From contig JAUIKF010000039.1 of assembly GCA_030430575.1 (NCBI GenBank), positions 1 to 64,000 of the forward strand: a stretch of DNA of 64,000 nucleotides, read 5' to 3'. The translations under genes were made by a program, and so were the position numbers. Shown one piece after another: positions 1 through 64,000 of the stretch; position 1 is the stretch's first letter, and each line of letters opens with the position of its first letter. The DNA is from Bacteroidia bacterium. Its GTDB lineage: Bacteria > Bacteroidota > Bacteroidia > J057. The notes beneath the pieces are model-generated. The model worked only from the letters and a program-made list of their open reading frames with translations. It had not been told where the DNA came from and ran no database searches.

Positions 1-55
1 ATCCTTTTTTAACTAAATTTGACATGGGAAAGTTTTGTTGTTTTTGTCTTAAGCA

Positions 56-78
56 CTTGTAAATTAGACATTTACAAG
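56..78. repeat. 9-bp inverted repeat downstream of the first gene
   Basis: CTTGTAAAT (56-64) and ATTTACAAG (70-78) are perfect reverse complements around a 5-nt loop. The repeat lies about 40 bp beyond the stop codon of the minus-strand gene that ends at 116. It could be an mRNA 3' hairpin, but no T-run follows it in the minus direction, so I do not call a terminator. Nothing coding is supported in 1-115. Confidence 0.4.
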
Positions 79-115
79 AACAAAAACTCAGGCTTTCCCC
101 TTTTTTATGAATTAT

Positions 116-943
116 TCAGGCTAATAGTATTTTGCCCTTATCTCCTGCCTCTTCTTCAAAAAAGGAAAGCATTTCTTTCGCTGCGACGATCACAGAGACG
201 TCATCCTTATAAGGAGCCATCTCAGCCAGCAAGTCTTGGCCTTCCTTGGCTGTTTTGCCCAAGGCATTTTTGTTTTGCAGCATAGCGTTCACATCGCCAC
301 TATTGAGGGCGTCGAGCAGATAAGCTTCTTGTTTATAGCTTTTGAAAAAGATCAAATAGATGTCATTGTAGTAGCTGATCACCTCATCTGCGAGCTTGAG
401 GTTTTGACTAGTTTGAGACTGTTCCCCTTCGATCAATTCTATATTATGGGTTTCGGCAAATACTTTTTCTGCCTCGCGCAAGGCCTGGCCAGCTTCGCGC
501 ACCTTTTTGCTGGCTTCTTCCTTCGTCGTAAGGTAAGCCTCCATCAAGTCATAAGATTCCTCTGCGATAGCTTCCATATCTACAATTTTACTGTATTCTT
601 CCCGCAAGACATTATAGTTGAGGGTAAAGTAAGTCGTATAAGCATCCCGCAAGGTAGCGTCCCCCTCATAAGGCTTGGTCCCTTTTACCCGATTCACAAT
701 GGAGGCAATCGTCTTGATCAGGTCCATCCGCTTATTTTCGACTTTTCGGGCATTCTTGCCATGGGAAGAGGCTTTGATATACTGCCATAGGTCCTGAGAA
801 AATTCAGCATTTTCACTGCCTAAATGGTCCATATAGGCTCCTGCATGAGGGAAATCCTGAGCTTGTATAGGCGGAGTAAAAAGAAACGCTACGGTAAAGA
901 GCGCAGCGATTAGGAAGCGAAAAAAGGGGCTTTGAGTTTGCAT
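116..943 (-). CDS. secreted helical protein of unknown function (LIC11966-like?)
   Basis: A 275-residue protein with a clear Sec signal peptide: basic start, hydrophobic stretch around residues 8-25, and a likely cleavage after PPIQA-Q. The mature part is almost entirely predicted helix, rich in E, K, A and Y, with long heptad-like stretches around residues 130-175. No catalytic motif is visible. The overall look (about 270 residues, helical, secreted, lone gene) resembles proteins annotated in Bacteroidota as LIC11966 family surface protein. That is recalled similarity, not an alignment. It starts at ATG and nothing co-oriented is close enough downstream to suggest an operon. It probably acts in the periplasm or outer envelope. 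Confidence 0.75.
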   Translation of the reverse strand: MQTQSPFFRFLIAALFTVAFLFTPPIQAQDFPHAGAYMDHLGSENAEFSQDLWQYIKASSHGKNARKVENKRMDLIKTIASIVNRVKGTKPYEGDATLRDAYTTYFTLNYNVLREEYSKIVDMEAIAEESYDLMEAYLTTKEEASKKVREAGQALREAEKVFAETHNIELIEGEQSQTSQNLKLADEVISYYNDIYLIFFKSYKQEAYLLDALNSGDVNAMLQNKNALGKTAKEGQDLLAEMAPYKDDVSVIVAAKEMLSFFEEEAGDKGKILLA

Positions 944-1085
944 AATAATATAGTTGAATAAGGAATAATAAATGTGTTTGTGGGAGCAGGGGCATGTATT
1001 ATTTTAAACGCTAATATGTGCCTCATTATCACCAGTTTAAACTTAATTAGCGTAATTGACCCATCAATTAGCATTATTTTCCCGA

Positions 1086-3158
1086 CTATTTCCCCAGCAC
1101 AATCAAGTCAGATAAAATGTGAAACGAAGCTTCAATATAACGATCATGGCTGATTTTTTGAATCAGCTCATCGTTGAGCAGTTTCTTGAATTCATCTGCT
1201 TCTAATATACCCTCATTATAGGCATTATTTACGACCTGAAATGCTGTGCTAGCTTGGCTGTCTTCCTCGTCTACGGAATCCCAGATGGCTTGGGTTGCCA
1301 GATACTGTTGGCGAAATTCATGGTATTCCAACGGATAGCTGCTTTCGGTTTCCAAGAGTGTAGGTAAGGCATCCGCCATTTGCTTGACTTGAGAGAATCG
1401 TTCGTCTGCAGCCAATCTAGCATCATTTCGGGCTTTCAACTGAGAAAGCGGAAGAGAAGGCAACGTCTTATAGGGGATCGTTTCTTCCAGTACGTTTCCG
1501 GAAAAGGTAAACCCATAATCATCTTCCCTCGGCGCAAAAAACGTCAGCGTATTGGGAAGGGAAATATCAGGGATAACCCCTGTTCGCTGATGGGTCTGGC
1601 CGCTGATCCGGTTGATCTGATGGATCGTGATTTTGAGGAAACTCTGCATCGCAGCGTCTTGGGCAGTGAGGGTGCCAGGCCGCACCTCTACCGGGGCAAT
1701 TACCTGGCCGGTGGCTTTGCCATACGTGGGCTGGCCTACGATGACCGCTCTTTGGTAGTCCTGCATGGCAGCAGCAAACATCTCTGAAGCTGATGCACTC
1801 AGCCCATTTATCAAGACCACAAGCGGTCCATCATAGGCAGTCCCTCGATTGAAGTCTTTGAGCGTTTCGGGCTTCTCCCCTTTGTTTTGCAAAATGCTCA
1901 AAGGGCCTTCATCGATGAAGATACCCGATAAATCGATGGCTTCGCCGATCGAGCCGCCGCCGTTGAAACGCAAGTCAAGGACCAGGCCTTCCATGCCCGC
2001 CAACTGCAATTTGAGCAGTTCCTTGGCCACATCATTGGCGCAGCCATGCGCCTGATCGTTTTCCCAGCTCGTATAGAATCCCGGCAAATAAATATAGCCT
2101 ATGGTGTGATCTCCTTTTAGCAAAAAACTGTTAACCACATTTTCCGTCACCTCCAATTTCTCCTTTCGCAACGTGACAGTCCGCACCTGCTTATCTCTTT
2201 TTCGGACCTTGAGGGTGATTTGCCTAATGGATGCTGAATGCATAAGCCTTTCTACCTCTGCCAAACTCATGCAGAGCAAGTTCAGTTTTTCTTCATTGCC
2301 CAATACCACTTCTAGAAGGACATCTCCTTGATGCAATTGATTGGACTTCCACGCTGGCCCACCCGGAACCAGTTTCGCAATCTCAAATTCGCCATTTTTT
2401 GCCTCCGTCAAATTCAGGCCCAACGCATAAGCATTATCCGAAAGCTCTTCCTCAAAGGCCATTTTTTCATCGTAGGCAAAATAATTGGTATGGGGATCGT
2501 AGAGCAAAGGGAGGGTTTCGAGGAAAGTCGTAGCGATCTCTTGATTAGCCGCTTGGGGGGATTCGATCAGTTCATTCAACTGACAATTGAGTTGTTGGAT
2601 GACCTGCAAAAGGGCTGTTGGCGCTTCTGAGAGTGGCTTGTCCTGTTCGACCAGGCGAACCAGGGTCCTGTACTTCAACCGCTTCCGCCAACGATCTGCC
2701 AAGGCAGAAGAGGTAGCTGTATAGTGCTGAAGCCCCCCTTCAAGCATCTCTTCTGAAATTTCCTCCTCGATAGAAAAATCAAGCGTCGCTGTTTTATAGT
2801 GATCCAAGAGTGAATCGACAAACTGGAGCCGTGCTCGGTAGCGTTTCGCGACCAAAGGCAGAAATTGACAATTTCCCTGTTGGAGTTCATCATCCAACTG
2901 TAGACGAAAGTTCGCAAATGCTTCCAGGTCTTGCTTGGTGAAGAAAAACCCTTTTTCATCCACATTTTCCAGAAAATGCTGATACAGTTCAGTCGAGAAC
3001 TTATCATCGATCTCGCGAGGCTGGAAGTGCTGCTTTTCGAGGGTATAGACGATATTGGCAGCTGTCCTACAGGCTGTGGGGAGGGACTGGGCTGATAGGA
3101 AATGTGCTGAAAGCAGAAAGAAAAGGCTGAGGAGGCCACGGATTACACGGATTTGCAC
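1086..3158 (-). CDS. carboxy-terminal processing protease (Prc/CtpA, S41 family)
   Basis: A 690-residue tail-specific protease that cleaves envelope proteins from their C-terminus. It has a signal peptide (residues 1-23), an N-terminal helical domain, a PDZ domain around residues 233-330 for substrate tails, and an S41 core. The Ser-Lys dyad is visible: Ser in GLSASASE near residue 452 and Lys in YGKATGQ near 479. A C-terminal helical domain follows, as in long E. coli Prc-type enzymes, and the length fits that subfamily. The start is odd: the only start codon after the in-frame stop is the GTG at 3158, which lies inside a dispersed 30-bp repeat (3135-3164), so the repeat supplies the start and the basic n-region of the signal peptide. 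Confidence 0.93.
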   Translation of the reverse strand: MQIRVIRGLLSLFFLLSAHFLSAQSLPTACRTAANIVYTLEKQHFQPREIDDKFSTELYQHFLENVDEKGFFFTKQDLEAFANFRLQLDDELQQGNCQFLPLVAKRYRARLQFVDSLLDHYKTATLDFSIEEEISEEMLEGGLQHYTATSSALADRWRKRLKYRTLVRLVEQDKPLSEAPTALLQVIQQLNCQLNELIESPQAANQEIATTFLETLPLLYDPHTNYFAYDEKMAFEEELSDNAYALGLNLTEAKNGEFEIAKLVPGGPAWKSNQLHQGDVLLEVVLGNEEKLNLLCMSLAEVERLMHSASIRQITLKVRKRDKQVRTVTLRKEKLEVTENVVNSFLLKGDHTIGYIYLPGFYTSWENDQAHGCANDVAKELLKLQLAGMEGLVLDLRFNGGGSIGEAIDLSGIFIDEGPLSILQNKGEKPETLKDFNRGTAYDGPLVVLINGLSASASEMFAAAMQDYQRAVIVGQPTYGKATGQVIAPVEVRPGTLTAQDAAMQSFLKITIHQINRISGQTHQRTGVIPDISLPNTLTFFAPREDDYGFTFSGNVLEETIPYKTLPSLPLSQLKARNDARLAADERFSQVKQMADALPTLLETESSYPLEYHEFRQQYLATQAIWDSVDEEDSQASTAFQVVNNAYNEGILEADEFKKLLNDELIQKISHDRYIEASFHILSDLIVLGK

Positions 3159-3164
3159 GGATTC
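3135..3164 (-). repeat. dispersed ATCCGTG repeat, copy 1
   Basis: On the minus strand this reads as three spaced ATCCGTG units ending in TCCGTGGCC. The same phrase is at 42523-42552 on the plus strand, and a shorter version (GCCACGGAT) is at 7529-7537. The copies are intergenic or at gene starts. Here the repeat provides the GTG start codon of the Prc protease gene. Confidence 0.8.
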
Positions 3165-3296
3165 TTCTTAAAGTGGATTGAAGTAAAAAAATACCGAAGG
3201 CTATATGAAAGTAATAAAATTTATTTCACGAAGCATCATTCGCCTTATTTTATTCTTCCGGCTGTAGCTCCGGGACTGTTATGTACCGTGAAAGCT

Positions 3297-3413
3297 TCAG
3301 GAAGGTTTCCCGAGCAATTCATTCACCTTGGGCTGGACGATCCAGATGCCAAAGGGCAGGATGGCGATTAGGAGAAAAAGTTGCCAATCTTTGAGGGAGA
3401 GGAGGAATTTCAT
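3297..3413 (-). CDS. possible small membrane protein or gene remnant (38 aa)
   Basis: An ATG-started reading frame that encodes 38 residues beginning MKFLLSLKDWQLFLLIAI and then stops. It is one hydrophobic helix, and the 'SLKDWQLFLL' style of start is common at the N-terminus of larger Bacteroidota membrane proteins. It may therefore be the leftover start of a longer gene rather than a functional peptide. It lies between the lipoprotein gene (start 4312) and the Prc protease gene, on the same strand as both. The rest of 3159-3460 shows nothing else. Confidence 0.35.
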   Translation of the reverse strand: MKFLLSLKDWQLFLLIAILPFGIWIVQPKVNELLGKPS

Positions 3414-3460
3414 AGAGCGGAGAGTAAAAGGATCAGAGACATAAGGTAAGAAAAAATGAC

Positions 3461-4312
3461 CTACTCTTCATCAGGCACCCACTCATCAAGAAAATAATGA
3501 TCAGACAAATAGGTGTATTCTTGTGGAATGGAATCTACAAGCCGCTCTTCCCCCGTGCGTTCATCTACCACTAAGAAATTCCCATCATAATGAAATGCTG
3601 TGTCTGCCTCGATATAAGTTCTATTAATAAAAACAGATTCAATCAAAAACAAGGTATCGGCTTGCCAGATGTGCTTACTGAGGCCCACATCAGGGGGAAA
3701 TCCATACCCCATTGTTTGGACCGTTTGATGTTCAGCATCGAAATAAGGGTTCAAAATGGAATAGGGTGTTGGTAAGATTTTACCATTTTGATTGAAGTAG
3801 ATGTGAGCCTGGTCCCGATAGCAACAACCTACCGGGCTATAATAGCCATATACATAATCGTAATCTCCGTCAAAATCTACATCTATGAGGGTATCTCCTG
3901 TAAAGCCAGGAGAGGTAGATGATGCCTCCAAGGCCAAGAAAAAACCGAGTGTCTTTTGGTAGCCTCGAATGAAGATTTCCAACCCAATCGGGGGGGATTG
4001 TTGTTGCAAAATCACCACCCACAGCGAATCATTTTTCAAATCATATACCTTGGTTCTGATCGTCACCGAAGTATCCAATTGTTGCAAAAAAGGGTCAACC
4101 TTTACAAGCTTCTCAAAATCGGATGACGACATAGGAAGCGTATGTTTCGCCGGCAACGGAGGGACTTCTGTAGATGTGGGAGGGGCTTTCGTAAAGGATG
4201 AATCGGAGAACGTGGAAGACGTAGGAGAAGATGTTGTCTCTATACAAGCAGTCAACCAAAGGGTGGTTGTTATAAAACCAAGTAGGGCTAGAAAGGGACT
4301 TGATAAGTTCAT
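3461..4312 (-). CDS. lipoprotein of unknown function
   Basis: A 283-residue protein with a lipoprotein signal: hydrophobic h-region and the lipobox LTAC near residues 20-23, followed by a Ser/Thr/Pro-rich linker to about residue 52. This predicts an acylated envelope protein. The mature domain has an acidic DVDFDGDYDY motif (about residues 145-154), like the calcium-binding loops of FG-GAP/VCBS or XAC2610-type proteins, and a nearby GCCYR cysteine pair. No enzyme motif is recognised. It starts at ATG and is monocistronic by spacing. Confidence 0.8.
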   Translation of the reverse strand: MNLSSPFLALLGFITTTLWLTACIETTSSPTSSTFSDSSFTKAPPTSTEVPPLPAKHTLPMSSSDFEKLVKVDPFLQQLDTSVTIRTKVYDLKNDSLWVVILQQQSPPIGLEIFIRGYQKTLGFFLALEASSTSPGFTGDTLIDVDFDGDYDYVYGYYSPVGCCYRDQAHIYFNQNGKILPTPYSILNPYFDAEHQTVQTMGYGFPPDVGLSKHIWQADTLFLIESVFINRTYIEADTAFHYDGNFLVVDERTGEERLVDSIPQEYTYLSDHYFLDEWVPDEE

Positions 4313-4403
4313 ATGAAATGATTAGTCCATCAATTTACGAACTAATCATTTCAATGATAAATGGTATTTGAAGGCATTCTTGAATTTGAGCTTCTCTTAC
4401 TCC

Positions 4404-4784
4404 CTAAGCCAACAAACCATCTGCCTGATACAGTTTGACAGCCTGCGCCACCAGCGCCTTTAGCTCCGATTCACCTTTATCAGAAAGGGCCTTGATATGA
4501 AAACAAGTTTTTCCTTTCAGGGCTTTTTTCAGCTCGTCAGAAAGGGTGTCGATAAGCTTTTCTCGATGTGTGTAGAGAGGGAAAAAGTAAAAACGTACGT
4601 CTTTGGGTTTCGGGACTACACTGGCAAAGTAGATACCATCTACTTTTTTCTTGCCCTGCATGGCTGGGACCGTGCCGGAGACTTCATACTTAGCGTCGGA
4701 GTCTTCTACGACTTTGAATACCTCGTCATGGGTCTGTAGTATGTCAACGAGGATTTGTTTGAGTGCTGTTAAGTCTTTTTGCAT
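4404..4784 (-). CDS. DUF1801-like (YdhG-type) small protein
   Basis: About 126 residues. The C-terminal pattern (KTCFHIKAL, then a Leu/Ala-rich helix ending KLYQADGLL) matches the small cytoplasmic DUF1801 fold. The biochemical role of that family is unknown. I start at the ATG at 4784 (MQKDLTALKQ). An upstream ATG at 4796 would add four residues encoded within a low-complexity 'attcaaaattc' spacer and is less likely. The gene ends shortly before the lipoprotein gene on the same strand. Confidence 0.7.
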   Translation of the reverse strand: MQKDLTALKQILVDILQTHDEVFKVVEDSDAKYEVSGTVPAMQGKKKVDGIYFASVVPKPKDVRFYFFPLYTHREKLIDTLSDELKKALKGKTCFHIKALSDKGESELKALVAQAVKLYQADGLLA

Positions 4785-4859
4785 GTTATTCAACATTCAT
4801 TCAAAATTCAACCCTTCGATAGACTCAGGGCAAGCATTCAATCATTCAAAATTTCTACC

Positions 4860-5666
4860 CTAATGCTGATCAACCAAAATCAGGTTCCCATCTGGATCAC
4901 TAAACGAAAAGGAGCAAGGCCCTTCTTCCTTGTCCAGTCCTATCGCATAGGCAAACTCAAAACCCTCGGCTTTCAACTTTTTGGCGATGGGCCGTGCATC
5001 GGATGGATTGAACGTCAACATATTATTGTCAAACATCCCTTGAAATAGGCCGATTTTTTTATCGCCTTGAACCATTATCATCCATTGCTGCTCGATGCTG
5101 CCAGCTCCTTCCAGGTGTTCAAATCCCAGATTCCGGTAAAATTCGTAGGAGGCCTTGAGGTCCTGCACTGCCAGCGACATCGAAAATACCCCTAAGCCCG
5201 AGGGAGTCTTTTCCTCTTCCTGCTGTCTATACATATGAAAGGAGAAACCCTGGTCGCCCTCGCCTAGCACTTGTACATACAATATGTCTGAATGAATAAG
5301 CTTATAGATGATCTTTTGGGGAAAATCATGTTGAGAATTTTCAAAAGAAAAGGTCTTCTCATCGATGGGGTTTAAGATGAACTCAACCCCTTTGCCATCA
5401 TTTTGATCCGGAACGGTAGCTGTATAAATGAGCTTCCCGCGGTATACTTTGAGGGTCAAGGTTTCTGTTACTTGTTCCTCTCCATCCACCATCTTATAGG
5501 ATTCTCCTGTAAGGTACAGGTCTTCTACTGTCTGCCAACGCTCATAGGTCTCTTTGCCGTCCACCTTCCAGGTGCCGATAAGGAATGTAGGGAGCCGGTT
5601 GGGCGATTGGGCTGTTGCGATGAAACTGGCAATCAGGAGGAAGAAAAAGCAAATTGTTTTTTTCAT
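4860..5666 (-). CDS. secreted DUF6265-like plus VOC (glyoxalase) domain fusion
   Basis: About 268 residues from the ATG at 5666; a longer frame to 5696 has no typical start. It has a signal peptide ending ATAQ-S. An N-terminal lipocalin-like beta domain follows (GTWKVDGKETYERW, residues 28 to about 155), like DUF6265/DUF1579-type proteins. The C-terminal VOC domain (about 160-268) includes FSMSLAVQDLKASYEFYRNL and ends FSDPDGNLILVDQH, the usual glyoxalase/bleomycin-resistance signature. The start codon overlaps the AraC-GyrI gene's stop as ATGA, implying translational coupling. The fusion of a beta-barrel domain with a VOC domain in one exported protein is unusual. The substrate is unknown. 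Confidence 0.8.
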   Translation of the reverse strand: MKKTICFFFLLIASFIATAQSPNRLPTFLIGTWKVDGKETYERWQTVEDLYLTGESYKMVDGEEQVTETLTLKVYRGKLIYTATVPDQNDGKGVEFILNPIDEKTFSFENSQHDFPQKIIYKLIHSDILYVQVLGEGDQGFSFHMYRQQEEEKTPSGLGVFSMSLAVQDLKASYEFYRNLGFEHLEGAGSIEQQWMIMVQGDKKIGLFQGMFDNNMLTFNPSDARPIAKKLKAEGFEFAYAIGLDKEEGPCSFSFSDPDGNLILVDQH

Positions 5667-6571
5667 GGAACTCTTTTTTTTACAGGAATTCGACACTTGA
5701 TATTAAAATTGTTCCAGCCTATCTCTTCTGGTCCTTGGATGAACTCTTCAATGGCTGGATAATGTACAGGAACATATCCACTATTGGGCAACCAGGTTTT
5801 ATACAAATAATCCCAGGCTCGTGCGACATCTTCTAACTTGCCGATGCAGTGTACAGAGGCATAAAATTCAGCGGGAATCTCCCCAATTTCTATCAAGCCC
5901 TCGGCCGGTTTTTCGCTCGGTAAACAAAGCGCAAAATCGTAGCGATAATGATGTGCTGGTGTCACGTCAGGGTCGTCGATAGACATTCCAAACCGCCTCA
6001 TAGGGCCATGAAACGGGATATCATTCCTCATGGCCCATTCCATTAGTACATGATATCTTTCCACCAAGCCCTTACCATCTGCCCCAAAAATGGCCCGAAT
6101 AAAGGCAATGGGAATGACAGGGAGGGGCTCTACTGTGACCTCAAAAGAACGAGTAGGTTGCTGCCTGCTTTCTGCAATGCAAGTATAGAAATCATTGGGA
6201 TGATGTTCTTGATAAATCCTGCTATTCTGTAGCGCTTGGTCCTTGCGGAAAGCGCTGGGAGAGACTTGATAGCGCGCCTTGAACTGGCGAGAAAAATTCT
6301 CGATGGAAGGAAAGCCACAGACAAATGCGACATCCGAGACTTTGAGAGCTTCTCGGTACTTGAGCAAAAAGGTGGCTTTTTCAAGCCGGAGACGCAACAG
6401 CGTCTCATAGGGAGATTCGCCCTGGAGGGCTTTGTAGATTCGCTGAAAGTGAAATGGGGAGAAATGACTGACCTCTGCCAGCTTTTTGATCCGAACTTCG
6501 TCTGCTAAGTGGTCATTGAGGTAGGCGATGGCCTTATTGATGCGTGTCTGGTAATAGGTCGGGTCGGTCAC
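5663..6571 (-). CDS. AraC-family regulator with GyrI-like effector domain
   Basis: A 302-residue one-component transcription regulator. Residues 8-112 form the double helix-turn-helix AraC domain (LAEVSHFSPFHFQRIYKAL and VCGFPSIENFSRQFK). Residues 140-300 form a GyrI-like small-molecule domain, as in Rob/SoxS-like multidrug sensors. The start is GTG. It is translationally coupled (ATGA overlap) to the downstream VOC fusion, so both are made from one transcript, and the regulator probably controls that operon in response to a hydrophobic ligand. The family call is firm; the ligand is unknown. Confidence 0.92.
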   Translation of the reverse strand: MTDPTYYQTRINKAIAYLNDHLADEVRIKKLAEVSHFSPFHFQRIYKALQGESPYETLLRLRLEKATFLLKYREALKVSDVAFVCGFPSIENFSRQFKARYQVSPSAFRKDQALQNSRIYQEHHPNDFYTCIAESRQQPTRSFEVTVEPLPVIPIAFIRAIFGADGKGLVERYHVLMEWAMRNDIPFHGPMRRFGMSIDDPDVTPAHHYRYDFALCLPSEKPAEGLIEIGEIPAEFYASVHCIGKLEDVARAWDYLYKTWLPNSGYVPVHYPAIEEFIQGPEEIGWNNFNIKCRIPVKKRVP

Positions 6572-6585
6572 AGAATGAGGGTAGA

Positions 6586-7479
6586 TTAATAACTAAACAC
6601 ATCTCGCTTCGCTGTCCATAAGGTATGCTCTCGGGAAAAGGCGTTCTCCGCATCTGCGACAAACTGCTGAAGCTGGGCTTCTGTTTCGATATACTGAGCT
6701 TGAGCGAGAATCAAGCTGATGTCATTAGCTGCGATTGCATAGGATTGTGCGAGTTGTTGGGATTGGGTGATTTGCAACCAGGAGAGGATTGCTGCGGCGA
6801 AAGTAGTGAAAAGGGGCACCAAATTGATAAATTTCGGATGTTTGATCAGGTATAATGAAAAGACCAAGGCTAGGCCTTGGGCGATAATCATGATCCAAAA
6901 AAGCTTATGAGAAATCTGCTTATTGTCAACTGATTTCTTCTTATACCAGTTCAACTGATTTTTGACCCGGCTTTCTATATAGGTGCTTTTCCGCTCCTCA
7001 AAAGAGGCTTGGCGGACTTGTTCCATCTTTTCTGTGAGGTGAATGTCGTCCCCAGGGAGGGCTGCTCCACCCAAGAAGGTCTTATTTTCAGCTAAAATTT
7101 TCCCCAATAGTTGGATAAATTGAGCACCTGCCTCCTGCAAGGTTAACTGCTCGACAAAAGGAGAGCCCTTTGTCACATATTTCCATGTCAAAGTCTTGAT
7201 AGACTCCGCGATAGCTCGGCCTATGAACCATCGGTTCTCGAATTTGGCGTATTTGATATACATGGTCAAAGCCATGCCCGCGGCTAAAATCGAGGTAGAA
7301 ATGATGGCAATTACCCATCCGTATTCTCCCTTATCTATGGCGAACAAACTAGTGACAGCTGCCAAAATCAACAGGCCCAGTTCACACTGTATCCATCGAA
7401 GGTAGATGTTCTTCCCTTCGATGGAATACTTATCAGCCAGATGATACAGGCTGGGATAGTCAGTTTCGACAAATGTCAT
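6586..7479 (-). CDS. SLATT/DUF4231-type four-helix membrane protein
   Basis: 297 residues from the ATG at 7479 (MTFVETDYPSLYHLADKYS). The longer frame to 7542 starts at a GTG inside a dispersed repeat and is rejected. Two hydrophobic hairpins are visible, about residues 34-75 and 193-237, each embedded in charged helices. This is the layout of paired SLATT_3/SLATT_1 modules (DUF4231). SLATT proteins are predicted pore-forming effectors of nucleotide-signal or conflict systems. Here no CD-NTase, SLOG, NUDIX or TIR neighbour is present, so this is a solitary copy. It sits just upstream of the AraC operon on the same strand, 14 bp away. Confidence 0.75.
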   Translation of the reverse strand: MTFVETDYPSLYHLADKYSIEGKNIYLRWIQCELGLLILAAVTSLFAIDKGEYGWVIAIISTSILAAGMALTMYIKYAKFENRWFIGRAIAESIKTLTWKYVTKGSPFVEQLTLQEAGAQFIQLLGKILAENKTFLGGAALPGDDIHLTEKMEQVRQASFEERKSTYIESRVKNQLNWYKKKSVDNKQISHKLFWIMIIAQGLALVFSLYLIKHPKFINLVPLFTTFAAAILSWLQITQSQQLAQSYAIAANDISLILAQAQYIETEAQLQQFVADAENAFSREHTLWTAKRDVFSY

Positions 7480-7528
7480 AGTAAGGTTTTTAGGATCAGC
7501 GAGGATTTTACCAAAGAAAGAAAAATAA

Positions 7529-7537
7529 GCCACGGAT
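7529..7537. repeat. dispersed ATCCGTG repeat, short copy
   Basis: GCCACGGAT followed by TTCACAGATTCTC is a degenerate copy of the repeat at 3135-3164 and 42523-42552. It extends the reading frame of the SLATT gene spuriously to a GTG at 7542. Confidence 0.6.
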
Positions 7538-7717
7538 TTCACAGATTCTCAGGCATTTCATTGGGTTGATCTGTTGGGTTTTCCATTTTTTAGATTGTTG
7601 GGATTGGTTAACATTAGCGTTTACAATGCTTTTCTAAACTCAAGTAAAGGGATTTACTTTGAAAATCAAAAAAATGGAGGGGTGAAATCAACGCCATTTC
7701 GCAAGGACTTTCGCGGG

Positions 7718-8227
7718 CTACAGATCAGCTATGAGCTTTTCTAGAGCCTTTTTCACACTCGGCAAACTTGTGCATACCCGTGGGTCCATGATATTGCCTC
7801 CAAAGTCATTAAAGGCTGCTGATACATTAGGCACCAAAGCTTCCAGTTCTTCTTTGAGGGAGGCAGGGTGAAATTCACCTAGAGAGAACACGCACATGAC
7901 CTGGATAAATCCATCACGCGTAGTATCGGCAATGACAGCCATCAACTCCTGTTGACAAGCTTCTGTATTACTGGCCGCCATGGCTCTAGCAGCGGAGATG
8001 GGATTGTGATAATTGCTGGTGTCATGGAGAAATGGAATAATCAAATCATAATATGCACCCAATCGCAGGTGATATACCGTCTCAAGTGCAACGTGCTGTG
8101 CAAAAAAAGTAGGGAGTTCCTCCTCTTCAAAGCCCGTAGGTGCTTGTGAAAGGTATTTTTGGAGATATTCAGTAATGACGGTGGGATCGTATGGCTGCTG
8201 ATGGTAATGGAGAAAAATGGCTGTCAT
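7718..8227 (-). pseudogene. HEAT-like C-terminal part of a probably split secreted protein
   Basis: 169 residues of alpha-helical, HEAT-like sequence (YHLRLGAYYDLIIPFL, SAARAMAASNTEACQQEL, LKKAL-type helices) with no signal peptide of its own. The ATG at 8227 overlaps the stop of the upstream frame (8224-8445) as ATGA. The upstream frame has a signal peptide but ends abruptly. The two pieces look like the ends of one ancestral secreted protein that lost its middle in an out-of-frame deletion. If this piece is still translated it would be cytoplasmic. An alternative is two genuinely coupled genes. Confidence 0.55.
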
Positions 8228-8445
8228 TGCCTTTTCATTTTCTTAAGTTTTTTGCCTCCCAACATCTTAAGCACTTCTAGCGTCGCCCCCTGATGCTCAT
8301 CTGAAGTCAAGACTATAGCCAAAACAAAATAGTCAGCCTCTTTGACGACCTTTTCATGCCAGGGTTCATCCCAAGTTGTGGCAAGACATGAAATAGATGA
8401 AATGAGGAAACATAACACACTAACACATACCCTTGGTAATTTCAT
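8224..8445 (-). pseudogene. signal-peptide N-terminal fragment of the split protein
   Basis: 73 residues: a signal peptide ending CLA-TTWDEP, then a beta-strand domain start (VKEADYFVLAIVLTSDEHQGATLEVLKMLGGKKLK), then a frame end in a short lysine-rich tail (KMKRQ). The domain looks cut at a strand. The following ORF continues helical sequence in another frame. I interpret this as the N-terminal part of a gene broken by an internal deletion near 8235-8250. It starts at ATG. Confidence 0.5.
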
Positions 8446-8977
8446 AATTGGTATTTTTTGTATTGGGGTGTAAATAAGGGGAAAATGTGGGAGGGAAATT
8501 ATGATGATGGTAATTTAACGAAATATATCCCTTTATAGGAAAAAGTCTTTCACAAAGTGGATCGATTTTTGACAGGTATTCCAATCATAAAATTACTGAT
8601 AATTTCTATGTAAGAAATTAGGTTAATTTGTCTGAGTGCTGACTATCAGTAAGTTATGGGTAAATCTAGCCTACCCATTTCTACGGAGGGGTTGACAGGC
8701 AATTCGAAATTAACTAGGTTGTGAAAAGGTAGTCAAAAAGAATTTTTTAGGAAAAGACAGAAAGTTTGAATTTTCGAATTAAGCTGGCTTTTTTTTCCTT
8801 AGTTTTGCAAAAAAACGAGCATTGCCCCTCCCCACCTAGCGATGTGTTTTTTTGACGGTAAAGATTGTAGGGTAAAATCATTAAATTAGACCACACCACT
8901 TGTGTAAGTATTAGTACTTACGCATTTATGCGTATATTTATGTCGTTTTTTAGCACCATCCTGTAAACCCAAAGTTT
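8446..8977. other. 532-bp intergenic region ahead of the giant secreted protein
   Basis: No supported gene. It is A+T-rich and separates divergently oriented genes, so it must hold at least the promoter for the plus-strand giant gene. A -7-like TAGTTTTG (8800-8807) fits the Bacteroidota TAnnTTTG consensus, but no well-spaced -33 box was found. Two adjoining palindromes lie at 8904-8933, 45 bp before the start codon. Confidence 0.4.
8904..8933. promoter_or_regulatory. two abutting palindromes upstream of the giant adhesin
   Basis: GTAAGTA/TACTTAC (8904-8910 and 8915-8921, 4-nt loop) runs directly into ACGCAT/ATGCGT (8920-8925 and 8928-8933, 2-nt loop). They are perfect, share two bases, and sit 45 bp from the ATG. 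They may be binding sites for dimeric regulators, or alternative hairpins in the 5' leader. Neither a regulator nor a transcription start can be assigned from sequence. Confidence 0.45.
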
Positions 8978-11900
8978 ATGCGTCATCATTTACGATTGTT
9001 ACTCCCATTTGTATTGCTAGCCCTATGTGCAAGCCTGTTTTTCATTATCCAAAACCCTCCTGAAGCGAAAGTAGAAAAATTGCCTAAGATGCAACGCATC
9101 GACAAGGCGATGGAGTTGGAATTTGAAAAAACCAAAGACCCAGCCCTTGGCGTCGTGCCACGGGAACGATTAGGACCTGCAATGGCCTATGCCGATCGAT
9201 TGCGCAAGCAGCCTACTAGTACCCGTGCGGGAATTGTAGGCATTAACTGGACAGAGCGTGGCCCTAGCAATGTATCTGGCCGTACGCGCGCCGTTTTGGT
9301 AGATGCAGGTGATGTATCTGGAAATACGGTCTATGCCGGTGGCGTAGGTGGTGGCTTGTGGCGAACTACTAATGCGTTGGCTGGTAGCCCTACCTGGACT
9401 GCGATTAATAATATCGCAGAAAACCTCGCCATTTCGTGTATCTATCAGGACCCATCTGATTCAGACAATATCTACTATGGTACTGGCGAAGGCTGGTACA
9501 ATGTAGATGCAATTCGCGGTTTGGGAATCTTTGCTTCAACTGATGGAGGAGCTACTTGGGCACAACTTCCTTCTACCAATAATTCCAATTTTCATTATGT
9601 AAATAAGATCGTTGTAGATGGCTCAGGAAATGTGTTTGCCTGTACACGGTCAGGGCTGAGACGCTCTACCAATAATGGCTCGACATGGACCGAAGTACTC
9701 GGTGCTGGAAATGGCTCTTCCAATGATAATGCCATGGATATAGAAATTGCTGCCAATGGGGATATGTATGTTTCTATGGGAAGGTATTATCAGACCGATG
9801 GCATCTACAAATCTACGAATGGTGGTACGACATGGACCAAGCTTACAGGAGGAGGATTGCCTTCCTCTGGTTATGGCCGAATAGAACTCGCTTGTGCCCC
9901 TTCTAATCAGAATAGGGTATATGCCCTGTATCAAAGTACTTCCACCTATGATTGTTATGGAATCTATAGAACAGATAATGGAGGTACCTCATGGACGACA
10001 CTCAGCAATCCTGCTGCCTTTGGTATGTCAAATTTCTGTCGTGGCCAGGCATGGTATGACTTGATCTGTGCAGTGGATCCAAACAATGATGCGCGTGTAT
10101 TTATTGGAGGAATCGACATCCTTGTCTCTACCAACTCTGGTAGTAGCTGGACACAGATAGCGCAGTGGTATGGCGGAGGCGGCTACCAATATGCTCATGC
10201 TGACCAGCATGCGATGGTATTCCAGTCAGGAAGTTCCTCGGTGATGTATTATGGCAATGATGGGGGTGTCTACCGTAGTACCAATGCCAATGCGACTACC
10301 CCTACGATCAACTTTATCAGCAATGGCTATAATGTGACCCAATACTATGGCGCGGACTTAGCCAATGTTTATGGATCGAATAATTACCTCGCAGGGGCGC
10401 AAGATAACGGAACGCAGTATTACACTGCGCCAGGAATGAATGCAACGACAGAGGTAACTGGCGGGGATGGAGCCTATTCACATATTGACCAGGATCAGCC
10501 CAATATTCAGATTTCACAATACGTCTACAACCAATACCGCGTCACCAATAATAGTTGGGGAAGTTATACAAATGTAAATATTAGTTCTTCGGTTGGTCTT
10601 TTTATTAACCCTTCAGACTATGATAGTGATAACAATATTTTGTATGGAAGTTATAATAACAATGCTTATTCTTATATCAGCGGGGTAGGGAGTTCCAATT
10701 CTACTGGCTCCCGAAGTGTCTCATTAGGCGGTGGCGAAGCAACGGCCCTCAAGGTCTCTCCCAATGTCAACAACCGCCTCTATATTGGGACCAACCTGGG
10801 AGATGTATATAGAATAGATAATGCGCATACGGCCAGTTCCACTGTCACGCAGATTCGCAATGCGTCCAATTACGTCTCTTGTGTGGAAATACAGCCGGGA
10901 GACGAAGATCACATCATTGTGACCTATAGCAATTTTGGCGTAACCAGTGTCTATGAAACCACCAACGGCGGTACCTCTTGGACCAGTGTAGAAGGCAATC
11001 TGCCAGATATGCCCGTCCGCTGGGCCTTATTTGCCCCAGGAGAGTCTGACCAAATGCTATTGGGTACTGAGGTCGGCGTTTGGAGCACAGATGATTTGGA
11101 TGGTACCAGCACTACCTGGGACCCCTCCAACGGCGGCCTTGCCAATGTCCGTACGGACATGCTTCAATATAGGACCAGTGACCAGCAGGTCATTGCTTGT
11201 ACACATGGTCGTGGCCTTTATTCTACAGATCACTTTAATATTCCGCTGACGTGCCCTACCACAGTTTCTTCTTTCCCCTATGGAGAAAGCTTTGAGTCTG
11301 GTTTAGGGGATTGGACATATGGGGGAGGCGATTTTGAGTGGATCAGAAATTCTGGAACTACGCCTTCCTCAGGTACAGGGCCTTCTGGTGCACATGATGG
11401 TTCTTTCTATATGTATGTGGAGGCTTCAAACCCCAACTATCCTAGTAAAACGACCTATTTTGTAGGTCCTTGTTTTGACCTTACGGGACAATCTGCTGCT
11501 TCCCTAAGTTTTCGCTATCATATGCTAGGTGCCCCAGGAACCCTTCAACTGCAGGCGAGTACAGATTTTGGAAGTACCTGGCCTTCCACTGTATGGTCTA
11601 TCTCGGGTGACCAAGGAAGTACATGGAATCTGGCTAATGTCAGCCTGAATTCATTTGCTGGTGGTAGTGTGAGGCTGCGATTTGTCGGTACTACAGGAAC
11701 TACCTGGCAAGGAGATATATGTATAGATTCACTTAATATGACAGTTTCTAGCGGAGCGCCGCCGCTAGTTGCGTCAATTTCAGGTAGCACAGATGTTTCA
11801 TGTAATGGTGGCAATGATGGTTCTGCCACGGCTAGTGCTACAGGCGGAACACCTCCTTACACTTATTTATGGTCGGATGGCCAAACTACAGCCACAGCCA

Positions 11901-14900
11901 CAGGCCTTGCGGCGGGAAACTATTCAGTTACCGTGACAGACAATGCAAGCGCTACTGATGTGGCCAATGTGACGATTACAGAACCTTCTGCCGTCAGTGT
12001 TTCTTCTAGTGTGACAGATGTGAGTTGTTTTGGAGGAAATGACGGATCAGCGACGGCCAATCCTTCTGGCGGTACGCCAGGTTACACCTACCTCTGGTCA
12101 GATGGTCAGACGACTCAAACTGCTACGGGGCTTTCTCAAGGAAATTATAGCGTGACTGTCACAGATGCGAATGGTTGTACAGAAGTAGACAATATTACGG
12201 TTGATGAACCGAATGCGCTGAGCACTACTGCTTCCGCAACTGATGCGAGTTGTAATGCTGGCAGTGATGGGACAGCTACTGCTAGCCCTGTAGGTGGCAA
12301 TACGCCTTATACCTACCTTTGGTCAGATGGCCAGACAACGGCCACAGCTACAGGCTTAGCTGCTGGCAATTATTCAGTGACTGTCACTGATGCCAATGGC
12401 TGTACGGGCAATGCCAACGCTACAGTAGGTGAACCATCAGCCATTTCTGTTGGTACCTCGACGACTGATGCTTCTTGTAATGGAGGTACAGACGGAACCG
12501 CTACCGCTTCTCCTTCAGGCGGCACGCCGGGATATACTTACCTCTGGTCTGATGGCCAGACCACGGCTACCGCTACGGGCCTAGGTGCTGGTAACTACTC
12601 GGTAACGGTTACTGATGCTAATGGATGTACAGCCAATGCCAATGTTACCGTCAGTGAGGCGACTTCCTTAGTTGTGACGGCTAGTGGAACTGATGTTAGC
12701 TGTAACGGGGGAAATGATGGAACAGCTACTGCTGGTGTAAGCGGCGGCACAACTCCTTATACTTATTTATGGTCAGACGGCCAGACCACAGCTACAGCTA
12801 CGAACTTGACAGCTGGGAACTATTCCGTGACTGTTACGGATAATGTCGGTTGTAGTGCCTTGGATAATGTAACAATAAATGAACCTTCTGCCCTTTCGGC
12901 TTCTGCCAGTGCAACAGATGTCAGCTGTAATGCAGGGAATGATGGAACAGCTACTGCTTTTGGATCGGGTGGCACACCGAGTTATAGTTACCTTTGGTCA
13001 GACGGCCAGACGACTGGTACGGCTACAGGTCTCATAGCCGGCAATTATTCAGTGACGATTACCGATGCGAATGGCTGTACAGATGTTGCAAATACAACTG
13101 TGAGCGAGCCTTCAGCGCTTTCCGCTTCTGCATCTGCCACAGATGCCTCATGCAACGCTGGCAATGACGGAACGGCTACCGCTAGTCCTACTGGTGGTAC
13201 GCCTGGTTATACCTACCTCTGGTCTGATGGCCAGACCACAGCAACAGCGACGGGGCTTGCCGCTGGTAATTACAGTGTCACAGTTACTGATGCGAATGGT
13301 TGTACGACCAACGCAAACACTACTGTGGGTGAACCGTCGGTAGTCACGGCCACAGCAAGTACTACTGCCAATGCCTCTTGTAATGCTGGCAATGATGGAT
13401 CAGCAACAGTCGCCGCTGGCGGCGGAACACCCGGCTACACCTACCTCTGGTCTGATGGCCAGACGACTGCCACAGCCACGGGCTTGGCTGCTGGTGCATA
13501 CACAGTCACAGTGACAGACGCTAGTGGCTGTACGGCAAATGATGGCGTGACAATCACAGAACCATCTGCCTTAAACCTCTCTATTTCAGGAACAGACGAA
13601 TCTGCCCCAGGAGCCAACGACGGTGCCGCTGACTTGACCGTTTCTGGTGGCACCCCTGGTTACACATTCTTATGGAATACAAGTGCGACTACTGAGGATA
13701 TCAGTGGCCTTGCTGGCGGAACTTACGATGTCGATGTCACAGATGCCAATGGCTGTACAGCCAATGAAGCTGTGGTCATAAATACCATTACCCCAAGTTC
13801 CCTCCGCCTCAATACAGGCGTATTAACGTCCGTAGGCGAAACTTGGCAGACCGTAAACTTAGGGGATTCCTATACTTCTATGGTAGTCGTTGCGACTGTA
13901 GTTATGCCTAACTCCACTGTTGATCCAGTGGTTACACGTGTTCGCAACGCATCGGGCAGTAGCTTCCAACTGAAGATTCAGTCTACGACTGGAAGCGCTA
14001 CTTCTTCTACTTATGATGTGCATTATTTTGCAGTGGAAGAAGGGGTTTATACCGTGTTGGATGATGGCGTAAAAATGGAAGCGGTTAAATTTAACTCTAC
14101 CGTTACGGCGGAAAATAATAACTGGGCATTTGAGGCTCAGACTTATGCCAATAGCTATACTAGCCCAGTAGTCCTCGGCCAAGTCATGACGGAAAACGAT
14201 GCAGACTGGTCTGTATTCTGGGCTTCTGAGAATGGGAGTCGTACCGATCCTCCATCTGCTTCCAGCTTTGCAGCTGGTAAAAATGTAGGAGAAGACCCTG
14301 ATAATACCCGTGCCAATGAAATCGTAGGGTATGTGGTATTTGAATCAGGAAATGGTACGATAGAAGGGCTGGGCTATGCAGCAGGCGTAGGAGCTGATAT
14401 TGTTTTGGGAGTAGATAATACCACAACAGGATACAATTATCCGATTAGTGGCCTCTCAACTGCTTCCGTAGCAGTTCTTAGTGTAGCAGCTATGGATGGC
14501 GGTAATGGCGGATGGGCTACGCTCTACGGCGCAAGTCCGGTAAGCACCAGTCAGATCGTCGTCGTATTTGATGAAGACCAGGAAAATGATTCGGAAAGGG
14601 CGCATACCAGTGAGCAAGTCGCCTACATCGTCTTTGAAGATCAGCCTGATCCATGTGCGGGTTTCACTGCTTCTGCCTCCGCTACTGATGCAAGTTGCAA
14701 TGGCAGCAGTGACGGAACGGCAACTGCCTCTCCTAGTGGAGGAACTGCACCTTACACCTACCTCTGGTCTGATGGCCAGACCACTGCCACTGCCACTGGC
14801 TTAGCCGCTGGCAGCTATACTGTCACCGTCACTGACGATGAGGGATGTGACGCCAATGCTGGCGCTACAGTGAATGAGCCATCGGCTGTTACTTCTGCAG

Positions 14901-16765
14901 CTACAGCTACCGATGTAAGCTGCAATGGCGATACAGATGGTACTGCCTCTGCCAATGCCTCTGGAGGCACAGGACCTTATACCTATCTTTGGTCTGATGG
15001 TCAGACGACGGCCACTGCTACAGGCCTAGCGCCTGGAAACTATACTGTGACTGTCACAGATGCCAATGGATGTACAGGAAATGGAAATGCTACTGTTGGT
15101 GAGCCTTCGGTACTTTCTTCTACCGCTTCAGGCGTTGATGTGAGCTGCAATGGTGGAAGCGACGGTTCTGCGTCTGCTAACCCTTCTGGTGGTACTTCAC
15201 CATATAGTTACCTCTGGTCAGACGGTCAAACGACTCAAACAGCCATCAACTTGGCTAATGGAAACTATACTGTGACTGTCACAGACGCCAACGGCTGTAC
15301 AGCCAATGCAAATGCCTCTGTCACTGAGCCTTCAGCCTTGAGCTTAAGCATTGCTGGAACCGATGAGTCTGGCGCTGGCAACAACGATGGAGCCGCAGAC
15401 CTGACCGTCTCAGGCGGTACCCCAGGCTACACCTATTCCTGGTCAAATGGCGCCACCACTGAAGACATCAGTGGACTCGCAGGGGGCACTTACGACGTAG
15501 ACGTCACTGATGCCAACGGCTGTACAGCCAATGAGTCAGTCGTAATCAACACTGTTGGCGGACCCGCTTTCCTTACGGAGAATGGGGTAGTGAGCAGCGT
15601 AAGCGAATCTTGGCAGACAGTTACCCTTGCCAATACCTACACTTCTATGGTGGTTGTAGCGACTGTCCATTTGCCTAATAACACCACAGATCCAGTAGTA
15701 AGTCGAGTAAGAAATGCTTCAGGCAACAGCTTCGATCTTCGTATCCAATCTATGACAGGATCAGCTACTGTGTCTACTTATGATGTGCATTATTTTGTGG
15801 TGGAAGAAGGCGTTTATACAGATGCGGCAGATGGGGTAAAAATGGAAGCAGTGAAAGTCAACACTTCTTTGACCTCAAGGAAAAGCAATTGGGTATTTGA
15901 AGCAAGAACGTACAGTAATAGCTATACTAACCCTGTGGTAGTAGGACAAGTCATGACTGTGAATGATGCAGATTGGTCTGCCTTCTGGGCGTCTTCTACT
16001 ACTAGTAAAAATACCCCACCAACTGCTAGTAGCTTCGCCGCTGGTAAGCATGTCGGCGAAGATCCTGACAATACGCGTCTAGACGAAACGATCGGCTATG
16101 TGGTCTTCGAAGCAGGAAGTGGAACCATGGGATCTGTAGACTTCGAGGCGGGTCTTGGTTCGGACATCGTCCGAGGAGCCACGAACTCAAGTTCAGGCTA
16201 TAATTATAGCCTTTCCAGTCTCGCTACTGCTACAGCAGCAGTTTTGAGTTCTTCTGCGATGGATGGAAATGATGGCGGCGTGGCAACGCTATTTGGAGCT
16301 AGCCCGCTAAGCACAAGCCAGATCACCATGGTAGTGGATGAAGATCAAGAGAGTGATAGTGAAAGAAACCACACGACTGAGCAAGTCGCTTATGTCGTGT
16401 TTGGTACAGCTACTACGGGTGCTCAGTTAGGTGGAGATGTTGCGATCGATATCAATCATACCGAAGAGAATCTAGGGACAAGCATTCTTGCTCCTGAAGT
16501 GAAGGGACCCGCCTTTACCTACTATCCGAATCCTGTTCGCAATGGGGAACTATTTGTGTCCTTCGAGCAGGCTACTGCTGGGCAGTATACCTTGCGCGTC
16601 TTTGACATGAAAGGCAAACTGGTCCTCAGTCAGCAAGGCACCCTCGAAGCAGGGCCTCAAAAGAAAATGCTCCAAGTTGATCATCTTGCCAATGGATATT
16701 ATCACCTTCAACTGATTGCACCTGGTGTGAAGCAGACAGGTAAGTTTGTGAAGATGAATTGGTAG
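8978..16765 (+). CDS. giant T9SS-secreted SprB-repeat protein with BNR/sortilin-like propeller
   Basis: 2595 residues. Signal peptide or anchor at 1-27. Residues about 70-755 form a repetitive beta-propeller with BNR/sortilin-like blades (STDGGATW, STNNGSTW, STNGGTTW, TTNGGTSW). Residues about 770-925 resemble a MAM/jellyroll domain. From about 930 come nine SprB-type repeats of about 75 residues (SCNGGNDGSATA..GGTPPYTYLWSDGQTT..GNYSVTVTDANGC), then a 290-residue module (about 1606-1894). Four more SprB repeats follow, then a second copy of that module (about 2195-2482). The tail (about 2520-2595; YYPNPVRNGELFVSF, ending GKFVKMNW) is a T9SS type A sorting domain. SprB repeats are known from the gliding adhesin SprB. 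The protein is probably a cell-surface adhesin or secreted matrix protein. Nearby repeats are similar at DNA level, so copy number may vary. Confidence 0.93.
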   Translation: MRHHLRLLLPFVLLALCASLFFIIQNPPEAKVEKLPKMQRIDKAMELEFEKTKDPALGVVPRERLGPAMAYADRLRKQPTSTRAGIVGINWTERGPSNVSGRTRAVLVDAGDVSGNTVYAGGVGGGLWRTTNALAGSPTWTAINNIAENLAISCIYQDPSDSDNIYYGTGEGWYNVDAIRGLGIFASTDGGATWAQLPSTNNSNFHYVNKIVVDGSGNVFACTRSGLRRSTNNGSTWTEVLGAGNGSSNDNAMDIEIAANGDMYVSMGRYYQTDGIYKSTNGGTTWTKLTGGGLPSSGYGRIELACAPSNQNRVYALYQSTSTYDCYGIYRTDNGGTSWTTLSNPAAFGMSNFCRGQAWYDLICAVDPNNDARVFIGGIDILVSTNSGSSWTQIAQWYGGGGYQYAHADQHAMVFQSGSSSVMYYGNDGGVYRSTNANATTPTINFISNGYNVTQYYGADLANVYGSNNYLAGAQDNGTQYYTAPGMNATTEVTGGDGAYSHIDQDQPNIQISQYVYNQYRVTNNSWGSYTNVNISSSVGLFINPSDYDSDNNILYGSYNNNAYSYISGVGSSNSTGSRSVSLGGGEATALKVSPNVNNRLYIGTNLGDVYRIDNAHTASSTVTQIRNASNYVSCVEIQPGDEDHIIVTYSNFGVTSVYETTNGGTSWTSVEGNLPDMPVRWALFAPGESDQMLLGTEVGVWSTDDLDGTSTTWDPSNGGLANVRTDMLQYRTSDQQVIACTHGRGLYSTDHFNIPLTCPTTVSSFPYGESFESGLGDWTYGGGDFEWIRNSGTTPSSGTGPSGAHDGSFYMYVEASNPNYPSKTTYFVGPCFDLTGQSAASLSFRYHMLGAPGTLQLQASTDFGSTWPSTVWSISGDQGSTWNLANVSLNSFAGGSVRLRFVGTTGTTWQGDICIDSLNMTVSSGAPPLVASISGSTDVSCNGGNDGSATASATGGTPPYTYLWSDGQTTATATGLAAGNYSVTVTDNASATDVANVTITEPSAVSVSSSVTDVSCFGGNDGSATANPSGGTPGYTYLWSDGQTTQTATGLSQGNYSVTVTDANGCTEVDNITVDEPNALSTTASATDASCNAGSDGTATASPVGGNTPYTYLWSDGQTTATATGLAAGNYSVTVTDANGCTGNANATVGEPSAISVGTSTTDASCNGGTDGTATASPSGGTPGYTYLWSDGQTTATATGLGAGNYSVTVTDANGCTANANVTVSEATSLVVTASGTDVSCNGGNDGTATAGVSGGTTPYTYLWSDGQTTATATNLTAGNYSVTVTDNVGCSALDNVTINEPSALSASASATDVSCNAGNDGTATAFGSGGTPSYSYLWSDGQTTGTATGLIAGNYSVTITDANGCTDVANTTVSEPSALSASASATDASCNAGNDGTATASPTGGTPGYTYLWSDGQTTATATGLAAGNYSVTVTDANGCTTNANTTVGEPSVVTATASTTANASCNAGNDGSATVAAGGGTPGYTYLWSDGQTTATATGLAAGAYTVTVTDASGCTANDGVTITEPSALNLSISGTDESAPGANDGAADLTVSGGTPGYTFLWNTSATTEDISGLAGGTYDVDVTDANGCTANEAVVINTITPSSLRLNTGVLTSVGETWQTVNLGDSYTSMVVVATVVMPNSTVDPVVTRVRNASGSSFQLKIQSTTGSATSSTYDVHYFAVEEGVYTVLDDGVKMEAVKFNSTVTAENNNWAFEAQTYANSYTSPVVLGQVMTENDADWSVFWASENGSRTDPPSASSFAAGKNVGEDPDNTRANEIVGYVVFESGNGTIEGLGYAAGVGADIVLGVDNTTTGYNYPISGLSTASVAVLSVAAMDGGNGGWATLYGASPVSTSQIVVVFDEDQENDSERAHTSEQVAYIVFEDQPDPCAGFTASASATDASCNGSSDGTATASPSGGTAPYTYLWSDGQTTATATGLAAGSYTVTVTDDEGCDANAGATVNEPSAVTSAATATDVSCNGDTDGTASANASGGTGPYTYLWSDGQTTATATGLAPGNYTVTVTDANGCTGNGNATVGEPSVLSSTASGVDVSCNGGSDGSASANPSGGTSPYSYLWSDGQTTQTAINLANGNYTVTVTDANGCTANANASVTEPSALSLSIAGTDESGAGNNDGAADLTVSGGTPGYTYSWSNGATTEDISGLAGGTYDVDVTDANGCTANESVVINTVGGPAFLTENGVVSSVSESWQTVTLANTYTSMVVVATVHLPNNTTDPVVSRVRNASGNSFDLRIQSMTGSATVSTYDVHYFVVEEGVYTDAADGVKMEAVKVNTSLTSRKSNWVFEARTYSNSYTNPVVVGQVMTVNDADWSAFWASSTTSKNTPPTASSFAAGKHVGEDPDNTRLDETIGYVVFEAGSGTMGSVDFEAGLGSDIVRGATNSSSGYNYSLSSLATATAAVLSSSAMDGNDGGVATLFGASPLSTSQITMVVDEDQESDSERNHTTEQVAYVVFGTATTGAQLGGDVAIDINHTEENLGTSILAPEVKGPAFTYYPNPVRNGELFVSFEQATAGQYTLRVFDMKGKLVLSQQGTLEAGPQKKMLQVDHLANGYYHLQLIAPGVKQTGKFVKMNW
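11765..13785 (+). repeat. nine tandem SprB-type coding repeats (about 225 bp each)
   Basis: In-frame repeats of about 75 codons, each carrying Cys in SCN, the YLWSDGQTT core and a VTDANGC end. A second block of four is at about 14665-15560. The last repeat of each block is a divergent type (SGTDES..TTEDISGLAGGTYDVDVTDANGC) that directly precedes the 290-residue module. The repeat-module unit therefore appears to have been duplicated as a block. Confidence 0.85.
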
Positions 16766-16842
16766 ACGAATGATGGATTGATAAATTGAGTGATAACTGA
16801 TTTTGTGTAGAATAAGGAATCAATAATCACTGAAACATGGGT

Positions 16843-16884
16843 CATCCCGAATCTTCAGCAATGAAGATTCGGGATGCTTTTTTT
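16843..16884 (+). terminator. intrinsic terminator of the giant secreted protein gene
   Basis: A perfect 15-bp stem, CATCCCGAATCTTCA (16843-16857) and TGAAGATTCGGGATG (16862-16876), with a GCAA tetraloop, then C and seven Ts. It lies 78 bp after the stop codon of the giant gene. Confidence 0.92.
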
Positions 16885-16994
16885 GACTTGAAATATCGTG
16901 CTTAAAGAAAGGACTTTTTGATAATCAACCTTTTTTCAAAAAAACGGGAATATTTCACATATTTTTGCCCTACATTATAATTATTCTTACTCCT

Positions 16995-17630
16995 ATGAAA
17001 TACATCATCGTTCTCTCCCTTTCATTGGCGCTTCTCGCCTGTACAGCGACAAAGTCTTCCCTCCCCAAATCCTCTCAGACTTCCTTCATGCCTGAAGAAG
17101 TGACCTATGTGATGGAAGGAGATACCAATACCCCCATGCGGGTCTTTTTGATCACCAATCCCGAGGATTCCTTATTGCTAAGGTCGAGTACTAGATCTGT
17201 GGAAGCTGATCCTTCTGATCCAGTCTTACAGCACTTTGTAAAGCGTCTGTACCGTACGGTCAGAGACTCCGCGTCCATGGGCGTGGGCATAGCAGCGCCT
17301 CAGGTGGGGATACGACGCAAAATTATTTGGGTACAACGCTTTGACAAAGAAGGATTTCCCTTTGAAGTATACCTCAATCCAGTCATTCGTCAATTCACCA
17401 AAAAAAAACAGCCTTGCCGTGAAGGCTGTCTGTCAATTCCTGACCGCATGGACACGACGCAAAATCGTGCTTATGCGATATTGCTAGAATATGACAGAAT
17501 GGATGGGACCCATGAGATCGAAATGGTCGAAGACTTCACGGCTGTGATCTTTCAACATGAGATCGATCACCTCTATGGGATTCTGTATACGGATCATTTG
17601 GAGGCTGATCGGAGGAAGGAGAGGAAGTGA
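16995..17630 (+). CDS. peptide deformylase homologue predicted to be a lipoprotein
   Basis: 211 residues from the ATG at 16995; an in-frame ATG at 16965 would only add a hydrophobic leader. All three peptide deformylase motifs are intact: GVGIAAPQVG (about 95-104), EGCLSIP (about 141-147, metal-binding Cys) and QHEIDHL (about 185-191, metal-binding His pair and catalytic Glu). It begins with a lipoprotein signal, hydrophobic to about residue 14 with lipobox LLAC. Normal deformylases remove formyl groups from nascent proteins in the cytoplasm, so an exported lipidated copy is unexpected. Such signal-bearing forms may deformylate exported or scavenged N-formyl peptides, which is inference. The gene is followed by Uma2 on the same strand. 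Confidence 0.88.
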   Translation: MKYIIVLSLSLALLACTATKSSLPKSSQTSFMPEEVTYVMEGDTNTPMRVFLITNPEDSLLLRSSTRSVEADPSDPVLQHFVKRLYRTVRDSASMGVGIAAPQVGIRRKIIWVQRFDKEGFPFEVYLNPVIRQFTKKKQPCREGCLSIPDRMDTTQNRAYAILLEYDRMDGTHEIEMVEDFTAVIFQHEIDHLYGILYTDHLEADRRKERK

Positions 17631-17695
17631 AATTAATTATAGATTTGACAGCAATTATAATTTTGAATGAAGGAATGTTGAATTTTGAATAAACC

Positions 17696-18280
17696 GTGGA
17701 AAAGTTAGACAAAATCTATACAGTTGAGGAGTATTTTGAGTTGGAGAAAACCAGTGAGGTCAGGCATGACTTTCATTTGGGAGAGGTGTTTGCCCTTGCT
17801 GGGACGAGTAAACCTCATAATCGGATTAAGATCAATCTGGTCAAGTATCTTGATGATAGGATCAATCCAGATACATGTATGATCCATGATGAAAATATCA
17901 AAACAGAATTATTTCCTCAAAGAACCTATGTTTATCCAGATATTGTAATCAGTTGTGACGCTAATGATCGTCTTGATAACTATATGGTAAAACATCCTAA
18001 ACTTATTTTAGAGGTCTTGTCGCCCGGAACTGAATCTTATGATAGAGGATTTAAACTTCTAAACTATCAAAGAATTCCATCGCTTCAGCAATATATTCTT
18101 TTGAGCCAAGATATGATGCAAGTTGAATCCTATAGTCGAAATGAGGATAATTCTTGGAAGTATGAAATGTTTACCGCCCCCGATTCTGTCCTTGAATTCT
18201 CATCATTTGGTATTGGCATGACCTTAACTCAAATCTATCAACACGTCAATTTCCCTTCCGACCAAACGGCCACCAGCTAG
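17696..18280 (+). CDS. Uma2-family (DUF820) putative PD-(D/E)XK endonuclease
   Basis: 194 residues, GTG start (MEKLDKIYTVEEYFELEKTS). The Uma2 core is visible: HNRIKINLVKYL, YPDIVISCD (about 78-86; acidic active-site residue), LILEVLSPGTESYDRGFKLLNYQRIPSLQQYILL (about 102-135; the ELSPST-type strand and helix). Members are predicted restriction-like nucleases, often in many genomic copies, with no proven function. The 3' end overlaps the convergent barrel gene by 35 bp. Confidence 0.88.
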   Translation: MEKLDKIYTVEEYFELEKTSEVRHDFHLGEVFALAGTSKPHNRIKINLVKYLDDRINPDTCMIHDENIKTELFPQRTYVYPDIVISCDANDRLDNYMVKHPKLILEVLSPGTESYDRGFKLLNYQRIPSLQQYILLSQDMMQVESYSRNEDNSWKYEMFTAPDSVLEFSSFGIGMTLTQIYQHVNFPSDQTATS

Positions 18281-18872
18281 GCATACCGGATTTTTCAGGC
18301 TGATTAGCCTTTTCCTTTGCCTTGGCTTTCTGCTTTTTGCGCTTTTGACGCTTGCGCTTCATTTTCTTGAAGAAATTGGATTTGAGGACCACTGTACGGA
18401 CGGAAAAGCCCACTTGGCTATTCATCCAAGGATCGCGTCCAGCAACGTTGAAATTGGGTTTATAATCCAGGGAGACATTTAGACCTGAAAGGGTTAACTC
18501 TACCCCTGCCACCATGTCTACCCCTACTGTGGCATTACCAGTGGTCGTTTCCACTTGATTGCCCACGACTACTTCGCTTTGTTCACTTCCAAAGCTCAAT
18601 CCACCGCCCATATAGAAATTTAATCTGCGGGTGAGGATAGGGATATGCTTTTGTCCCAAAAAATGAAAAGTAGAATTGTGACGGAAATCTGTTTGAAAAA
18701 TGCCTTCAACGGTGACTTTTTTGGCCAAGCGTTGCTGAATGGTAAGGCCAGCAGTGCGAGAAGGACTCCCATTTCCCAATCTCAATCCCACTGAGGTGGT
18801 ATAGGATTGGGCCTGAACAGTAGCAGAGAAAGCAAGGACGGCTAGGGTAAGTGATAAAACAAGTCTTTTCAT
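18246..18872 (-). CDS. outer-membrane beta-barrel protein with lysine-rich C-terminal tail
   Basis: 208 residues with a signal peptide ending VQA-QS. Alternating beta strands follow (TTSVGLRLGNGSPSRTAGLTIQQRL, LNFYMGGGLSFG, VGVDMVAGVELTL, NVSLDYKPNFN), ending VRTVVLKSNFF, the aromatic end typical of an outer-membrane barrel. A tail of about 45 residues then follows, extremely rich in K and R and ending SGMPSWWPFGRKGN. The tail is unusual because the barrel end is normally C-terminal. The last 35 bp overlap the convergent Uma2 gene, so the tail may be a read-through extension. Confidence 0.8.
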   Translation of the reverse strand: MKRLVLSLTLAVLAFSATVQAQSYTTSVGLRLGNGSPSRTAGLTIQQRLAKKVTVEGIFQTDFRHNSTFHFLGQKHIPILTRRLNFYMGGGLSFGSEQSEVVVGNQVETTTGNATVGVDMVAGVELTLSGLNVSLDYKPNFNVAGRDPWMNSQVGFSVRTVVLKSNFFKKMKRKRQKRKKQKAKAKEKANQPEKSGMPSWWPFGRKGN

Positions 18873-19313
18873 CGTGTTGTGGGTTGAAAAGGGTTAAACA
18901 AAAAGTACAACGATCGGAAAAGAAAAAATAAAATCACCGTCCAAAGTGTGCAGGTATGATGAATTATTGATTGATAAATTGATTCATTATTGATTGGCAG
19001 TAGCTAGAAAAGCTTCCAATAAATCAACCATATCATAATAAGTCAAGAATTAATAATCAGTCAATAAATAATCAATAATTTCTAATACGCCTTTTTATCC
19101 TAAAAATTGCCCAATAAAAACTCCCCGAGCACCATATTGGCGACTTCGGGGAGCTACAGTACGTCATGCAAGAACGGAATAAAATCGTTCTAAACGGAAG
19201 TGAATCGAAAGTACACGTCGGAAAGGAAAATTATTGATTAAGGATTGATTGGTTAATAATTGGCCGCTTTCCCTGAGGTAATCAATTAATAATCAGTCAA
19301 TTAATAATTCTTC
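18873..19313. other. 441-bp intergenic region downstream of ftsZ
   Basis: No gene. It is A+T-rich with low-complexity 'attgattaataatcag' phrases on both sides of the terminator at 19116-19153. Confidence 0.6.
19116..19153 (-). terminator. intrinsic terminator at the end of the dcw cluster
   Basis: Arms CTCCCCGA (19121-19128) and TCGGGGAG (19146-19153) with a 17-nt loop. In the minus direction the stem is followed by five Ts (A-run at 19116-19120). It lies 161 bp beyond the ftsZ stop codon and closes the cell-division cluster. Confidence 0.85.
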
Positions 19314-20672
19314 CTAGTCTACAGTATCATGTAAGAACCCATTATGATCCCTTAGTTTATAGGGTTGTTCGTCGTCTTCATCAATGCTTAGGCGAGAGAG
19401 GGACTGGCCATTTCCATGAGCTTTGTCCTCTAGGCTGACCTTCTTTCTCATATATGCTGGCACAGACTCTAAGCCCTGAAGGCTCTCTGGGTCATGCACA
19501 TCATATTTCTTGGAGTTGAGCTTTTTGAGGCGCTCTTCTCGCTCTTGCCGGCTTCGCCGACGGATCAGTTCCTCCCGGCGGAGGCGATCTACTTCTGACT
19601 CTTCGCCCGTAGAGTCGCCAAGGGTCACTACCTTGCGTGTAGGAGCCTGTGGGGTCACTGTTGCAATAGGCGTCGCCTCATTCATCACTTCTTGAGAGGA
19701 TTCTTCCTCACTTTCTGCAACAAATCGAGTCGCTATTACAGTCACACGGAGTTTGTCGCCCATGTCCTCGTCATAGACGATACCATAGATGATATTGGCA
19801 TCCATCCCAGCCGTATTTTGGATGTGTTCTACGACCTCAGTGGTTTCATCCATTCGAAGAGAATCTTCAGAAGCGGTGATATTTACTACAATTCCACGTG
19901 CGCCTTTCATGCTGATATCATCGAGCAAAGGAGAGTTAATGGCCATTTCCACGGCTTCCATGGCACGGTTTTCTCCTTCAGCGACTGCAGTGCCCATGAG
20001 TGCTTTGCCGCCATCACGCATGATGGTGCACACGTCAGCGAAGTCGACGTTGATATAGCCTTCAGAGGTGATGATCTCAGCGATGCCACGCGCAGCGTCA
20101 AAGAGGACTTTATCCGCTTCTTCAAAGGCTTTGCGCATCGTTACATTGTTGCCTAGAATCTTCTGGAGATTGTTATTGTCGATCACAATAAGGGTGTCGA
20201 CCATTTGCTCCAGCTCGGCGATACCTTGCAAGGCCTGCTGCATGCGCTTAGGGCCTTCAAATTTGAAGGGGACCGTGACGATGCCCACTGTCAGTACGCC
20301 CATCTCCTTCGCCATACTGGCGATGACAGGGGCACCTCCTGTGCCTGTACCACCACCCATTCCGGCAGTGATGAAGACCATTTTGGTGGTTTCTTTAAGC
20401 GATGTTCGCATCTCTTCGATGCTCTCAATGGCAGATTTCTTGCCGATTTCAGGGTTCGCACCCGCACCGAGGCCTTCTGTTTGGTTGGCGCCGAGGCGTA
20501 TACGAACAGGAACAGAGCTGTTCTTGAGCGCTTGCATGTCTGTATTGCAAACGATGAAGTCTACTCCGTCTATTCCTTTGTCAAACATGTTGTTGACGGC
20601 GTTTCCACCACCGCCTCCAACACCGATTACTTTAATAATTGAATCTTGGTTTTTGGGAAATTCGAATTGCAT
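19314..20672 (-). CDS. ftsZ: cell division protein FtsZ
   Basis: 452 residues, the tubulin-like GTPase that assembles the cytokinetic Z ring at midcell. GVGGGGGNAVN (about 17-27) and the tubulin signature GGGTGTGGAP (about 105-114) form the GTP site. The T7-loop region NVDFADVCTIM carries the catalytic Asp. The globular domain ends near residue 320, then an acidic and basic linker leads to a VPAYMRKK motif, which in Bacteroidota binds FtsA. Here that motif is followed by about 45 more residues ending GFLHDTVD, an extended C-terminus. It starts at ATG, 20 bp after ftsA, and is the last gene of the cluster. Confidence 0.98.
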   Translation of the reverse strand: MQFEFPKNQDSIIKVIGVGGGGGNAVNNMFDKGIDGVDFIVCNTDMQALKNSSVPVRIRLGANQTEGLGAGANPEIGKKSAIESIEEMRTSLKETTKMVFITAGMGGGTGTGGAPVIASMAKEMGVLTVGIVTVPFKFEGPKRMQQALQGIAELEQMVDTLIVIDNNNLQKILGNNVTMRKAFEEADKVLFDAARGIAEIITSEGYINVDFADVCTIMRDGGKALMGTAVAEGENRAMEAVEMAINSPLLDDISMKGARGIVVNITASEDSLRMDETTEVVEHIQNTAGMDANIIYGIVYDEDMGDKLRVTVIATRFVAESEEESSQEVMNEATPIATVTPQAPTRKVVTLGDSTGEESEVDRLRREELIRRRSRQEREERLKKLNSKKYDVHDPESLQGLESVPAYMRKKVSLEDKAHGNGQSLSRLSIDEDDEQPYKLRDHNGFLHDTVD

Positions 20673-20692
20673 GACGATTTGTATTAATGGAA

Positions 20693-22009
20693 CTATTCTA
20701 TAAAATCTCCTGTGTTGCTTAATGTACTTTCAAACCAACCTTTGACTTTATCTATAAAGCTGATTCGGGGTCCTGCGCTACGCTGGTAGTGCATGGCCGG
20801 GCTTTTGGTGCTTTTGGTCGTTTTGACCTTACGATCCTGTACCATAGAGCGGTAGTCGTTGGCATCTAATCCCATGATGACGAGGCCAGTGCCTGTGGCA
20901 AACATGGGGTAGTTGACTTCTTCTACCATACCGCTAGCAAGGTGCTCCCCTGGGAGGCCGATACGCGTATCAATGCCTGTGACATATTCGGTGAGCTGCT
21001 TCATGTGCTGGAGCTGCGCGCCACCACCGGTCACGACAATACCTGCTACGAGTTTATTCTCAAAGCCTGAGTTTTTGATCTCAGCAGCTGCAAACTCCAT
21101 GATTTCTTCCATGCGAGATTGGATCACTTGAGCGAGCATCGCTTTGTGAATCTCCTTGGCAGGACGGTCGCGTGGCCCAGGAATGCTGATGACTACATCT
21201 TCCTTCACAGCGTCAGACAAAGCGCTGCCATATTCTACTTTCAGAAGTTCAGCATGCTTCTTCATGACTTTGCAACCATGCTTGATGTCCTCGGTGACGA
21301 TATTGCCTCCGAAAGGAATCACGGCAGTGTGACGGATGATGTTGTTTTCAAAAATGGCGATGTCTGTCGTGCCGCCACCGATGTCAATCAGGCATACGCC
21401 TGCTTCCTTCTCCTCTTCGGTGAGGACGGCAGCACTAGACGCCAAAGGCTCTAAGATCAGCTCTGCCACTTCCAGGCCTGCCCGGACTACACATTTGTAG
21501 ATGTTGTTGGCAGCAGTGGTCTGGCCCGTCACGATGTGGAAATTACCTTCCAGACGAACGCCTGACATGCCGACAGGATCTACGATGCCTGATTGATCAT
21601 CCACGGTGTATTCCTGTGGTAGGACGTGAATGATTTCAGTGCCTGGCTGTGTAGCGATTTTGAACATGTCGTCGTGTAGACGTTGAACGTCTTCACGAGA
21701 GATTTCAAAATCCTCGTTGTTCAAGGTGATGAGGCCCTTGTGTTGCATGCTGCGCACATGTTCGCCAGCGATGCCTACGTGGACCACTTCGATCTTGATG
21801 CCAGATTGTTTTTCGGCTTCGGCGACAGCTTCGCGAATCGCCTGTACGGTCTTTTCTATGTTGACAACCACGCCACGACTCACGCCATCAGAATGCGCTT
21901 TGCCCACGCCAAGAATATTGATCTTGCCGTACTCATTGCGCTTTCCAACAATCGCACAGATCTTGGTGGTACCAATGTCTAGACCTACGATGATTTTTTC
22001 AGCTTCCAT
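20693..22009 (-). CDS. ftsA: cell division protein FtsA
   Basis: 438 residues, an actin-like ATPase that tethers FtsZ to the membrane and recruits later division proteins. GLDIGTTKICAIVG (residues 9-22) is the phosphate-1 motif and LIDIGGGTTDIAIF (about 207-220) the phosphate-2 motif. GIVVTGGGAQL (about 324-334) is the adenosine motif. The SHS2/1C domain lies about 85-165. The C-terminal helix (SFIDKVKGWFESTL, about 414-427) is the amphipathic membrane-targeting helix. It starts at ATG and is followed by ftsZ after 20 bp. Confidence 0.97.
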   Translation of the reverse strand: MEAEKIIVGLDIGTTKICAIVGKRNEYGKINILGVGKAHSDGVSRGVVVNIEKTVQAIREAVAEAEKQSGIKIEVVHVGIAGEHVRSMQHKGLITLNNEDFEISREDVQRLHDDMFKIATQPGTEIIHVLPQEYTVDDQSGIVDPVGMSGVRLEGNFHIVTGQTTAANNIYKCVVRAGLEVAELILEPLASSAAVLTEEEKEAGVCLIDIGGGTTDIAIFENNIIRHTAVIPFGGNIVTEDIKHGCKVMKKHAELLKVEYGSALSDAVKEDVVISIPGPRDRPAKEIHKAMLAQVIQSRMEEIMEFAAAEIKNSGFENKLVAGIVVTGGGAQLQHMKQLTEYVTGIDTRIGLPGEHLASGMVEEVNYPMFATGTGLVIMGLDANDYRSMVQDRKVKTTKSTKSPAMHYQRSAGPRISFIDKVKGWFESTLSNTGDFIE

Positions 22010-22127
22010 AGACTTGCGTTTAGATATTTGTACTGTATTAAGGTTCTAAGTTTTATGTTCTGGGTTCTATGTTCTATGAGAAATTGACTTTCCCTCCTCT
22101 CTTTTCCCAATTCTCTATTCCAACCCC

Positions 22128-23000
22128 TCATCTTCTTCTTTTTCGTTTTTTAGCTACTACTTGGCCGCGATATTTTACACTGACACCTTTATATTTTGTC
22201 CAACCCAGTTCCTTCACTACTTTGTGGTAGAACATTTTGAGGTTGTCAAATTTCTCTGAAACCCGGATGCCTCTGCCAAATTCTATGTAGATGTCTCCAA
22301 CCTCAGGATAGAGCATCAATTCTCCGTTTTCCTTGATTCTCACTTCTGAAATCTGCGCTTGCCAGAAGGGATCACTCTGGATGAATTTCAAGACAGGCAT
22401 GGCCTCTTCCATTTCACAGGTCATGCTATCAGCAGGTGTTAATGGCTCATCCACGTCTGGGCGTACCAATGGGACATTTGCTGCATGGAGATAAGATGTG
22501 GGGAATTTGTATCCCACTTCATCGAGGTACATGCTGCCGCCATTGGCATTGACGATCCGTGCAATGGGTTCGCGCATCCCGACTTCCACGTAGAGGATCC
22601 CGTTGAGGCTTTTGTAGACTTCCGCTTGCTTGATGAAGGCATTTTGTTCCAAATTCGCTTCCAATTCAGCCAGCCCTATTTCATTCATTTTTGCCCCAAT
22701 GATCTCCCGTTCGCCGTCCAGTCCGATCAAGTCTTTGACTGCATCTACATCCAGGAAAGCATTGTCATTGCCTTCTATCAAGGAGATACTTACCTCCTTA
22801 CATGTGATCCGCTCCTGATAGCCATTGGCAAATGCCAGAAGCGAAAGGGTGACCACGCCCAATAAGCCATAAAGGACTGCGCCTTTTACTTTGACTTTAC
22901 CAACTTTCAGCGGCTTTCTGGATTTTTGTTCCAAAAGCACTTCCTCAAGCGGTCTGTTGCGCCGTGGTTGTCGTCTTGTATGTGTTCCTACTAATGCCAT
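22128..23000 (-). CDS. ftsQ: cell division protein FtsQ/DivIB
   Basis: 290 residues of the divisome scaffold. A basic cytoplasmic N-terminus (THTRRQPRRNRP) is followed by one membrane helix (about 43-61), a POTRA-like domain (VSISLIEGNDNAFLDVDAVKDL) and the FtsQ domain (ANLEQNAFIKQAEVYKSLNG, VGMREPIARI). It ends in an arginine- and lysine-rich tail (KKRKRRR), common in Bacteroidota homologues. Identity is by position between murC and ftsA, and by fold. It starts at ATG. A 118-bp repeat-filled gap separates it from ftsA. Confidence 0.9.
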   Translation of the reverse strand: MALVGTHTRRQPRRNRPLEEVLLEQKSRKPLKVGKVKVKGAVLYGLLGVVTLSLLAFANGYQERITCKEVSISLIEGNDNAFLDVDAVKDLIGLDGEREIIGAKMNEIGLAELEANLEQNAFIKQAEVYKSLNGILYVEVGMREPIARIVNANGGSMYLDEVGYKFPTSYLHAANVPLVRPDVDEPLTPADSMTCEMEEAMPVLKFIQSDPFWQAQISEVRIKENGELMLYPEVGDIYIEFGRGIRVSEKFDNLKMFYHKVVKELGWTKYKGVSVKYRGQVVAKKRKRRR

Positions 23001-23113
23001 TGTAGGGTAATTATTGATTGAAAGTTAATTTTGAATTTTGAATGATGAATTTTGAATAAGAGGTTGATGGTCAATCATTTACAAAAAATATCAACACCAT
23101 TTATTTTTCAGTT

Positions 23114-24508
23114 CTATCGTTCTATTTTATTCATTTTCTTTGCCCATTGTTGGACTTCAGGTACCAGTCTATCTATGTCTCCTGCGCCTAGGGTCAATAA
23201 GACTGTTGGCGGTTCAGTAATGGTTCCTAACGCATCGATTAAGCCTGATTTGCTGGCGATCATTTTCTGAGGAGCTGTTACCCCTTCCAAAATCATTTCT
23301 GAGGAAACGCCTGGAATCGGTAGCTCACGCGCTGGATAAATGTCCAACATGATCACCACATCCGCAGCAGATAAAGCTTCCGAGAATCCTGTGGCAAAGT
23401 CTCTCGTTCGAGAGTACAGATGTGGCTGAAACACTACCACCAATTGTCGATCGGGAAACAAGCGCCTGCCCGTGTCGATCGCTGCTGCCAGTTCTGTGGG
23501 ATGGTGTGCGTAATCATCTATATAGGTGATATCTGCACCATCTTCCTGCAACTCAAAGCGCCGATAGATGCCTTTGAAACTAGCTGCAGCTGACTTCAGC
23601 CTTCCTTCATCTGCGCCGATTTCAACGGCGACTCCCATAGCTGCTACAGCATTCAGGACATTGTGTTTGCCTGGAAAGGGCAAGCGGATATCACGAATCG
23701 TTTCAGTCCCGCCAACAAAGTCAAAGGTGGTGGCCAAGCCTTCAAATCGAAGATTCTGCGCTTGGTAGTCCCCTTTATCTATGCCGTAGAGAATGGGTTT
23801 CTGTGACCAATCATTCTCCGCCAACGATTCGTGGACCAGCAATTTTCCTTGCACCAACGAAGCAAACTCCAGGTAGTTCTTTAGCATTTCGGCGGGAGAA
23901 CCGTAGATGTCCAGATGATCTGGGTCCAGCGAAGTGATGACAGCTATCTCAGGGCTGAGGGTCAGGAAGGAACGGTCAAATTCGTCCGCTTCGGCGACTA
24001 CCCAGTCTGAGCTGCCTTGGACAAAGTTGGAATTGAGGTTTCTCGCAATTCCGCCAAGAAAAGCCGTACAGTCTACGCCACAGGTTCTGAGCACATGGGC
24101 CATAATAGACGATGTCGTTGTCTTGCCATGTGTGCCCGCTACTGCGATGCAGCGATACGCTTTGCTCACTAGTCCCAGCAATTCAGATCGCTTGAGAATG
24201 GGAATGCCCATGTTCATAGCAGCCTGATACTCCAGGTTATCAGCTTTGATCGCTGGCGTGTAGATCATCATATCTACTGCCTCCAAATGCGATGCGTCCA
24301 ATGTGTGAAAGATCTCTATCCCCGCTTTTTCCAGGTTCTGGCTGACGATGGAACTGGTCCGATCATAACCTGAAACCTTTTTTCCGCCACTGTGAAAGAA
24401 CGTTGCCAGTGCGCTCATCCCTATGCCTCCTATGCCCAGGAAATACAGATGTTGAGCGTTGGCGAGTATATCCTCATGGTCCTTATGTGTAGGATTTTTG
24501 GATTTCAA
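23114..24508 (-). CDS. murC: UDP-N-acetylmuramate--L-alanine ligase MurC
   Basis: 464 residues. It adds L-alanine to UDP-MurNAc, the first cytoplasmic step of stem-peptide synthesis. FLGIGGIGMSALA (about 24-36) is the UDP-binding loop, GTHGKTTTSSIMAH (about 119-132) the ATP P-loop, and YIDDYAHHPTE (about 333-343) the Mur-ligase C-terminal signature. The only in-frame start before the conserved region is the TTG at 24508. The gene follows murG after 9 bp, so the two are likely cotranslated. Confidence 0.97.
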   Translation of the reverse strand: MKSKNPTHKDHEDILANAQHLYFLGIGGIGMSALATFFHSGGKKVSGYDRTSSIVSQNLEKAGIEIFHTLDASHLEAVDMMIYTPAIKADNLEYQAAMNMGIPILKRSELLGLVSKAYRCIAVAGTHGKTTTSSIMAHVLRTCGVDCTAFLGGIARNLNSNFVQGSSDWVVAEADEFDRSFLTLSPEIAVITSLDPDHLDIYGSPAEMLKNYLEFASLVQGKLLVHESLAENDWSQKPILYGIDKGDYQAQNLRFEGLATTFDFVGGTETIRDIRLPFPGKHNVLNAVAAMGVAVEIGADEGRLKSAAASFKGIYRRFELQEDGADITYIDDYAHHPTELAAAIDTGRRLFPDRQLVVVFQPHLYSRTRDFATGFSEALSAADVVIMLDIYPARELPIPGVSSEMILEGVTAPQKMIASKSGLIDALGTITEPPTVLLTLGAGDIDRLVPEVQQWAKKMNKIER

Positions 24509-24517
24509 GTGTTTCTG

Positions 24518-25609
24518 TTAAATAAGTTTTTCAATCTCGTCTACTATCTCTTTCGCCGCGTCATGTTTTTCTACTGCGGCTATTTTTTGGTTCAATTCAG
24601 CTAATTTGTCAGCATCCTTCAAGACAGCTATCGCTGTCTTGAGCAGTTGTTCCTTGGCCTCGCTCTGAGGCATCAAAATGGCAGCGCCACGGTCAGAAAG
24701 CGACATCGCATTCTTCGTCTGGTGATCTTCCGCCAACTGGGGAGCAGGCACCAAAATCGATGGCTTTGACAGGGCAATCAATTCTGAAATTGTGCTGCCT
24801 CCTGCCCTACTGATGATCAAATCCGCTACCCCATACGCTGCTGCCATATCTTCGATAAAAGGCATCAACTTCACATTTTCCTGGGCAGGCACACTTGCCT
24901 TTAACTCCTCGTAATAGCGCTTGCCACATTGCCAGATCAACTGCACATCTGCCTCGTCTACAGCGTCGAGGTTGTGCTTGAGCGCCAAGTTGATCGGGTT
25001 TGCCCCAAGGCTTCCACCCAAACTCAAGATCGTCGGTTTATCTGCTTTTACCCCAAATTTGGCTGCGCCTGCTTCTTTATCCATCACCTCAAATCCTCTG
25101 ATCGGATTGCCGGTCACGTCTACTTTCGAAGCATCGAAATATTTGCTTGCAGCCTCATTTCCGAGCAGTATTTTGCTCGCTGATTTTGCCAGCCATTTAT
25201 TCACCAATCCTGGATAGGCATTTTGTTCACACAAAACGAGTGGAATGCCTTTCATCCCTGCTATCCGTCCCATCGGGCCACTGGCATATCCTCCAACTCC
25301 CACCACCAATTGCGGCTTGAATCGGCGGAAAATGCTATTTGCCTGAAACAAACTGACAGTGAGTTTCAACGGAAAAGCCAGATTCTTCAGGATGTTTTTC
25401 ACTGTCATCTGACGCTGTATGCCACTGATCCAGACAGGCTTGATCTCATAGCCATATTTTGGCACTACCGTCATCTCCATGCCTCCTTTGGCACCGACAA
25501 ACAGGATTTCTGCCTGAGGATTCCGCTTGCGGATCTCATTGGCGATGGAGACTGCGGGGAAGATGTGTCCTCCTGTTCCTCCTCCTGATATGATGATGCG
25601 GTTTAGCAT
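24518..25609 (-). CDS. murG: UDP-GlcNAc transferase MurG (lipid II synthesis)
   Basis: 363 residues, a GT-B glycosyltransferase that adds GlcNAc to lipid I at the inner membrane face. The N-terminal glycine-rich loop ISGGGTGGHIFPAVSIA (residues 7-23) and the second loop LSLGGSLGANPIN (about 195-207) are intact. RAGGSTISELIALSKPSILVP is the UDP-GlcNAc binding region. It starts at ATG and lies directly before murC. Confidence 0.97.
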   Translation of the reverse strand: MLNRIIISGGGTGGHIFPAVSIANEIRKRNPQAEILFVGAKGGMEMTVVPKYGYEIKPVWISGIQRQMTVKNILKNLAFPLKLTVSLFQANSIFRRFKPQLVVGVGGYASGPMGRIAGMKGIPLVLCEQNAYPGLVNKWLAKSASKILLGNEAASKYFDASKVDVTGNPIRGFEVMDKEAGAAKFGVKADKPTILSLGGSLGANPINLALKHNLDAVDEADVQLIWQCGKRYYEELKASVPAQENVKLMPFIEDMAAAYGVADLIISRAGGSTISELIALSKPSILVPAPQLAEDHQTKNAMSLSDRGAAILMPQSEAKEQLLKTAIAVLKDADKLAELNQKIAAVEKHDAAKEIVDEIEKLI

Positions 25610-25738
25610 GGGTTAATGGGAAATGATAGAATGAGAGAATGATTGGATGATAGAATTAATTTTGAATTTTGAATGAATGAATTTTGAATGGAAGAAGTAT
25701 ATTTTTGAGTTTGAGTTTGAAGTTGTATTTGAGTTTTC

Positions 25739-26899
25739 TTAAGCAAATTGAAATTTATCTTTCTGTCGGCCTCTTTTCTTCTTTTGTTTTTGCTCAAGGG
25801 CGTCTCGGCTTACGCTGAGGATGATGCCCAGAGTGATGGAACTGAAGAGGATGGAAGTCCCTCCCATACTGATCAGTGGTAGGGTAAGACCTGTAATTGG
25901 CAATAATCCTACGGCGACGCCCATGTTCACAAGGGCTTGTAAAACCAGCAGGAAAGCAAGTCCTGCGGCGAGCAAAGCCCCAAAGGTCTTAGAGACGGTC
26001 ACGATACTTACCGCTCGCATCAGCAAGACCAGATAAAGGAGCATCACAAATCCTCCCCCTATCAATCCATACTCTTCGATGATGATGGCGAAGACATAGT
26101 CAGAGTAGGCTTGTGGCAAAAAGTTTCGCTGGGTGCTTTTTCCAGGGCCGTTGCCCCAGAGACCACCCTTGGCGATCGCGATATGCGCTTGCACAGTTTG
26201 AGGGCTGCCATCGTAATTGACATTTACAATGCGCTCCTTGTACTCACCAATCCGGCTTTCCCAGGTTCCAGACCGCTTGGCGGTGCTGAAAAGGATGGAA
26301 AGGCCCATGACCGCCACCATCATCAGCATACCGATGTATTTGAGGTCAATCCCTGCAATGAACATCACCATGACACTGGCAAAGAACATGATCGCGGCGG
26401 TACTCAAATCCGCAGGGGCGATCAACCCACATATAATCACTACCCAAAAGAGGGCAGGCAAAAATCCTTCTGTAAAGTCCCTGATCACATCCTGTCGCTG
26501 GGTGAGCAGCTTGGCCAGGAAGATCATCAAGGTAAGTTTGGCGAGGTCAGAGGGCTGAAATGATTGCCCAAAAACTGTAATCCATCGAGCGGATTCGTTG
26601 ATTTCGCTTCCTTGGGCGATCGTATAGATCAGCAATGGAATCGTAATCGCCAGCATCACATTCACCACCCGTGCATAGACGCGATAGTCAATCAGATGCA
26701 CCACAAACATGATCAGGAAACCTGCGCCCAATAGCACCAAGTGACGCAAGACAAATGCTTCCGTGTCTCCGCCTTTGAGGCGGTAGGCCAGCGCACTGGT
26801 CGAGCTATAAATAGCAAGTGCACTCACTGCTGAGATCAGGAAAACGGTGATCCAAATGATCTTGTCTCCGCGTAGTCTATGTAGTATCCAGGTTAGCAT
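25739..26899 (-). CDS. ftsW: SEDS peptidoglycan polymerase FtsW
   Basis: 386 residues from the ATG at 26899 (MLTWILHRLRGDK); the frame extends to a TTG at 26914 but the ATG is preferred. It is a SEDS glycosyltransferase that polymerises lipid II at the septum together with the FtsI-type PBP. About ten hydrophobic helices are visible. Family motifs include SARWITVFGQSFQPSDLAKL (the conserved loop after TM4) and GLTLPLISMGGTSILFSSI near the C-terminus. A low-complexity spacer separates it from murG. Confidence 0.95.
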   Translation of the reverse strand: MLTWILHRLRGDKIIWITVFLISAVSALAIYSSTSALAYRLKGGDTEAFVLRHLVLLGAGFLIMFVVHLIDYRVYARVVNVMLAITIPLLIYTIAQGSEINESARWITVFGQSFQPSDLAKLTLMIFLAKLLTQRQDVIRDFTEGFLPALFWVVIICGLIAPADLSTAAIMFFASVMVMFIAGIDLKYIGMLMMVAVMGLSILFSTAKRSGTWESRIGEYKERIVNVNYDGSPQTVQAHIAIAKGGLWGNGPGKSTQRNFLPQAYSDYVFAIIIEEYGLIGGGFVMLLYLVLLMRAVSIVTVSKTFGALLAAGLAFLLVLQALVNMGVAVGLLPITGLTLPLISMGGTSILFSSITLGIILSVSRDALEQKQKKKRGRQKDKFQFA

Positions 26900-26997
26900 A
26901 ATGTGTTCAATCAAAATGAAAATAGAAATGAAAATTAAAATAGGACACTGATAGTCAGCCCTTTAGCGCAAATCCATTCATATTTCGATTTCAATTT

Positions 26998-28326
26998 TCA
27001 TTTTGATTTTAATTTCTCTACTTCTTCTTTAAATATTCTTCCTCTTGCTTCAAAATTTTCGAAGATGTCAAAGCTGGAACACGCAGGCGCCAGTAAAACC
27101 GTGTCTCCTGGCTCCGCCAACTGCTGTGAAAGCTTGATAGCAGCGGGCATGTCCTCTGCGAGTCCTATGGTCTCGATTTTGCCCGAAAATGCTTCCAGCA
27201 ATTTGTCCTTATTGGGACCCAAAATCACCAAAGCTTTTACTTTGGAGATGTCGAGGATGCCGTATTCATTGCCCTTGTCGAGGCCACCAGCGATCCAGAC
27301 TGTGGGCGTCTCCATGCTTTTGAGGGCATAAAAGGTTGAATCCACATTCGTCGCCTTGGAATCGTTGATGTACAACACGCCGTCTATCGTCGCTACCGGT
27401 TCCATCCGATGTTCGATGGCACCAAACGAAGGCAAAGCAGCTTTCACTGCCTCATCTGTCACCCCCAATCGCTTTGCGACCAAAATCGCCGCCATCACGT
27501 TAAAAGCGTTGTGCTTTCCCTTCAGCTGCATGCCTTGATAGTCCACGCGAAACTTGTAGCCAGCCACAATTTCCTGCTTTTCCATCCAGATGAGGGACCC
27601 CGGTTTTTGTTCCAGGCTAAATCCCAATCGCTCCGCTTTTGGCTCGTGCTTCCAGATTTCGCCCATCGTGACGGGGTCATCCACACAGTAGACAAAAGCG
27701 TCTGAAGGCGCTTGATTCATGGCGATGCGGAACTTCGCCGCCGCGTATTTTGCCATGTCCCATTGGTAGCGATCCAGGTGGTCGGCGGTGATATTCACCA
27801 GCACGGCCACATCAGGCTTAAAGTCCTGAATATCATCTAGTTGAAAACTACTTACCTCAAGGACATACAGGTCTGAAGGCTGTGTTTCTTCTGCTAGAAT
27901 TCGCGCAAAACTTTTCCCAATATTTCCGCCAACTGCCACGTTTTTCCCCGCTTCATTCAACAAGTGATAAATCAAGGCTGTGGTCGTCGTTTTCCCATTA
28001 CTACCTGTAATGGCGATGATGCTTCCCTTTGCGTGTCGATATGCAAATTCTATCTCTGAAATGATAGATTTACCCGCTTCCCGCAGGGTTTGGACCACTT
28101 CCGCTGTAGGCGGAATGCCTGGACTTTTGACAATAACATCTGCGTCAAAGAACTTTTCTATGCTATGCTTTCCTTCTTCAAAGGGAAGCTGATGTTCGAC
28201 CAAAGTCGTTTTATATTTTTCTTTTATCGTACCTCCGTCTGATATCCAGACTTCAGCGCCGATCTTTTTTGCTAATAAAGCCGCACCAATTCCGCTTTCT
28301 CCTGCGCCTAGGATGACAATTTTCAT
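26998..28326 (-). CDS. murD: UDP-MurNAc-L-Ala--D-Glu ligase MurD
   Basis: 442 residues. It adds D-glutamate to the stem peptide in the cytoplasm. ILGAGESGIGAALLAKK (residues 4-20) is the UDP-binding loop, ITGSNGKTTTTALIYHLL (about 105-122) the ATP P-loop and INDSKATNVDST (about 319-330) the C-terminal signature. It starts at ATG 2 bp after mraY stops, so the two are tightly coupled. Confidence 0.97.
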   Translation of the reverse strand: MKIVILGAGESGIGAALLAKKIGAEVWISDGGTIKEKYKTTLVEHQLPFEEGKHSIEKFFDADVIVKSPGIPPTAEVVQTLREAGKSIISEIEFAYRHAKGSIIAITGSNGKTTTTALIYHLLNEAGKNVAVGGNIGKSFARILAEETQPSDLYVLEVSSFQLDDIQDFKPDVAVLVNITADHLDRYQWDMAKYAAAKFRIAMNQAPSDAFVYCVDDPVTMGEIWKHEPKAERLGFSLEQKPGSLIWMEKQEIVAGYKFRVDYQGMQLKGKHNAFNVMAAILVAKRLGVTDEAVKAALPSFGAIEHRMEPVATIDGVLYINDSKATNVDSTFYALKSMETPTVWIAGGLDKGNEYGILDISKVKALVILGPNKDKLLEAFSGKIETIGLAEDMPAAIKLSQQLAEPGDTVLLAPACSSFDIFENFEARGRIFKEEVEKLKSK

Positions 28327-28328
28327 AT

Positions 28329-29774
28329 CTATCTCAGTTTCAGCGTTGCAAAGGCCAGAATCGCAAGCGCCACGGATACGATCAGGAATCTCATGACAAT
28401 TTTGGACTCATGGATGCCTTTCTTTTCGTAGTGGTGATGCAATGGGGACATCTTGAATATCCGCCTGCCTTCTCCATATTTCTTCTTCGTATAGCGGAAG
28501 TAAGTCACCTGAATGATCACTGAAAGGGTTTCTGCTAAAAACACCCCACAAATGATCGGAATCAGGAGTTCCTTTTTCACCATCAGTGCCATTACCCCTA
28601 TTGCCCCGCCTAATGCCAAACTTCCCGTGTCTCCCATGAATACCTGAGCGGGAAAGCTATTGTACCAAAGGAACCCAATGCATCCTCCGACAAGTGCGGT
28701 TCCATAGACCACCAATTCTGACGAGAGGGGTATGTAGCTGATGTTCAGATAACTAGAGAAAATCGCATTGCCTGATACATAGGCAAAAATGGCTAAGGTT
28801 GTGCCCGTAATGGCAGAAGTCCCTGCTGCTAGACCGTCAATTCCATCCGTCAAATTGACGGCGTTTGAAAGGGCTGTGATGATGAATATCACCACAAGCA
28901 GGTAGACGATCCTCCCCAAAATGCCTTCTTCAATGAACAGCTCCAGGATTCGGATCTTGGAGTAATCAAATACATACTCTTTGAAAAAGGGGAAGTCTGT
29001 GCGGTACACAAAGCTTTTGTCCCTTGGTCCAAAGATTTCATTGGCAACCTGTGAGCGAATCGCCGGCGCAATGGTCAGCGTGATTTCCTCAGGTTCTTTA
29101 TCATAATCAATCTCATTCTCCTCAAAATGGGGACGGTTGACCAAGTAGGTATGCAAACTGTCATACTTCTCCGCTCCAGGGTAGGTCTGCAATTCAATTC
29201 CATTGATCGCCACGACTTCATCCCCGCTCTTAAACCCTTGATTGATAAGCAGTTGACTGCCCGTAATCCGATTCAAACTAGTGATGTGCTTGCGACTCCC
29301 CATGAAGTCAGGGTGGTACAACATGACCAGTCCTACAATCAAGCCCAGTGAAACTTGGCCTACGATCTTAAATCGCCCTTTGAGCCCTGCTTTATCCTTT
29401 TTGAAAACCTTGATGTAGTCATCAATAAAACCGATGGTTCCCATCCAAATCGTTGCTAGCAGAATGAGCCAGACATAGCCATTTTTCAAATCGCCCCACA
29501 AAAGGGTCGGAATCACGATAGCGGCGATGATGATGACTCCCCCCATAGTTGGTGTTCCTCTTTTATGGGCATGGTCGGGTCCTAAACTGCCTTCCCTTAC
29601 CACCTCACCGATCTGCTTTCTCCTCAATAGGTTGATGATTTTTTTCCCAATGAGCAATGAAATGATCAATGAAAAAATAATGGACATCATCGCCCGAAAA
29701 CTGATGTACTGAAACACCCCAAAACCAGGTATATTGTATTGCGCATCAAGCCAGTCAAGTAGATAGTATAGCAT
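28329..29774 (-). CDS. mraY: phospho-MurNAc-pentapeptide transferase MraY with a PDZ-like insertion
   Basis: 481 residues against about 360 in E. coli. It transfers phospho-MurNAc-pentapeptide to undecaprenyl phosphate to make lipid I. Catalytic motifs are present: [12 protein letters not shown] (about 116-127), [12 protein letters not shown] (about 307-318) and PLHHHYE near the C-terminus. An insertion of about 130 residues (about 155-285) sits between transmembrane segments. Its first part ([18 protein letters not shown], about 178-195, ending EEITLTI near 235) has the carboxylate-loop style of a PDZ domain. Bacteroidota MraY proteins often carry an insertion here, but a PDZ-like one was not expected. 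It starts at ATG and is followed 2 bp later by murD. Confidence 0.95.
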
Positions 29775-29885
29775 GAGGAAGGTTTTAAGTTCTAGGTTCT
29801 AGGTTCTAAGGAACAATTGAATACATTATTGATCATCACCTATCTATTAATCAGTTATTTTTCATTAACAATTGACAATTCACCA

Positions 29886-31352
29886 TTAACCATTATTCCC
29901 AAATGCTTCTTGAATCACTACTCGGTCGTCAAAAGGGTATTTTTTTCCTTTGATTTCCTGGTAGGTCTCATGGCCTTTTCCAGCGATCAGAATCACGTCC
30001 TGTGGCTGTGAGAGCCTCGCCGCTGTGCGGATGGCCTGTTTTCGGTCCACAATGGTCAGCACCTTATGTGCCATATCGGGGGAAATCCCCGTTTCCATGT
30101 GTTCCAAAATCGCCTCTGGCGCTTCATCTCGGGGATTGTCTGAGGTGAGGATCGCCTGATCTGACATTTGAGCTGCAATGGCTGCCATGTCAGGGCGTTT
30201 GCCTTTGTCTCGATTTCCCCCACACCCCACAACTGTGATGATGCGCCCTTGCTGAGACTGCTGATTGACCGATTGAATGGTCTTCAATACATTCTTCAGC
30301 GCATCTGGCGTATGGGCGTAATCGACGATGGCCGTAGGGCCATTGGGCATGATCTTGACGGGCTGAAACCGTCCTTCTACCCCACCCAGTTTGGTCATTT
30401 CTAGCAAAACCTCTTCTTTATCTAATCCCAAAGAAACCGCCACAGCATATACTGTCAGCAGGTTGTAGGCATTAAATCCGCCCAAGACTTGGAACCAGGC
30501 TTCGCGCCCGTCAATCTCTAATTGCAGGCCTTCGAAGGTATTTTCCAATAAACGGCCTTTGAAATCTGCCATAGCTTTGATGGCCATGGTTTTGACAGGC
30601 GCAGCGGTATTCTGCGTCATGACTCGACCGTGCTTGTCATCTATGTTGACAAGCGCGAGTGCGTCTTTATCCAGCATGTCAAAGAGCAGCTTCTTGGCTT
30701 TTATGTACTCGGCAAAAGAGCCGTGAAAGTCGATATGATCATGGGTAAGGTTGGTAAAAACGCCTACCCGATATGGGATGCCATATACGCGCTGCAGTGC
30801 TAGGCCATGGCTACTCACTTCCATAAAACAGTATTCACATCCTTCTTCCACCATTTCCGCAAACAGTTGATGTAGCTGTTTGGGGTAAGGCGTGGTAAAA
30901 GAGGAAGGAGACGTTCTCAACCCTATTGCATTCCGCACCGTGGAAACCATCCCCGACATATAGCCCAACTGATTGAACAGCTGGTGAAGCAAGGTGACCG
31001 TGGACGTTTTTCCATTGGTCCCTGTGATGCCAATCACCTTGAGCTTCTCTGCTGGGCGGCCCCAATAATTGGCTGCAATCAGAGAGAGGGCAGCAGAACT
31101 GCTCGCCACTTGAACATAGGTCACAGTCGGTTCCAACTGGTCTGGAAGGGTCTCACACACGATTGCGTGAGCTCCATTGCCTATCGCACTTTCAATGAAC
31201 GTGTGCCCATCTACCCGCATGCCCCGAAGGGCAACATAAAGTTCTCCTTGCTGGACCTGGCGAGAATCAAACTGAAAGTCTGAGACTTCTACCGTTTGTG
31301 GCCCTTTTGTGCTGAGAACTTCGACATTTTGGAGGAGATGTGAGAGTTGCAC
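29886..31352 (-). CDS. murE: UDP-MurNAc-tripeptide synthetase MurE (meso-DAP type)
   Basis: 488 residues. It adds the third stem-peptide residue. GITGTNGKTSTVTLLHQL (about 107-124) is the ATP P-loop. TSDNPRDEAPEAIL (about 401-414) contains DNPR, the motif of meso-diaminopimelate-adding enzymes (lysine enzymes use a different motif), so the cell wall is predicted to contain meso-DAP. VDYAHTPDALKNVL is the C-terminal domain signature. The start is GTG. A 191-bp gap to ftsI is mostly low-complexity repeat. Confidence 0.97.
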   Translation of the reverse strand: MQLSHLLQNVEVLSTKGPQTVEVSDFQFDSRQVQQGELYVALRGMRVDGHTFIESAIGNGAHAIVCETLPDQLEPTVTYVQVASSSAALSLIAANYWGRPAEKLKVIGITGTNGKTSTVTLLHQLFNQLGYMSGMVSTVRNAIGLRTSPSSFTTPYPKQLHQLFAEMVEEGCEYCFMEVSSHGLALQRVYGIPYRVGVFTNLTHDHIDFHGSFAEYIKAKKLLFDMLDKDALALVNIDDKHGRVMTQNTAAPVKTMAIKAMADFKGRLLENTFEGLQLEIDGREAWFQVLGGFNAYNLLTVYAVAVSLGLDKEEVLLEMTKLGGVEGRFQPVKIMPNGPTAIVDYAHTPDALKNVLKTIQSVNQQSQQGRIITVVGCGGNRDKGKRPDMAAIAAQMSDQAILTSDNPRDEAPEAILEHMETGISPDMAHKVLTIVDRKQAIRTAARLSQPQDVILIAGKGHETYQEIKGKKYPFDDRVVIQEAFGNNG

Positions 31353-31366
31353 AGTTTTTTGGGGAA

Positions 31367-31490
31367 TAATTTTGAATGAGTGAATGGTGAATGATCAATT
31401 TTGAATGAGTGAATGATGAATTTTGAATGTTAGCCCTAAGGCTTCGACGTGAGCTCAGCCGAACGTTCATCGAAGCAAAACTCTGTCTAT
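31367..31490. repeat. dispersed low-complexity spacer (gaatgatgaattttgaatg type)
   Basis: Reiterated 'gaatgagtgaatg / attttgaatg' phrases followed by a 'gccctaaggcttcgacgtgag...' tract. Related spacers occur at 4797-4858, 23030-23060, 25620-25692, 33631-33711, 34125-34190, 60180-60258 and 61190-61327. They fill gaps between genes that in other bacteria nearly touch. They carry no ORF and no transposase. Confidence 0.75.
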
Positions 31491-31543
31491 CAGTCATTTA
31501 CACATTTAAATTATTCCGTTTATTTTTATTACATTTTCAACTA

Positions 31544-33622
31544 TCAACCCAAATACAGGGTGATTTTTGTATTTTTTCCGACCCGATATCCGGGCAATAA
31601 TGATTGTCGTTTCACTTTTCCATGTCCACTGAGGTGCACGATTACGCCCATTTTTTCCAACATATTCAGCGCATCTCTTGCTGACATCCCTTTCATGTTC
31701 GGAATGCGCGTTCCTGAAAGACCCAGTGGTTTATAATCCACCTGATGGCCATTATCTTTTGTTCCAATCCACTCATCCTCAGGTGTTAAACTCGTTTCGA
31801 TTCCTAATCCTGCGTAAACCTTCTCTGCATTCTCTGCATAAATGATCCGAGGCGCAGGGCGCTTCACCAGCTTCTCATTGGGCTTGAGTGGGGGCTGGCC
31901 TAGCTGCCAGTCAAATTTGTAAATGCCTTCGGCGATTTCTCTGAATATGGGCGCAGCCACTTGGTTGCCGTAGTATTTGCCTGCGGATGGCTCATCGATC
32001 ATCACATAGAGCGTGTAGCGAGGATTTTCTACGGGAAAAAATCCGCCAAACGAGGCTACGTACTTCTTCACGTATTCACCTCCTTGCGTCTTTCTTGCTG
32101 TACCTGTTTTTCCTGCAATCCGAAAAGGCAATCCTTTAATATTCCTTGCTGTACCATATTCGATGACTTGCAACATCATTTCTTTCAATTTCCTGACCGT
32201 CTCAGGACTACAAGCACGTTCCTTGGCAGCTACAGGTCCGTAGGATTGTATCACTTGTGCATTGTTGCGAACCTCCTTGACAAGCCAAGGTTCCATGCGG
32301 ATACCGTTATTGGCGATGACATTATAGGCTGTCGCCATCTGGAGTGGTGTCACTGTAAGGGAATAGCCAATAGACATAGAAGGCAAACTCGCTACTGTCC
32401 AAGATTCATCACCAGGTCGGTGAATGACGGGTGTTGGTTCCCCTTTAAGCTGTGTATTGGCAGGAAAAGGGAGGCCTAGACGCTCCAAATGGGCGATATA
32501 GCGCATGGGATCATCGGCATAAGCCTCGCTGATCACTTTGGAGAACCCGACATTACTCGATTTAGCGAATGCTTGTTCCCAAGTGAGTTTCCCATATACA
32601 GCACCATCCGTAATTTCCTTGTCATCAAATAAAATCTTTCCATCGCCCGTATCCAGGGTATCACAAACATCCATTACACTATCTTCGAGTGATGCCATAG
32701 CTGAAAACAGCTTAAAAGTAGAGCCTGGCTCATGGGGATGGGCAACGCCATAATTAAGGCTCTCTGGATAATTGGCCAATGCCTTAATTTTCCCTGTTTC
32801 TACTTCTAATAAGATCGCTGCGCCAAAACGAGCTTCATGCTTTACCACGCCTTTTTTAAGCGCTTTTTCCAAAATATCTTGCAGATCTACATCCAGCGTC
32901 GTCGTCACATCAAATCCATCATCCGACTCAGCCTCCCCATACTGGTCTAGGGGCATATAAGAACCACCCCGAATCTTCTGGGCGAGGATATAACCGTCAC
33001 GTCCGCGCAGCTCATGATTATAAGAAGCTTCTATACCTCGGATACCGAGGGTATCGTTGACCATACGGCCCAGCGTGATGCGCGCAAGATCCCCATAAGG
33101 ATAGTGGCGCGTATTGTGGATTTTCTCTGTCACAAATCCGCCTTTGTAGCGGCCTAGGTTCAAAATGGGCCACGTTTTCACTTCTTGTAATTCATTGTAA
33201 GACAATAGGTTACGTGTCAGGTAAAGGTGTCTATCGCCTGTGATGAATGCCTTCTTGATTTTGTGATAATACTTCAGGGTATCTCGTTCTTCTTCCTCAT
33301 CAAATTTCTCCGTCATCAGACAGGCCAAAGTAAACACTGAATCGCTGTAGAATGGATAGGTCGTCGTGTCGAGAATCGTAGGGTCAAGGGCAATTCGGTA
33401 AAAAGGAATACTCGTCGCCATGATGGCGCCTTTCTCAGAAATGATATTGCCGCGATCTGCTACCACTCGTTTAAAAAAGACCTTTTCGTCCAATTCTTTC
33501 TGCACCCAATAATCATGATTGAGTTGTACTCCAGCCACGCGTAGGAGGACCAGCAGTCCAAACCCCACAAATACTGCGAAGAGGACATAAATACGGGTCA
33601 ATATGGTGTTAGAAACTTTCAA
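31544..33622 (-). CDS. ftsI: penicillin-binding protein FtsI/PBP3 with PASTA domain
   Basis: 692 residues, the septal peptidoglycan transpeptidase. It has one N-terminal membrane helix (about 9-29) and a PBP dimerisation domain. The transpeptidase has active-site EPGSTFKLF (SxxK near 300), the SSN motif in KSSNVGF and KTGTA (near 507). A C-terminal PASTA domain (about 630-692; GTRIPNMKGMSARDALNMLEKMG) is usual in Bacteroidota versions. The start appears to be TTG at 33622 (MKVSNTILTRIYVLF). It lies between ftsL and murE, as expected. Confidence 0.95.
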   Translation of the reverse strand: MKVSNTILTRIYVLFAVFVGFGLLVLLRVAGVQLNHDYWVQKELDEKVFFKRVVADRGNIISEKGAIMATSIPFYRIALDPTILDTTTYPFYSDSVFTLACLMTEKFDEEEERDTLKYYHKIKKAFITGDRHLYLTRNLLSYNELQEVKTWPILNLGRYKGGFVTEKIHNTRHYPYGDLARITLGRMVNDTLGIRGIEASYNHELRGRDGYILAQKIRGGSYMPLDQYGEAESDDGFDVTTTLDVDLQDILEKALKKGVVKHEARFGAAILLEVETGKIKALANYPESLNYGVAHPHEPGSTFKLFSAMASLEDSVMDVCDTLDTGDGKILFDDKEITDGAVYGKLTWEQAFAKSSNVGFSKVISEAYADDPMRYIAHLERLGLPFPANTQLKGEPTPVIHRPGDESWTVASLPSMSIGYSLTVTPLQMATAYNVIANNGIRMEPWLVKEVRNNAQVIQSYGPVAAKERACSPETVRKLKEMMLQVIEYGTARNIKGLPFRIAGKTGTARKTQGGEYVKKYVASFGGFFPVENPRYTLYVMIDEPSAGKYYGNQVAAPIFREIAEGIYKFDWQLGQPPLKPNEKLVKRPAPRIIYAENAEKVYAGLGIETSLTPEDEWIGTKDNGHQVDYKPLGLSGTRIPNMKGMSARDALNMLEKMGVIVHLSGHGKVKRQSLLPGYRVGKNTKITLYLG

Positions 33623-33630
33623 GGGTGTGG

Positions 33631-33711
33631 ATCAATTTTGAATGATGAATTTTGAATGAGTGAATGCTTGCCCTGAGTCTATCGAAGGGTTGAATTTTGA
33701 ATGATGAATGA
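33631..33711. repeat. dispersed spacer with CCTGAGTCTATCGAAGGG motif
   Basis: Between ftsL and ftsI. 'gaatgatgaattttgaatgag' phrases flank a GCCCTGAGTCTATCGAAGGG motif. The same motif, in either orientation and with small changes, occurs near 4810-4835 (CCCTTCGATAGACTCAGGGC), 60205-60225 and 61229-61249. Confidence 0.75.
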
Positions 33712-33765
33712 GGGTTAGTTTTGTATTTTTCACTCATTCCTTTTCACTTTTTTGTTCCTTGTTAA

Positions 33766-34116
33766 TTATTTTTCCTTATTCTGAATTCCCTCTGCTACTA
33801 GCTTAAATGGCGGTTTTCTCAGCCCTTCCAGTCCCAGGGTGTCGGTCATTTCGACCATTTCTGCGTAACGAATGCCAGCTTCTAGCTCGGCTTTTTTCAT
33901 ATAATAATCGTCTTTTAACTTTTTGACTTCTTTTTTGAGTTGGGCGCGCTCTTGCACTTGTCGTTCGGCGTAGTGCGCATTCCATATATAGGCTAACCCT
34001 ATCACTGCTAGGAACACCACAAACCGCAGGTAGCCGTCTACCTTTTTGGCAGAAAGGCCCTTGCCTACTTCTTTAGGGCTAGGCTTGCTGGATGATGTTC
34101 TAGGTCGGTTGGCCAT
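33766..34116 (-). CDS. ftsL: FtsL-like divisome protein
   Basis: 116 residues: a basic cytoplasmic N-terminus (RPRTSSSKPSPKEVGKG), a single membrane helix (about 32-48) and a coiled-coil segment (QVQERAQLKKEVKKLKDDYYMKKAELEAG), then TDTLGLEGLRKPPF. This is the FtsL/FtsB bitopic layout, and the position between rsmH and ftsI is where ftsL lies in Bacteroidota. The call rests on topology and position, since ftsL sequences are poorly conserved. It starts at ATG. Confidence 0.85.
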   Translation of the reverse strand: MANRPRTSSSKPSPKEVGKGLSAKKVDGYLRFVVFLAVIGLAYIWNAHYAERQVQERAQLKKEVKKLKDDYYMKKAELEAGIRYAEMVEMTDTLGLEGLRKPPFKLVAEGIQNKEK

Positions 34117-34255
34117 GGGTCAATGATTGAATGATAGAATGAGTGAATGGAAGAAAATGAGTAGATGAATAGATGATAAAATGATTAAATGGTTTTGTTT
34201 TTCTTTGGTCTATTATTTATTCTTTTCTTCATTTTCCATTTTTAATTCTTCATTC

Positions 34256-35167
34256 TCAATTATTAATTTTCTTCTCTGCTGCTCTTAATCGGGCGCTACG
34301 CGCTCTTGAGTTGTTAATCACCTCGTTATCAGGGGCTTGTATTGCTTTTCGGGTGATAATATTCCAAGGTGTCAGTGGATTTCCATAAAAGTCTTTCTCC
34401 ACTACGCCTCCCAAATTTCCGCTCCGCATGTATCGCTTTACCAGTCTGTCTTCCAAGGAGTGATAAGCGATCACCACCAATCGTCCGCCTGGCCGAATCA
34501 AGTCGCCACTCGCCGCCAATAGTTTCATCAGCGATTCCATCTCTCCATTCACTTCGATCCGCAAGGCTTGAAATACCTGTGCCAGGTATTTGGACTTGCG
34601 CTTGGGATCGATGCACGGCTCGATCACAGATTCCAGTTGCCGTGTGGTCGTGATCGCAGCCGAAGGGCGATAGTTGGCAATCAGTCGCACAAGCTTCTTG
34701 GCGTTATTGAGTTCGCCATAGTTGCGAAAGATTTCAAACAGGCGCTCTTCCGTTTCCTCGTTGAGGATATCTGCTGCGGTGCGTCCGTGCCGTCTATCCA
34801 TCCGCATATCGAGTGGTCCATCAAATCGAAAGCTGAACCCCCGATTTGGCGTATCAAACTGATGGGATGAAACGCCCAAATCCGCCAAAATGCCATCTAC
34901 ATGGGGAAATCCTCTTGCTTCCAATGCCAGTTCGATGTCCTTGAAGTCTTCCGGGACAAAGATGAGCCTGTCATCATCTATCAAATTCCCTACAGCATCT
35001 GCATCTCTATCAAAGGCGATCACTTTTCCGGTGTCTAATTGGGAGAGAATGGCCTTTGTATGGCCTCCCCCACCAAATGTGACATCCACATAGACCCCAT
35101 CCGGCTTGATCTTCAACAGATCTATGCTTTCGTGTAGGAGCACAGGTATGTGATAAGCCGGTTCGAT
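34256..35167 (-). CDS. rsmH: 16S rRNA (cytosine-1402-N4) methyltransferase RsmH (MraW)
   Basis: About 300 residues. It methylates C1402 of 16S rRNA using S-adenosylmethionine. The SAM-binding motif DVTFGGGGHTKAIL, the DRDADAV segment, LADLGVSSHQFD and the C-terminal PVLL-type features are clear. The start is problematic. The conserved N-terminal YHIPVLLHES runs upstream of the GTG at 35143, yet no ATG, GTG or TTG exists between that GTG and the in-frame stop at 35204-35206. I place the start tentatively at the ATC at 35165-35167 (x-E-P-A-Y-H-I-P-V), as if an ATG had mutated. The alternative is the GTG at 35143 with loss of conserved residues. Confidence 0.9.
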   Translation of the reverse strand: MEPAYHIPVLLHESIDLLKIKPDGVYVDVTFGGGGHTKAILSQLDTGKVIAFDRDADAVGNLIDDDRLIFVPEDFKDIELALEARGFPHVDGILADLGVSSHQFDTPNRGFSFRFDGPLDMRMDRRHGRTAADILNEETEERLFEIFRNYGELNNAKKLVRLIANYRPSAAITTTRQLESVIEPCIDPKRKSKYLAQVFQALRIEVNGEMESLMKLLAASGDLIRPGGRLVVIAYHSLEDRLVKRYMRSGNLGGVVEKDFYGNPLTPWNIITRKAIQAPDNEVINNSRARSARLRAAEKKINN

Positions 35168-35296
35168 AGAATTTGAATGTTTGGAGTGGGGAAAACTGGG
35201 TGATCAGCCAGGAGGTGTCTTTGATGATTTTTGATTATTAATTGATTGATTACTGATTCAGGAAAAATAATCAACTAGTTATCAATCATTTAATAG

Positions 35297-35782
35297 CTAC
35301 TCATCAGTTGATGGTGGAGGAGGTGTCGCAGGTTCTGGTTCTTCGCTCATGACCTCTTCGGCGAGCAAGGCGATGTCTTCATCATCCTCATCTAGCCACT
35401 GGTCGTAGGCGTCTTTGTCCCAAATCTCAATCTTGTCTTTCTGAGCCACAAGCACAATCTCCTTGCTCAGAGCTGCATATTCCATCAGTCGCTTAGGGAT
35501 AAGGACGCGCGCACTACCATCAAGCTCTATGGGCGTGGCACCATTGGTGAATCTCCTGGCAAAGCGGCGATTCTTTTCAATGAACTGGTTTTTAGAGAAA
35601 ATCTTCTCTAACTGTGCTTCCCAAACTTGTTCGGGATGAAGCACCAAGCATTTCTCTATGCCCCTGTTCATGACAAAATCTTTTTGCATCTCCTCAGGCA
35701 ATTGCTTACGCAAACTGGCAGGCAACAAAAAGCGGCCTTTTGCATCCAATTTACAGTAATGTTCACCGATTAATGCTTTCAA
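35297..35782 (-). CDS. mraZ: transcriptional regulator MraZ
   Basis: 161 residues, slightly longer than the usual 140-150. It has two SpoVT/AbrB-like halves: LIGEHYCKLDAKGRFLLPASLR (residues 4-25) and ATPIELDGSARVLIPKRLMEYA (about 83-104). The acidic, proline-rich tail is extra. MraZ is a ring-shaped DNA-binding repressor of the dcw cluster that binds repeated TGGG elements. Three such repeats lie upstream of this gene. The start is TTG at 35782. Confidence 0.95.
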   Translation of the reverse strand: MKALIGEHYCKLDAKGRFLLPASLRKQLPEEMQKDFVMNRGIEKCLVLHPEQVWEAQLEKIFSKNQFIEKNRRFARRFTNGATPIELDGSARVLIPKRLMEYAALSKEIVLVAQKDKIEIWDKDAYDQWLDEDDEDIALLAEEVMSEEPEPATPPPPSTDE

Positions 35783-35809
35783 AACAGGAGATAGTTATAC
35801 ACTTCTAAA

Positions 35810-35817
35810 CAAATGTA
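35810..35817 (-). promoter_or_regulatory. putative mraZ -7 promoter element
   Basis: TACATTTG on the minus strand matches the Bacteroidota -7 consensus TAnnTTTG, 28 bp ahead of the mraZ start codon. No obvious -33 TTG at standard spacing is seen; the MraZ boxes occupy that region, consistent with autoregulation. Confidence 0.55.
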
Positions 35818-35826
35818 GAAAATATT

Positions 35827-35852
35827 TCCCACATTTTACCACTTTCTCCCAC
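35827..35852 (-). promoter_or_regulatory. MraZ operator (three GTGGGA-like direct repeats)
   Basis: On the minus strand GTGGGA, GTGGTA and GTGGGA occur at exactly 10-bp spacing (35847-35852, 35837-35842, 35827-35832). This is the arrangement of MraZ binding boxes known ahead of mraZ in other bacteria. They sit directly upstream of the -7 element, so binding would block RNA polymerase. Confidence 0.85.
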
Positions 35853-36244
35853 AAAATTTAATCAATTTTATGCTTCATTATCAACGCTTTAGCAAGTTAT
35901 AGTAAAAGTTTAGCATTAACAAGGCTGAAAGCTATTTTTTTTAGTATTATCAAGTAAAATGATAATATTATGAGCTAACAGATCTCACTTTTTGGTGGGA
36001 ATCGTGGTGAGAAGTGGGAAAAAAATTGATGAATTTGGTGTTTTGGAGGGAGGAAAAAGAATTTTGCCCCTTAATTCCCTACCAATCAGGTGATTAGGAT
36101 TTCCCCCTCTTTAGGCAAAAAATTGCATAAATAGCCCTTACAATGGCTTTATTCCACTGTTTATTGAACCTATTCCAAAAATATTAGAGAAAACTTACCT
36201 AAAGTATTACCTTAACACTGGCATGTTATAAGGCTAACTATCAA
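35853..36244. other. intergenic region with a second MraZ-box-like cluster
   Basis: No gene. On the plus strand GTGGGA (35995-36000), GTGGTG (36004-36009) and GTGGGA (36014-36019) form a second cluster of MraZ-like boxes in the opposite orientation, with 9- and 10-bp spacing. The gene beyond this gap (36245-36943) points towards mraZ, so the cluster does not obviously serve another divergent gene. Confidence 0.5.
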
Positions 36245-36943
36245 CTACTTATCTTGACAATTATTTGGCTCTTGGTGTGCCATCTGTAGCCACCAGGTGG
36301 AAAATAGCTTGGTAAGAAAGTCCCCAAGAGAAGAATCCTTTGCATACAGGTTAATGATATGGGGAGGGCGAGTCGATTCTTTTGCATCAAAGCAGGTGAC
36401 AGTACGCAGTGGGTGATCGTTGACCTCCAAATTGTGCCAACGCATGCTGAGCTGGGCATGCTTGACGCGGATGCGCTGGGTGAAGATTCGGTTGCTCCGA
36501 ATATAGGCGTATTCGCCACTACGGGTCAGGAGGGTCAGTTCATCGATGATCAAGATCATATCCGTTCCCTCAAAGCGGTTACTGAGGGGCCTTACGATGC
36601 CATTATCCGGATTGTATTGCTGAATAAACTCTCTTGCACGTGCAGGGTCTGCATTCAAAAAATAGACGGAGTCCAGTCCTGTGACCTCTTTGAGCTGCTC
36701 ACCGAGTCGCTCCCCTAGCCTAACCAGAAACTCCGTTTTGGCATTTACTCCCCATGAACGATCTTCCTCCACAGTCAAGAACTGGTTGACGTCCATGTGG
36801 TAGTCTTCGTTGAAGTTCACTTGCTTGGCACTGATGTAGATGCCAAGGGTCTTGCCTGTGAGTTCTGGGAGTTGTGCTATCAAGGGAGAATTCACCAGGA
36901 GGAACATTCCCATTAACATGGAGAGACGAAAATTGAGGACCAT
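36245..36943 (-). CDS. secreted protein of unknown function
   Basis: 232 residues, ATG start, signal peptide ending LIA-QL. The mature domain has alternating beta and alpha elements (GKTLGIYISAKQVNFNEDYHMDV, TDMILIIDELTLLTRSGEYAYIRSNRIFTQRIRVKHAQL) and no recognised catalytic motif. It is not part of the dcw cluster; it lies upstream of it with a 461-bp gap. The product is probably periplasmic. Confidence 0.7.
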   Translation of the reverse strand: MVLNFRLSMLMGMFLLVNSPLIAQLPELTGKTLGIYISAKQVNFNEDYHMDVNQFLTVEEDRSWGVNAKTEFLVRLGERLGEQLKEVTGLDSVYFLNADPARAREFIQQYNPDNGIVRPLSNRFEGTDMILIIDELTLLTRSGEYAYIRSNRIFTQRIRVKHAQLSMRWHNLEVNDHPLRTVTCFDAKESTRPPHIINLYAKDSSLGDFLTKLFSTWWLQMAHQEPNNCQDK

Positions 36944-36968
36944 TCAGGAGAAGGTTTTGGGTTTCAGA

Positions 36969-37014
36969 GACCTCGGAGGTTTTTAGCGATTCTGTTGATT
37001 AAACCTCCGAGGTC
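36969..37014. repeat. GACCTCGGAGGTTT palindromic repeat, copy 1
   Basis: 14-bp perfect arms, GACCTCGGAGGTTT (36969-36982) and AAACCTCCGAGGTC (37001-37014), with an 18-nt loop and five Ts after it on the plus strand. The same arms recur at 37984-38014 with a 3-nt loop, so this is a dispersed element. It could end plus-strand transcripts, but no plus-strand gene is upstream. Confidence 0.75.
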
Positions 37015-37084
37015 TTTTTACAGATTTGGAGATAAACGCTTTGCTTTGCCTGACGAAGATAGGGGAAATTTTGCTGCATAGGAA

Positions 37085-37271
37085 GAGACCGCTCGGGCTT
37101 CGCCCTCGCTGTCAGATCGTTCGGCCTATCGGCCTCACTGTCAGACAAGAGACTAAGAAAGAGATGCTTTGTCTGACAGCGAGTCTTTGAGCGATCTGAC
37201 AGTGAGCAAAGCAAACGCTCTGACAGCGAAGCGATCTGACAGCGAAGGCCGTCTTCGGCCTGAGCGGTCTC
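37085..37271. repeat. cluster of six TCTGACAG units inside a long imperfect palindrome
   Basis: Outer arms GAGACCGCTC (37085-37094) and GAGCGGTCTC (37262-37271) enclose two CTGTCAGA units (37109, 37138) and four TCTGACAG units (37172, 37195, 37219, 37235). The whole can fold into nested hairpins. The right outer arm overlaps the stop codon of the lipoprotein gene ending at 37270. Confidence 0.7.
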
Positions 37272-37959
37272 ACTCCACGAGCATCTCAATGCGGGTATAG
37301 CTCTTATCGGGGTTGAAGCGATTGTTGGCAAGGTCTCTGACCTTGGTGAGGTCGTACTTCATGACTTTGCCAAGTTCAGGGGCATAAAGCTGGTATGCAA
37401 GACGATATTTAATAAAGCTCGACGTATCCGATGGCAGGCTTTCAAGGACAAATACGGCGGGGTCGTATGTCACGCCGTTCACCTCAATCACTGTGTCGAT
37501 ACTTTGGTACTTATAATCTTGTTCCCCTAGTCCGTTGTAGAGATTTCCATTCCATTTGATGCCTGGATAGACAGGGAACTTCAATATCTGGAAGCGCTGG
37601 TTCTCTTCCATGCGCTCGGCGAATTCGCCATCTTTGTATACTGTACCGACGCGGTCGGCTACAAAGAGGTAATCCGTCCCTCGGTCAAAGTCTGACCGAA
37701 AAGTCTCTAGGCGGAAGACTTCCCGCCCAAGCAGGTCAGTCTCCTTTTCGCCTATCACCTCTTTCATATAGAACTTGTCTACGATCGTGTCTTGCGTCGT
37801 GAAGGTGGTGTCAATCACGAGGTAGATACGGGATTGTCCCGTTTCTAGGGGATAAATGGTCTCTGTATAGGCAGGGACAGGGGTTTTGATACGATTGCAG
37901 TGCGTAAGGCCTAAGGCTATGACGATCAGTCCCAGGGAGAAAAGGAGTTTTTGAAGCAT
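37270..37959 (-). CDS. lipoprotein of unknown function
   Basis: 229 residues from the ATG at 37959. The open frame runs to 38103, but its first 48 codons read through a dispersed palindrome (37984-38014), giving a spurious KKTSEVSKTSEV segment, so the later ATG is chosen. It has a lipoprotein signal with lipobox LTHC (about residues 17-20). The mature part is beta-rich (YPLETGQSRIYLVIDTTF, GVTYDPAVFVLESLPSDT). No enzyme motif is seen. It is an acylated envelope protein. Confidence 0.75.
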   Translation of the reverse strand: MLQKLLFSLGLIVIALGLTHCNRIKTPVPAYTETIYPLETGQSRIYLVIDTTFTTQDTIVDKFYMKEVIGEKETDLLGREVFRLETFRSDFDRGTDYLFVADRVGTVYKDGEFAERMEENQRFQILKFPVYPGIKWNGNLYNGLGEQDYKYQSIDTVIEVNGVTYDPAVFVLESLPSDTSSFIKYRLAYQLYAPELGKVMKYDLTKVRDLANNRFNPDKSYTRIEMLVE

Positions 37960-37983
37960 TCTTTTGAAAATGAAGGATGAATA

Positions 37984-38014
37984 GACCTCGGAGGTTTTGG
38001 AAACCTCCGAGGTC
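37984..38014. repeat. GACCTCGGAGGTTT palindromic repeat, copy 2
   Basis: Perfect 14-bp arms GACCTCGGAGGTTT (37984-37997) and AAACCTCCGAGGTC (38001-38014) around TGG. They have the same arm sequence as 36969-37014, about 1 kb away, on either side of one gene. Confidence 0.75.
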
Positions 38015-38083
38015 TTCTTGTACCAGAAAGGGCCTTGCAAGTTCTCTATTATCACTGAAGAACTCAAGGGCAAAAATTGTACC

Positions 38084-38530
38084 TTAAGGATACACCAATC
38101 CAAACCCCAGCTTATTCATCTCCCGAATGACATACTGCTTAAATCTCTCAAGAGATTTCGAGACAACTTCTAGGTTTTTCACAAACAACTCCTCCTCCTC
38201 GTATTCTTCATGATCTAGCAGATAGACTTTCCCTTTTTCCTGACCGAGTTGAATCAAGAAAAAGTTTCCATGGCCGTCATTACCTATGCTGAAAAAGCCT
38301 TCGGCCATTACATTTTTTTCACTCCACTGCTGTAGGATCGTATTTTCCCTGATGATCATTTCGGCCTCATGATGGAAATATAAGGTATGCAAAGGTTCAG
38401 AATGGCCTTCTCCGTAGTCAAGTTTCAGGTCGAAGAAATGGTCGTCCTGCTCTCTCATAAATCTTTTGTAGAAATGGGGGAGAGAGATGTTGAGCGCCTG
38501 TTCTATTTGGGTTAATGCTTCTGAGGTCAT
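38084..38530 (-). CDS. SMI1/KNR4 (SUKH) family protein
   Basis: 148 residues. The SUKH fold signs are ALNISLPHFYKRFM near residues 12-25, GFFSIGNDGHGNFFLIQL (about 78-95) and GKVYLLDHEEYEEEEL. SUKH proteins are mostly immunity proteins against contact-dependent toxins, and some have housekeeping roles. No toxin gene is adjacent, so this may be an orphan immunity gene. It starts at ATG. Confidence 0.85.
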   Translation of the reverse strand: MTSEALTQIEQALNISLPHFYKRFMREQDDHFFDLKLDYGEGHSEPLHTLYFHHEAEMIIRENTILQQWSEKNVMAEGFFSIGNDGHGNFFLIQLGQEKGKVYLLDHEEYEEEELFVKNLEVVSKSLERFKQYVIREMNKLGFGLVYP

Positions 38531-38565
38531 AGGGATTAAAATTAGGGATTGGATGTAAATGAGGC

Positions 38566-38613
38566 AAAAAAACTTGTCAGGTTTTCCATGAAGGGATCAT
38601 GGGAAACCTGACA
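38566..38613 (-). terminator. intrinsic terminator behind the S46 peptidase gene
   Basis: 17-bp arms, TGTCAGGTTTTCCATGA (38575-38591) and TCATGGGAAACCTGACA (38597-38613), with one G-T pair and a 5-nt loop. On the minus strand seven Ts follow (A-run 38566-38572). It separates the peptidase gene from the SUKH gene. Confidence 0.9.
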
Positions 38614-38705
38614 GGATGGGTAGAAAAGGGAGGCAAAGATAGGATTTGCATTCCGCCTAAATTACCTACCTCCCATTCTGAGGAAGTCCGATTCTTCCTC
38701 TCCCT

Positions 38706-40856
38706 TTACTCCACCAATTCCATCTCATCAATCAAATACCCCGCATCGGCATATTTGTCAATCAAATACAAGATATAGCGAATGTCTACACTGATATTCC
38801 GGCACAGGCTTCGATCGTAATTGATGTCGCTCATGGTGCCGTCCCAGCAGCGGTCGAAGTTTAGGCCGATCAGTCGTCCGTCCCCGTCGATGACAGGGCT
38901 GCCAGAGTTTCCTCCCGAAGTATGGTTAGATGCCACAAAGCACACCCATAGTTCACCTTCTTGGCCATATCGCCCATAATCGCCTTCCTTATACAGCTCT
39001 CTGAGCTTCTCTGGAATCTTATAATCATACGCCCCCGTAAGGTTCTTATCCATGATGCCTTTCATCGTGGTATAGTGCCTATAGTCTACCCCATCATCGG
39101 GCGAATACCCTTCGATCTGTCCATAGGTAACACGAAGGGTGAAATTGGCATCTGGGTAAAAGGTTTTTTCCTCAAAGACTTCTTGCTGCGCTTTCATATA
39201 GATGCGGTGCACCTGGTTGAGTTGTGCCTGGAGGGTTTGATACTGTTCGCTCACGTTGTCGCGATAGTGGTCAAGGATGCTCTCCATCAGTTGGTAAATC
39301 GGGTCTTTCTTGATCTTCTTGGCAGATGGATTGGCCATCAAGGCGCGAAATTTCTCCTCATCTACGATGAAGGATTTCTTAAAAGCGGCTTCCGCATACG
39401 CCTGGGTATCGCCTTTGTATTTGGTCTTGATTTTGGAAAAAATGGCAGGCCACTGGGCTTCAGGAATGTCATTCATATAGTTTTGGAGAAGTAAACCCAT
39501 GATCTCCTGATCGATCGGCGCGTGGTAGTTTTTGAAAAAGCCATCCAACGACCTTCTTTGGCGTGAAATGGCGGCATCCAGCGCCTCTTCATCTGCTTCG
39601 TCTTCCATTAAGGCCACAAGTCCTTTAAGTCCATTCGCTTTGGATACCGCCTCGATGCCCAAGGCACCCTCCGTGACATACAATCGCTGATATTGTAGCG
39701 GCTTCAGTTGCTCATACAGTTCCTGATAGACCTCCAGAATACGGCCATATTTGTTGTTCCACTCAGGATTTTCCCTCACCCGCTTCATAAACTCAGCTTC
39801 ATAAGTATGTTTCTTTTCCAATGCCTGCGTCTTTTTCAGCCCCAATATTTCCCCTTTCCACTTTTTGTACCCATTACTGATCCCCGACTGTTTGGAAGCG
39901 TACTGAATGCCCACTTTCTCACTTTTCTTCATCTCGCGATCCATTACAGAAAGGCGCAAGTCGCGGAGCTTGATACGAGTGGGATCTTCTTGATTCATGA
40001 TAAGGTCCACAGCATAGGAAGGTAAATACTCTTGCGTACTGCCAGGAAAGCCATAGACAAGCGTAAAATCATTCTCCTGCTTATCTTTGATAGAAATCGG
40101 CAGCGAATGGCGCGGCTTCAACGGCACATTGTCATCAGAGATGTCAGCGGGCCGGTTGTCAGGGCCGGCGTAGACACGAAACATGGAAAAATCCGCATTG
40201 TGACGCGGCCACACCCAGTTGTCGGTGTCACCACCAAATTTGCCAATCGAGGACGGCGGAGCGCCTACCAGTCGAACGTCCGTATAGCGTTCCGTCACGA
40301 TCATATAGTATTCATTGCCATAATAAAAAGGCTTGATAATGGCATCGTAAATCGTGCCATCTATAGCATCTTCGACAATATCGTCCATGTGCTCTTGTAT
40401 GATATAATAGCGATCAGATTCGCTGGTCTCATCGGTGATCCCTTTGAGGACTTGCTTCGTCACATCTTCGATTCTGACGATGAAGGTCACAGAAAGCCCT
40501 GGGTTCTTGAACTCCTCTGACCTATCTTTTGCCCAAAATCCATCTTCCAGATAGTTATTCTCCACAGAGCTGTGGCGTTGGATCTGGCCGTAGCCACAGT
40601 GGTGGTTGGTGAGGAGCAAACCCTGATCCGAGATGATCTCGCCCGTACAGCCTCCACCAAAGATGACAATCGCATCTTTCAGGCTAGAATTGTTTACACT
40701 ATAAATATCTTCAGCAGACATTCGCATGCCCATTGTCTGCATATCGTCTTCGTTGAGGGCTTTTAGGAGGGTGGGAATCCACATGCCTTCTCCCGCATGT
40801 GCGGCTGGATGGAGGAGAAATAGACCTGTGAGCAGTAAAAAAAGGATTTTTTGCAT
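38706..40856 (-). CDS. S46 dipeptidyl-peptidase (DPP7/DPP11-type)
   Basis: 716 residues. A periplasmic serine exopeptidase that releases dipeptides, central to protein feeding in Bacteroidota. Signal peptide 1-21 (AHA-GEG). The trypsin-like triad is visible: His in LLTNHHCGYG (about 82-90), a mid-region Asp, and Ser in SGGNSGSPV near residue 648. After the Ser, LIGLNFDRCWDG carries Arg where DPP11 has Arg and DPP7 Gly, suggesting preference for acidic P1 residues (recalled from the P. gingivalis enzymes). The length matches the family. It starts at ATG and is likely monocistronic. Confidence 0.95.
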   Translation of the reverse strand: MQKILFLLLTGLFLLHPAAHAGEGMWIPTLLKALNEDDMQTMGMRMSAEDIYSVNNSSLKDAIVIFGGGCTGEIISDQGLLLTNHHCGYGQIQRHSSVENNYLEDGFWAKDRSEEFKNPGLSVTFIVRIEDVTKQVLKGITDETSESDRYYIIQEHMDDIVEDAIDGTIYDAIIKPFYYGNEYYMIVTERYTDVRLVGAPPSSIGKFGGDTDNWVWPRHNADFSMFRVYAGPDNRPADISDDNVPLKPRHSLPISIKDKQENDFTLVYGFPGSTQEYLPSYAVDLIMNQEDPTRIKLRDLRLSVMDREMKKSEKVGIQYASKQSGISNGYKKWKGEILGLKKTQALEKKHTYEAEFMKRVRENPEWNNKYGRILEVYQELYEQLKPLQYQRLYVTEGALGIEAVSKANGLKGLVALMEDEADEEALDAAISRQRRSLDGFFKNYHAPIDQEIMGLLLQNYMNDIPEAQWPAIFSKIKTKYKGDTQAYAEAAFKKSFIVDEEKFRALMANPSAKKIKKDPIYQLMESILDHYRDNVSEQYQTLQAQLNQVHRIYMKAQQEVFEEKTFYPDANFTLRVTYGQIEGYSPDDGVDYRHYTTMKGIMDKNLTGAYDYKIPEKLRELYKEGDYGRYGQEGELWVCFVASNHTSGGNSGSPVIDGDGRLIGLNFDRCWDGTMSDINYDRSLCRNISVDIRYILYLIDKYADAGYLIDEMELVE

Positions 40857-41080
40857 AATCGTTAATCAATCAATGTATGAATCAATAATTCGTTAATTGT
40901 GTTTTCAGTAAATGGATTTAGCCTCGAAAATGCGGCAAGATAATCATTTTCAAATTCTCTCAGGCAGGCGACAAAAATCTAGCAATATTTGTCGTAAATT
41001 GAGGGAAAAGTATTGAGCTAATTGCCCATTCAACAGATCAGTCTCTCATTCTATCATTCACTCATCCAATCATTTTCTTT

Positions 41081-41512
41081 TTGAGTCGCCTCGTTTTACA
41101 ACCCATATATCCAGACCTCCAGGATACTGACCTCCGGAGCCTACTCGCTTCGGGGATGGAACTCCCTACGGAAGGCGAATTGGACGAGGTTCTTTTGACC
41201 TACAAAAACCACGAAGCGGGATGGCTATGGGGGTTTTATGAGCAAAAAGAATTAGTAGGAATCATTGGGGTAATGCGCCATAGTGAGCGGGAATGGGAGA
41301 TTGCCCACCTAGTAGTAGAAGCATTCTATCGCAAGCAGGGCATCGGCAAGCGCATGATCACCGCCCTGCGCCAGCAGTCATCTGACCTCCAGCTCATTTG
41401 GGCTGAAATAGACGAAAAATCCATAGGTTTTTTTGAGAAATGTGGCTTTCGCATCACACCCATCCCACATGGGCTGTGGGAAAAAAACAGCTTCCGCTGT
41501 GAGTGGAGGTGA
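41081..41512 (+). CDS. GNAT-family N-acetyltransferase
   Basis: 143 residues. The acetyl-CoA binding motif AHLVVEAFYRKQGIGKRMI (about 70-88, with the Q/R-x-x-G-x-G/A loop) and the later EKCGFRITP element define a GNAT. The substrate is unknown. The start is TTG at 41081 (MSRLVLQPIYPDL), with no better upstream codon. A palindrome with a short T-run follows directly after the gene (41529-41548). Confidence 0.88.
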   Translation: MSRLVLQPIYPDLQDTDLRSLLASGMELPTEGELDEVLLTYKNHEAGWLWGFYEQKELVGIIGVMRHSEREWEIAHLVVEAFYRKQGIGKRMITALRQQSSDLQLIWAEIDEKSIGFFEKCGFRITPIPHGLWEKNSFRCEWR

Positions 41513-41528
41513 AGAGCGTTCCCTTCAG

Positions 41529-41548
41529 AAAGTCAAATTTGACTTTTT
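41529..41548 (+). terminator. possible intrinsic terminator of the GNAT gene
   Basis: AAAGTCAAATTTGACTTT (41529-41546) is a perfect 18-bp palindrome followed by Ts, 17 bp after the GNAT stop codon. The stem is A+T-rich, so it would be weak. Confidence 0.4.
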
Positions 41549-41553
41549 CCCTC

Positions 41554-41634
41554 ATTGCGACGGGTTGAAACCCAGTCGCAATAGCAAAATGACAGGCAAA
41601 AAACTATTGCGACCGGGTTTCAACCCGTCGCAAT
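41554..41634. repeat. 31-bp inverted repeat (GTTGAAACCC type)
   Basis: Arms of 31 bp (41554-41584 and 41604-41634) with a single mismatch and a 19-nt spacer. Each arm contains GCGACGGGTTGAAACCC or its complement. It sits between the ends of two convergent genes (GNAT and DUF4293) and could end transcription from both sides. Confidence 0.8.
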
Positions 41635-41654
41635 TGAACCCTTGATCGCTTCCC

Positions 41655-42146
41655 CTACCGTATCCGATCCACAGACCGCACCAGCTCATCGTCTTTCTTG
41701 ATGCGCATACGGGCATACCAGACAAATAGGATCGCCAGGACGGGCAAGGCAAAGCCATAGACCGCGGTGCTGCTCGCCCCTTGACTGCTGATCATGAAAG
41801 GGCCCTTGGTGGTCACCAGCACAATGGCGAGGATTTCCAACATCAGGCCGATGATGGCGATATTGGCGAGGCGCATCTGCCGACGGCGGTCGGCATATTG
41901 GAAAATGACGAATCCGATAAAAGCTGTAACTCCTACAGCCAGGACAAAAAAGCCAATGTGAAAGGGATTTTCCGTAAAGCGTTGCATCATGGCTTGGGAC
42001 GCCCCTTCCGTCATCGCCGTGACCCCCATACCCGAGACAAACTCGGTATTGGTGCCTTCTGCGTATTTCCAAATAGGGATAAAAAAGGTGGCTAGGTTAG
42101 ACAAAATAGCCATTAGAAGGAGAACAGATTGGATTCTTTGAAGCAT
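41655..42146 (-). CDS. DUF4293 four-helix membrane protein
   Basis: 163 residues, ATG start. MLQRIQSVLLLMAILSNLA at the start and four hydrophobic helices (about 5-25, 65-85, 95-113 and 125-145) are the DUF4293 pattern. The family is confined to Bacteroidota and its function is unknown. It is a predicted inner-membrane protein. Confidence 0.9.
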   Translation of the reverse strand: MLQRIQSVLLLMAILSNLATFFIPIWKYAEGTNTEFVSGMGVTAMTEGASQAMMQRFTENPFHIGFFVLAVGVTAFIGFVIFQYADRRRQMRLANIAIIGLMLEILAIVLVTTKGPFMISSQGASSTAVYGFALPVLAILFVWYARMRIKKDDELVRSVDRIR

Positions 42147-42188
42147 GAAGTCTGTGGTTTGTTACAATGGGGCAAAAAAGCAAGAATC

Positions 42189-42289
42189 GTGCGGCTGGGA
42201 TGAAACGGGCGCGGGCGGACGGATAGAAGTGTTGGCCTTGGTTGGCCCGTTTCGATTTTTTGGTTACTTTTTTCTAAAAAAAGTAACAC
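42189..42289 (+). repeat. 101-bp dispersed element, copy 1
   Basis: It begins GTGCGGCTGGGATGAAACGG, has a stem GAAACGGGC/GCCCGTTTC (42202-42210 and 42245-42253), and ends with a second hairpin (GTTAC, T6 CT A7, GTAAC). A 101-bp copy in inverted orientation is at 47022-47122. Two arm positions differ in a compensatory way, so the stem is conserved. It lies 43 bp before the DUF4293 gene start. Confidence 0.85.
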
Positions 42290-42522
42290 TACAAAGGGAT
42301 TAAAACAACCACTTAGATTCTTTAAAGAAACTAGAAAAACGTAGTCTTATTAGACCCGACAAAAATGGGAGAAAACCCTCATTGTTCCAAATAACAATGA
42401 GAGAATGATAGAATGAGTGAAGGATAGAATGTATATAAAAAAGGTTAGTGCTTTGAGACTTGATGGAGAAAACCCTACAACCATAAAAATTGCCACGGAT
42501 CACCCAGGTTCTCACAGAAAAG
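42290..42522. other. repeat-rich intergenic stretch upstream of the CPBP gene's 3' end
   Basis: It contains low-complexity 'agaatgatagaatgagtgaa' phrases and GCCACGGAT (42492-42500), which can pair with ATCCGTGGC (42544-42552). No supported gene. Confidence 0.6.
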
Positions 42523-42552
42523 AAATCCGTGCAAATCCGTGTAATCCGTGGC
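42523..42552 (+). repeat. dispersed ATCCGTG repeat, copy 2
   Basis: Three spaced ATCCGTG units ending TCCGTGGC, the same phrase as the minus strand of 3135-3164. It is followed by a related tract (aatcctgcaaatcctgtcc) to about 42620, next to the stop codon of the CPBP gene. Confidence 0.8.
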
Positions 42553-42617
42553 TTATTATTCTAGCTCCCAGATGAAGCGAAAATCTTGTTAATCCTGCAA
42601 ATCCTGTCCATCCTGTA

Positions 42618-43586
42618 TCAATCCTCTTCATCCTGTACCGCTGGCCGATAACTCAACTCCCGGTAATTTTCCACAAAATCCTCGTCGTTTTTGATGATGA
42701 GGTAGGTGACAAAAAGAAAAAAGACCATACCCGCAACGCCGCCGATGCTGCCGAGCAATTCATCGGCATCATGGACAAAGACGGGCATCAGCACCGCCGC
42801 TGCGCCCATCAGGCCCCGAAAGAGGGCCGGGGCAAATATATTCCCACATTTGAGGCTGAGGTAGGCGAGAGGGAAAGACATCGCTATACAACTGCCGATG
42901 CTCACCATCAGCGGAAAGAGGTCAAAATAGCCCACCATAAAGGCGGGGATCATGGCCCAAAGGCCCCATACGCCGCCTGTCACCAACGCGCTGCCTTGGA
43001 AGCCCAAAGACTGCGTCTCCTTGAGCATCAGGCCGCGGAAGCCCAGCTCCTCGCCCAGCATCATGGGCGTGAGGAAAAGCACCCCTGCGATCAGCAGAAA
43101 GATGATCATCTGCAGGGTGTCCAGCACCCCAAAGGAAGAGAACAGCATTTCCTGCAGCTGGAAGAGCAGATTGCTGAGGCCATAGTCATGGCTGAAGAAA
43201 GGCTGCGCCCCCATCAAGCCCGTCAGGGCTTCGGTTTCCACGGCGCCTGCGCCCATGCCCACCTTCCCAAAGCCTGGAATGCCCATGAGGTTGCCCCCCA
43301 CGAACACCACGCCTATCGTGCCCGCCACCGTCACAAACGGCCCCAAGGCGCTGAACATCAGCCATTTCATGTCGAGCCTGCCCGACCGAAAGCCAAAGTC
43401 TTTCATCTCCCCATCGTACATAAACTTCTGCACCAGCATCGCCGACAGCGCCGGCCCCCACAAGAAAAACAATAAGCTGATGATAAAGCCTGCCGGGCCT
43501 TCCACATGGTTCAGCAGCCAATACACGGCAAAGCCACTAATGGCCAGCATCCCACCGATAAATGCACCTATCTTTTTGAAATTCAT
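42618..43586 (-). CDS. CPBP/CAAX-type membrane protein lacking the catalytic histidines
   Basis: 322 residues with about eight membrane helices. Motif 1 of CPBP (Abi/Rce1-like) proteases is present: EELGFRG (Glu 179-180, Arg 184). The second motif, normally WGLWH, reads WGLWAMIP (Ala 211), and the third, normally H-x-x-x-N, reads FRGLMG (Arg 257, Gly 261). The metal or catalytic histidines are therefore missing, suggesting a pseudoenzyme or a membrane scaffold. G+C is higher than in neighbouring genes. It starts at ATG. It lies beside the STAND gene within the region flanked by the 101-bp elements. Confidence 0.85.
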   Translation of the reverse strand: MNFKKIGAFIGGMLAISGFAVYWLLNHVEGPAGFIISLLFFLWGPALSAMLVQKFMYDGEMKDFGFRSGRLDMKWLMFSALGPFVTVAGTIGVVFVGGNLMGIPGFGKVGMGAGAVETEALTGLMGAQPFFSHDYGLSNLLFQLQEMLFSSFGVLDTLQMIIFLLIAGVLFLTPMMLGEELGFRGLMLKETQSLGFQGSALVTGGVWGLWAMIPAFMVGYFDLFPLMVSIGSCIAMSFPLAYLSLKCGNIFAPALFRGLMGAAAVLMPVFVHDADELLGSIGGVAGMVFFLFVTYLIIKNDEDFVENYRELSYRPAVQDEED

Positions 43587-43897
43587 GTCATGAAGTTACG
43601 AATTTTTTGCAGGGCAGAAAAGGGTGTTTTTTGCGAAAAAGGGGAAGAGGTTCTAGAGGTCATAGCCTGAGCTTGCCGAGTAACCGTAGCCTGAGTTTGT
43701 CGAAGGCGAAGGTTACTCGTGCCAAGAAGGAATCTCCTTCAGCTCTGGCATCTTCTGTTTCGGCGGCTTCGACAGGCGTTCGACTGAGCTCACGCCGAAG
43801 TCTCAGCCACCGAAGCCCAAAAACCTACAAAATGGCCTCCCCATTTCCCATAGCCCCCTCTTGAGGGGGCGCCAAAGTCGCAGACTTTGGCGGGGGT
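43587..43897. other. 311-bp intergenic region dense in palindromes
   Basis: No gene. It holds CGAGTAACC/GGTTACTCG (43677-43685, 43711-43719), several TGAGCTTG-CGAAGGC-like phrases, GCCCCCTC/GAGGGGGC (43853-43860, 43863-43870) and CGCCAAAGTC/GACTTTGGCG (43870-43879, 43883-43892). The last hairpin ends 6 bp from the STAND gene's stop codon and probably protects or ends its mRNA. No T-run follows in the minus direction. Confidence 0.65.
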
Positions 43898-46885
43898 TCA
43901 ATCCCTCAACGCCTCCACCTCCCCATCCCGCCGATGATACCCCGTCTCCGCCACCAGCCGCTCCGCCGCTGCCACATGCCCCAAAAAGCGCGCCTGCATC
44001 TCCGCACGCGACATCGTCATCGTCTCCCCCATCTCCATCACCTCAAAGTGATCTCCACCCTCCAACACCTGCGCCTGCGCCTGCACCAGCCGCGCCGCCT
44101 CTAAGTGATAGTCCGTCAAAAATAGCTTCATCTGGCCGTAGGTCGCGATCTCAAGGGCCTCATCGAGGTCTTCCCAAGCCTTGGAGAAGGCTTGGGTGTG
44201 GCGGTGGAGGGTGGCGCGGTTGATGAGGCCGCGAGCAATAAATTCCTGATCACCAGCCTCTCTTAAGCCCTCCACCGCTTGGTTGAGGAAGTGCGTGGCT
44301 TCTTGAAAAGCTGTCTGGGGCATAGGGGAAGGGGCCTTGCTATGCTGATCAAGGACTTGAAGCATCAAGGCTTTGCCAATGGTGAGGGTATTGAGAGCAA
44401 TGTCTAATAAAGTTCTTGACCCATTTAAAACTATTTCTAAGGCTTTCCTTGCCCGCTCCAGCACCTCCTGATACTTCCCTTTTGCCAGCAGCAAGTCACA
44501 GAATTGAAACCCTCGCAAAGAATAGAGGTAGGGATAACTTGGTTGGCGCTCTTGCTGCATGGCCTCTGCTTCTCGAAATAGCTTTTCTGCAGCTTGGAGG
44601 TCTCCTGCTTGGTGCAAGGCATCTGCACTTTTGGATCGTGAAGCTTCCATCCAAAACCCATCCTTACTGCGATCGGCATAGGTCACACTTTGTGCCCCAT
44701 ACGCTTGGGCAGCGGCGACATCGCCCAGGGTGAGGGAGAGTTCGCTAAGGTTGGAGGAAATTATTGAACATTCTTTATTATTATTCTGTTCCGAACTCAT
44801 CTCTAACCCCGCCTTCATCGGCTGCGCCGCTTCAGCCAGCCTGCCCACCGCACGAAGGGCAAAGCCTGCCCAGCCTAAGGTAACAGCTTGGTCAGCTGCC
44901 GTCAGGCCATCAGCAGGCTGATCCCATAAGCTTTCAAAAAAGCTGGATAAGCAGGCTAGATCTGCCCCTATTGCGCCAAGTTTGTGAACTGAATAACCTT
45001 CATTTTTCCTTCGAATTCTTTTATAAAAAACCTCACCCAACGCCTCCTGATGCTTCCCCGCCAAGCACCCATGCATCACCGCTGCAAAGAGAGGTTCCAT
45101 CTCCTCGACCTTATCAGGAAGCTCCTTCTCAGGCAGGTTTTTGTAGTATTCATATAAGCGGGAATGCGCTGCTTTCCATGCCTCAGGCTGCTGCTGTTGT
45201 AGGTTTTGCCCAAAATGCTCCCGAATCAGGGGATGGCAGTCCAGGGTATCTGGCTCTCTGGGATCTTTCTCTGCGATCAAGCGCAAGGCGCGCAGGTGGT
45301 TGAGGGCTTTTTGCCAGTCTTTTTCTGAAATGCGCTTCAGTTTATTTGTTAACCCTTTGATAGCAGGCTTTGCTCGGATGACCGCTATGGCTTCTTTAGT
45401 TGCGGGTCTATCAAAGAGACCAAGAATATGCAAAACACTCCATTCTGGGCCGTATGATTTACTGAAAAAGTTTTTTTTCCTTAAAAAAACTTTTTCATAA
45501 GATTCCATGACGCGGCGGGCGTGTCCTCCATGTGTTTCATCTTCTGTAAGCTTCTCGATCCGATCCCGCTGCTGGATATGACCATTGTGGAAGGCACGGA
45601 GGTAGCTGCCTACGAGGTTAAGCGCCAAGGCGTGACCTTTGAATTCTTCAACAGCTTTTGCGAATTCGGCCTGTGGCCCTTTGAGGCCATAGCCTTTCAA
45701 AACGGCAATTCCCGCTGCTTCTGAGAGCTTTCCGAGCGCTTGGGTGCGACTGGCTTTGCCGTCGGTGCTTTTGAGGTCGGTGACGGGCACACGGGAGGAG
45801 ATGACGCAGAGTCCATTGAGGTTGCGGACGAGGGTTTTGAGGAAGGCCGCCATGGCGGGGTCTTTGAGGCGGCCATGCATCTCCCCTGGAGCGTATTGCA
45901 AGGGTTCGAGGCCGTCGAGGATCAAGAGAGTTTTGGGTTTTGAGTTTTGGGTTTTGGGTTCTGTTTCTTGGGCATTTGTGATGACATTGGCGAGGAGGCG
46001 TCCTTTCTCATGCTGAGATTTGGGCATATCGCCTTGATAGCCGAACCATTGGAAGGCGTCGTTGAAGAAGCCGTCGGCGGAGGTCTGGCCTTGCTCTTTG
46101 GTGCCTTGGGAGTAGAAGGACCAGCCAAATACGCGCTGAGCACCGTCGAAGCCCTTTTCTTCCATTTCGTTGAGCCAGGCGTTGACGAGGGCGCTTTTGC
46201 CTACGCCGCCCCAGGCGATGAAGGAGATCACTTTGATCTTGGGATCGGCCCAGGCGTCGCGGAGGCGCTGGAGTTCCTTTTCGCGACCGTAGATGATGGG
46301 GTCGATGGTGGGGAGGCGGGAGAGGTCGGTTTTTTGGGTGGAAATAGGAGGGGCGTCGTTTGGCGGCCTTTCGTCATCTGATTTTTTACCAAAAAATCCT
46401 TTGTCTTCGAGTTTTATGAGTTGTTGGGAAAATTTGTGTTTGAGGTCTTCGATGCTGTTGTAGCGGGTGTAGAAGTGGCCCATTTTGTCGAGCTTGTCCT
46501 GAAAATCAAAAAGGGAATTCATGTCCGCCCGATTTTGACGATCTGGACTAATGGCCGCCGTCTTGAAGTAGGTATAGATAATCGGCCGCCCTGTTGACTC
46601 AAATGCCGCATACGCCGCGTCAAATTCCTCTAAGGTGTATTGCCCTACTTTGGTATGAAACAGCATCACGAAGATGTCGCATTGCTGGACGAGCTTATTG
46701 TACTCCGCCTGTAGGCGATCTGGTGAGATATGATCGATGTGGTCTTCCCAGATTTCGAGCTGGATAAAGGTGTCGCGGGGCGCCAGTTCCTTGTTTTTTC
46801 GATTGACCATTAGCTCAAACTGCTCACGGTCTGCTTTGAGTTCGCCAGAGGAGGCAAGGAAGAGGCGGATGATTTTTGTAGGCAT
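43898..46885 (-). CDS. STAND NTPase with TIR/DUF4062-like N-terminus and TPRs
   Basis: 995 residues. Residues 1-165 form an alpha/beta domain (IRLFLASSGELKADREQFEL, CDIFVMLFHTKVGQYTLEEF, PIIYTYFK) of the TIR/DUF4062-like type. A STAND ATPase (NB-ARC-like) follows: IIYGREKEL (198-206), Walker A WGGVGKSALV (225-234), Walker B LLILDGLEPL (320-329). A winged-helix-like region leads to TPR-like helical repeats (about 640-990). This is the sensor-switch-effector layout of bacterial defence STANDs. Residues 305-319 (NAQETEPKTQNSKPK) come from a low-complexity tract like the intergenic spacers. G+C is higher at both ends. It is solitary, with an ATG start. Confidence 0.88.
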   Translation of the reverse strand: MPTKIIRLFLASSGELKADREQFELMVNRKNKELAPRDTFIQLEIWEDHIDHISPDRLQAEYNKLVQQCDIFVMLFHTKVGQYTLEEFDAAYAAFESTGRPIIYTYFKTAAISPDRQNRADMNSLFDFQDKLDKMGHFYTRYNSIEDLKHKFSQQLIKLEDKGFFGKKSDDERPPNDAPPISTQKTDLSRLPTIDPIIYGREKELQRLRDAWADPKIKVISFIAWGGVGKSALVNAWLNEMEEKGFDGAQRVFGWSFYSQGTKEQGQTSADGFFNDAFQWFGYQGDMPKSQHEKGRLLANVITNAQETEPKTQNSKPKTLLILDGLEPLQYAPGEMHGRLKDPAMAAFLKTLVRNLNGLCVISSRVPVTDLKSTDGKASRTQALGKLSEAAGIAVLKGYGLKGPQAEFAKAVEEFKGHALALNLVGSYLRAFHNGHIQQRDRIEKLTEDETHGGHARRVMESYEKVFLRKKNFFSKSYGPEWSVLHILGLFDRPATKEAIAVIRAKPAIKGLTNKLKRISEKDWQKALNHLRALRLIAEKDPREPDTLDCHPLIREHFGQNLQQQQPEAWKAAHSRLYEYYKNLPEKELPDKVEEMEPLFAAVMHGCLAGKHQEALGEVFYKRIRRKNEGYSVHKLGAIGADLACLSSFFESLWDQPADGLTAADQAVTLGWAGFALRAVGRLAEAAQPMKAGLEMSSEQNNNKECSIISSNLSELSLTLGDVAAAQAYGAQSVTYADRSKDGFWMEASRSKSADALHQAGDLQAAEKLFREAEAMQQERQPSYPYLYSLRGFQFCDLLLAKGKYQEVLERARKALEIVLNGSRTLLDIALNTLTIGKALMLQVLDQHSKAPSPMPQTAFQEATHFLNQAVEGLREAGDQEFIARGLINRATLHRHTQAFSKAWEDLDEALEIATYGQMKLFLTDYHLEAARLVQAQAQVLEGGDHFEVMEMGETMTMSRAEMQARFLGHVAAAERLVAETGYHRRDGEVEALRD

Positions 46886-47344
46886 GGATGGGCGTTGACT
46901 TACAGGTATTTACGCTATTTTTTGGAAATATAAATCTAATAATTTTTCCTTTCTACTTCATCCATTCTTTCATAAATTCCTTTTTTGGTTTTCTCTTAAA
47001 TTGCTGTTTTTATTTCTTGTTGTGTTACTTTTTTTAGAAAAAAGTAACCAAAAAATCGAAGCGAGCTAACCAAGGCCAACGCTTCTATCCCTCCGCGCGC
47101 GCTCGCTTCACCCCAGCCGCACTTCCTTGCGAAATCGCCACCAAATGGCGATGTTTACTTATTCAAAAAGCATAAAAACTCGTATATAGCACTCCATCAG
47201 TGAATCTTTCGTGGCTTGTGCGAAGACCCTTTGAAGGGTCGGGGCCAGTGCGATCGGGATGTTCCAAGCCTAGATGTTACAAAACATCACCTCCTTTTTT
47301 ACTAACTTAGCCAAGCATTTTGATTTTCATTTGATTCTCACTAC
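46886..47344. other. 459-bp intergenic region before the NhaC gene
   Basis: It holds copy 2 of the 101-bp element (47022-47122) and nothing else recognisable. It separates divergent genes, so promoters for the STAND and antiporter genes should lie here. Confidence 0.6.
47022..47122 (-). repeat. 101-bp dispersed element, copy 2 (inverted)
   Basis: Read on the minus strand, it begins GTGCGGCTGGGGTGAAGCGA, has stem GAAGCGAGC/GCTCGCTTC and ends with the same GTTAC...GTAAC hairpin as 42189-42289. Both copies are 101 bp. Relative to copy 1, A-T became G-C and G-C became A-T at two paired stem positions. Confidence 0.85.
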
Positions 47345-49372
47345 ATGACCGCAAAAAATTATTTACTCACGCTTTTACTTGTGATCGCTGGACTGGCCGT
47401 ATGGGCGCAGGAGGGCGAGTTTGAAGGATATGTTGATTTGCAGGCGAGTCCGCAGGTGTACAGTGCAGAGAATGTGCATATTACGCCGCCCAAACTCCTG
47501 ATGGAGAAGGACACGGCCCGCTTTGACATCGTTTTTGCCAATAGCGACAAGGCGCATGGCAGCATCGATATCATCGTTGATGACACGATCTACCAGACCT
47601 TGGAGCTGGCCTCCGGCAAAGGCACCTTTTGGTACGTCCCCCAAACAGACAAGAAGACTTTCACGGTCGATATCGAAGAATATCGCCAAGAGGTGGACAT
47701 CAACCCGATTCCGCTCTGGACGTCGATTTTGGCACCGCTGATCGCGATTTTGCTGGCCTTGGTGTTCAGGGAAGTGGTGATTTCCATCTTCCTGGGGATT
47801 TTTGTGGGAGCGGCGATCATTGGGTATTACGACGCAGGGTCATTGGCGGGGATCGGCCAGGGATTTCTGGATGTGATCAGCCATTATTTGGTGGATGCCG
47901 TGGCGGATTCGAGTCATGTGTCGATCTTGATCTTCACCTTACTGATTGGCGGCATGGTCGCCATTGTCTCGAAGAACGGCGGCATGCAAGGCATCGTCAA
48001 TATCATTGCGCGCATGGCGCGGACAGCGCGCTCGGGGCAGTTTGCCACATGGATCATGGGCATTTCCATCTTCTTCGACGACTACGCCAATTCCCTCGTC
48101 GTGGGCAAAACCATGCGCCCCATCACCGACAAGCTGCGCATCTCTCGTGAGAAGCTCGCCTACATCGTGGACTCCACGGCTGCGCCTGTGTCAGCACTCG
48201 CCTTTATCACGACGTGGATTGGGGCGGAGCTAGGCTACATACAAGGCGCTATCCAGGGGTTGGCAGATTTTCCGCAGGCATTAAGTCCCTATTCCATTTT
48301 TCTCAGTTCCCTCGAATATTCCTTTTACCCCATCTTCACCCTCATCTTCATCGTCATCCTGATCGCTACAGGACGTGACTTCGGACCTATGCATAAGGCA
48401 GAACGGCGTGCCCGATTGACTGGGCAAGTGAGCAAAGACCTCGACGATGACCAAAGCGAATCCTCAGGGGGCGAAGACTTCACGCCGCTTCCAGAGGCCA
48501 TTCCACGGGCGATGAATGCGCTGATACCGATTCTGGTCTTAATTACAGGCGTTATTGCTGGCCTGATGTATACGGGATGGGATCAAGGCGTTTGGGATGA
48601 TCCCGAACTGAGTTTTAGCATGAAGCTTTCAACTATTATTGGACAATCTGATAGCTACTCTGCCCTTCTCTGGGCTTCCACAGCAGGTGTTATTGCCGCT
48701 TTGATCCTGACCATTCTCCAAGGCTTTATGACCCTTCAACGGGGCATAGAGACCATGATCACGGGCTTTAAGGCGATGCTGCCTGCCTTGATCATTCTGG
48801 TCTTGGCCTGGGGCCTTGCCCAACTCACAAAAGACATGGCCACGGCTACTTACCTCGTGGGATTCTTGGGAGATGAGCCTTCCAAGGACTTGATCTACTG
48901 GCTGCCCGCCTTGACGTTCTTGCTGGCGGCGGCAGTTGCCTTTGCCACGGGATCGTCATGGGGCACGATGGCGATCCTCTATCCGGTGATGTTGTTTTTT
49001 GTGTGGGAAGCAGGGGTAAAGGCGGGCATGACGCCCGGCGGCGATGAGCTAATGCCCATCTTTTTCAGCGTCGTTTCGGCCGTATTAGCAGGATCGGTGA
49101 TGGGAGACCATTGTTCCCCTATTTCTGATACGACTATCCTGAGTTCTCTCGCATCGGACTGTAACCATATCGACCACGTGCGCACGCAGTTGCCGTATGC
49201 CTTAACAGTCGGAACGATTGCGATGCTGATTGGCACCATTCCAGCCGCTTATGGCATGCCTTCATATGTCACTTTCCCCCTCGGAATTGCCGTGATGATA
49301 GGCTTTGTGTTGTTATTGGGCAAAAAGATTGAGACGCCGAAGAAGGCGGAAGATCGGTTGTTGGGAGAGTAG
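47345..49372 (+). CDS. NhaC-type Na+/H+ antiporter family protein with extra N-terminal domain
   Basis: 675 residues. After a signal peptide (ends WAQ-EG), an extracytoplasmic beta domain (about 22-115) precedes about 11-12 membrane helices. NhaC-family features include MGISIFFDDYANSLVVG (about 235-251), DSTAAPVSALAFITTW (about 278-293), ATGSSWGTMAILYP (about 537-550) and GDHCSPISDTTILSS (about 590-604). The family exchanges Na+ (or malate/lactate) for protons. The exported N-terminal domain is not part of the classical antiporter. It starts at ATG. Confidence 0.9.
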   Translation: MTAKNYLLTLLLVIAGLAVWAQEGEFEGYVDLQASPQVYSAENVHITPPKLLMEKDTARFDIVFANSDKAHGSIDIIVDDTIYQTLELASGKGTFWYVPQTDKKTFTVDIEEYRQEVDINPIPLWTSILAPLIAILLALVFREVVISIFLGIFVGAAIIGYYDAGSLAGIGQGFLDVISHYLVDAVADSSHVSILIFTLLIGGMVAIVSKNGGMQGIVNIIARMARTARSGQFATWIMGISIFFDDYANSLVVGKTMRPITDKLRISREKLAYIVDSTAAPVSALAFITTWIGAELGYIQGAIQGLADFPQALSPYSIFLSSLEYSFYPIFTLIFIVILIATGRDFGPMHKAERRARLTGQVSKDLDDDQSESSGGEDFTPLPEAIPRAMNALIPILVLITGVIAGLMYTGWDQGVWDDPELSFSMKLSTIIGQSDSYSALLWASTAGVIAALILTILQGFMTLQRGIETMITGFKAMLPALIILVLAWGLAQLTKDMATATYLVGFLGDEPSKDLIYWLPALTFLLAAAVAFATGSSWGTMAILYPVMLFFVWEAGVKAGMTPGGDELMPIFFSVVSAVLAGSVMGDHCSPISDTTILSSLASDCNHIDHVRTQLPYALTVGTIAMLIGTIPAAYGMPSYVTFPLGIAVMIGFVLLLGKKIETPKKAEDRLLGE

Positions 49373-49472
49373 CGGAAATGAAAAATAAAGAATAAAAAAC
49401 AAGGAAGTAAAAAGGGAAGAGGCACTTTGCACTTTCTTGTTCCTTGTTTGTTATTTTGACTTATACATCCTC

Positions 49473-50162
49473 ATGTCAAAACCAAAACTAGTTGTCCTCA
49501 CAGGCGCAGGCATCAGCGCAGAAAGCGGTCTCAAGACCTTTCGAGGCGCAGGAGGCTTGTGGGAAGGCCATCGCGTGACGGATGTCGCCACACCAGAGGC
49601 ATTTCGCGCTGATCCGGAAATGGTCTTGCGCTTCTACAATGAGCGCCGCCATCAAGCCTTTGCCGCCCAGCCCAATGCAGGGCATTTGGGCCTGGTGGAG
49701 CTGGAAAAGACCTTTGATGTCACCATCATTACTCAAAACATCGATGACCTCCACGAGCGCGCAGGCTCTTCTCATATCATCCACCTACATGGTGAGCTCC
49801 GCAAGAAGCGCAGCGCCCAAAACCCCAACCTCATCGAAGATTGGGTGGAAGATATTCACGTGGGGGATTTAGCGCCTGACGGAGGGCAATGGCGACCACA
49901 TATCGTGTGGTTTGGCGAGCAAGTGCCTATGCTTGACGAAGCTGTTCCCCACGTCTATCAGGCAGATGTCCTGGTAGTGGTGGGCACTTCCCTGGTCGTC
50001 TATCCTGCGGCTAGCCTCGTGGACTACGTCCGCCCAGGAAAGAAGATCTACGTCGTAGACCCTAATCGCCCATCGGGCATGTATGTGGCTAATGAGGTTG
50101 AGTTTATTGAGGAGCCAGCGAGTACGGGGGTTCCAAAACTTGTAGAGCGTCTGAGCGTCTGA
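49473..50162 (+). CDS. Sir2-family NAD-dependent deacylase without zinc cysteines
   Basis: 229 residues from the ATG at 49473 (MSKPKLVVLTGAGISAESGL). Sirtuin motifs: GAGISAESG (10-18), TQNIDDLHERAG (about 88-99), catalytic His in IIHLHGEL, and WFGEQVP with VVGTSLVVYPAA. The small zinc domain lacks all four cysteines (HGELRKKRSAQNPNLIEDW), as in the zinc-independent class III-type bacterial sirtuins. It removes acyl groups from protein lysines, using NAD+. The stop codon lies in an 8-bp tandem repeat (50145-50255). Start choice: the frame extends upstream only through non-conserved codons. Confidence 0.92.
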   Translation: MSKPKLVVLTGAGISAESGLKTFRGAGGLWEGHRVTDVATPEAFRADPEMVLRFYNERRHQAFAAQPNAGHLGLVELEKTFDVTIITQNIDDLHERAGSSHIIHLHGELRKKRSAQNPNLIEDWVEDIHVGDLAPDGGQWRPHIVWFGEQVPMLDEAVPHVYQADVLVVVGTSLVVYPAASLVDYVRPGKKIYVVDPNRPSGMYVANEVEFIEEPASTGVPKLVERLSV

Positions 50163-50255
50163 GCGTCTGAGCGTCTGAGCGTCTGAGCGTCTGAGCGTCT
50201 GAGCGTCTGAGCGTCTGAGCGTCTGAGCGTCTGAGCGTCTGAGCGTCTGAGCGTC
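50145..50255. repeat. 8-bp tandem repeat (GAGCGTCT, about 14 copies)
   Basis: Thirteen perfect copies of GAGCGTCT and a partial fourteenth run from the last codons of the sirtuin gene into the intergenic region. The reading frame enters as GAG CGT CTG AGC GTC TGA, so the stop codon is in the third copy. Changes in repeat number downstream of that would leave the protein unchanged. It is a likely hypervariable (VNTR) locus. Confidence 0.97.
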
Positions 50256-50325
50256 AAACAGATACTTGAACTTGATACTTGAGTTTGAGTTTGAATTTTC
50301 CCTTTACATTCAGACCATCGGACAT

Positions 50326-51885
50326 TCAGACTTTCTTCACCAACTTCGCAGCGCCTTCGGCGCAGCGCTCCCCGTCAATCGCGGCAGACATGATGCCGCC
50401 TGCATATCCTGCCCCTTCTCCGCAGGGGAAAAATCCTTCCATCCCAGGATGCATGAGCGTCTCCCGATCGCGTGGGATGCGAATCGGACAGGAAGTCCGT
50501 GACTCTACGCCGACGAGGATGGCTTCATTTGTGAGGTAGCCGCGCAGGTGCTTGCCAAAATGGCGAAAAGCCTTGCGCAGGCGTTGGTGGACAAAGTCTG
50601 GCAAGACATCGCTGAGGTCAGCCGTGGTGATACCTGGCAGGTAAGAGCATTCAGGCAAATTTTGGGAAGGTCTTCTGTGGACAAAGTCTGCCAACCGTTG
50701 CGCGGGGGCCACTTGTTTGCCGCCGCCGGCTTGCTCTGCCAAGCGCTCTACAGCGGCCTGGAATTCCACGCCCTCAAGCGGATTCCCCGTCTTTCTATAA
50801 TCTGCTAAGTCTACGCTTACCACCATGCCCGAATTGGCAAAGCCCGTGTTCCGTAAGGACGGCGACCAGCCATTGACGACGAGTTCTGAGGGGTCAGTCG
50901 TAGCAGGACAAATGATGCCACCAGGGCACATACAGAAAGAGTAGACGCCCTTGTCGCTGATTTGTCGCACCAGCGAATAGCTTGCGGCGGGCAGGTTGGG
51001 ATGGCGGGGACCTCTGCTGTGGTATTGGATAGAATCGATTAAGGCCTGCGGATGCTCCACGCGCACGCCTAAGGCAAAAGGTTTGGCTTCAAGGGCAATC
51101 CCTTCTTTGTTCAACATCCTGAATATATCACGCGCCGAATGGCCCGTAGCGAGGATCAATGCCTTGACAGGCCATACCTCTCCCCCATTTACCACAATAT
51201 CCGTCAACTGATTGCCCGAATACTTTAGGCCTTCCAGCTTGGTATCAAAGTGAATTTCTCCCCCACATTCCACAATCTGTGCACTGATCTGCTGGATGAT
51301 TCCGGGTAATTTATTGGTGCCAATATGGGGGTGAGCATCGATGAGGATCTCATCAGTCGCGCCGTACTTGACCAAGATGTCAAGGATTCGCCTTACGTCA
51401 CCTCGCTTCTTGGAGCGGGTGTAGAGCTTGCCATCCGAAAAGGTACCTGCGCCGCCTTCTCCAAAGCAATAATTGCTTTCGGGATTGACAATGCCTTCTT
51501 TGTTAAGGGCTGCGAGGTCACGCCTACGGGCACGCACGTCTTTGCCACGTTCGATCACGACAGGCTTGATGCCTAGTTCTATCAGCCGTAGGGCGGCAAA
51601 GAGTCCAGCAGGGCCTAGGCCTACGATATGCGCTTCTGGCGCCTTACTCACATCCTTGAGTTCCAGGTCAAAAGGAGTTCCAGGCGCAAAGGGTTCGTCT
51701 ACCCAGACATTCAGTCGGAGGACATATCGCGCGGGAAACTTCCGTGCGTCAATGGACCGTTTTATGACTTCAAGATGAGTAATGCGATTGGGCGCAACAT
51801 TGAGGGAGCGTGCTGCGAGCTTCTGCATCACATCGGGCTGACCGTACTGGTCTGGGGTAAGGTGAATGGTACATGCTTGTGGCAT
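50326..51885 (-). CDS. FAD-dependent dehydrogenase of the COG2509 type
   Basis: 519 residues from the ATG at 51885 (MPQACTIHLTPDQ); the frame to 51909 begins inside a hairpin. An N-terminal ferredoxin-like domain (1-85) precedes the FAD-binding Rossmann motif IVGLGPAGLFAALRL (about 87-101) and CFGEGGAGTFSDGKLYTR (about 140-157). The C-terminal GEGAGYAGGIMSAA is typical of this uncharacterised flavoprotein group. The substrate is unknown. A hairpin plus T-run and a nested palindrome precede it. Confidence 0.9.
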   Translation of the reverse strand: MPQACTIHLTPDQYGQPDVMQKLAARSLNVAPNRITHLEVIKRSIDARKFPARYVLRLNVWVDEPFAPGTPFDLELKDVSKAPEAHIVGLGPAGLFAALRLIELGIKPVVIERGKDVRARRRDLAALNKEGIVNPESNYCFGEGGAGTFSDGKLYTRSKKRGDVRRILDILVKYGATDEILIDAHPHIGTNKLPGIIQQISAQIVECGGEIHFDTKLEGLKYSGNQLTDIVVNGGEVWPVKALILATGHSARDIFRMLNKEGIALEAKPFALGVRVEHPQALIDSIQYHSRGPRHPNLPAASYSLVRQISDKGVYSFCMCPGGIICPATTDPSELVVNGWSPSLRNTGFANSGMVVSVDLADYRKTGNPLEGVEFQAAVERLAEQAGGGKQVAPAQRLADFVHRRPSQNLPECSYLPGITTADLSDVLPDFVHQRLRKAFRHFGKHLRGYLTNEAILVGVESRTSCPIRIPRDRETLMHPGMEGFFPCGEGAGYAGGIMSAAIDGERCAEGAAKLVKKV

Positions 51886-51899
51886 GGCGCAAAGATAGC

Positions 51900-51935
51900 A
51901 AAAAGTCACCCCGAGAGAATTCTGGGGTGACTTTC
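51900..51935 (-). terminator. hairpin with T-run just ahead of the flavoprotein start
   Basis: Arms AAAGTCACCCC (51903-51913) and GGGGTGACTTT (51925-51935). On the minus strand the stem is followed by about six Ts, then the ATG at 51885 only 15 bp later. It may terminate the MarR gene's transcript, or act as a leader attenuator for the flavoprotein gene, because no room for a separate promoter remains between it and the start codon. Confidence 0.65.
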
Positions 51936-51994
51936 TTCATACGTTTTATACATTAGACTCAATAGAATGCCTGCCTAGACTTAGGGTCATTTTC

Positions 51995-52075
51995 TGAACC
52001 ATATAAGACATTTAAGGGCATATAAGGTCAAAAAGGCGGTTTTCTTATATGTTCTTATATTCCTTATATGGTTCA
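51995..52075. repeat. nested palindrome with four CATATAAG units
   Basis: Outer arms TGAACCATATAAG (51995-52007) and CTTATATGGTTCA (52063-52075). Inner arms CATATAAG (52019-52026) and CTTATATG (52044-52051). The units are symmetric around about 52035. It lies between a MarR gene and the flavoprotein gene. It resembles short mobile intergenic palindromes, or a tandem operator. Confidence 0.8.
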
Positions 52076-52122
52076 AAAAAAACGACTTTCTACCCAGTTT
52101 AAAGTAGTAAAATGATCTACGA

Positions 52123-52575
52123 TCAACCTGCCTTCAAGAGAGAGTTCATTTTTTCGATTCCGGATACTAAAGCGGTGAAATCGTGTGGTTTGCTTTCGGC
52201 AGTGACCGCTTCAGCCATCTCACGAGTGTAGGCGTTAAGTTCATTCAGCAGGTTTTGTCCTTTGGGAGTAGGACGGATGTAAATGACGCGTCGATCTTCT
52301 TTAGAATTTTTGCGTTTTACCAGCCGGTTTTTTTCAAGTTTGTCAATTGTGCTGGTAAGGGTGCTGAGTTTAATGTTGAAGTACTCCCCTACTTCTTTCA
52401 TTTTTTGCATTTCGTGCAAATCCAGATAGCGAATGATTTCCACCTCCATTTCAGATACTTTGTATCGGTTGAGGATGGACAGTCGCCGGTGGTTCAGCGC
52501 GAAAATCAGATCTGTGACAATAGTTTCAAGACGAAGAGCATTAGGTTCGGGAAAAAGTTTGTTTACAGTACTCAT
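52123..52575 (-). CDS. MarR-family transcription regulator 1
   Basis: About 150 residues from the ATG at 52575; the frame reaches a TTG at 52599. Winged helix-turn-helix: KMKEVGEYFNIKLSTLTSTIDKLEKNRLVKRKNSKEDRR with the DRR-type wing (SKEDRRVIYIRPTPKG). It is the most diverged of three tandem paralogues (next 52847-53290 and 53310-53765), and the order suggests local duplication. MarR proteins are usually dimeric repressors released by small molecules; the ligand is not evident. Confidence 0.93.
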   Translation of the reverse strand: MSTVNKLFPEPNALRLETIVTDLIFALNHRRLSILNRYKVSEMEVEIIRYLDLHEMQKMKEVGEYFNIKLSTLTSTIDKLEKNRLVKRKNSKEDRRVIYIRPTPKGQNLLNELNAYTREMAEAVTAESKPHDFTALVSGIEKMNSLLKAG

Positions 52576-52766
52576 CAACGGGTTATAAATTCTATTCAAT
52601 CCATGGGTTACTCTGTATTGTGTTTGATTTGAAGGGGAGAATAATATTTATATGGTGAATTTAAACTTTTATTTACAAAAAATATCATAAACCTAGAACT
52701 TTTCTACAAAAAGCTCGCCAAAGTCAACTTATTACCCTTTAAAAATGTTTTTTTTACCAAAAGTAG

Positions 52767-52810
52767 ACTAGCGCTACCTTGCTCGGGGCAAGATAGCGCT
52801 AGTTTTTTTT
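52767..52810 (+). terminator. strong hairpin with T8, plus strand
   Basis: ACTAGCGCTA (52767-52776) and TAGCGCTAGT (52794-52803) with inner TTGC/GCAA pairing, then eight Ts (52803-52810). It lies between two minus-strand MarR genes, so it would stop antisense transcription or act as a two-way structure. No plus-strand gene precedes it. Confidence 0.65.
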
Positions 52811-52846
52811 CCAATTTTGGTTGAAAATGGAATAGGGGCGAATGAA

Positions 52847-53290
52847 TTAGCTCTCCAGAGAGACACGGTTAAATGTCTCCAAGCCATCCACGAACTGCCC
52901 AAAAGCCTTCTTTTTGAGGGAAGTTTCTACTTTTTTCACCAATTCTTGGAGTACAGCGGAATACTTGCCATGGGTGTTGCGTCCCTTGGCAGTGACATCT
53001 AGAAAGACGACTCTACGGTCTTCTTTAGAATTGACACGCTTCAATATCTTACGCTTTTCAGCCTTATCAATTATGCTGGTAAAAGTGCTCAACTTGATGT
53101 GAAAATGTTCAGAAACGTCTTTCATTTTTTGGGGGCCGTTCCGAATTACATACTGAATCAGCTGCATTTCTAGGGCTGAAACTTTGAATTGTTTTTTGAT
53201 AAATTCTTGATGGTTTCTGGATGCATCGCTGAGCATAATGACGCTTTCCTCCAGGCGGCCAATCTCCGCATTTTCATTTTGTAAACTCAT
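52847..53290 (-). CDS. MarR-family transcription regulator 2
   Basis: 147 residues, ATG start. The core KMKDVSEHFHIKLSTFTSIIDKAEKRKILKRVNSKEDRR is nearly the same as in its two neighbours, as is the MSLQNENAEIG-type helical N-terminus for dimerisation. It starts 19 bp after the stop of paralogue 3, so the two are probably in one transcript. Confidence 0.93.
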   Translation of the reverse strand: MSLQNENAEIGRLEESVIMLSDASRNHQEFIKKQFKVSALEMQLIQYVIRNGPQKMKDVSEHFHIKLSTFTSIIDKAEKRKILKRVNSKEDRRVVFLDVTAKGRNTHGKYSAVLQELVKKVETSLKKKAFGQFVDGLETFNRVSLES

Positions 53291-53309
53291 GTTTTCTAAT
53301 GTTTTGGGG

Positions 53310-53765
53310 TTATTGTTCTCCTTGGGAAAGTTCTGCCATTTTTTGAAAACCTGTCAAGAGGGTCTCAAACAGTTCGGGGTCCATGCTTCGCTGTACAGTC
53401 TGAGAAGCAAGTTCAATATAGCGGCTATAGTCCTTATAGAGGCGCTCGCCTTTTTTACTGGCTTCCAGATAGACCACACGGCGGTCTTCCTTAGAGTTTG
53501 AACGCTTTACAAGCTTTTGGCGCTCAATTTTGTCAATAATACTGGTGAGTGTACTTAATTTGATGTTGAAGTAATCACCAATTTCTTTCATTTTCTTCTT
53601 GCCATCCAAGATGACAAACTGTATGATCTCCATTTCCTGAGCAGTGATGCGATATTTTGCTTTCACATACTCTGCATGTTTGCGGTAAACGTCATTGAGA
53701 TCATACAAGCCTTGTTCTAGCCGTTCGGCTAAACTCGATGTTGTTGAATTAACTACCATTTCCAT
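53310..53765 (-). CDS. MarR-family transcription regulator 3
   Basis: 151 residues, ATG start. The winged helix KMKEIGDYFNIKLSTLTSIIDKIERQKLVKRSNSKEDRR matches its two downstream paralogues. The first gene of the MarR trio in transcription order, it follows the giant membrane-protein gene of the CHAT/MoxR locus after a 477-bp gap. Whether it regulates that locus is unknown. Confidence 0.93.
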   Translation of the reverse strand: MEMVVNSTTSSLAERLEQGLYDLNDVYRKHAEYVKAKYRITAQEMEIIQFVILDGKKKMKEIGDYFNIKLSTLTSIIDKIERQKLVKRSNSKEDRRVVYLEASKKGERLYKDYSRYIELASQTVQRSMDPELFETLLTGFQKMAELSQGEQ

Positions 53766-54242
53766 TTGTTGTATGATGTTATTGATAGGGAAAAATTATA
53801 TACTAATTGTCTATTTTTAGTTTTTTTGACAATCAAACTTCTCTGCATTCAGACCATTTAGATGTAGGGATAATAAAAAAGTCACAAGGGAAAAGAGAAA
53901 CCAAACACGAACAACCATTTTAATATTGAAATAGTTTTCTTTACCAAAGAACTGTTTAGGATAGTATTTCCCAAAAGTTCGTTACTTCAAATGGTCAAAG
54001 TAACAAAATCACAATAAATAAGGCCAGGTAGTGGGTTTGGTGAATGTATTTTGGCGAAAGATATAAAAAATACGCTTAGAAGTGCGAAATTTTTAATATC
54101 TACGTCAATTACTCTACAAATATCAAATAAATTAGGATTAGAAGCAAGTGGGATGGCATTTTTTTTACTTCCTTTTTTGAGAATTATCCTTATTTGGCTT
54201 AGATGACACTTCCACGCAATTTATCATACCAAAATAAAATAA
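53766..54242. other. 477-bp intergenic region between MarR genes and the giant sensor
   Basis: A+T-rich, with no supported gene and no clear terminator. Promoter elements for the MarR genes probably lie near 53790-53830, but no confident -7/-33 pair was found. Confidence 0.5.
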
Positions 54243-57200
54243 TTATGGACTTATAACTTTCCCATCTTTATCTATCTCAAATGTTCTCCCCTCTTTACTC
54301 ACTCTAGCCTTGCCTTGAAAAAATCTGGTACTACTATCGTATTGCAATTCAATCACTACCCTACCTGTTTTATCAATAAAGCCCCATTTTCCCTTTTTCT
54401 GGACAGCGGCAAGACCTTCTGAGAAGTCCAGAGCATTGTCGTATTCCGCGACGATCTGAACTTTTTCATCAACGCTGACATAGCCAAATTTATCGAGAAC
54501 TTTTCCGATGGCTAATCCTTCCTTGAATTGCCAGCCTTTTTTAGAAACAGGTTCGACAATTTCTCCCTGGGGACCAATCACATACTCCTTTCTTCGACTA
54601 GGAGATACCTGCTGGATCTGCGAATCTTGTTGCTTCATATCTTGTTCCATCTGGTCTTGAGGGCATGGCGGTATACAAGTACCTGTCTTGTCAATGAAAA
54701 AGGAAAATTTGCCTTGGACGACAGATGCTTTACCATTATGGAAGTGATCTACTCGATCATATTCCAGCGGAATAATCAACACCTGGTCTTCATTTACAAA
54801 TCCATACTTACGCCCATCTGTAGCTTTAGCCATTCCTTCAGCAAAGGGACCTACCACTTTGAAATCCCTGCTTCCTCTAGGCCTATTCAAGTTGGTAACG
54901 GGAGACTTTGCTTGCAAGACGTGATCACAGCTGTAGTCCTTATAAGGTTTACAATTCCCTTCTGCATCAATATAAAATGTCACTTCATCCTCCACTACAC
55001 AAGCGATTATACCTGCTTGATTTAGGCGTGCCTTGATCTGGTCATACCGTGGCGAAATCACTTCCTTTCCATTCACATCAATGAAGCCCCACTTATTATT
55101 TCGTTTGACGGGCGCTAGCCCATCACTAAATTCAAATGCCTCGTCATATTTGAAACTGACAGCAACCATTTCCTTCCCATCTTTCTCCGTAATAAAACCG
55201 TATTTACCATTTTTTATCGCTAATCTTCTCCCATTTGGTGCTTTTTCAGCTTTATCATCATAGAGGTCTGAAAAAGCTGTAGATGCCTGATTCCCTCTAT
55301 TTTCCATCACTACATTCAAATCTTGTCGAGGCATATTTTCTATACTAGCCAGATCTGTGGGCTTTTCAGGGTTCGCAATATTGTGCGGGGTTGGCTGGTT
55401 TCCTATCATGCCTACTATTTGGCCTGTTTGTTGGTTAAATGGCAAAATCTTGTCATAATCTGCAGGAACAATAAAGCGCCCTTGTGTTCCAATCACACCG
55501 TACTTATTGCCTTGCTGAACCACAGAATAGCCATATCGATCAAAGGGTTCTACGGATTGGAAATCTATAGGAATTCTCACTTGGAAAGTGGAATCGGCAA
55601 ATCCCCAGGCGCCACCTTTCCGCACAGGGATCAGCCCGTAGGATATCCGGCCTGCCTGGATTTCATCAAACATGACTGTCCCAGCTTTATCGATCAGCAA
55701 CTGACGACTACCCAACCAAACCACGGCATAATCTCCACGAAAAGAGGAGACGACATCATAGGTTGGTGAAATAACGGGATTATTGCTATCGTCTACGAAG
55801 CCCCATTTCCCATTTTGTCGGACGGGTCGCCGCCCTTCGCGTAGATTGCCCCAGTCTTCATAAGCAAGGAGGAGCTGGCACGTAGGGGCTTGTAACTGGC
55901 AAATAGATGCCCGAAGGCCGCTATCCTTAGGGAAGTCGAGGTATACTCGACTGAGCAAAACCTGAATAGCTGTGCTATCCAATAAGGTGCTGTCTCGCTC
56001 TCTCAAACGGATCAAGTCTTGAAGGCCCTGCCAGCGGAAACTGGTTCCTACAGTTGCTGGGCGGTAGAGATAACTCAAGCCCCTGCCCATCAAGGCTTCA
56101 TTCATGGCAGAATCGCGGCTCAGGACTTCGGTGAAGTCTTCGATCGCCTGTTCAAAGTCGCGCATGGCATAGGACGTCATGCCTCGCCCATAGCGGGCTT
56201 CCTTCCAATAACTGCTATCAGCCTTGCCGCTTGATGAAATAGTCCATAATACGTCTGTTTGTTCATAGCTTGCCATCAGGTAGGTCCCATCTTTGGACAT
56301 AGAAAAGGCCTTCGGGGCCGTAGTAGGCACAGCAATTTCATCTCTCGTCTGTTGTGGGGGCAATTGATCAGGAGCAAAGGTCAAGAGTTTCCGCCCGTAT
56401 AAGTCCCAGGCTGTGATTTCTGGCCCTTCTCCAGATATGAGGATATTGCTCCCATCTGCGGTGAACTTAGCTGCTTTTAGCGGACCTGACCGCGCATTTA
56501 CCCGCAATACTTCTTGCCCATTCAAGTCCCATAGCCTGAAAGTACTGTCTTCTGAAGCAGTTAAGATTAATCCTCCTAAAGGCGAAAATTCTACCGTGTT
56601 GATAGGCCCTCTATGGCCCAGCAAGATCGCAGAGCGAATACCCGATTGCACTTTCCAGAGTATCCCTATCCCATCAGTAGCTACGCTAGCAAGCCACTCT
56701 TCATTGGGAGAGAAGGCCACATTCACTACCGGGGCTAAATGTTCTTCCAGGGTATGGAAGAGGGTATTGGAGTTTTGATCCAGGATTCTAGTGACCTGAG
56801 CCTCCTCTGCAATAGCGAGATATGTACCCCTTGGAGAAGCTGCGCAAGCATAAGGACTACCTTGATAATCTTCTGGTTTAATGGTTGCCAATCGAAAATC
56901 AGTTATAGGGTTCCGTAGTTCCAATCCCCCTCCTCGAAATGAAGCGTTGATTTCATCCTTCCTACCCTTCACAAAACTCACCCATTCAATCTCTCCGGCA
57001 AAATCTTTCAAAGTGTATCCTTCCCCTAAAGTATTGCCAGGCAAGATATTGTAACGGGTGATGCGTTTTCCCGAAATATACAGCACATACTTTCCATCAG
57101 GAGACACCAATCGCCACCCCGAAGCGGGCGCATTCGTAGTAGGGTCCAACGGCCGTCGCAAAAGGAATGGTTGTATTTTGTGGCGAGGAGATAAGTGAGA

Positions 57201-60059
57201 CTCATAGGCCATGGCATCTGTGAAATCCTGAAAAGCATTGCCCAGATACCTGACATCTTCCGTGTTGGATCCCAATTCATACGCCAATTGATAATTGGCG
57301 AGGGCACGATGGTAGTACATCAGGGGATCGGGTCGGCGCCCAGCAGTAGTCACGAGGGCCTCGTTGAAGTGATTATATGCATCTATAAAACGCGCATTCT
57401 GATAATCACGGATGCCCAGAAAGTCGTAATAGCGCGCGCTGTCTTTGGCCGTTTTTAAATAATAATGCCCTCCGCCCTCAGGATCTTTTTCGATATAGCG
57501 CTGACTGACGGGCTCGCACATATACAGGAGGGCCATAATCGGGATAAGGAGGAGGAATAAAACCCTTGAGCGGAAGCCTAAGAATGGGATACCTTGGGTA
57601 AAAAGCATCCTGTGCCACTTCTGGGGCACCATTTTGCGAATGAAATAAGGCTTGCCGCGCTCCATGTGACGCAAAGCCACCGTATCTTCCAGCTCTTCGC
57701 GGATGAGCATGCCTTGCACTTCCTCTTTGAGTTTGCGCTTCGCCGCCCCTTTGGACTCGTCCAATTCCCACTTCTGGACTGCCAACTGCCTGCGGCATTG
57801 GTGAGCAGCAAAAGAGTCCTGCTGGGCAGGGTATTTCTCTAGCAGGGAAACGATCGCATGACGCGCACGTTTCTCCACCGCAGGGTCGAGGGCATCGACC
57901 ATGAGCAGCCTCAAGTCATCAGGCAATTTTCCCTGACGGAAATAGGGCAGGCGCACCAGTTCGAGGAGATGGGTTTCAGTCAAAAGAGGCGGAGCATCGG
58001 GACGGGCCTGCTGCAAGGCATAGCCCAAATACAGGGTCAGGTCCCATTGCAATTCAGGATAGAGTGCGCAGCAACTCAGCCACTCAAAACAGGCAGGGCC
58101 TAAATACGTTTCTAGCCGCGCAAAGACTTCCTGCGGTTTAGCCAGATCGTCTGCAAAAAAAGGCGCTACAGGCTTTTCATTCCGCTTCAGCCAGTACCGC
58201 AGGCTGATAGGCTCATCCTTCCCAAACTGGTCCACCAAGGTGCCCAGGCTCTCGATAGAGGCTGGGAGAACAAGGAAGTTTTTTGCTAATGATACCTCCA
58301 AATAGCTCCAATCTCCTGTACTTCGTGGCGTCAATACCGCCCGTTCTTCCCATTGAAGAAAGTCAAAGGCAGCGCCTGTCAATTCGCCCGAAACCGCATC
58401 TACCAGCGCCGTACCATCTCCCATGATGAGCAAGCGATGATCTGGATAGCGAACCTTCAGTTCCTGTAAGTAGACAGGCCGCTGGTCCAGTCGCTTCCAA
58501 AATACCTCAAAGTCATTTTGATAGAAGTATACATCTACATAGATGTCTTCAATCTTTAGCTGATCCGTCAACTGCTCAAATAGCTTCGCTTGATGGTCTT
58601 TATAAGACTTGCGATCTATCAGAATCAGGTATTCCGAAGGGCGAGAGCCTGGACGATATTGCACATTCGGATATCCGCCTGCTTCAATAGTCGCCTGAAT
58701 AGTCGCAGGCATATCCACCACGGAAGTCTCTCCTGTCTGCCGTCTGCGAAGCTGACGCGCAGCCTGGTTGAAGCCTTCGTCTTCAAAAAGCGGCAACGGC
58801 TTTGGGAGATTGAACTGATAGTGAAAAGGAGGCTTTACCGCTTGGCGCTTGCGGAGATGAGACCAGATTTTATTTTTTTTATAAATCACCAAACTGACTA
58901 CTGCAATGACAAAGGCCATGACCATTAATAGCCGGATAAGAGAAGCAGTTCGGGGGAGCCAGCCAATTTTGAGGTCGTCAATATTCCGACCGATGATTGG
59001 GGCTGGAAGCAGCGAAACCAGTTTTTGAAGCGGATTTGGAGCCTCTAGGGTAAGGCTTTGGTATAAAATGGCCTCAAGGCCTGTTTCAGTCGTGATGGTC
59101 AGGGAGACGATATACGTCCCAAAATCAGCAAAGCGATGTTCCGGATTCTGTTCGGTTGAAATAAGGCCGTCCCCAAAGTCCCACTGATAGCTTGGCGTTT
59201 TTGCATTGCCCAAATAAGAGCTATCCTTAAAGTACACCACCGGCTCTACGGGGTCCGCAGTATAGGAAAAATAGGCCCTGGGCTGGTTGGCAAGGGCTGC
59301 GGAGTCGATGGTGGTAGGCACAACCAAGTTTCGACATATCACTTGCCGACAGTCTTCGGGGTTCTCCACCGTAAGGCAAATAGAATAATCTCCTGGCTCA
59401 TTGAAGATGTGGCTGGGATTCTTCAAGGAGGAGCCTGAGCCGCCAAAGTCCCATTCGTAGCGAATGACATCCCCTTTAGAATCATCTGTAAAGGTCACTT
59501 GACGGCTGCCATCGGGCAGGGGCAGGACGTCTTCTGAGAAAAAATTCGCCGTCAGGCGGTCGCAAGCTTGGGAAAGCCCAAGCAGTTGACGTAAGGCAAA
59601 TTTGCTGCGGTTCTCAAAATTATTGTCGAGGTAATAGGTCTCTAGGTATTTGGGAGCTGCGCGGAAAGCATGGTAGCCCTGCCAAGCTACATAGATAAAC
59701 AGCACCATAAACAGCGTCGCTGCACCCACAAAAATCCATTTGGAGATCGGCAGAATGCGATCCGCAGGCGTAGGCAATCGGTCGTCTTCCGTTGATTCCT
59801 GTTCTTCCGATCCCCACACAAGGTGCGCCACCAAATCAAAATAGCTGTCATACAGCCGGTAGAACTTTTCTTGTTCCTTGGGCGTCTTCGCAAAGAGCGG
59901 ACACATCAGGGTCTTCAACGCTTCTTGAGAAACCTCACCTTCCAACTGATTCAGCAAGTGCTGAACCTGGAAAATATGATCCACCCCGACTGAAAAGCCG
60001 TTCTCTCGCAGGTAATCGAGAAAGCCCTCAAAGGGCACGAAGGTGGAGGTAGGGTCCAA
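54243..60059 (-). CDS. giant membrane sensor: CoxE-like, PKD, vWA-like, TPR, WD40 and WG repeats
   Basis: 1938 residues, apparent TTG start. Residues 1-85 (FEGFLDYLRENGFSVGVDHI..KEQEKFYRLYDSYF) resemble the N-terminus of MoxR-partner CoxE/vWA proteins. TM1 is about 107-127. Two PKD domains follow (YEWDFGGSG, YQWDFGDGL; about 185-340), then TM2 about 374-393. A vWA-like domain (LILIDRKSYKDHQA at 478-491, LLIMGDGTALVDAVSGEL at 543-560) precedes a helical region. TM3 is about 830-846, then TPR-like helices, WD40 repeats (about 1070-1230; SEDSTFRLWDLNG) and about nine WG repeats (about 1400-1938; KWGFIDVNGKEVI). Positive-inside charges put the vWA part in the cytoplasm and the PKD, WD40 and WG parts outside it. 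It follows the MoxR and CHAT genes. Confidence 0.88.
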   Translation of the reverse strand: MDPTSTFVPFEGFLDYLRENGFSVGVDHIFQVQHLLNQLEGEVSQEALKTLMCPLFAKTPKEQEKFYRLYDSYFDLVAHLVWGSEEQESTEDDRLPTPADRILPISKWIFVGAATLFMVLFIYVAWQGYHAFRAAPKYLETYYLDNNFENRSKFALRQLLGLSQACDRLTANFFSEDVLPLPDGSRQVTFTDDSKGDVIRYEWDFGGSGSSLKNPSHIFNEPGDYSICLTVENPEDCRQVICRNLVVPTTIDSAALANQPRAYFSYTADPVEPVVYFKDSSYLGNAKTPSYQWDFGDGLISTEQNPEHRFADFGTYIVSLTITTETGLEAILYQSLTLEAPNPLQKLVSLLPAPIIGRNIDDLKIGWLPRTASLIRLLMVMAFVIAVVSLVIYKKNKIWSHLRKRQAVKPPFHYQFNLPKPLPLFEDEGFNQAARQLRRRQTGETSVVDMPATIQATIEAGGYPNVQYRPGSRPSEYLILIDRKSYKDHQAKLFEQLTDQLKIEDIYVDVYFYQNDFEVFWKRLDQRPVYLQELKVRYPDHRLLIMGDGTALVDAVSGELTGAAFDFLQWEERAVLTPRSTGDWSYLEVSLAKNFLVLPASIESLGTLVDQFGKDEPISLRYWLKRNEKPVAPFFADDLAKPQEVFARLETYLGPACFEWLSCCALYPELQWDLTLYLGYALQQARPDAPPLLTETHLLELVRLPYFRQGKLPDDLRLLMVDALDPAVEKRARHAIVSLLEKYPAQQDSFAAHQCRRQLAVQKWELDESKGAAKRKLKEEVQGMLIREELEDTVALRHMERGKPYFIRKMVPQKWHRMLFTQGIPFLGFRSRVLFLLLIPIMALLYMCEPVSQRYIEKDPEGGGHYYLKTAKDSARYYDFLGIRDYQNARFIDAYNHFNEALVTTAGRRPDPLMYYHRALANYQLAYELGSNTEDVRYLGNAFQDFTDAMAYESHLSPRHKIQPFLLRRPLDPTTNAPASGWRLVSPDGKYVLYISGKRITRYNILPGNTLGEGYTLKDFAGEIEWVSFVKGRKDEINASFRGGGLELRNPITDFRLATIKPEDYQGSPYACAASPRGTYLAIAEEAQVTRILDQNSNTLFHTLEEHLAPVVNVAFSPNEEWLASVATDGIGILWKVQSGIRSAILLGHRGPINTVEFSPLGGLILTASEDSTFRLWDLNGQEVLRVNARSGPLKAAKFTADGSNILISGEGPEITAWDLYGRKLLTFAPDQLPPQQTRDEIAVPTTAPKAFSMSKDGTYLMASYEQTDVLWTISSSGKADSSYWKEARYGRGMTSYAMRDFEQAIEDFTEVLSRDSAMNEALMGRGLSYLYRPATVGTSFRWQGLQDLIRLRERDSTLLDSTAIQVLLSRVYLDFPKDSGLRASICQLQAPTCQLLLAYEDWGNLREGRRPVRQNGKWGFVDDSNNPVISPTYDVVSSFRGDYAVVWLGSRQLLIDKAGTVMFDEIQAGRISYGLIPVRKGGAWGFADSTFQVRIPIDFQSVEPFDRYGYSVVQQGNKYGVIGTQGRFIVPADYDKILPFNQQTGQIVGMIGNQPTPHNIANPEKPTDLASIENMPRQDLNVVMENRGNQASTAFSDLYDDKAEKAPNGRRLAIKNGKYGFITEKDGKEMVAVSFKYDEAFEFSDGLAPVKRNNKWGFIDVNGKEVISPRYDQIKARLNQAGIIACVVEDEVTFYIDAEGNCKPYKDYSCDHVLQAKSPVTNLNRPRGSRDFKVVGPFAEGMAKATDGRKYGFVNEDQVLIIPLEYDRVDHFHNGKASVVQGKFSFFIDKTGTCIPPCPQDQMEQDMKQQDSQIQQVSPSRRKEYVIGPQGEIVEPVSKKGWQFKEGLAIGKVLDKFGYVSVDEKVQIVAEYDNALDFSEGLAAVQKKGKWGFIDKTGRVVIELQYDSSTRFFQGKARVSKEGRTFEIDKDGKVISP

Positions 60060-60248
60060 AGAAGTTTTAAGTTTTAAGTTTTAGGTTCAGGGTTCAGGGT
60101 TTAATGAGTGGATGATAGAAGGAGGGAAGGAGAGAATGAAATGAGAAAATGATGAAATGATTAGATGAGTAAATGGGGGTATGCCTATCTTTTATTCAAA
60201 ATTCAACCCTTCGGCAAAGCTCAGGGCAATCATTCAAAATTCACTCAT
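60060..60248. repeat. low-complexity spacer between the MoxR and sensor genes
   Basis: Contains reiterated 'agttttaagttttaggttcagggttc' and 'gaatgatagaaggag' phrases plus CCCTTCGGCAAAGCTCAGGGC (about 60205-60225), relatives of the spacers in the dcw cluster. It breaks the otherwise close spacing of the three-gene locus. Confidence 0.7.
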
Positions 60249-61169
60249 TCAAAATTCTCTTAATTTTTCCAGGTCATCTTTATTTTTGGCTAAAATCGAG
60301 TAGCTCATGGCCAGGGCTTCGAATTGAGCGCGGAGGTCACCGCTTACGTCGATCTTATGGGTATCGAGGATGTGAATCCACGCCAGCAACTCTGCCGTGG
60401 CAGGGGGCTTGCGCATGCCTTTGGAGGCGCGCAGTTCCATGAAGTGGTCGATGGTATCGGCCAGCAATTGTTCAGTGAAATGATCGCTCAGTTTTAAACG
60501 GGCCTTGACGATACGCGTGAGGGTCTCTTTATCGGGAAAAGGTATGTGATAATACACCACCCGCCGCAAAAAGGCATCGGGCAGGTTCTTCTCCGAATTA
60601 CTGGTCAAGACCAGTATGGGGCGATTCTCTGACTTGGCAGAGAAAGTCTCGCCCGTCTCTCTGACCGTAAAGGTCATGTTCTCCAGTTCATCCAAAACAT
60701 CATTGGGCAGGTCGCGAGGCGCCTTATCGATCTCATCCAAGAGGACTACAGCGCGCTGCTGGGCAGACTGGCGGATGGCTTCTCCCAAGGCTTCATAGGT
60801 GATGTACTGCTTGACATCTAGGTTCCCCTTTTCCTTGAGCTGGGCATCGTGGAAGTGCGCCAACGAGTCATAGCGATAGAAGAGGTCCCGCGCCGTAGAG
60901 GTCGTCTTGGTATGAAATACCAATGGGACCTTGAGGCCCAGCTCATGGGCGATGCTGAAGGCAAGCTGTGTCTTGCCCGTCCCGGGCTCTCCTGTCAGCA
61001 ACAAAGGCTGCCCTAAAGCAATCGCGACATTCACAGCGTCCCGCAGAGGAGGCGAAGCCACATAGTGCTGGGGCGCATTGCCTGCACTGGGAGAAGCGTA
61101 TGGCGGCAGAGTGAGGTCTCTTTCGGAGAGCGTCTTGCCGTTTCCTTGATATAGATTAAATGCTGGCAT
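60249..61169 (-). CDS. MoxR-family AAA+ ATPase
   Basis: 306 residues from the ATG at 61169 (MPAFNLYQGNGKTL); the frame runs to 61295 through spacer sequence. Walker A GEPGTGKTQLA (60-70), Walker B VVLLDEIDKAPRDLP (141-155), sensor LTSNSEKNLPDAFLRR with arginine finger, and IPFPDKETL. MoxR ATPases act with vWA-domain partners as chaperones or activators. Its neighbours, a CHAT protease before it and a vWA/CoxE-like membrane protein after it, fit a three-component system. It is cytoplasmic. Confidence 0.95.
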   Translation of the reverse strand: MPAFNLYQGNGKTLSERDLTLPPYASPSAGNAPQHYVASPPLRDAVNVAIALGQPLLLTGEPGTGKTQLAFSIAHELGLKVPLVFHTKTTSTARDLFYRYDSLAHFHDAQLKEKGNLDVKQYITYEALGEAIRQSAQQRAVVLLDEIDKAPRDLPNDVLDELENMTFTVRETGETFSAKSENRPILVLTSNSEKNLPDAFLRRVVYYHIPFPDKETLTRIVKARLKLSDHFTEQLLADTIDHFMELRASKGMRKPPATAELLAWIHILDTHKIDVSGDLRAQFEALAMSYSILAKNKDDLEKLREF

Positions 61170-61339
61170 AGTCAGTTCAATGAGTGAATGATAGGATGAG
61201 AGAATGAGTGAATGAAATGAGAAAATGCTTGCCCTGAGTTCATCGAAGGGAATAGATGATAAAATGAATAAATGGGGGTTATGCCTCTCTTCCATTCAAA
61301 ATTCAACATTCACTCAATCAAAATTCTCTTATCTTTTGG

Positions 61340-62869
61340 TTACATCATTTTTCTTGCTAATTGTTGTTTATAGTCGTCTAGGGCTCGTTTTACGTCCATT
61401 TCCACCATGGCCATGGCACGCTCGGCGGATCCTTTTCCACTGCTGGGGAAGATGCTGTCGGGCAGGCCTGAGAAGTGTGACACTTCTCCAAGATTGGTTG
61501 AAATCAACCAGTCTTCCAGGTGTGGCCGACGGACCTTCCCTAGCTCAGTCAGCAACGTACAATTGGCCGCATTTTTACGGGCCAGGCGCGTTAGTTCATC
61601 CGCGATTTTGGGGCGGAAATATTTGTTCGAAAATACTTTACTCAAGAATCCGCCTCCTTCTAATTCTTGGGAATAATATACATTTATAAAAATGACAAAG
61701 TGAGGGGCTTCCAGGTTGTCAACTGATATGTTCCAAAACTTCCCGATATACCAATCCAGAAGGTCCGATGTTTCTTTTCGCCAGTATTCGCCGGGCAGGT
61801 TGTGTTGGAGGATGACCGCCTCCTTGCCTTTCAGCGCCGGTTGATGGATCAAGTCATGCGCACTGATCTGCTGAAGTTCTTCTTTTGCCCAGCTCATCCC
61901 CTCAAACTGCTCCGTCAAACGCAAGCGCAACAAGGTCTGTCCATCGCCATTAAAAGGCCAGGTCCCCAGTTCCAGTGGACGCAGGTATTGCTTCCTGCCG
62001 ATATATTCATAGCTAAACCGCGTGATGAGGCTTTCGTGTTTCTCTTCTCGTGGGCCGTGAATGATAAATACTTTGGGACGGCGTTCCTTGACCGTCTCTA
62101 TATAACGCGAGATAAATTCGTTGTCTTGCTCGTAGCGATTGACAAGGACATGGGCGTATTCCCCTACCTTGAGCGCGCTGCTATCAGCCTCAACAGGTTT
62201 TTCGGGAGGTTCTAAGCGAAAATTGGAACCTGTCTCTGGCGCCAAGCGCCAGGGGAGCTGCTGATCCTCCTCACTTGTTTCAGGAGGCTTCCAATATAAT
62301 CCGCGTGTGCTGCCGCTTCCCTGACGCGTCAGAACTTCGGCCTGGGCATCATGAAATGCCTTGCTGATCGTCGCATACGCGCCGATGCCCTTGTAGAAAC
62401 GCGTCGCGAAGCGATGCGCCGTGGCATCGTTGATGTCTTCAGATGTCGTGATGGTCGTAGCAATCCCTGCTTCCAGCAAACGTGCTGATTGCGCTTCTGT
62501 GGAGCAGCCATTCAGAAAGACAAATTTCAACCCTACCTGATTAGAGAGGAAACGCGCGAGGCCCTCGGCATGGGCCACCGACCGGTGGGTACCGTCATCC
62601 GACTCTAGAAGCAATTGATAGCTGCCAGCATGGCCGCCAAAGTGGAATATAGCAATACGCCCTGCGTATTCTGGGTCTTGAAATACATCGATGATGTCAG
62701 AGAGGGAGGCGTTGGCGCGCTCGACGACGTCTACCATGCCTGCGCGCCGCGCGGGCTGGAGAGCCGTGCGGATACTCCGCAATTCCCGCCCCAGCTCCCG
62801 CAAGTAGCGGCTCTGGTCTTCGCGGTCATTGGCAAAAGCGAGGAATATGACAGGTTTTTGATCGGCCAT
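61340..62869 (-). CDS. CHAT (caspase-like) protease fused to an inactive STAND-like domain
   Basis: 509 residues, ATG start. The N-terminal CHAT peptidase has His in IFHFGGHAG (His80) and Cys in VFLNGCSTE (Cys122), the catalytic dyad of separase/gingipain/caspase-clan enzymes. From about residue 240 comes a second domain: PKVFIIHGPREEKHESLITR (266-285) sits where a STAND P-loop would be, but the GxxGxGKT motif is absent (HGPREEKHES), matching the idea of an 'inactive STAND' domain. It ends in a helical tail. First gene of the three-gene locus, 170 bp before the MoxR start. Probably a protease effector in the cytoplasm. Confidence 0.9.
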   Translation of the reverse strand: MADQKPVIFLAFANDREDQSRYLRELGRELRSIRTALQPARRAGMVDVVERANASLSDIIDVFQDPEYAGRIAIFHFGGHAGSYQLLLESDDGTHRSVAHAEGLARFLSNQVGLKFVFLNGCSTEAQSARLLEAGIATTITTSEDINDATAHRFATRFYKGIGAYATISKAFHDAQAEVLTRQGSGSTRGLYWKPPETSEEDQQLPWRLAPETGSNFRLEPPEKPVEADSSALKVGEYAHVLVNRYEQDNEFISRYIETVKERRPKVFIIHGPREEKHESLITRFSYEYIGRKQYLRPLELGTWPFNGDGQTLLRLRLTEQFEGMSWAKEELQQISAHDLIHQPALKGKEAVILQHNLPGEYWRKETSDLLDWYIGKFWNISVDNLEAPHFVIFINVYYSQELEGGGFLSKVFSNKYFRPKIADELTRLARKNAANCTLLTELGKVRRPHLEDWLISTNLGEVSHFSGLPDSIFPSSGKGSAERAMAMVEMDVKRALDDYKQQLARKMM

Positions 62870-63121
62870 CGACGTGGGAGGAGAATTAGGAAAAGTTCAA
62901 AATCAAATTCAAGCTCAACTTCAAACTATACCCTAGCTATCAGTAGCTTATGAAATGAAATGGTCCTATTATTTTTTGAAGTTTATCTTATAAACTAATT
63001 ATTCCCTAAAAGTGACTAAAACTAGTGTTTGGAAGGGGGAAAAACAAGTGATCGAATCGAAGTTGAGAAATTCAAAATTTGAAGGTATCTTGCTTTTTTA
63101 CAAACTCTTAATATCATTGAC

Positions 63122-64000
63122 ATGAAGAAATTAATATTCTTTTTCTTTCTGCTTTTATCCTGCCTCTTTAGCTTTTCCCAAGGAATTTTTAAGCCCGGTT
63201 ATTTTGTTAATAACGAGGAGAAAAGGGTTGATTGCCTTATCAAAAACGCCAATTGGGATAAAAACCCTACCAAATTCCAGTATAAACTGGCTCGTTCTTC
63301 CAACCGATCAACAGCGACCATTGACTCAATCCGCGAATTCGGCCTGACTGGGGGTGTCACATTTATTCGATATACAGGGCCAGTTGAACAGTCAAGTGAA
63401 TTGGTGCATCAATTAAGTGAAGAGAAAAAGCCTTTATTTAAAGAGGAGACTGTATTTTTAAAACTACTGGTTGACGGAAAAGCGACCCTTTATTACTACA
63501 AAGGTGTCAATCAACATCAATTTTTCTATTCGATCAATGGTACTGAAATTCAGCAACTTATCTACAAAAAGTATAGGGATGGAGACCTGATTAAAGAAAA
63601 CCGAAAGTATACCCAGCAATTGTATGATGACTTGAAATGTGATCAATTAAGCATTATGGAGTCCCAAAAAGTGGCCTATAATGTGTCGGCGTTGAGTGCC
63701 TATTTTCGAAAATATAATCAATGCAGTACAGGGGTTGTGATTCCCAAAAAGAAGTATACCCAAGGCGTCTTTTCGGCAAAATTGAAGATCGGGGTAAGTA
63801 TGCCTTCTGTAACTTTATATGACATAGACCTTGACAAAGAGGTCCCAAAAACCCAGAATTCAATTATATGGGGATTCGAAGCTGAGTATTTTTTGCCTTT
63901 TCATAAAAGGAGCTGGTCTTTTTTTGGGGGATTCTCCGCTATGAAATTTGAATCAAATGAAATGGAATTAGCCAAATATCTAAAGTATTCCCCATTGGAT
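63122..64000 (+). CDS. secreted protein, probable outer-membrane barrel (truncated by window end)
   Basis: Open from the ATG at 63122 (MKKLIFFFFLLLSCLFSFSQ) to the window edge, at least 293 residues, no stop. Signal peptide ends FSFS-QG. The first part (GYFVNNEEKRVDCLIKNANW, NPTKFQYK) looks like the N-terminal domain of Bacteroidota barrel proteins. The later part has barrel-like strands (GVFSAKLKIGVSMPSV, SIIWGFEAEYFLPF, WSFFGGFSAMKFES). The promoter and 5' leader lie in 62870-63121, where no confident promoter was found. Exact family unknown; full length not in the window. Confidence 0.8.
   Translation, partial: MKKLIFFFFLLLSCLFSFSQGIFKPGYFVNNEEKRVDCLIKNANWDKNPTKFQYKLARSSNRSTATIDSIREFGLTGGVTFIRYTGPVEQSSELVHQLSEEKKPLFKEETVFLKLLVDGKATLYYYKGVNQHQFFYSINGTEIQQLIYKKYRDGDLIKENRKYTQQLYDDLKCDQLSIMESQKVAYNVSALSAYFRKYNQCSTGVVIPKKKYTQGVFSAKLKIGVSMPSVTLYDIDLDKEVPKTQNSIIWGFEAEYFLPFHKRSWSFFGGFSAMKFESNEMELAKYLKYSPLD

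What the first reader, a model, noticed from the sequence alone, without database searches (positions are those of the whole stretch)
28329..29774. MraY with a PDZ-like domain inserted in a loop
MraY here is about 120 residues longer than usual. The insertion includes [18 protein letters not shown] and an EEITLTI strand, the usual PDZ signature arrangement. A peptide-binding domain on the lipid I synthase would be a new way to link precursor synthesis to another envelope protein. Bacteroidota MraY insertions are known, but not, to my knowledge, PDZ-like ones.
Basis: partly seen in the sequence, partly recalled or inferred. Interest (0 to 1): 0.6.

Follow-up and report, generated by a model that had tools for sequence, protein, structure and literature searches.

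The report
PDZ domain inside cell-wall enzyme MraY
In one branch of the Bacteroidota, the essential enzyme that makes the first membrane-bound cell-wall building block carries an extra outward-facing domain of the PDZ type, closest to a domain of an envelope-stress protease, which may let proteins outside the membrane dock on or regulate cell-wall precursor synthesis.

Summary
The ORF at 28329-29774 (-) is the only MraY found in this genome, in a dcw cluster. Residues about 160-258 are inserted between TM4 and the periplasmic beta-hairpin. The insert is a PDZ domain: its family profile matches the first PDZ domain (PDZ-N) of RseP site-2 proteases at E about 1e-18, against 0.0025 for the best of 40 column-shuffled controls. 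AlphaFold gives most of the RseP-type permuted PDZ order. Structure matches are individually weak; those I could identify are PDZ proteins. The ordinary Bacteroidota MraY loop shows no such relation. The insert is in all 20 own-order genomes that could be judged, and in two other family groups of the class. Without outgroups one strongly supported branch separates insert from no-insert MraY; with outgroups this is less clear. It is constrained, but less than the enzyme body. Saprospirales is not supported, and peptide binding is unproven: the groove helix is short and the carboxylate-loop position only suggestive. No such architecture turned up in the literature searches. Best guess: a periplasmic docking or regulatory domain on lipid I synthase.

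The parts
28329..29774 (-). mraY, 481 aa, the only MraY found in the genome
   Evidence: ORF; TIGR00445 346.8 bits; the only other match in the own genome is a 383-aa WecA-type relative at 33% identity (the type is my reading of its sequence)
29001..29297 (-). insert, residues about 160-258, between TM4 (model helix 133-153) and the periplasmic beta-hairpin
   Evidence: alignment with 8 other-class MraY, whose loop has only 6-7 residues between the .P.F motif and the hairpin motif; region length 85-99 against 25-51 aa
29028..29285 (-). PDZ domain, residues 164-249: betaC about 164-170 (irregular), alphaA 174-178, betaD 186-190, betaE 193-194, alphaB 201-206, betaF 209-214, betaA 229-234, helix 237-248
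   Evidence: AlphaFold models; hhalign with RseP PDZ-N E 3.1e-18; element names by analogy with the RseP permutant described in PMC8098476
29199..29237 (-). PDZ signature [13 protein letters not shown], residues 180-192; G180, F181 and D185 invariant in 28 inserts
   Evidence: alignments A2 and A1
29133..29147 (-). betaF YLVNR, residues 210-214; R214 invariant
29091..29132 (-). betaF-betaA hairpin [14 protein letters not shown], residues 215-228; longest in the own genus, 3 to 12 residues longer than in most other rows
   Evidence: alignment A2
29028..29066 (-). helix 237-248 ending at F248-G249 (G249 invariant, F248 at least 90%); possible place of the carboxylate-binding loop
   Evidence: alignments A1, A2; model; structural rows that end near here
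28962..29000 (-). conserved MraY periplasmic beta-hairpin [13 protein letters not shown], residues 259-271
29418..29423 (-). D118-D119, invariant active-site aspartates
   Evidence: invariant in A1; role of the A. aeolicus equivalents D117, D118 from PMC4790310 passages; residue mapping is mine
28629..28631 (-). D382 in FMGDTGS, invariant; mapped to A. aeolicus D265
   Evidence: invariant in A1; catalytic role of D265 in PMC4790310 passages; residue mapping is mine
28431..28439 (-). HHH 446-448, invariant; taken to contain the equivalent of H324
   Evidence: invariant in A1; catalytic role of H324 in PMC4790310 passages; residue mapping is mine

Best explanation
The insert is a PDZ domain of the circularly permuted, site-2-protease (RseP PDZ-N) type. 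It was gained, most likely once, in the periplasmic TM4-TM5 loop of MraY in one part of the class and has been kept since in the only MraY copy. Shown here: PDZ relationship, position, distribution, constraint on the sequence. Inferred: it faces the periplasm and works as a docking or regulatory module, holding a periplasmic or inner-membrane partner of the wall-building or division machinery next to the enzyme that makes lipid I, so that precursor supply and use are coupled in place. The partner is unknown. My confidence is about 0.93 for PDZ identity, 0.7 for one origin, and 0.4 for docking as the main role. The number given is for the whole statement.
For: Profile of inserts against RseP PDZ-N: hhalign E 3.1e-18, about as strong as RseP PDZ-N against RseP PDZ-C (3.4e-19); against RseP PDZ-C 2.7e-10; against the ordinary MraY loop nothing. 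Best of 40 column-permuted controls 0.0025, reversed 0.15; each half alone (20 and 8 rows) still reaches 1.5e-17 and 9.9e-16; the window row alone 1.7e-10. Insert profile against the PDB: the 9 best rows are A. aeolicus RseP (4.6e-5 to 7.1e-4), then an uncharacterized protein (4ghn), DegQ, other RseP and DegP. In the own genome the insert profile's best match outside MraY is RseP PDZ-N (23.3 bits; next 12.1) although PDZ_2 occurs at 13 places. Full MraY model pLDDT 77.5, insert blocks 69-92; insert alone 80.8. One branch, SH-aLRT 100, separates 31 insert from 36 no-insert MraY. pN/pS is below 1 in the insert in all 8 pairs, and the insert is more conserved than the ordinary loop at equal body identity.
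Against: No single insert appears to reach a Pfam PDZ cut-off of 27 bits (best PDZ_6 E 0.00081 among 28). In the PDB profile search the best hits cover only about 34 profile positions, and the best single stretch has i-Evalue 0.19; the low whole-chain E-values come from two PDZ domains added. Foldseek of the insert model: best E 0.021, none at or below 0.001. Best VIA Z 5.7, none 8 or more. For peptide docking: alphaB is short and betaC irregular in the models, residues of betaC and alphaB are not conserved between families, and in RseP itself the PDZ tandem is described as a size-exclusion filter whose putative grooves face the membrane. The insert changes faster than the body in all 8 pairs. 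In the outgroup-rooted tree the insert group needs 2 changes and is one side of a branch in 36% of bootstrap trees. No partner was looked for.
Confidence: 0.45

Rival explanations
1. The domain is PDZ by descent but no longer binds peptides. It is a structural cap on the periplasmic face of MraY that stabilises the loop or the dimer, much as the RseP PDZ domains act as a steric filter rather than a classical C-terminus binder.
For: Fold positions (GF..GD, Y.V.R, FG) are invariant or nearly so across 28 inserts while betaC and alphaB, which would line a groove, differ between families. AlphaB is about 6 residues. RseP precedent in PMC7728848 and PMC8098476 passages.
Against: The invariant G249 after F248 stands near where the permuted PDZ has its carboxylate loop; some structural rows of E. 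coli RseP PDZ-C end there. PDZ ligand specificity normally changes between lineages (recalled), so variable groove residues do not exclude binding.
Confidence: 0.35
2. The PDZ domain is a tolerated, nearly functionless spacer that arrived by duplication from rseP and persists because MraY works with it.
For: The insert has the higher pN in all 8 pairs compared; in the 3 pairs with finite (but high) dS, dN/dS is 0.10-0.53 against 0.03-0.10 in the body. The loop is already variable in other Bacteroidota, and an unrelated long loop exists in G056 (L111).
Against: Present in all 20 own-order genomes that could be judged, and its core residues are kept. Identity in the insert exceeds that in ordinary loops at equal body identity.
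Confidence: 0.13
3. It is not a PDZ domain but an ordinary elongated Bacteroidota MraY loop with a chance GF.xGD match.
For: Single-sequence Pfam scores are below cut-off; structural scores are modest.
Against: Profile-profile E 1e-18 with clean shuffle controls; the ordinary loop shows no similarity to the insert or to RseP PDZ-N; the listed PDB profile and structure matches are dominated by PDZ proteins.
Confidence: 0.04

Closest known systems
PDZ-N domain of RseP-type site-2 proteases (here from genomes of the same phylum)
   Same: Best-scoring relative of the insert among those compared (E about 1e-18; best outside MraY in the own genome); same order of elements as far as the models show; lies in a periplasmic loop between transmembrane helices of an inner-membrane protein (PMC7728848 passages)
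   Different: Host protein is a GT4 phosphotransferase without HExxH or LDGG; one PDZ instead of two; shorter alphaB than most RseP PDZ-N in the alignments; chain runs on into the MraY beta-hairpin
MraY of known structure (4j72 A. aeolicus, 8g01 and 8tlu E. coli)
   Same: Body folds the same (Foldseek E 1e-18 to 6e-18, TMt 0.81-0.87 for these entries); active-site residues kept
   Different: 4j72 is described with a periplasmic beta-hairpin and helix and no further domain in the passage seen (PMC4790310); these chains are 360-365 aa
DegP / DegQ / DegS HtrA PDZ domains
   Same: PDZ fold, VIA Z 4.6-5.6 in the listed rows
   Different: Weaker sequence relation (insert profile E 0.017 or worse); not permuted (recalled)
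Ordinary Bacteroidota MraY periplasmic loop
   Same: Same place in the protein, also longer than in E. coli
   Different: 25-51 aa in 35 rows, no PDZ signature, hhalign finds nothing

Membership tests
MraY (lipid I synthase) | family model above curated cut-off | tested here: met
   TIGR00445 346.8 bits, cut-off 192.05
MraY (lipid I synthase) | catalytic D, D, D and H residues | tested here: met
   D118, D119, D382 and HHH446-448 invariant in 27 rows; roles from PMC4790310 passages; mapping mine
MraY (lipid I synthase) | dcw gene cluster | tested here: met
   FtsZ, FtsA, Mur ligases, MurG-type GT28, FtsW, transpeptidase and MraW families around it
MraY (lipid I synthase) | enzymatic activity | not testable with these tools
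   needs an assay
PDZ domain | sequence relation to known PDZ families | tested here: met
   profile level; single sequences stay below Pfam cut-offs
PDZ domain | fold | tested here: inconclusive
   model has a PDZ-like order of strands and helices and the structure matches I could identify are PDZ proteins, but Z 5.7 at most and Foldseek E 0.021 at best
PDZ domain | carboxylate-binding loop and groove | tested here: inconclusive
   invariant G249 and near-invariant F248 at a fitting place; alphaB short; coordinates of the model not available to me
RseP-type circularly permuted PDZ | order betaC-alphaA-betaD-betaE-alphaB-betaF-betaA-loop-betaB | tested here: inconclusive
   betaC to betaA agree with models and hhalign; betaB not clearly formed; break between betaB and betaC and betaF-betaA hairpin taken from PMC8098476 passages
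site-2 protease (M50) | HExxH and LDGG metalloprotease motifs in the protein | tested here: not met
   absent in the window protein, present in all 35 RseP sequences tested; so only the domain is related
Pept_S41_N_bact (PF21558) | family model above curated cut-off | tested here: inconclusive
   12 of 28 inserts match at E up to 1, best E 0.00012; window row 13.8 bits, cut-off 27; match covers only about 30 residues

The most novel reading that the evidence does not exclude
MraY in this clade is a transmembrane-regulated enzyme. The periplasmic PDZ domain reads a free C-terminus or a folding state outside the membrane, as PDZ domains of envelope-stress proteases do (DegS recalled), and passes it through TM4/TM5 to the cytoplasmic active site, so that lipid I synthesis is gated by the state of the wall or envelope.
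Probability: 0.12. Interest if true: 0.85.

Novelty: new variant of a known kind. Interest (0 to 1): 0.55.

Why it matters
MraY is near-universal, essential and an antibiotic target, and its contacts are usually discussed on the cytoplasmic side. A conserved interaction-type domain on its periplasmic face gives a natural system in which to ask whether precursor synthesis is physically tied to, or controlled by, the machinery outside the membrane. It also looks like a domain that moved from a stress protease into a cell-wall enzyme.

Tried and rejected
Chance GF.xGD match: rejected by shuffle controls. Ordinary Bacteroidota loop as an eroded PDZ: hhalign found nothing. PDZ in MraY elsewhere in the phylum: of 31 genomes with a hit of the insert profile among 395, one is the own MraY; of the 30 others, the 29 fetched as loci all carry HExxH and LDGG and are taken as RseP; G255 was not fetched. 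In the class (395 genomes) 49 have a hit: 29 at E 2.2e-12 or better (16 own order, 12 f50, 1 f120), of which 28 were fetched and read as MraY with the insert and G294 is an unread 225-aa fragment; and 20 weaker ones (9e-8 to 1e-5), of which 11 were fetched and are RseP and 9 are judged by ORF length alone. G056 looked like a carrier but has an unrelated loop.

Rows dropped: own-order genomes G002 (no match, 56% complete) and G009 (gene cut by contig end) could not be judged; G020's gene is split between two contigs and only its front part enters A2 and A3. One search used 35 of 80 named no-insert loci plus L111; one search dropped 19 of the 67 rows and added 8 outgroup rows, of which 3 did not group with the other 5. 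A4 leaves out 5 of 35 RseP sequences (L137, L138, L139, L141, L149, close copies by eye) and A5 these and L162. The RseP set was collected with the insert profile, so the comparison with it is somewhat favoured; the PDB search and the own-genome ranking do not share that bias. Of 8 dN/dS pairs, 5 had infinite dS and the other 3 a high one (1.0-3.0), so the ratios are rough. The tree is a quick one, without bootstrap or outgroup.

Structural placement of F248-G249 on the carboxylate loop: VIA rows of E. coli RseP PDZ-C (7w6x, 3id2, 3id3) end at model residue 95 (I247) on residue 304; the end of a truncated model is unreliable, so I do not claim it. A literature search for I304 found nothing. 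One search prints residue numbers one too high; numbers in this report follow. Not done: a search for partners; MraY in other phyla; naming the order. That the genome is of the Bacteroidota is inferred from the named MraY relatives.

Full report
Observation. The ORF at 28329-29774 (-) encodes 481 aa and is MraY (TIGR00445 346.8 bits). It sits in a dcw cluster: Pfam families of FtsZ, FtsA, three Mur ligases, a MurG-type GT28, FtsW, a PASTA-bearing transpeptidase and MraW surround it. It is the only MraY found in the genome: the one other match is a 383-aa GT4 relative at 33% identity. The catalytic aspartates and the HHH motif are invariant in 27 rows.

The insert. In 8 MraY of other classes of the phylum the loop after TM4 runs from a .P.F motif over 6-7 residues to the T.PF.K-type motif of the hairpin; here the same stretch has 101 residues, about 94 more. 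I take residues 160-258 as the insert. The region is 85-99 aa in 31 insert-bearing MraY and 25-51 aa in 35 ordinary Bacteroidota MraY. In the full model (mean pLDDT 77.5, insert blocks 69-92) four long helices precede it and six follow. Since MraY has both ends in the periplasm (PMC4790310, passages seen), the loop after TM4 is periplasmic; this is a deduction, not a test.

Identity. One sequence alone is weak against Pfam (PDZ_6 14.1 bits, cut-off 27), but 17 of 28 inserts match PDZ_6, 12 the N-terminal domain of Bacteroidetes S41 peptidases, 5 PDZ_2 and 4 PDZ at E up to 1. A profile of 28 inserts finds RseP PDZ tandems first in the PDB (whole-chain E 4.6e-5; best single stretch only 0.19). 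Against PDZ-N of 30 RseP it scores E 3.1e-18, against PDZ-C of 29 RseP 2.7e-10; RseP PDZ-N against PDZ-C is 3.4e-19. Forty column permutations reach at best 0.0025, the reversed profile 0.15. The ordinary MraY loop gives nothing against the insert or RseP. In the own genome RseP PDZ-N is the best match outside MraY (23.3 bits, next 12.1), although PDZ_2 occurs at 13 places. The insert model alone (pLDDT 80.8) shows irregular strand, helix, strand, short strand, short helix, strand, a small hairpin, strand, helix. Foldseek's best E is 0.021 and VIA's best Z 5.7, so the structural match is weak by itself. The rows I could identify are PDZ-bearing proteins (for MamP, M61 and DUF512 proteins this is recalled).

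Anatomy. PMC8098476 (passages) states that both RseP PDZ domains are circular permutants with the chain break between betaB and betaC and a hairpin joining betaF and betaA. The insert fits that order: betaC about 164-170, alphaA 174-178, betaD 186-190, betaE 193-194, alphaB 201-206, betaF 209-214, betaA 229-234, then a helix 237-248 that ends at F248-G249. PMC7728848 (passages) mentions a capping helix over the putative groove of RseP PDZ-N; whether 237-248 is its counterpart is my inference. The window's own genus has the longest betaF-betaA hairpin.

Distribution and origin. Own order: 22 genomes searched; the insert is seen in 20, one has no MraY match (56% complete) and one has the gene cut at a contig end. 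Class sample: 49 of 395 genomes match at 1e-5 or better; 29 at 2.2e-12 or better (16 own order, 12 f50, 1 f120), of which 28 were read as MraY with the insert and G294 is an unread fragment. Phylum sample: 31 of 395; apart from the own MraY, all 29 others fetched are RseP and one was not fetched. With the insert columns left out, one branch (SH-aLRT 100, quick tree) separates 31 insert from 36 no-insert rows. With 8 outgroup rows the no-insert group stays one clade (100/99), but the insert group needs 2 changes, because 3 outgroup rows on long branches fall beside it at a weakly supported fork (89/91); 36% of bootstrap trees keep it as one side. One gain is the simplest reading; an early gain with later loss in the other lineages is not excluded.

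Selection. pN is higher in the insert than in the body in all 8 pairs, and pN/pS below 1 in all. In the three pairs with finite dS (1.0-3.0, so rough), dN/dS is 0.15, 0.53 and 0.10 in the insert against 0.03, 0.10 and 0.03 in the body. At body identity 0.75-0.80 the insert keeps 46% identity (58 pairs), the ordinary loop 31% (16 pairs); at 0.65-0.70 it is 33% (73) against 21% (302); at 0.60-0.65 27% (65) against 21% (157) (pairs are not independent). So it is constrained, but less than the enzyme.

Function. Inferred only: a periplasmic interaction domain on lipid I synthase. A docking role is my first choice, a structural or steric role close behind. RseP itself is reported to use its PDZ tandem as a size-exclusion filter, which warns against equating PDZ with peptide binding. 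I did not look for partners.

Novelty. Searches for MraY with PDZ (4 papers; 5), MraY loop insertions (20 of 21 listed), the MraY hairpin (4) and PDZ with peptidoglycan, periplasmic, lipid II and Bacteroidetes (12 of 26 listed) gave no paper whose title or shown abstract start describes a PDZ domain in MraY. Beyond these listings I saw only passages of PMC4790310, PMC4929429, PMC8098476, PMC7728848 and PMC6411480. The census of microbial PDZ proteins (PMC6411480, passages) sorts 93% of 7,852 proteins into 12 families; no word beginning with glycosyl or transferase occurs in its text. Subscription papers and preprints were not searched. I rate it a new variant of a known kind.

Noticed in passing
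L111 (G056:C208:2500-5532): A MraY of 468-aa frame with a long loop unrelated to the PDZ insert and, by eye, rich in N, D and K: a separate loop expansion within the class.
   Followed up: partly
L154 (own RseP, G000:C127): RseP of the own genome: the stretch after PDZ-N reads ALFIPD where some RseP (L124, L127) have SIGI or FIGL; several other RseP in the set also lack that glycine.
   Followed up: partly
window 8978-16765 (+): 2595-aa protein with SprB repeats, a MAM domain and a secretion-system C-terminal sorting domain.
   Followed up: no
window 54243-60059 (-): 1938-aa protein combining PKD, WD40-type propeller and WG repeats.
   Followed up: no
window 29775-29885: No murF between murE and mraY: only 111 bases separate the two ORFs.
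   Followed up: no
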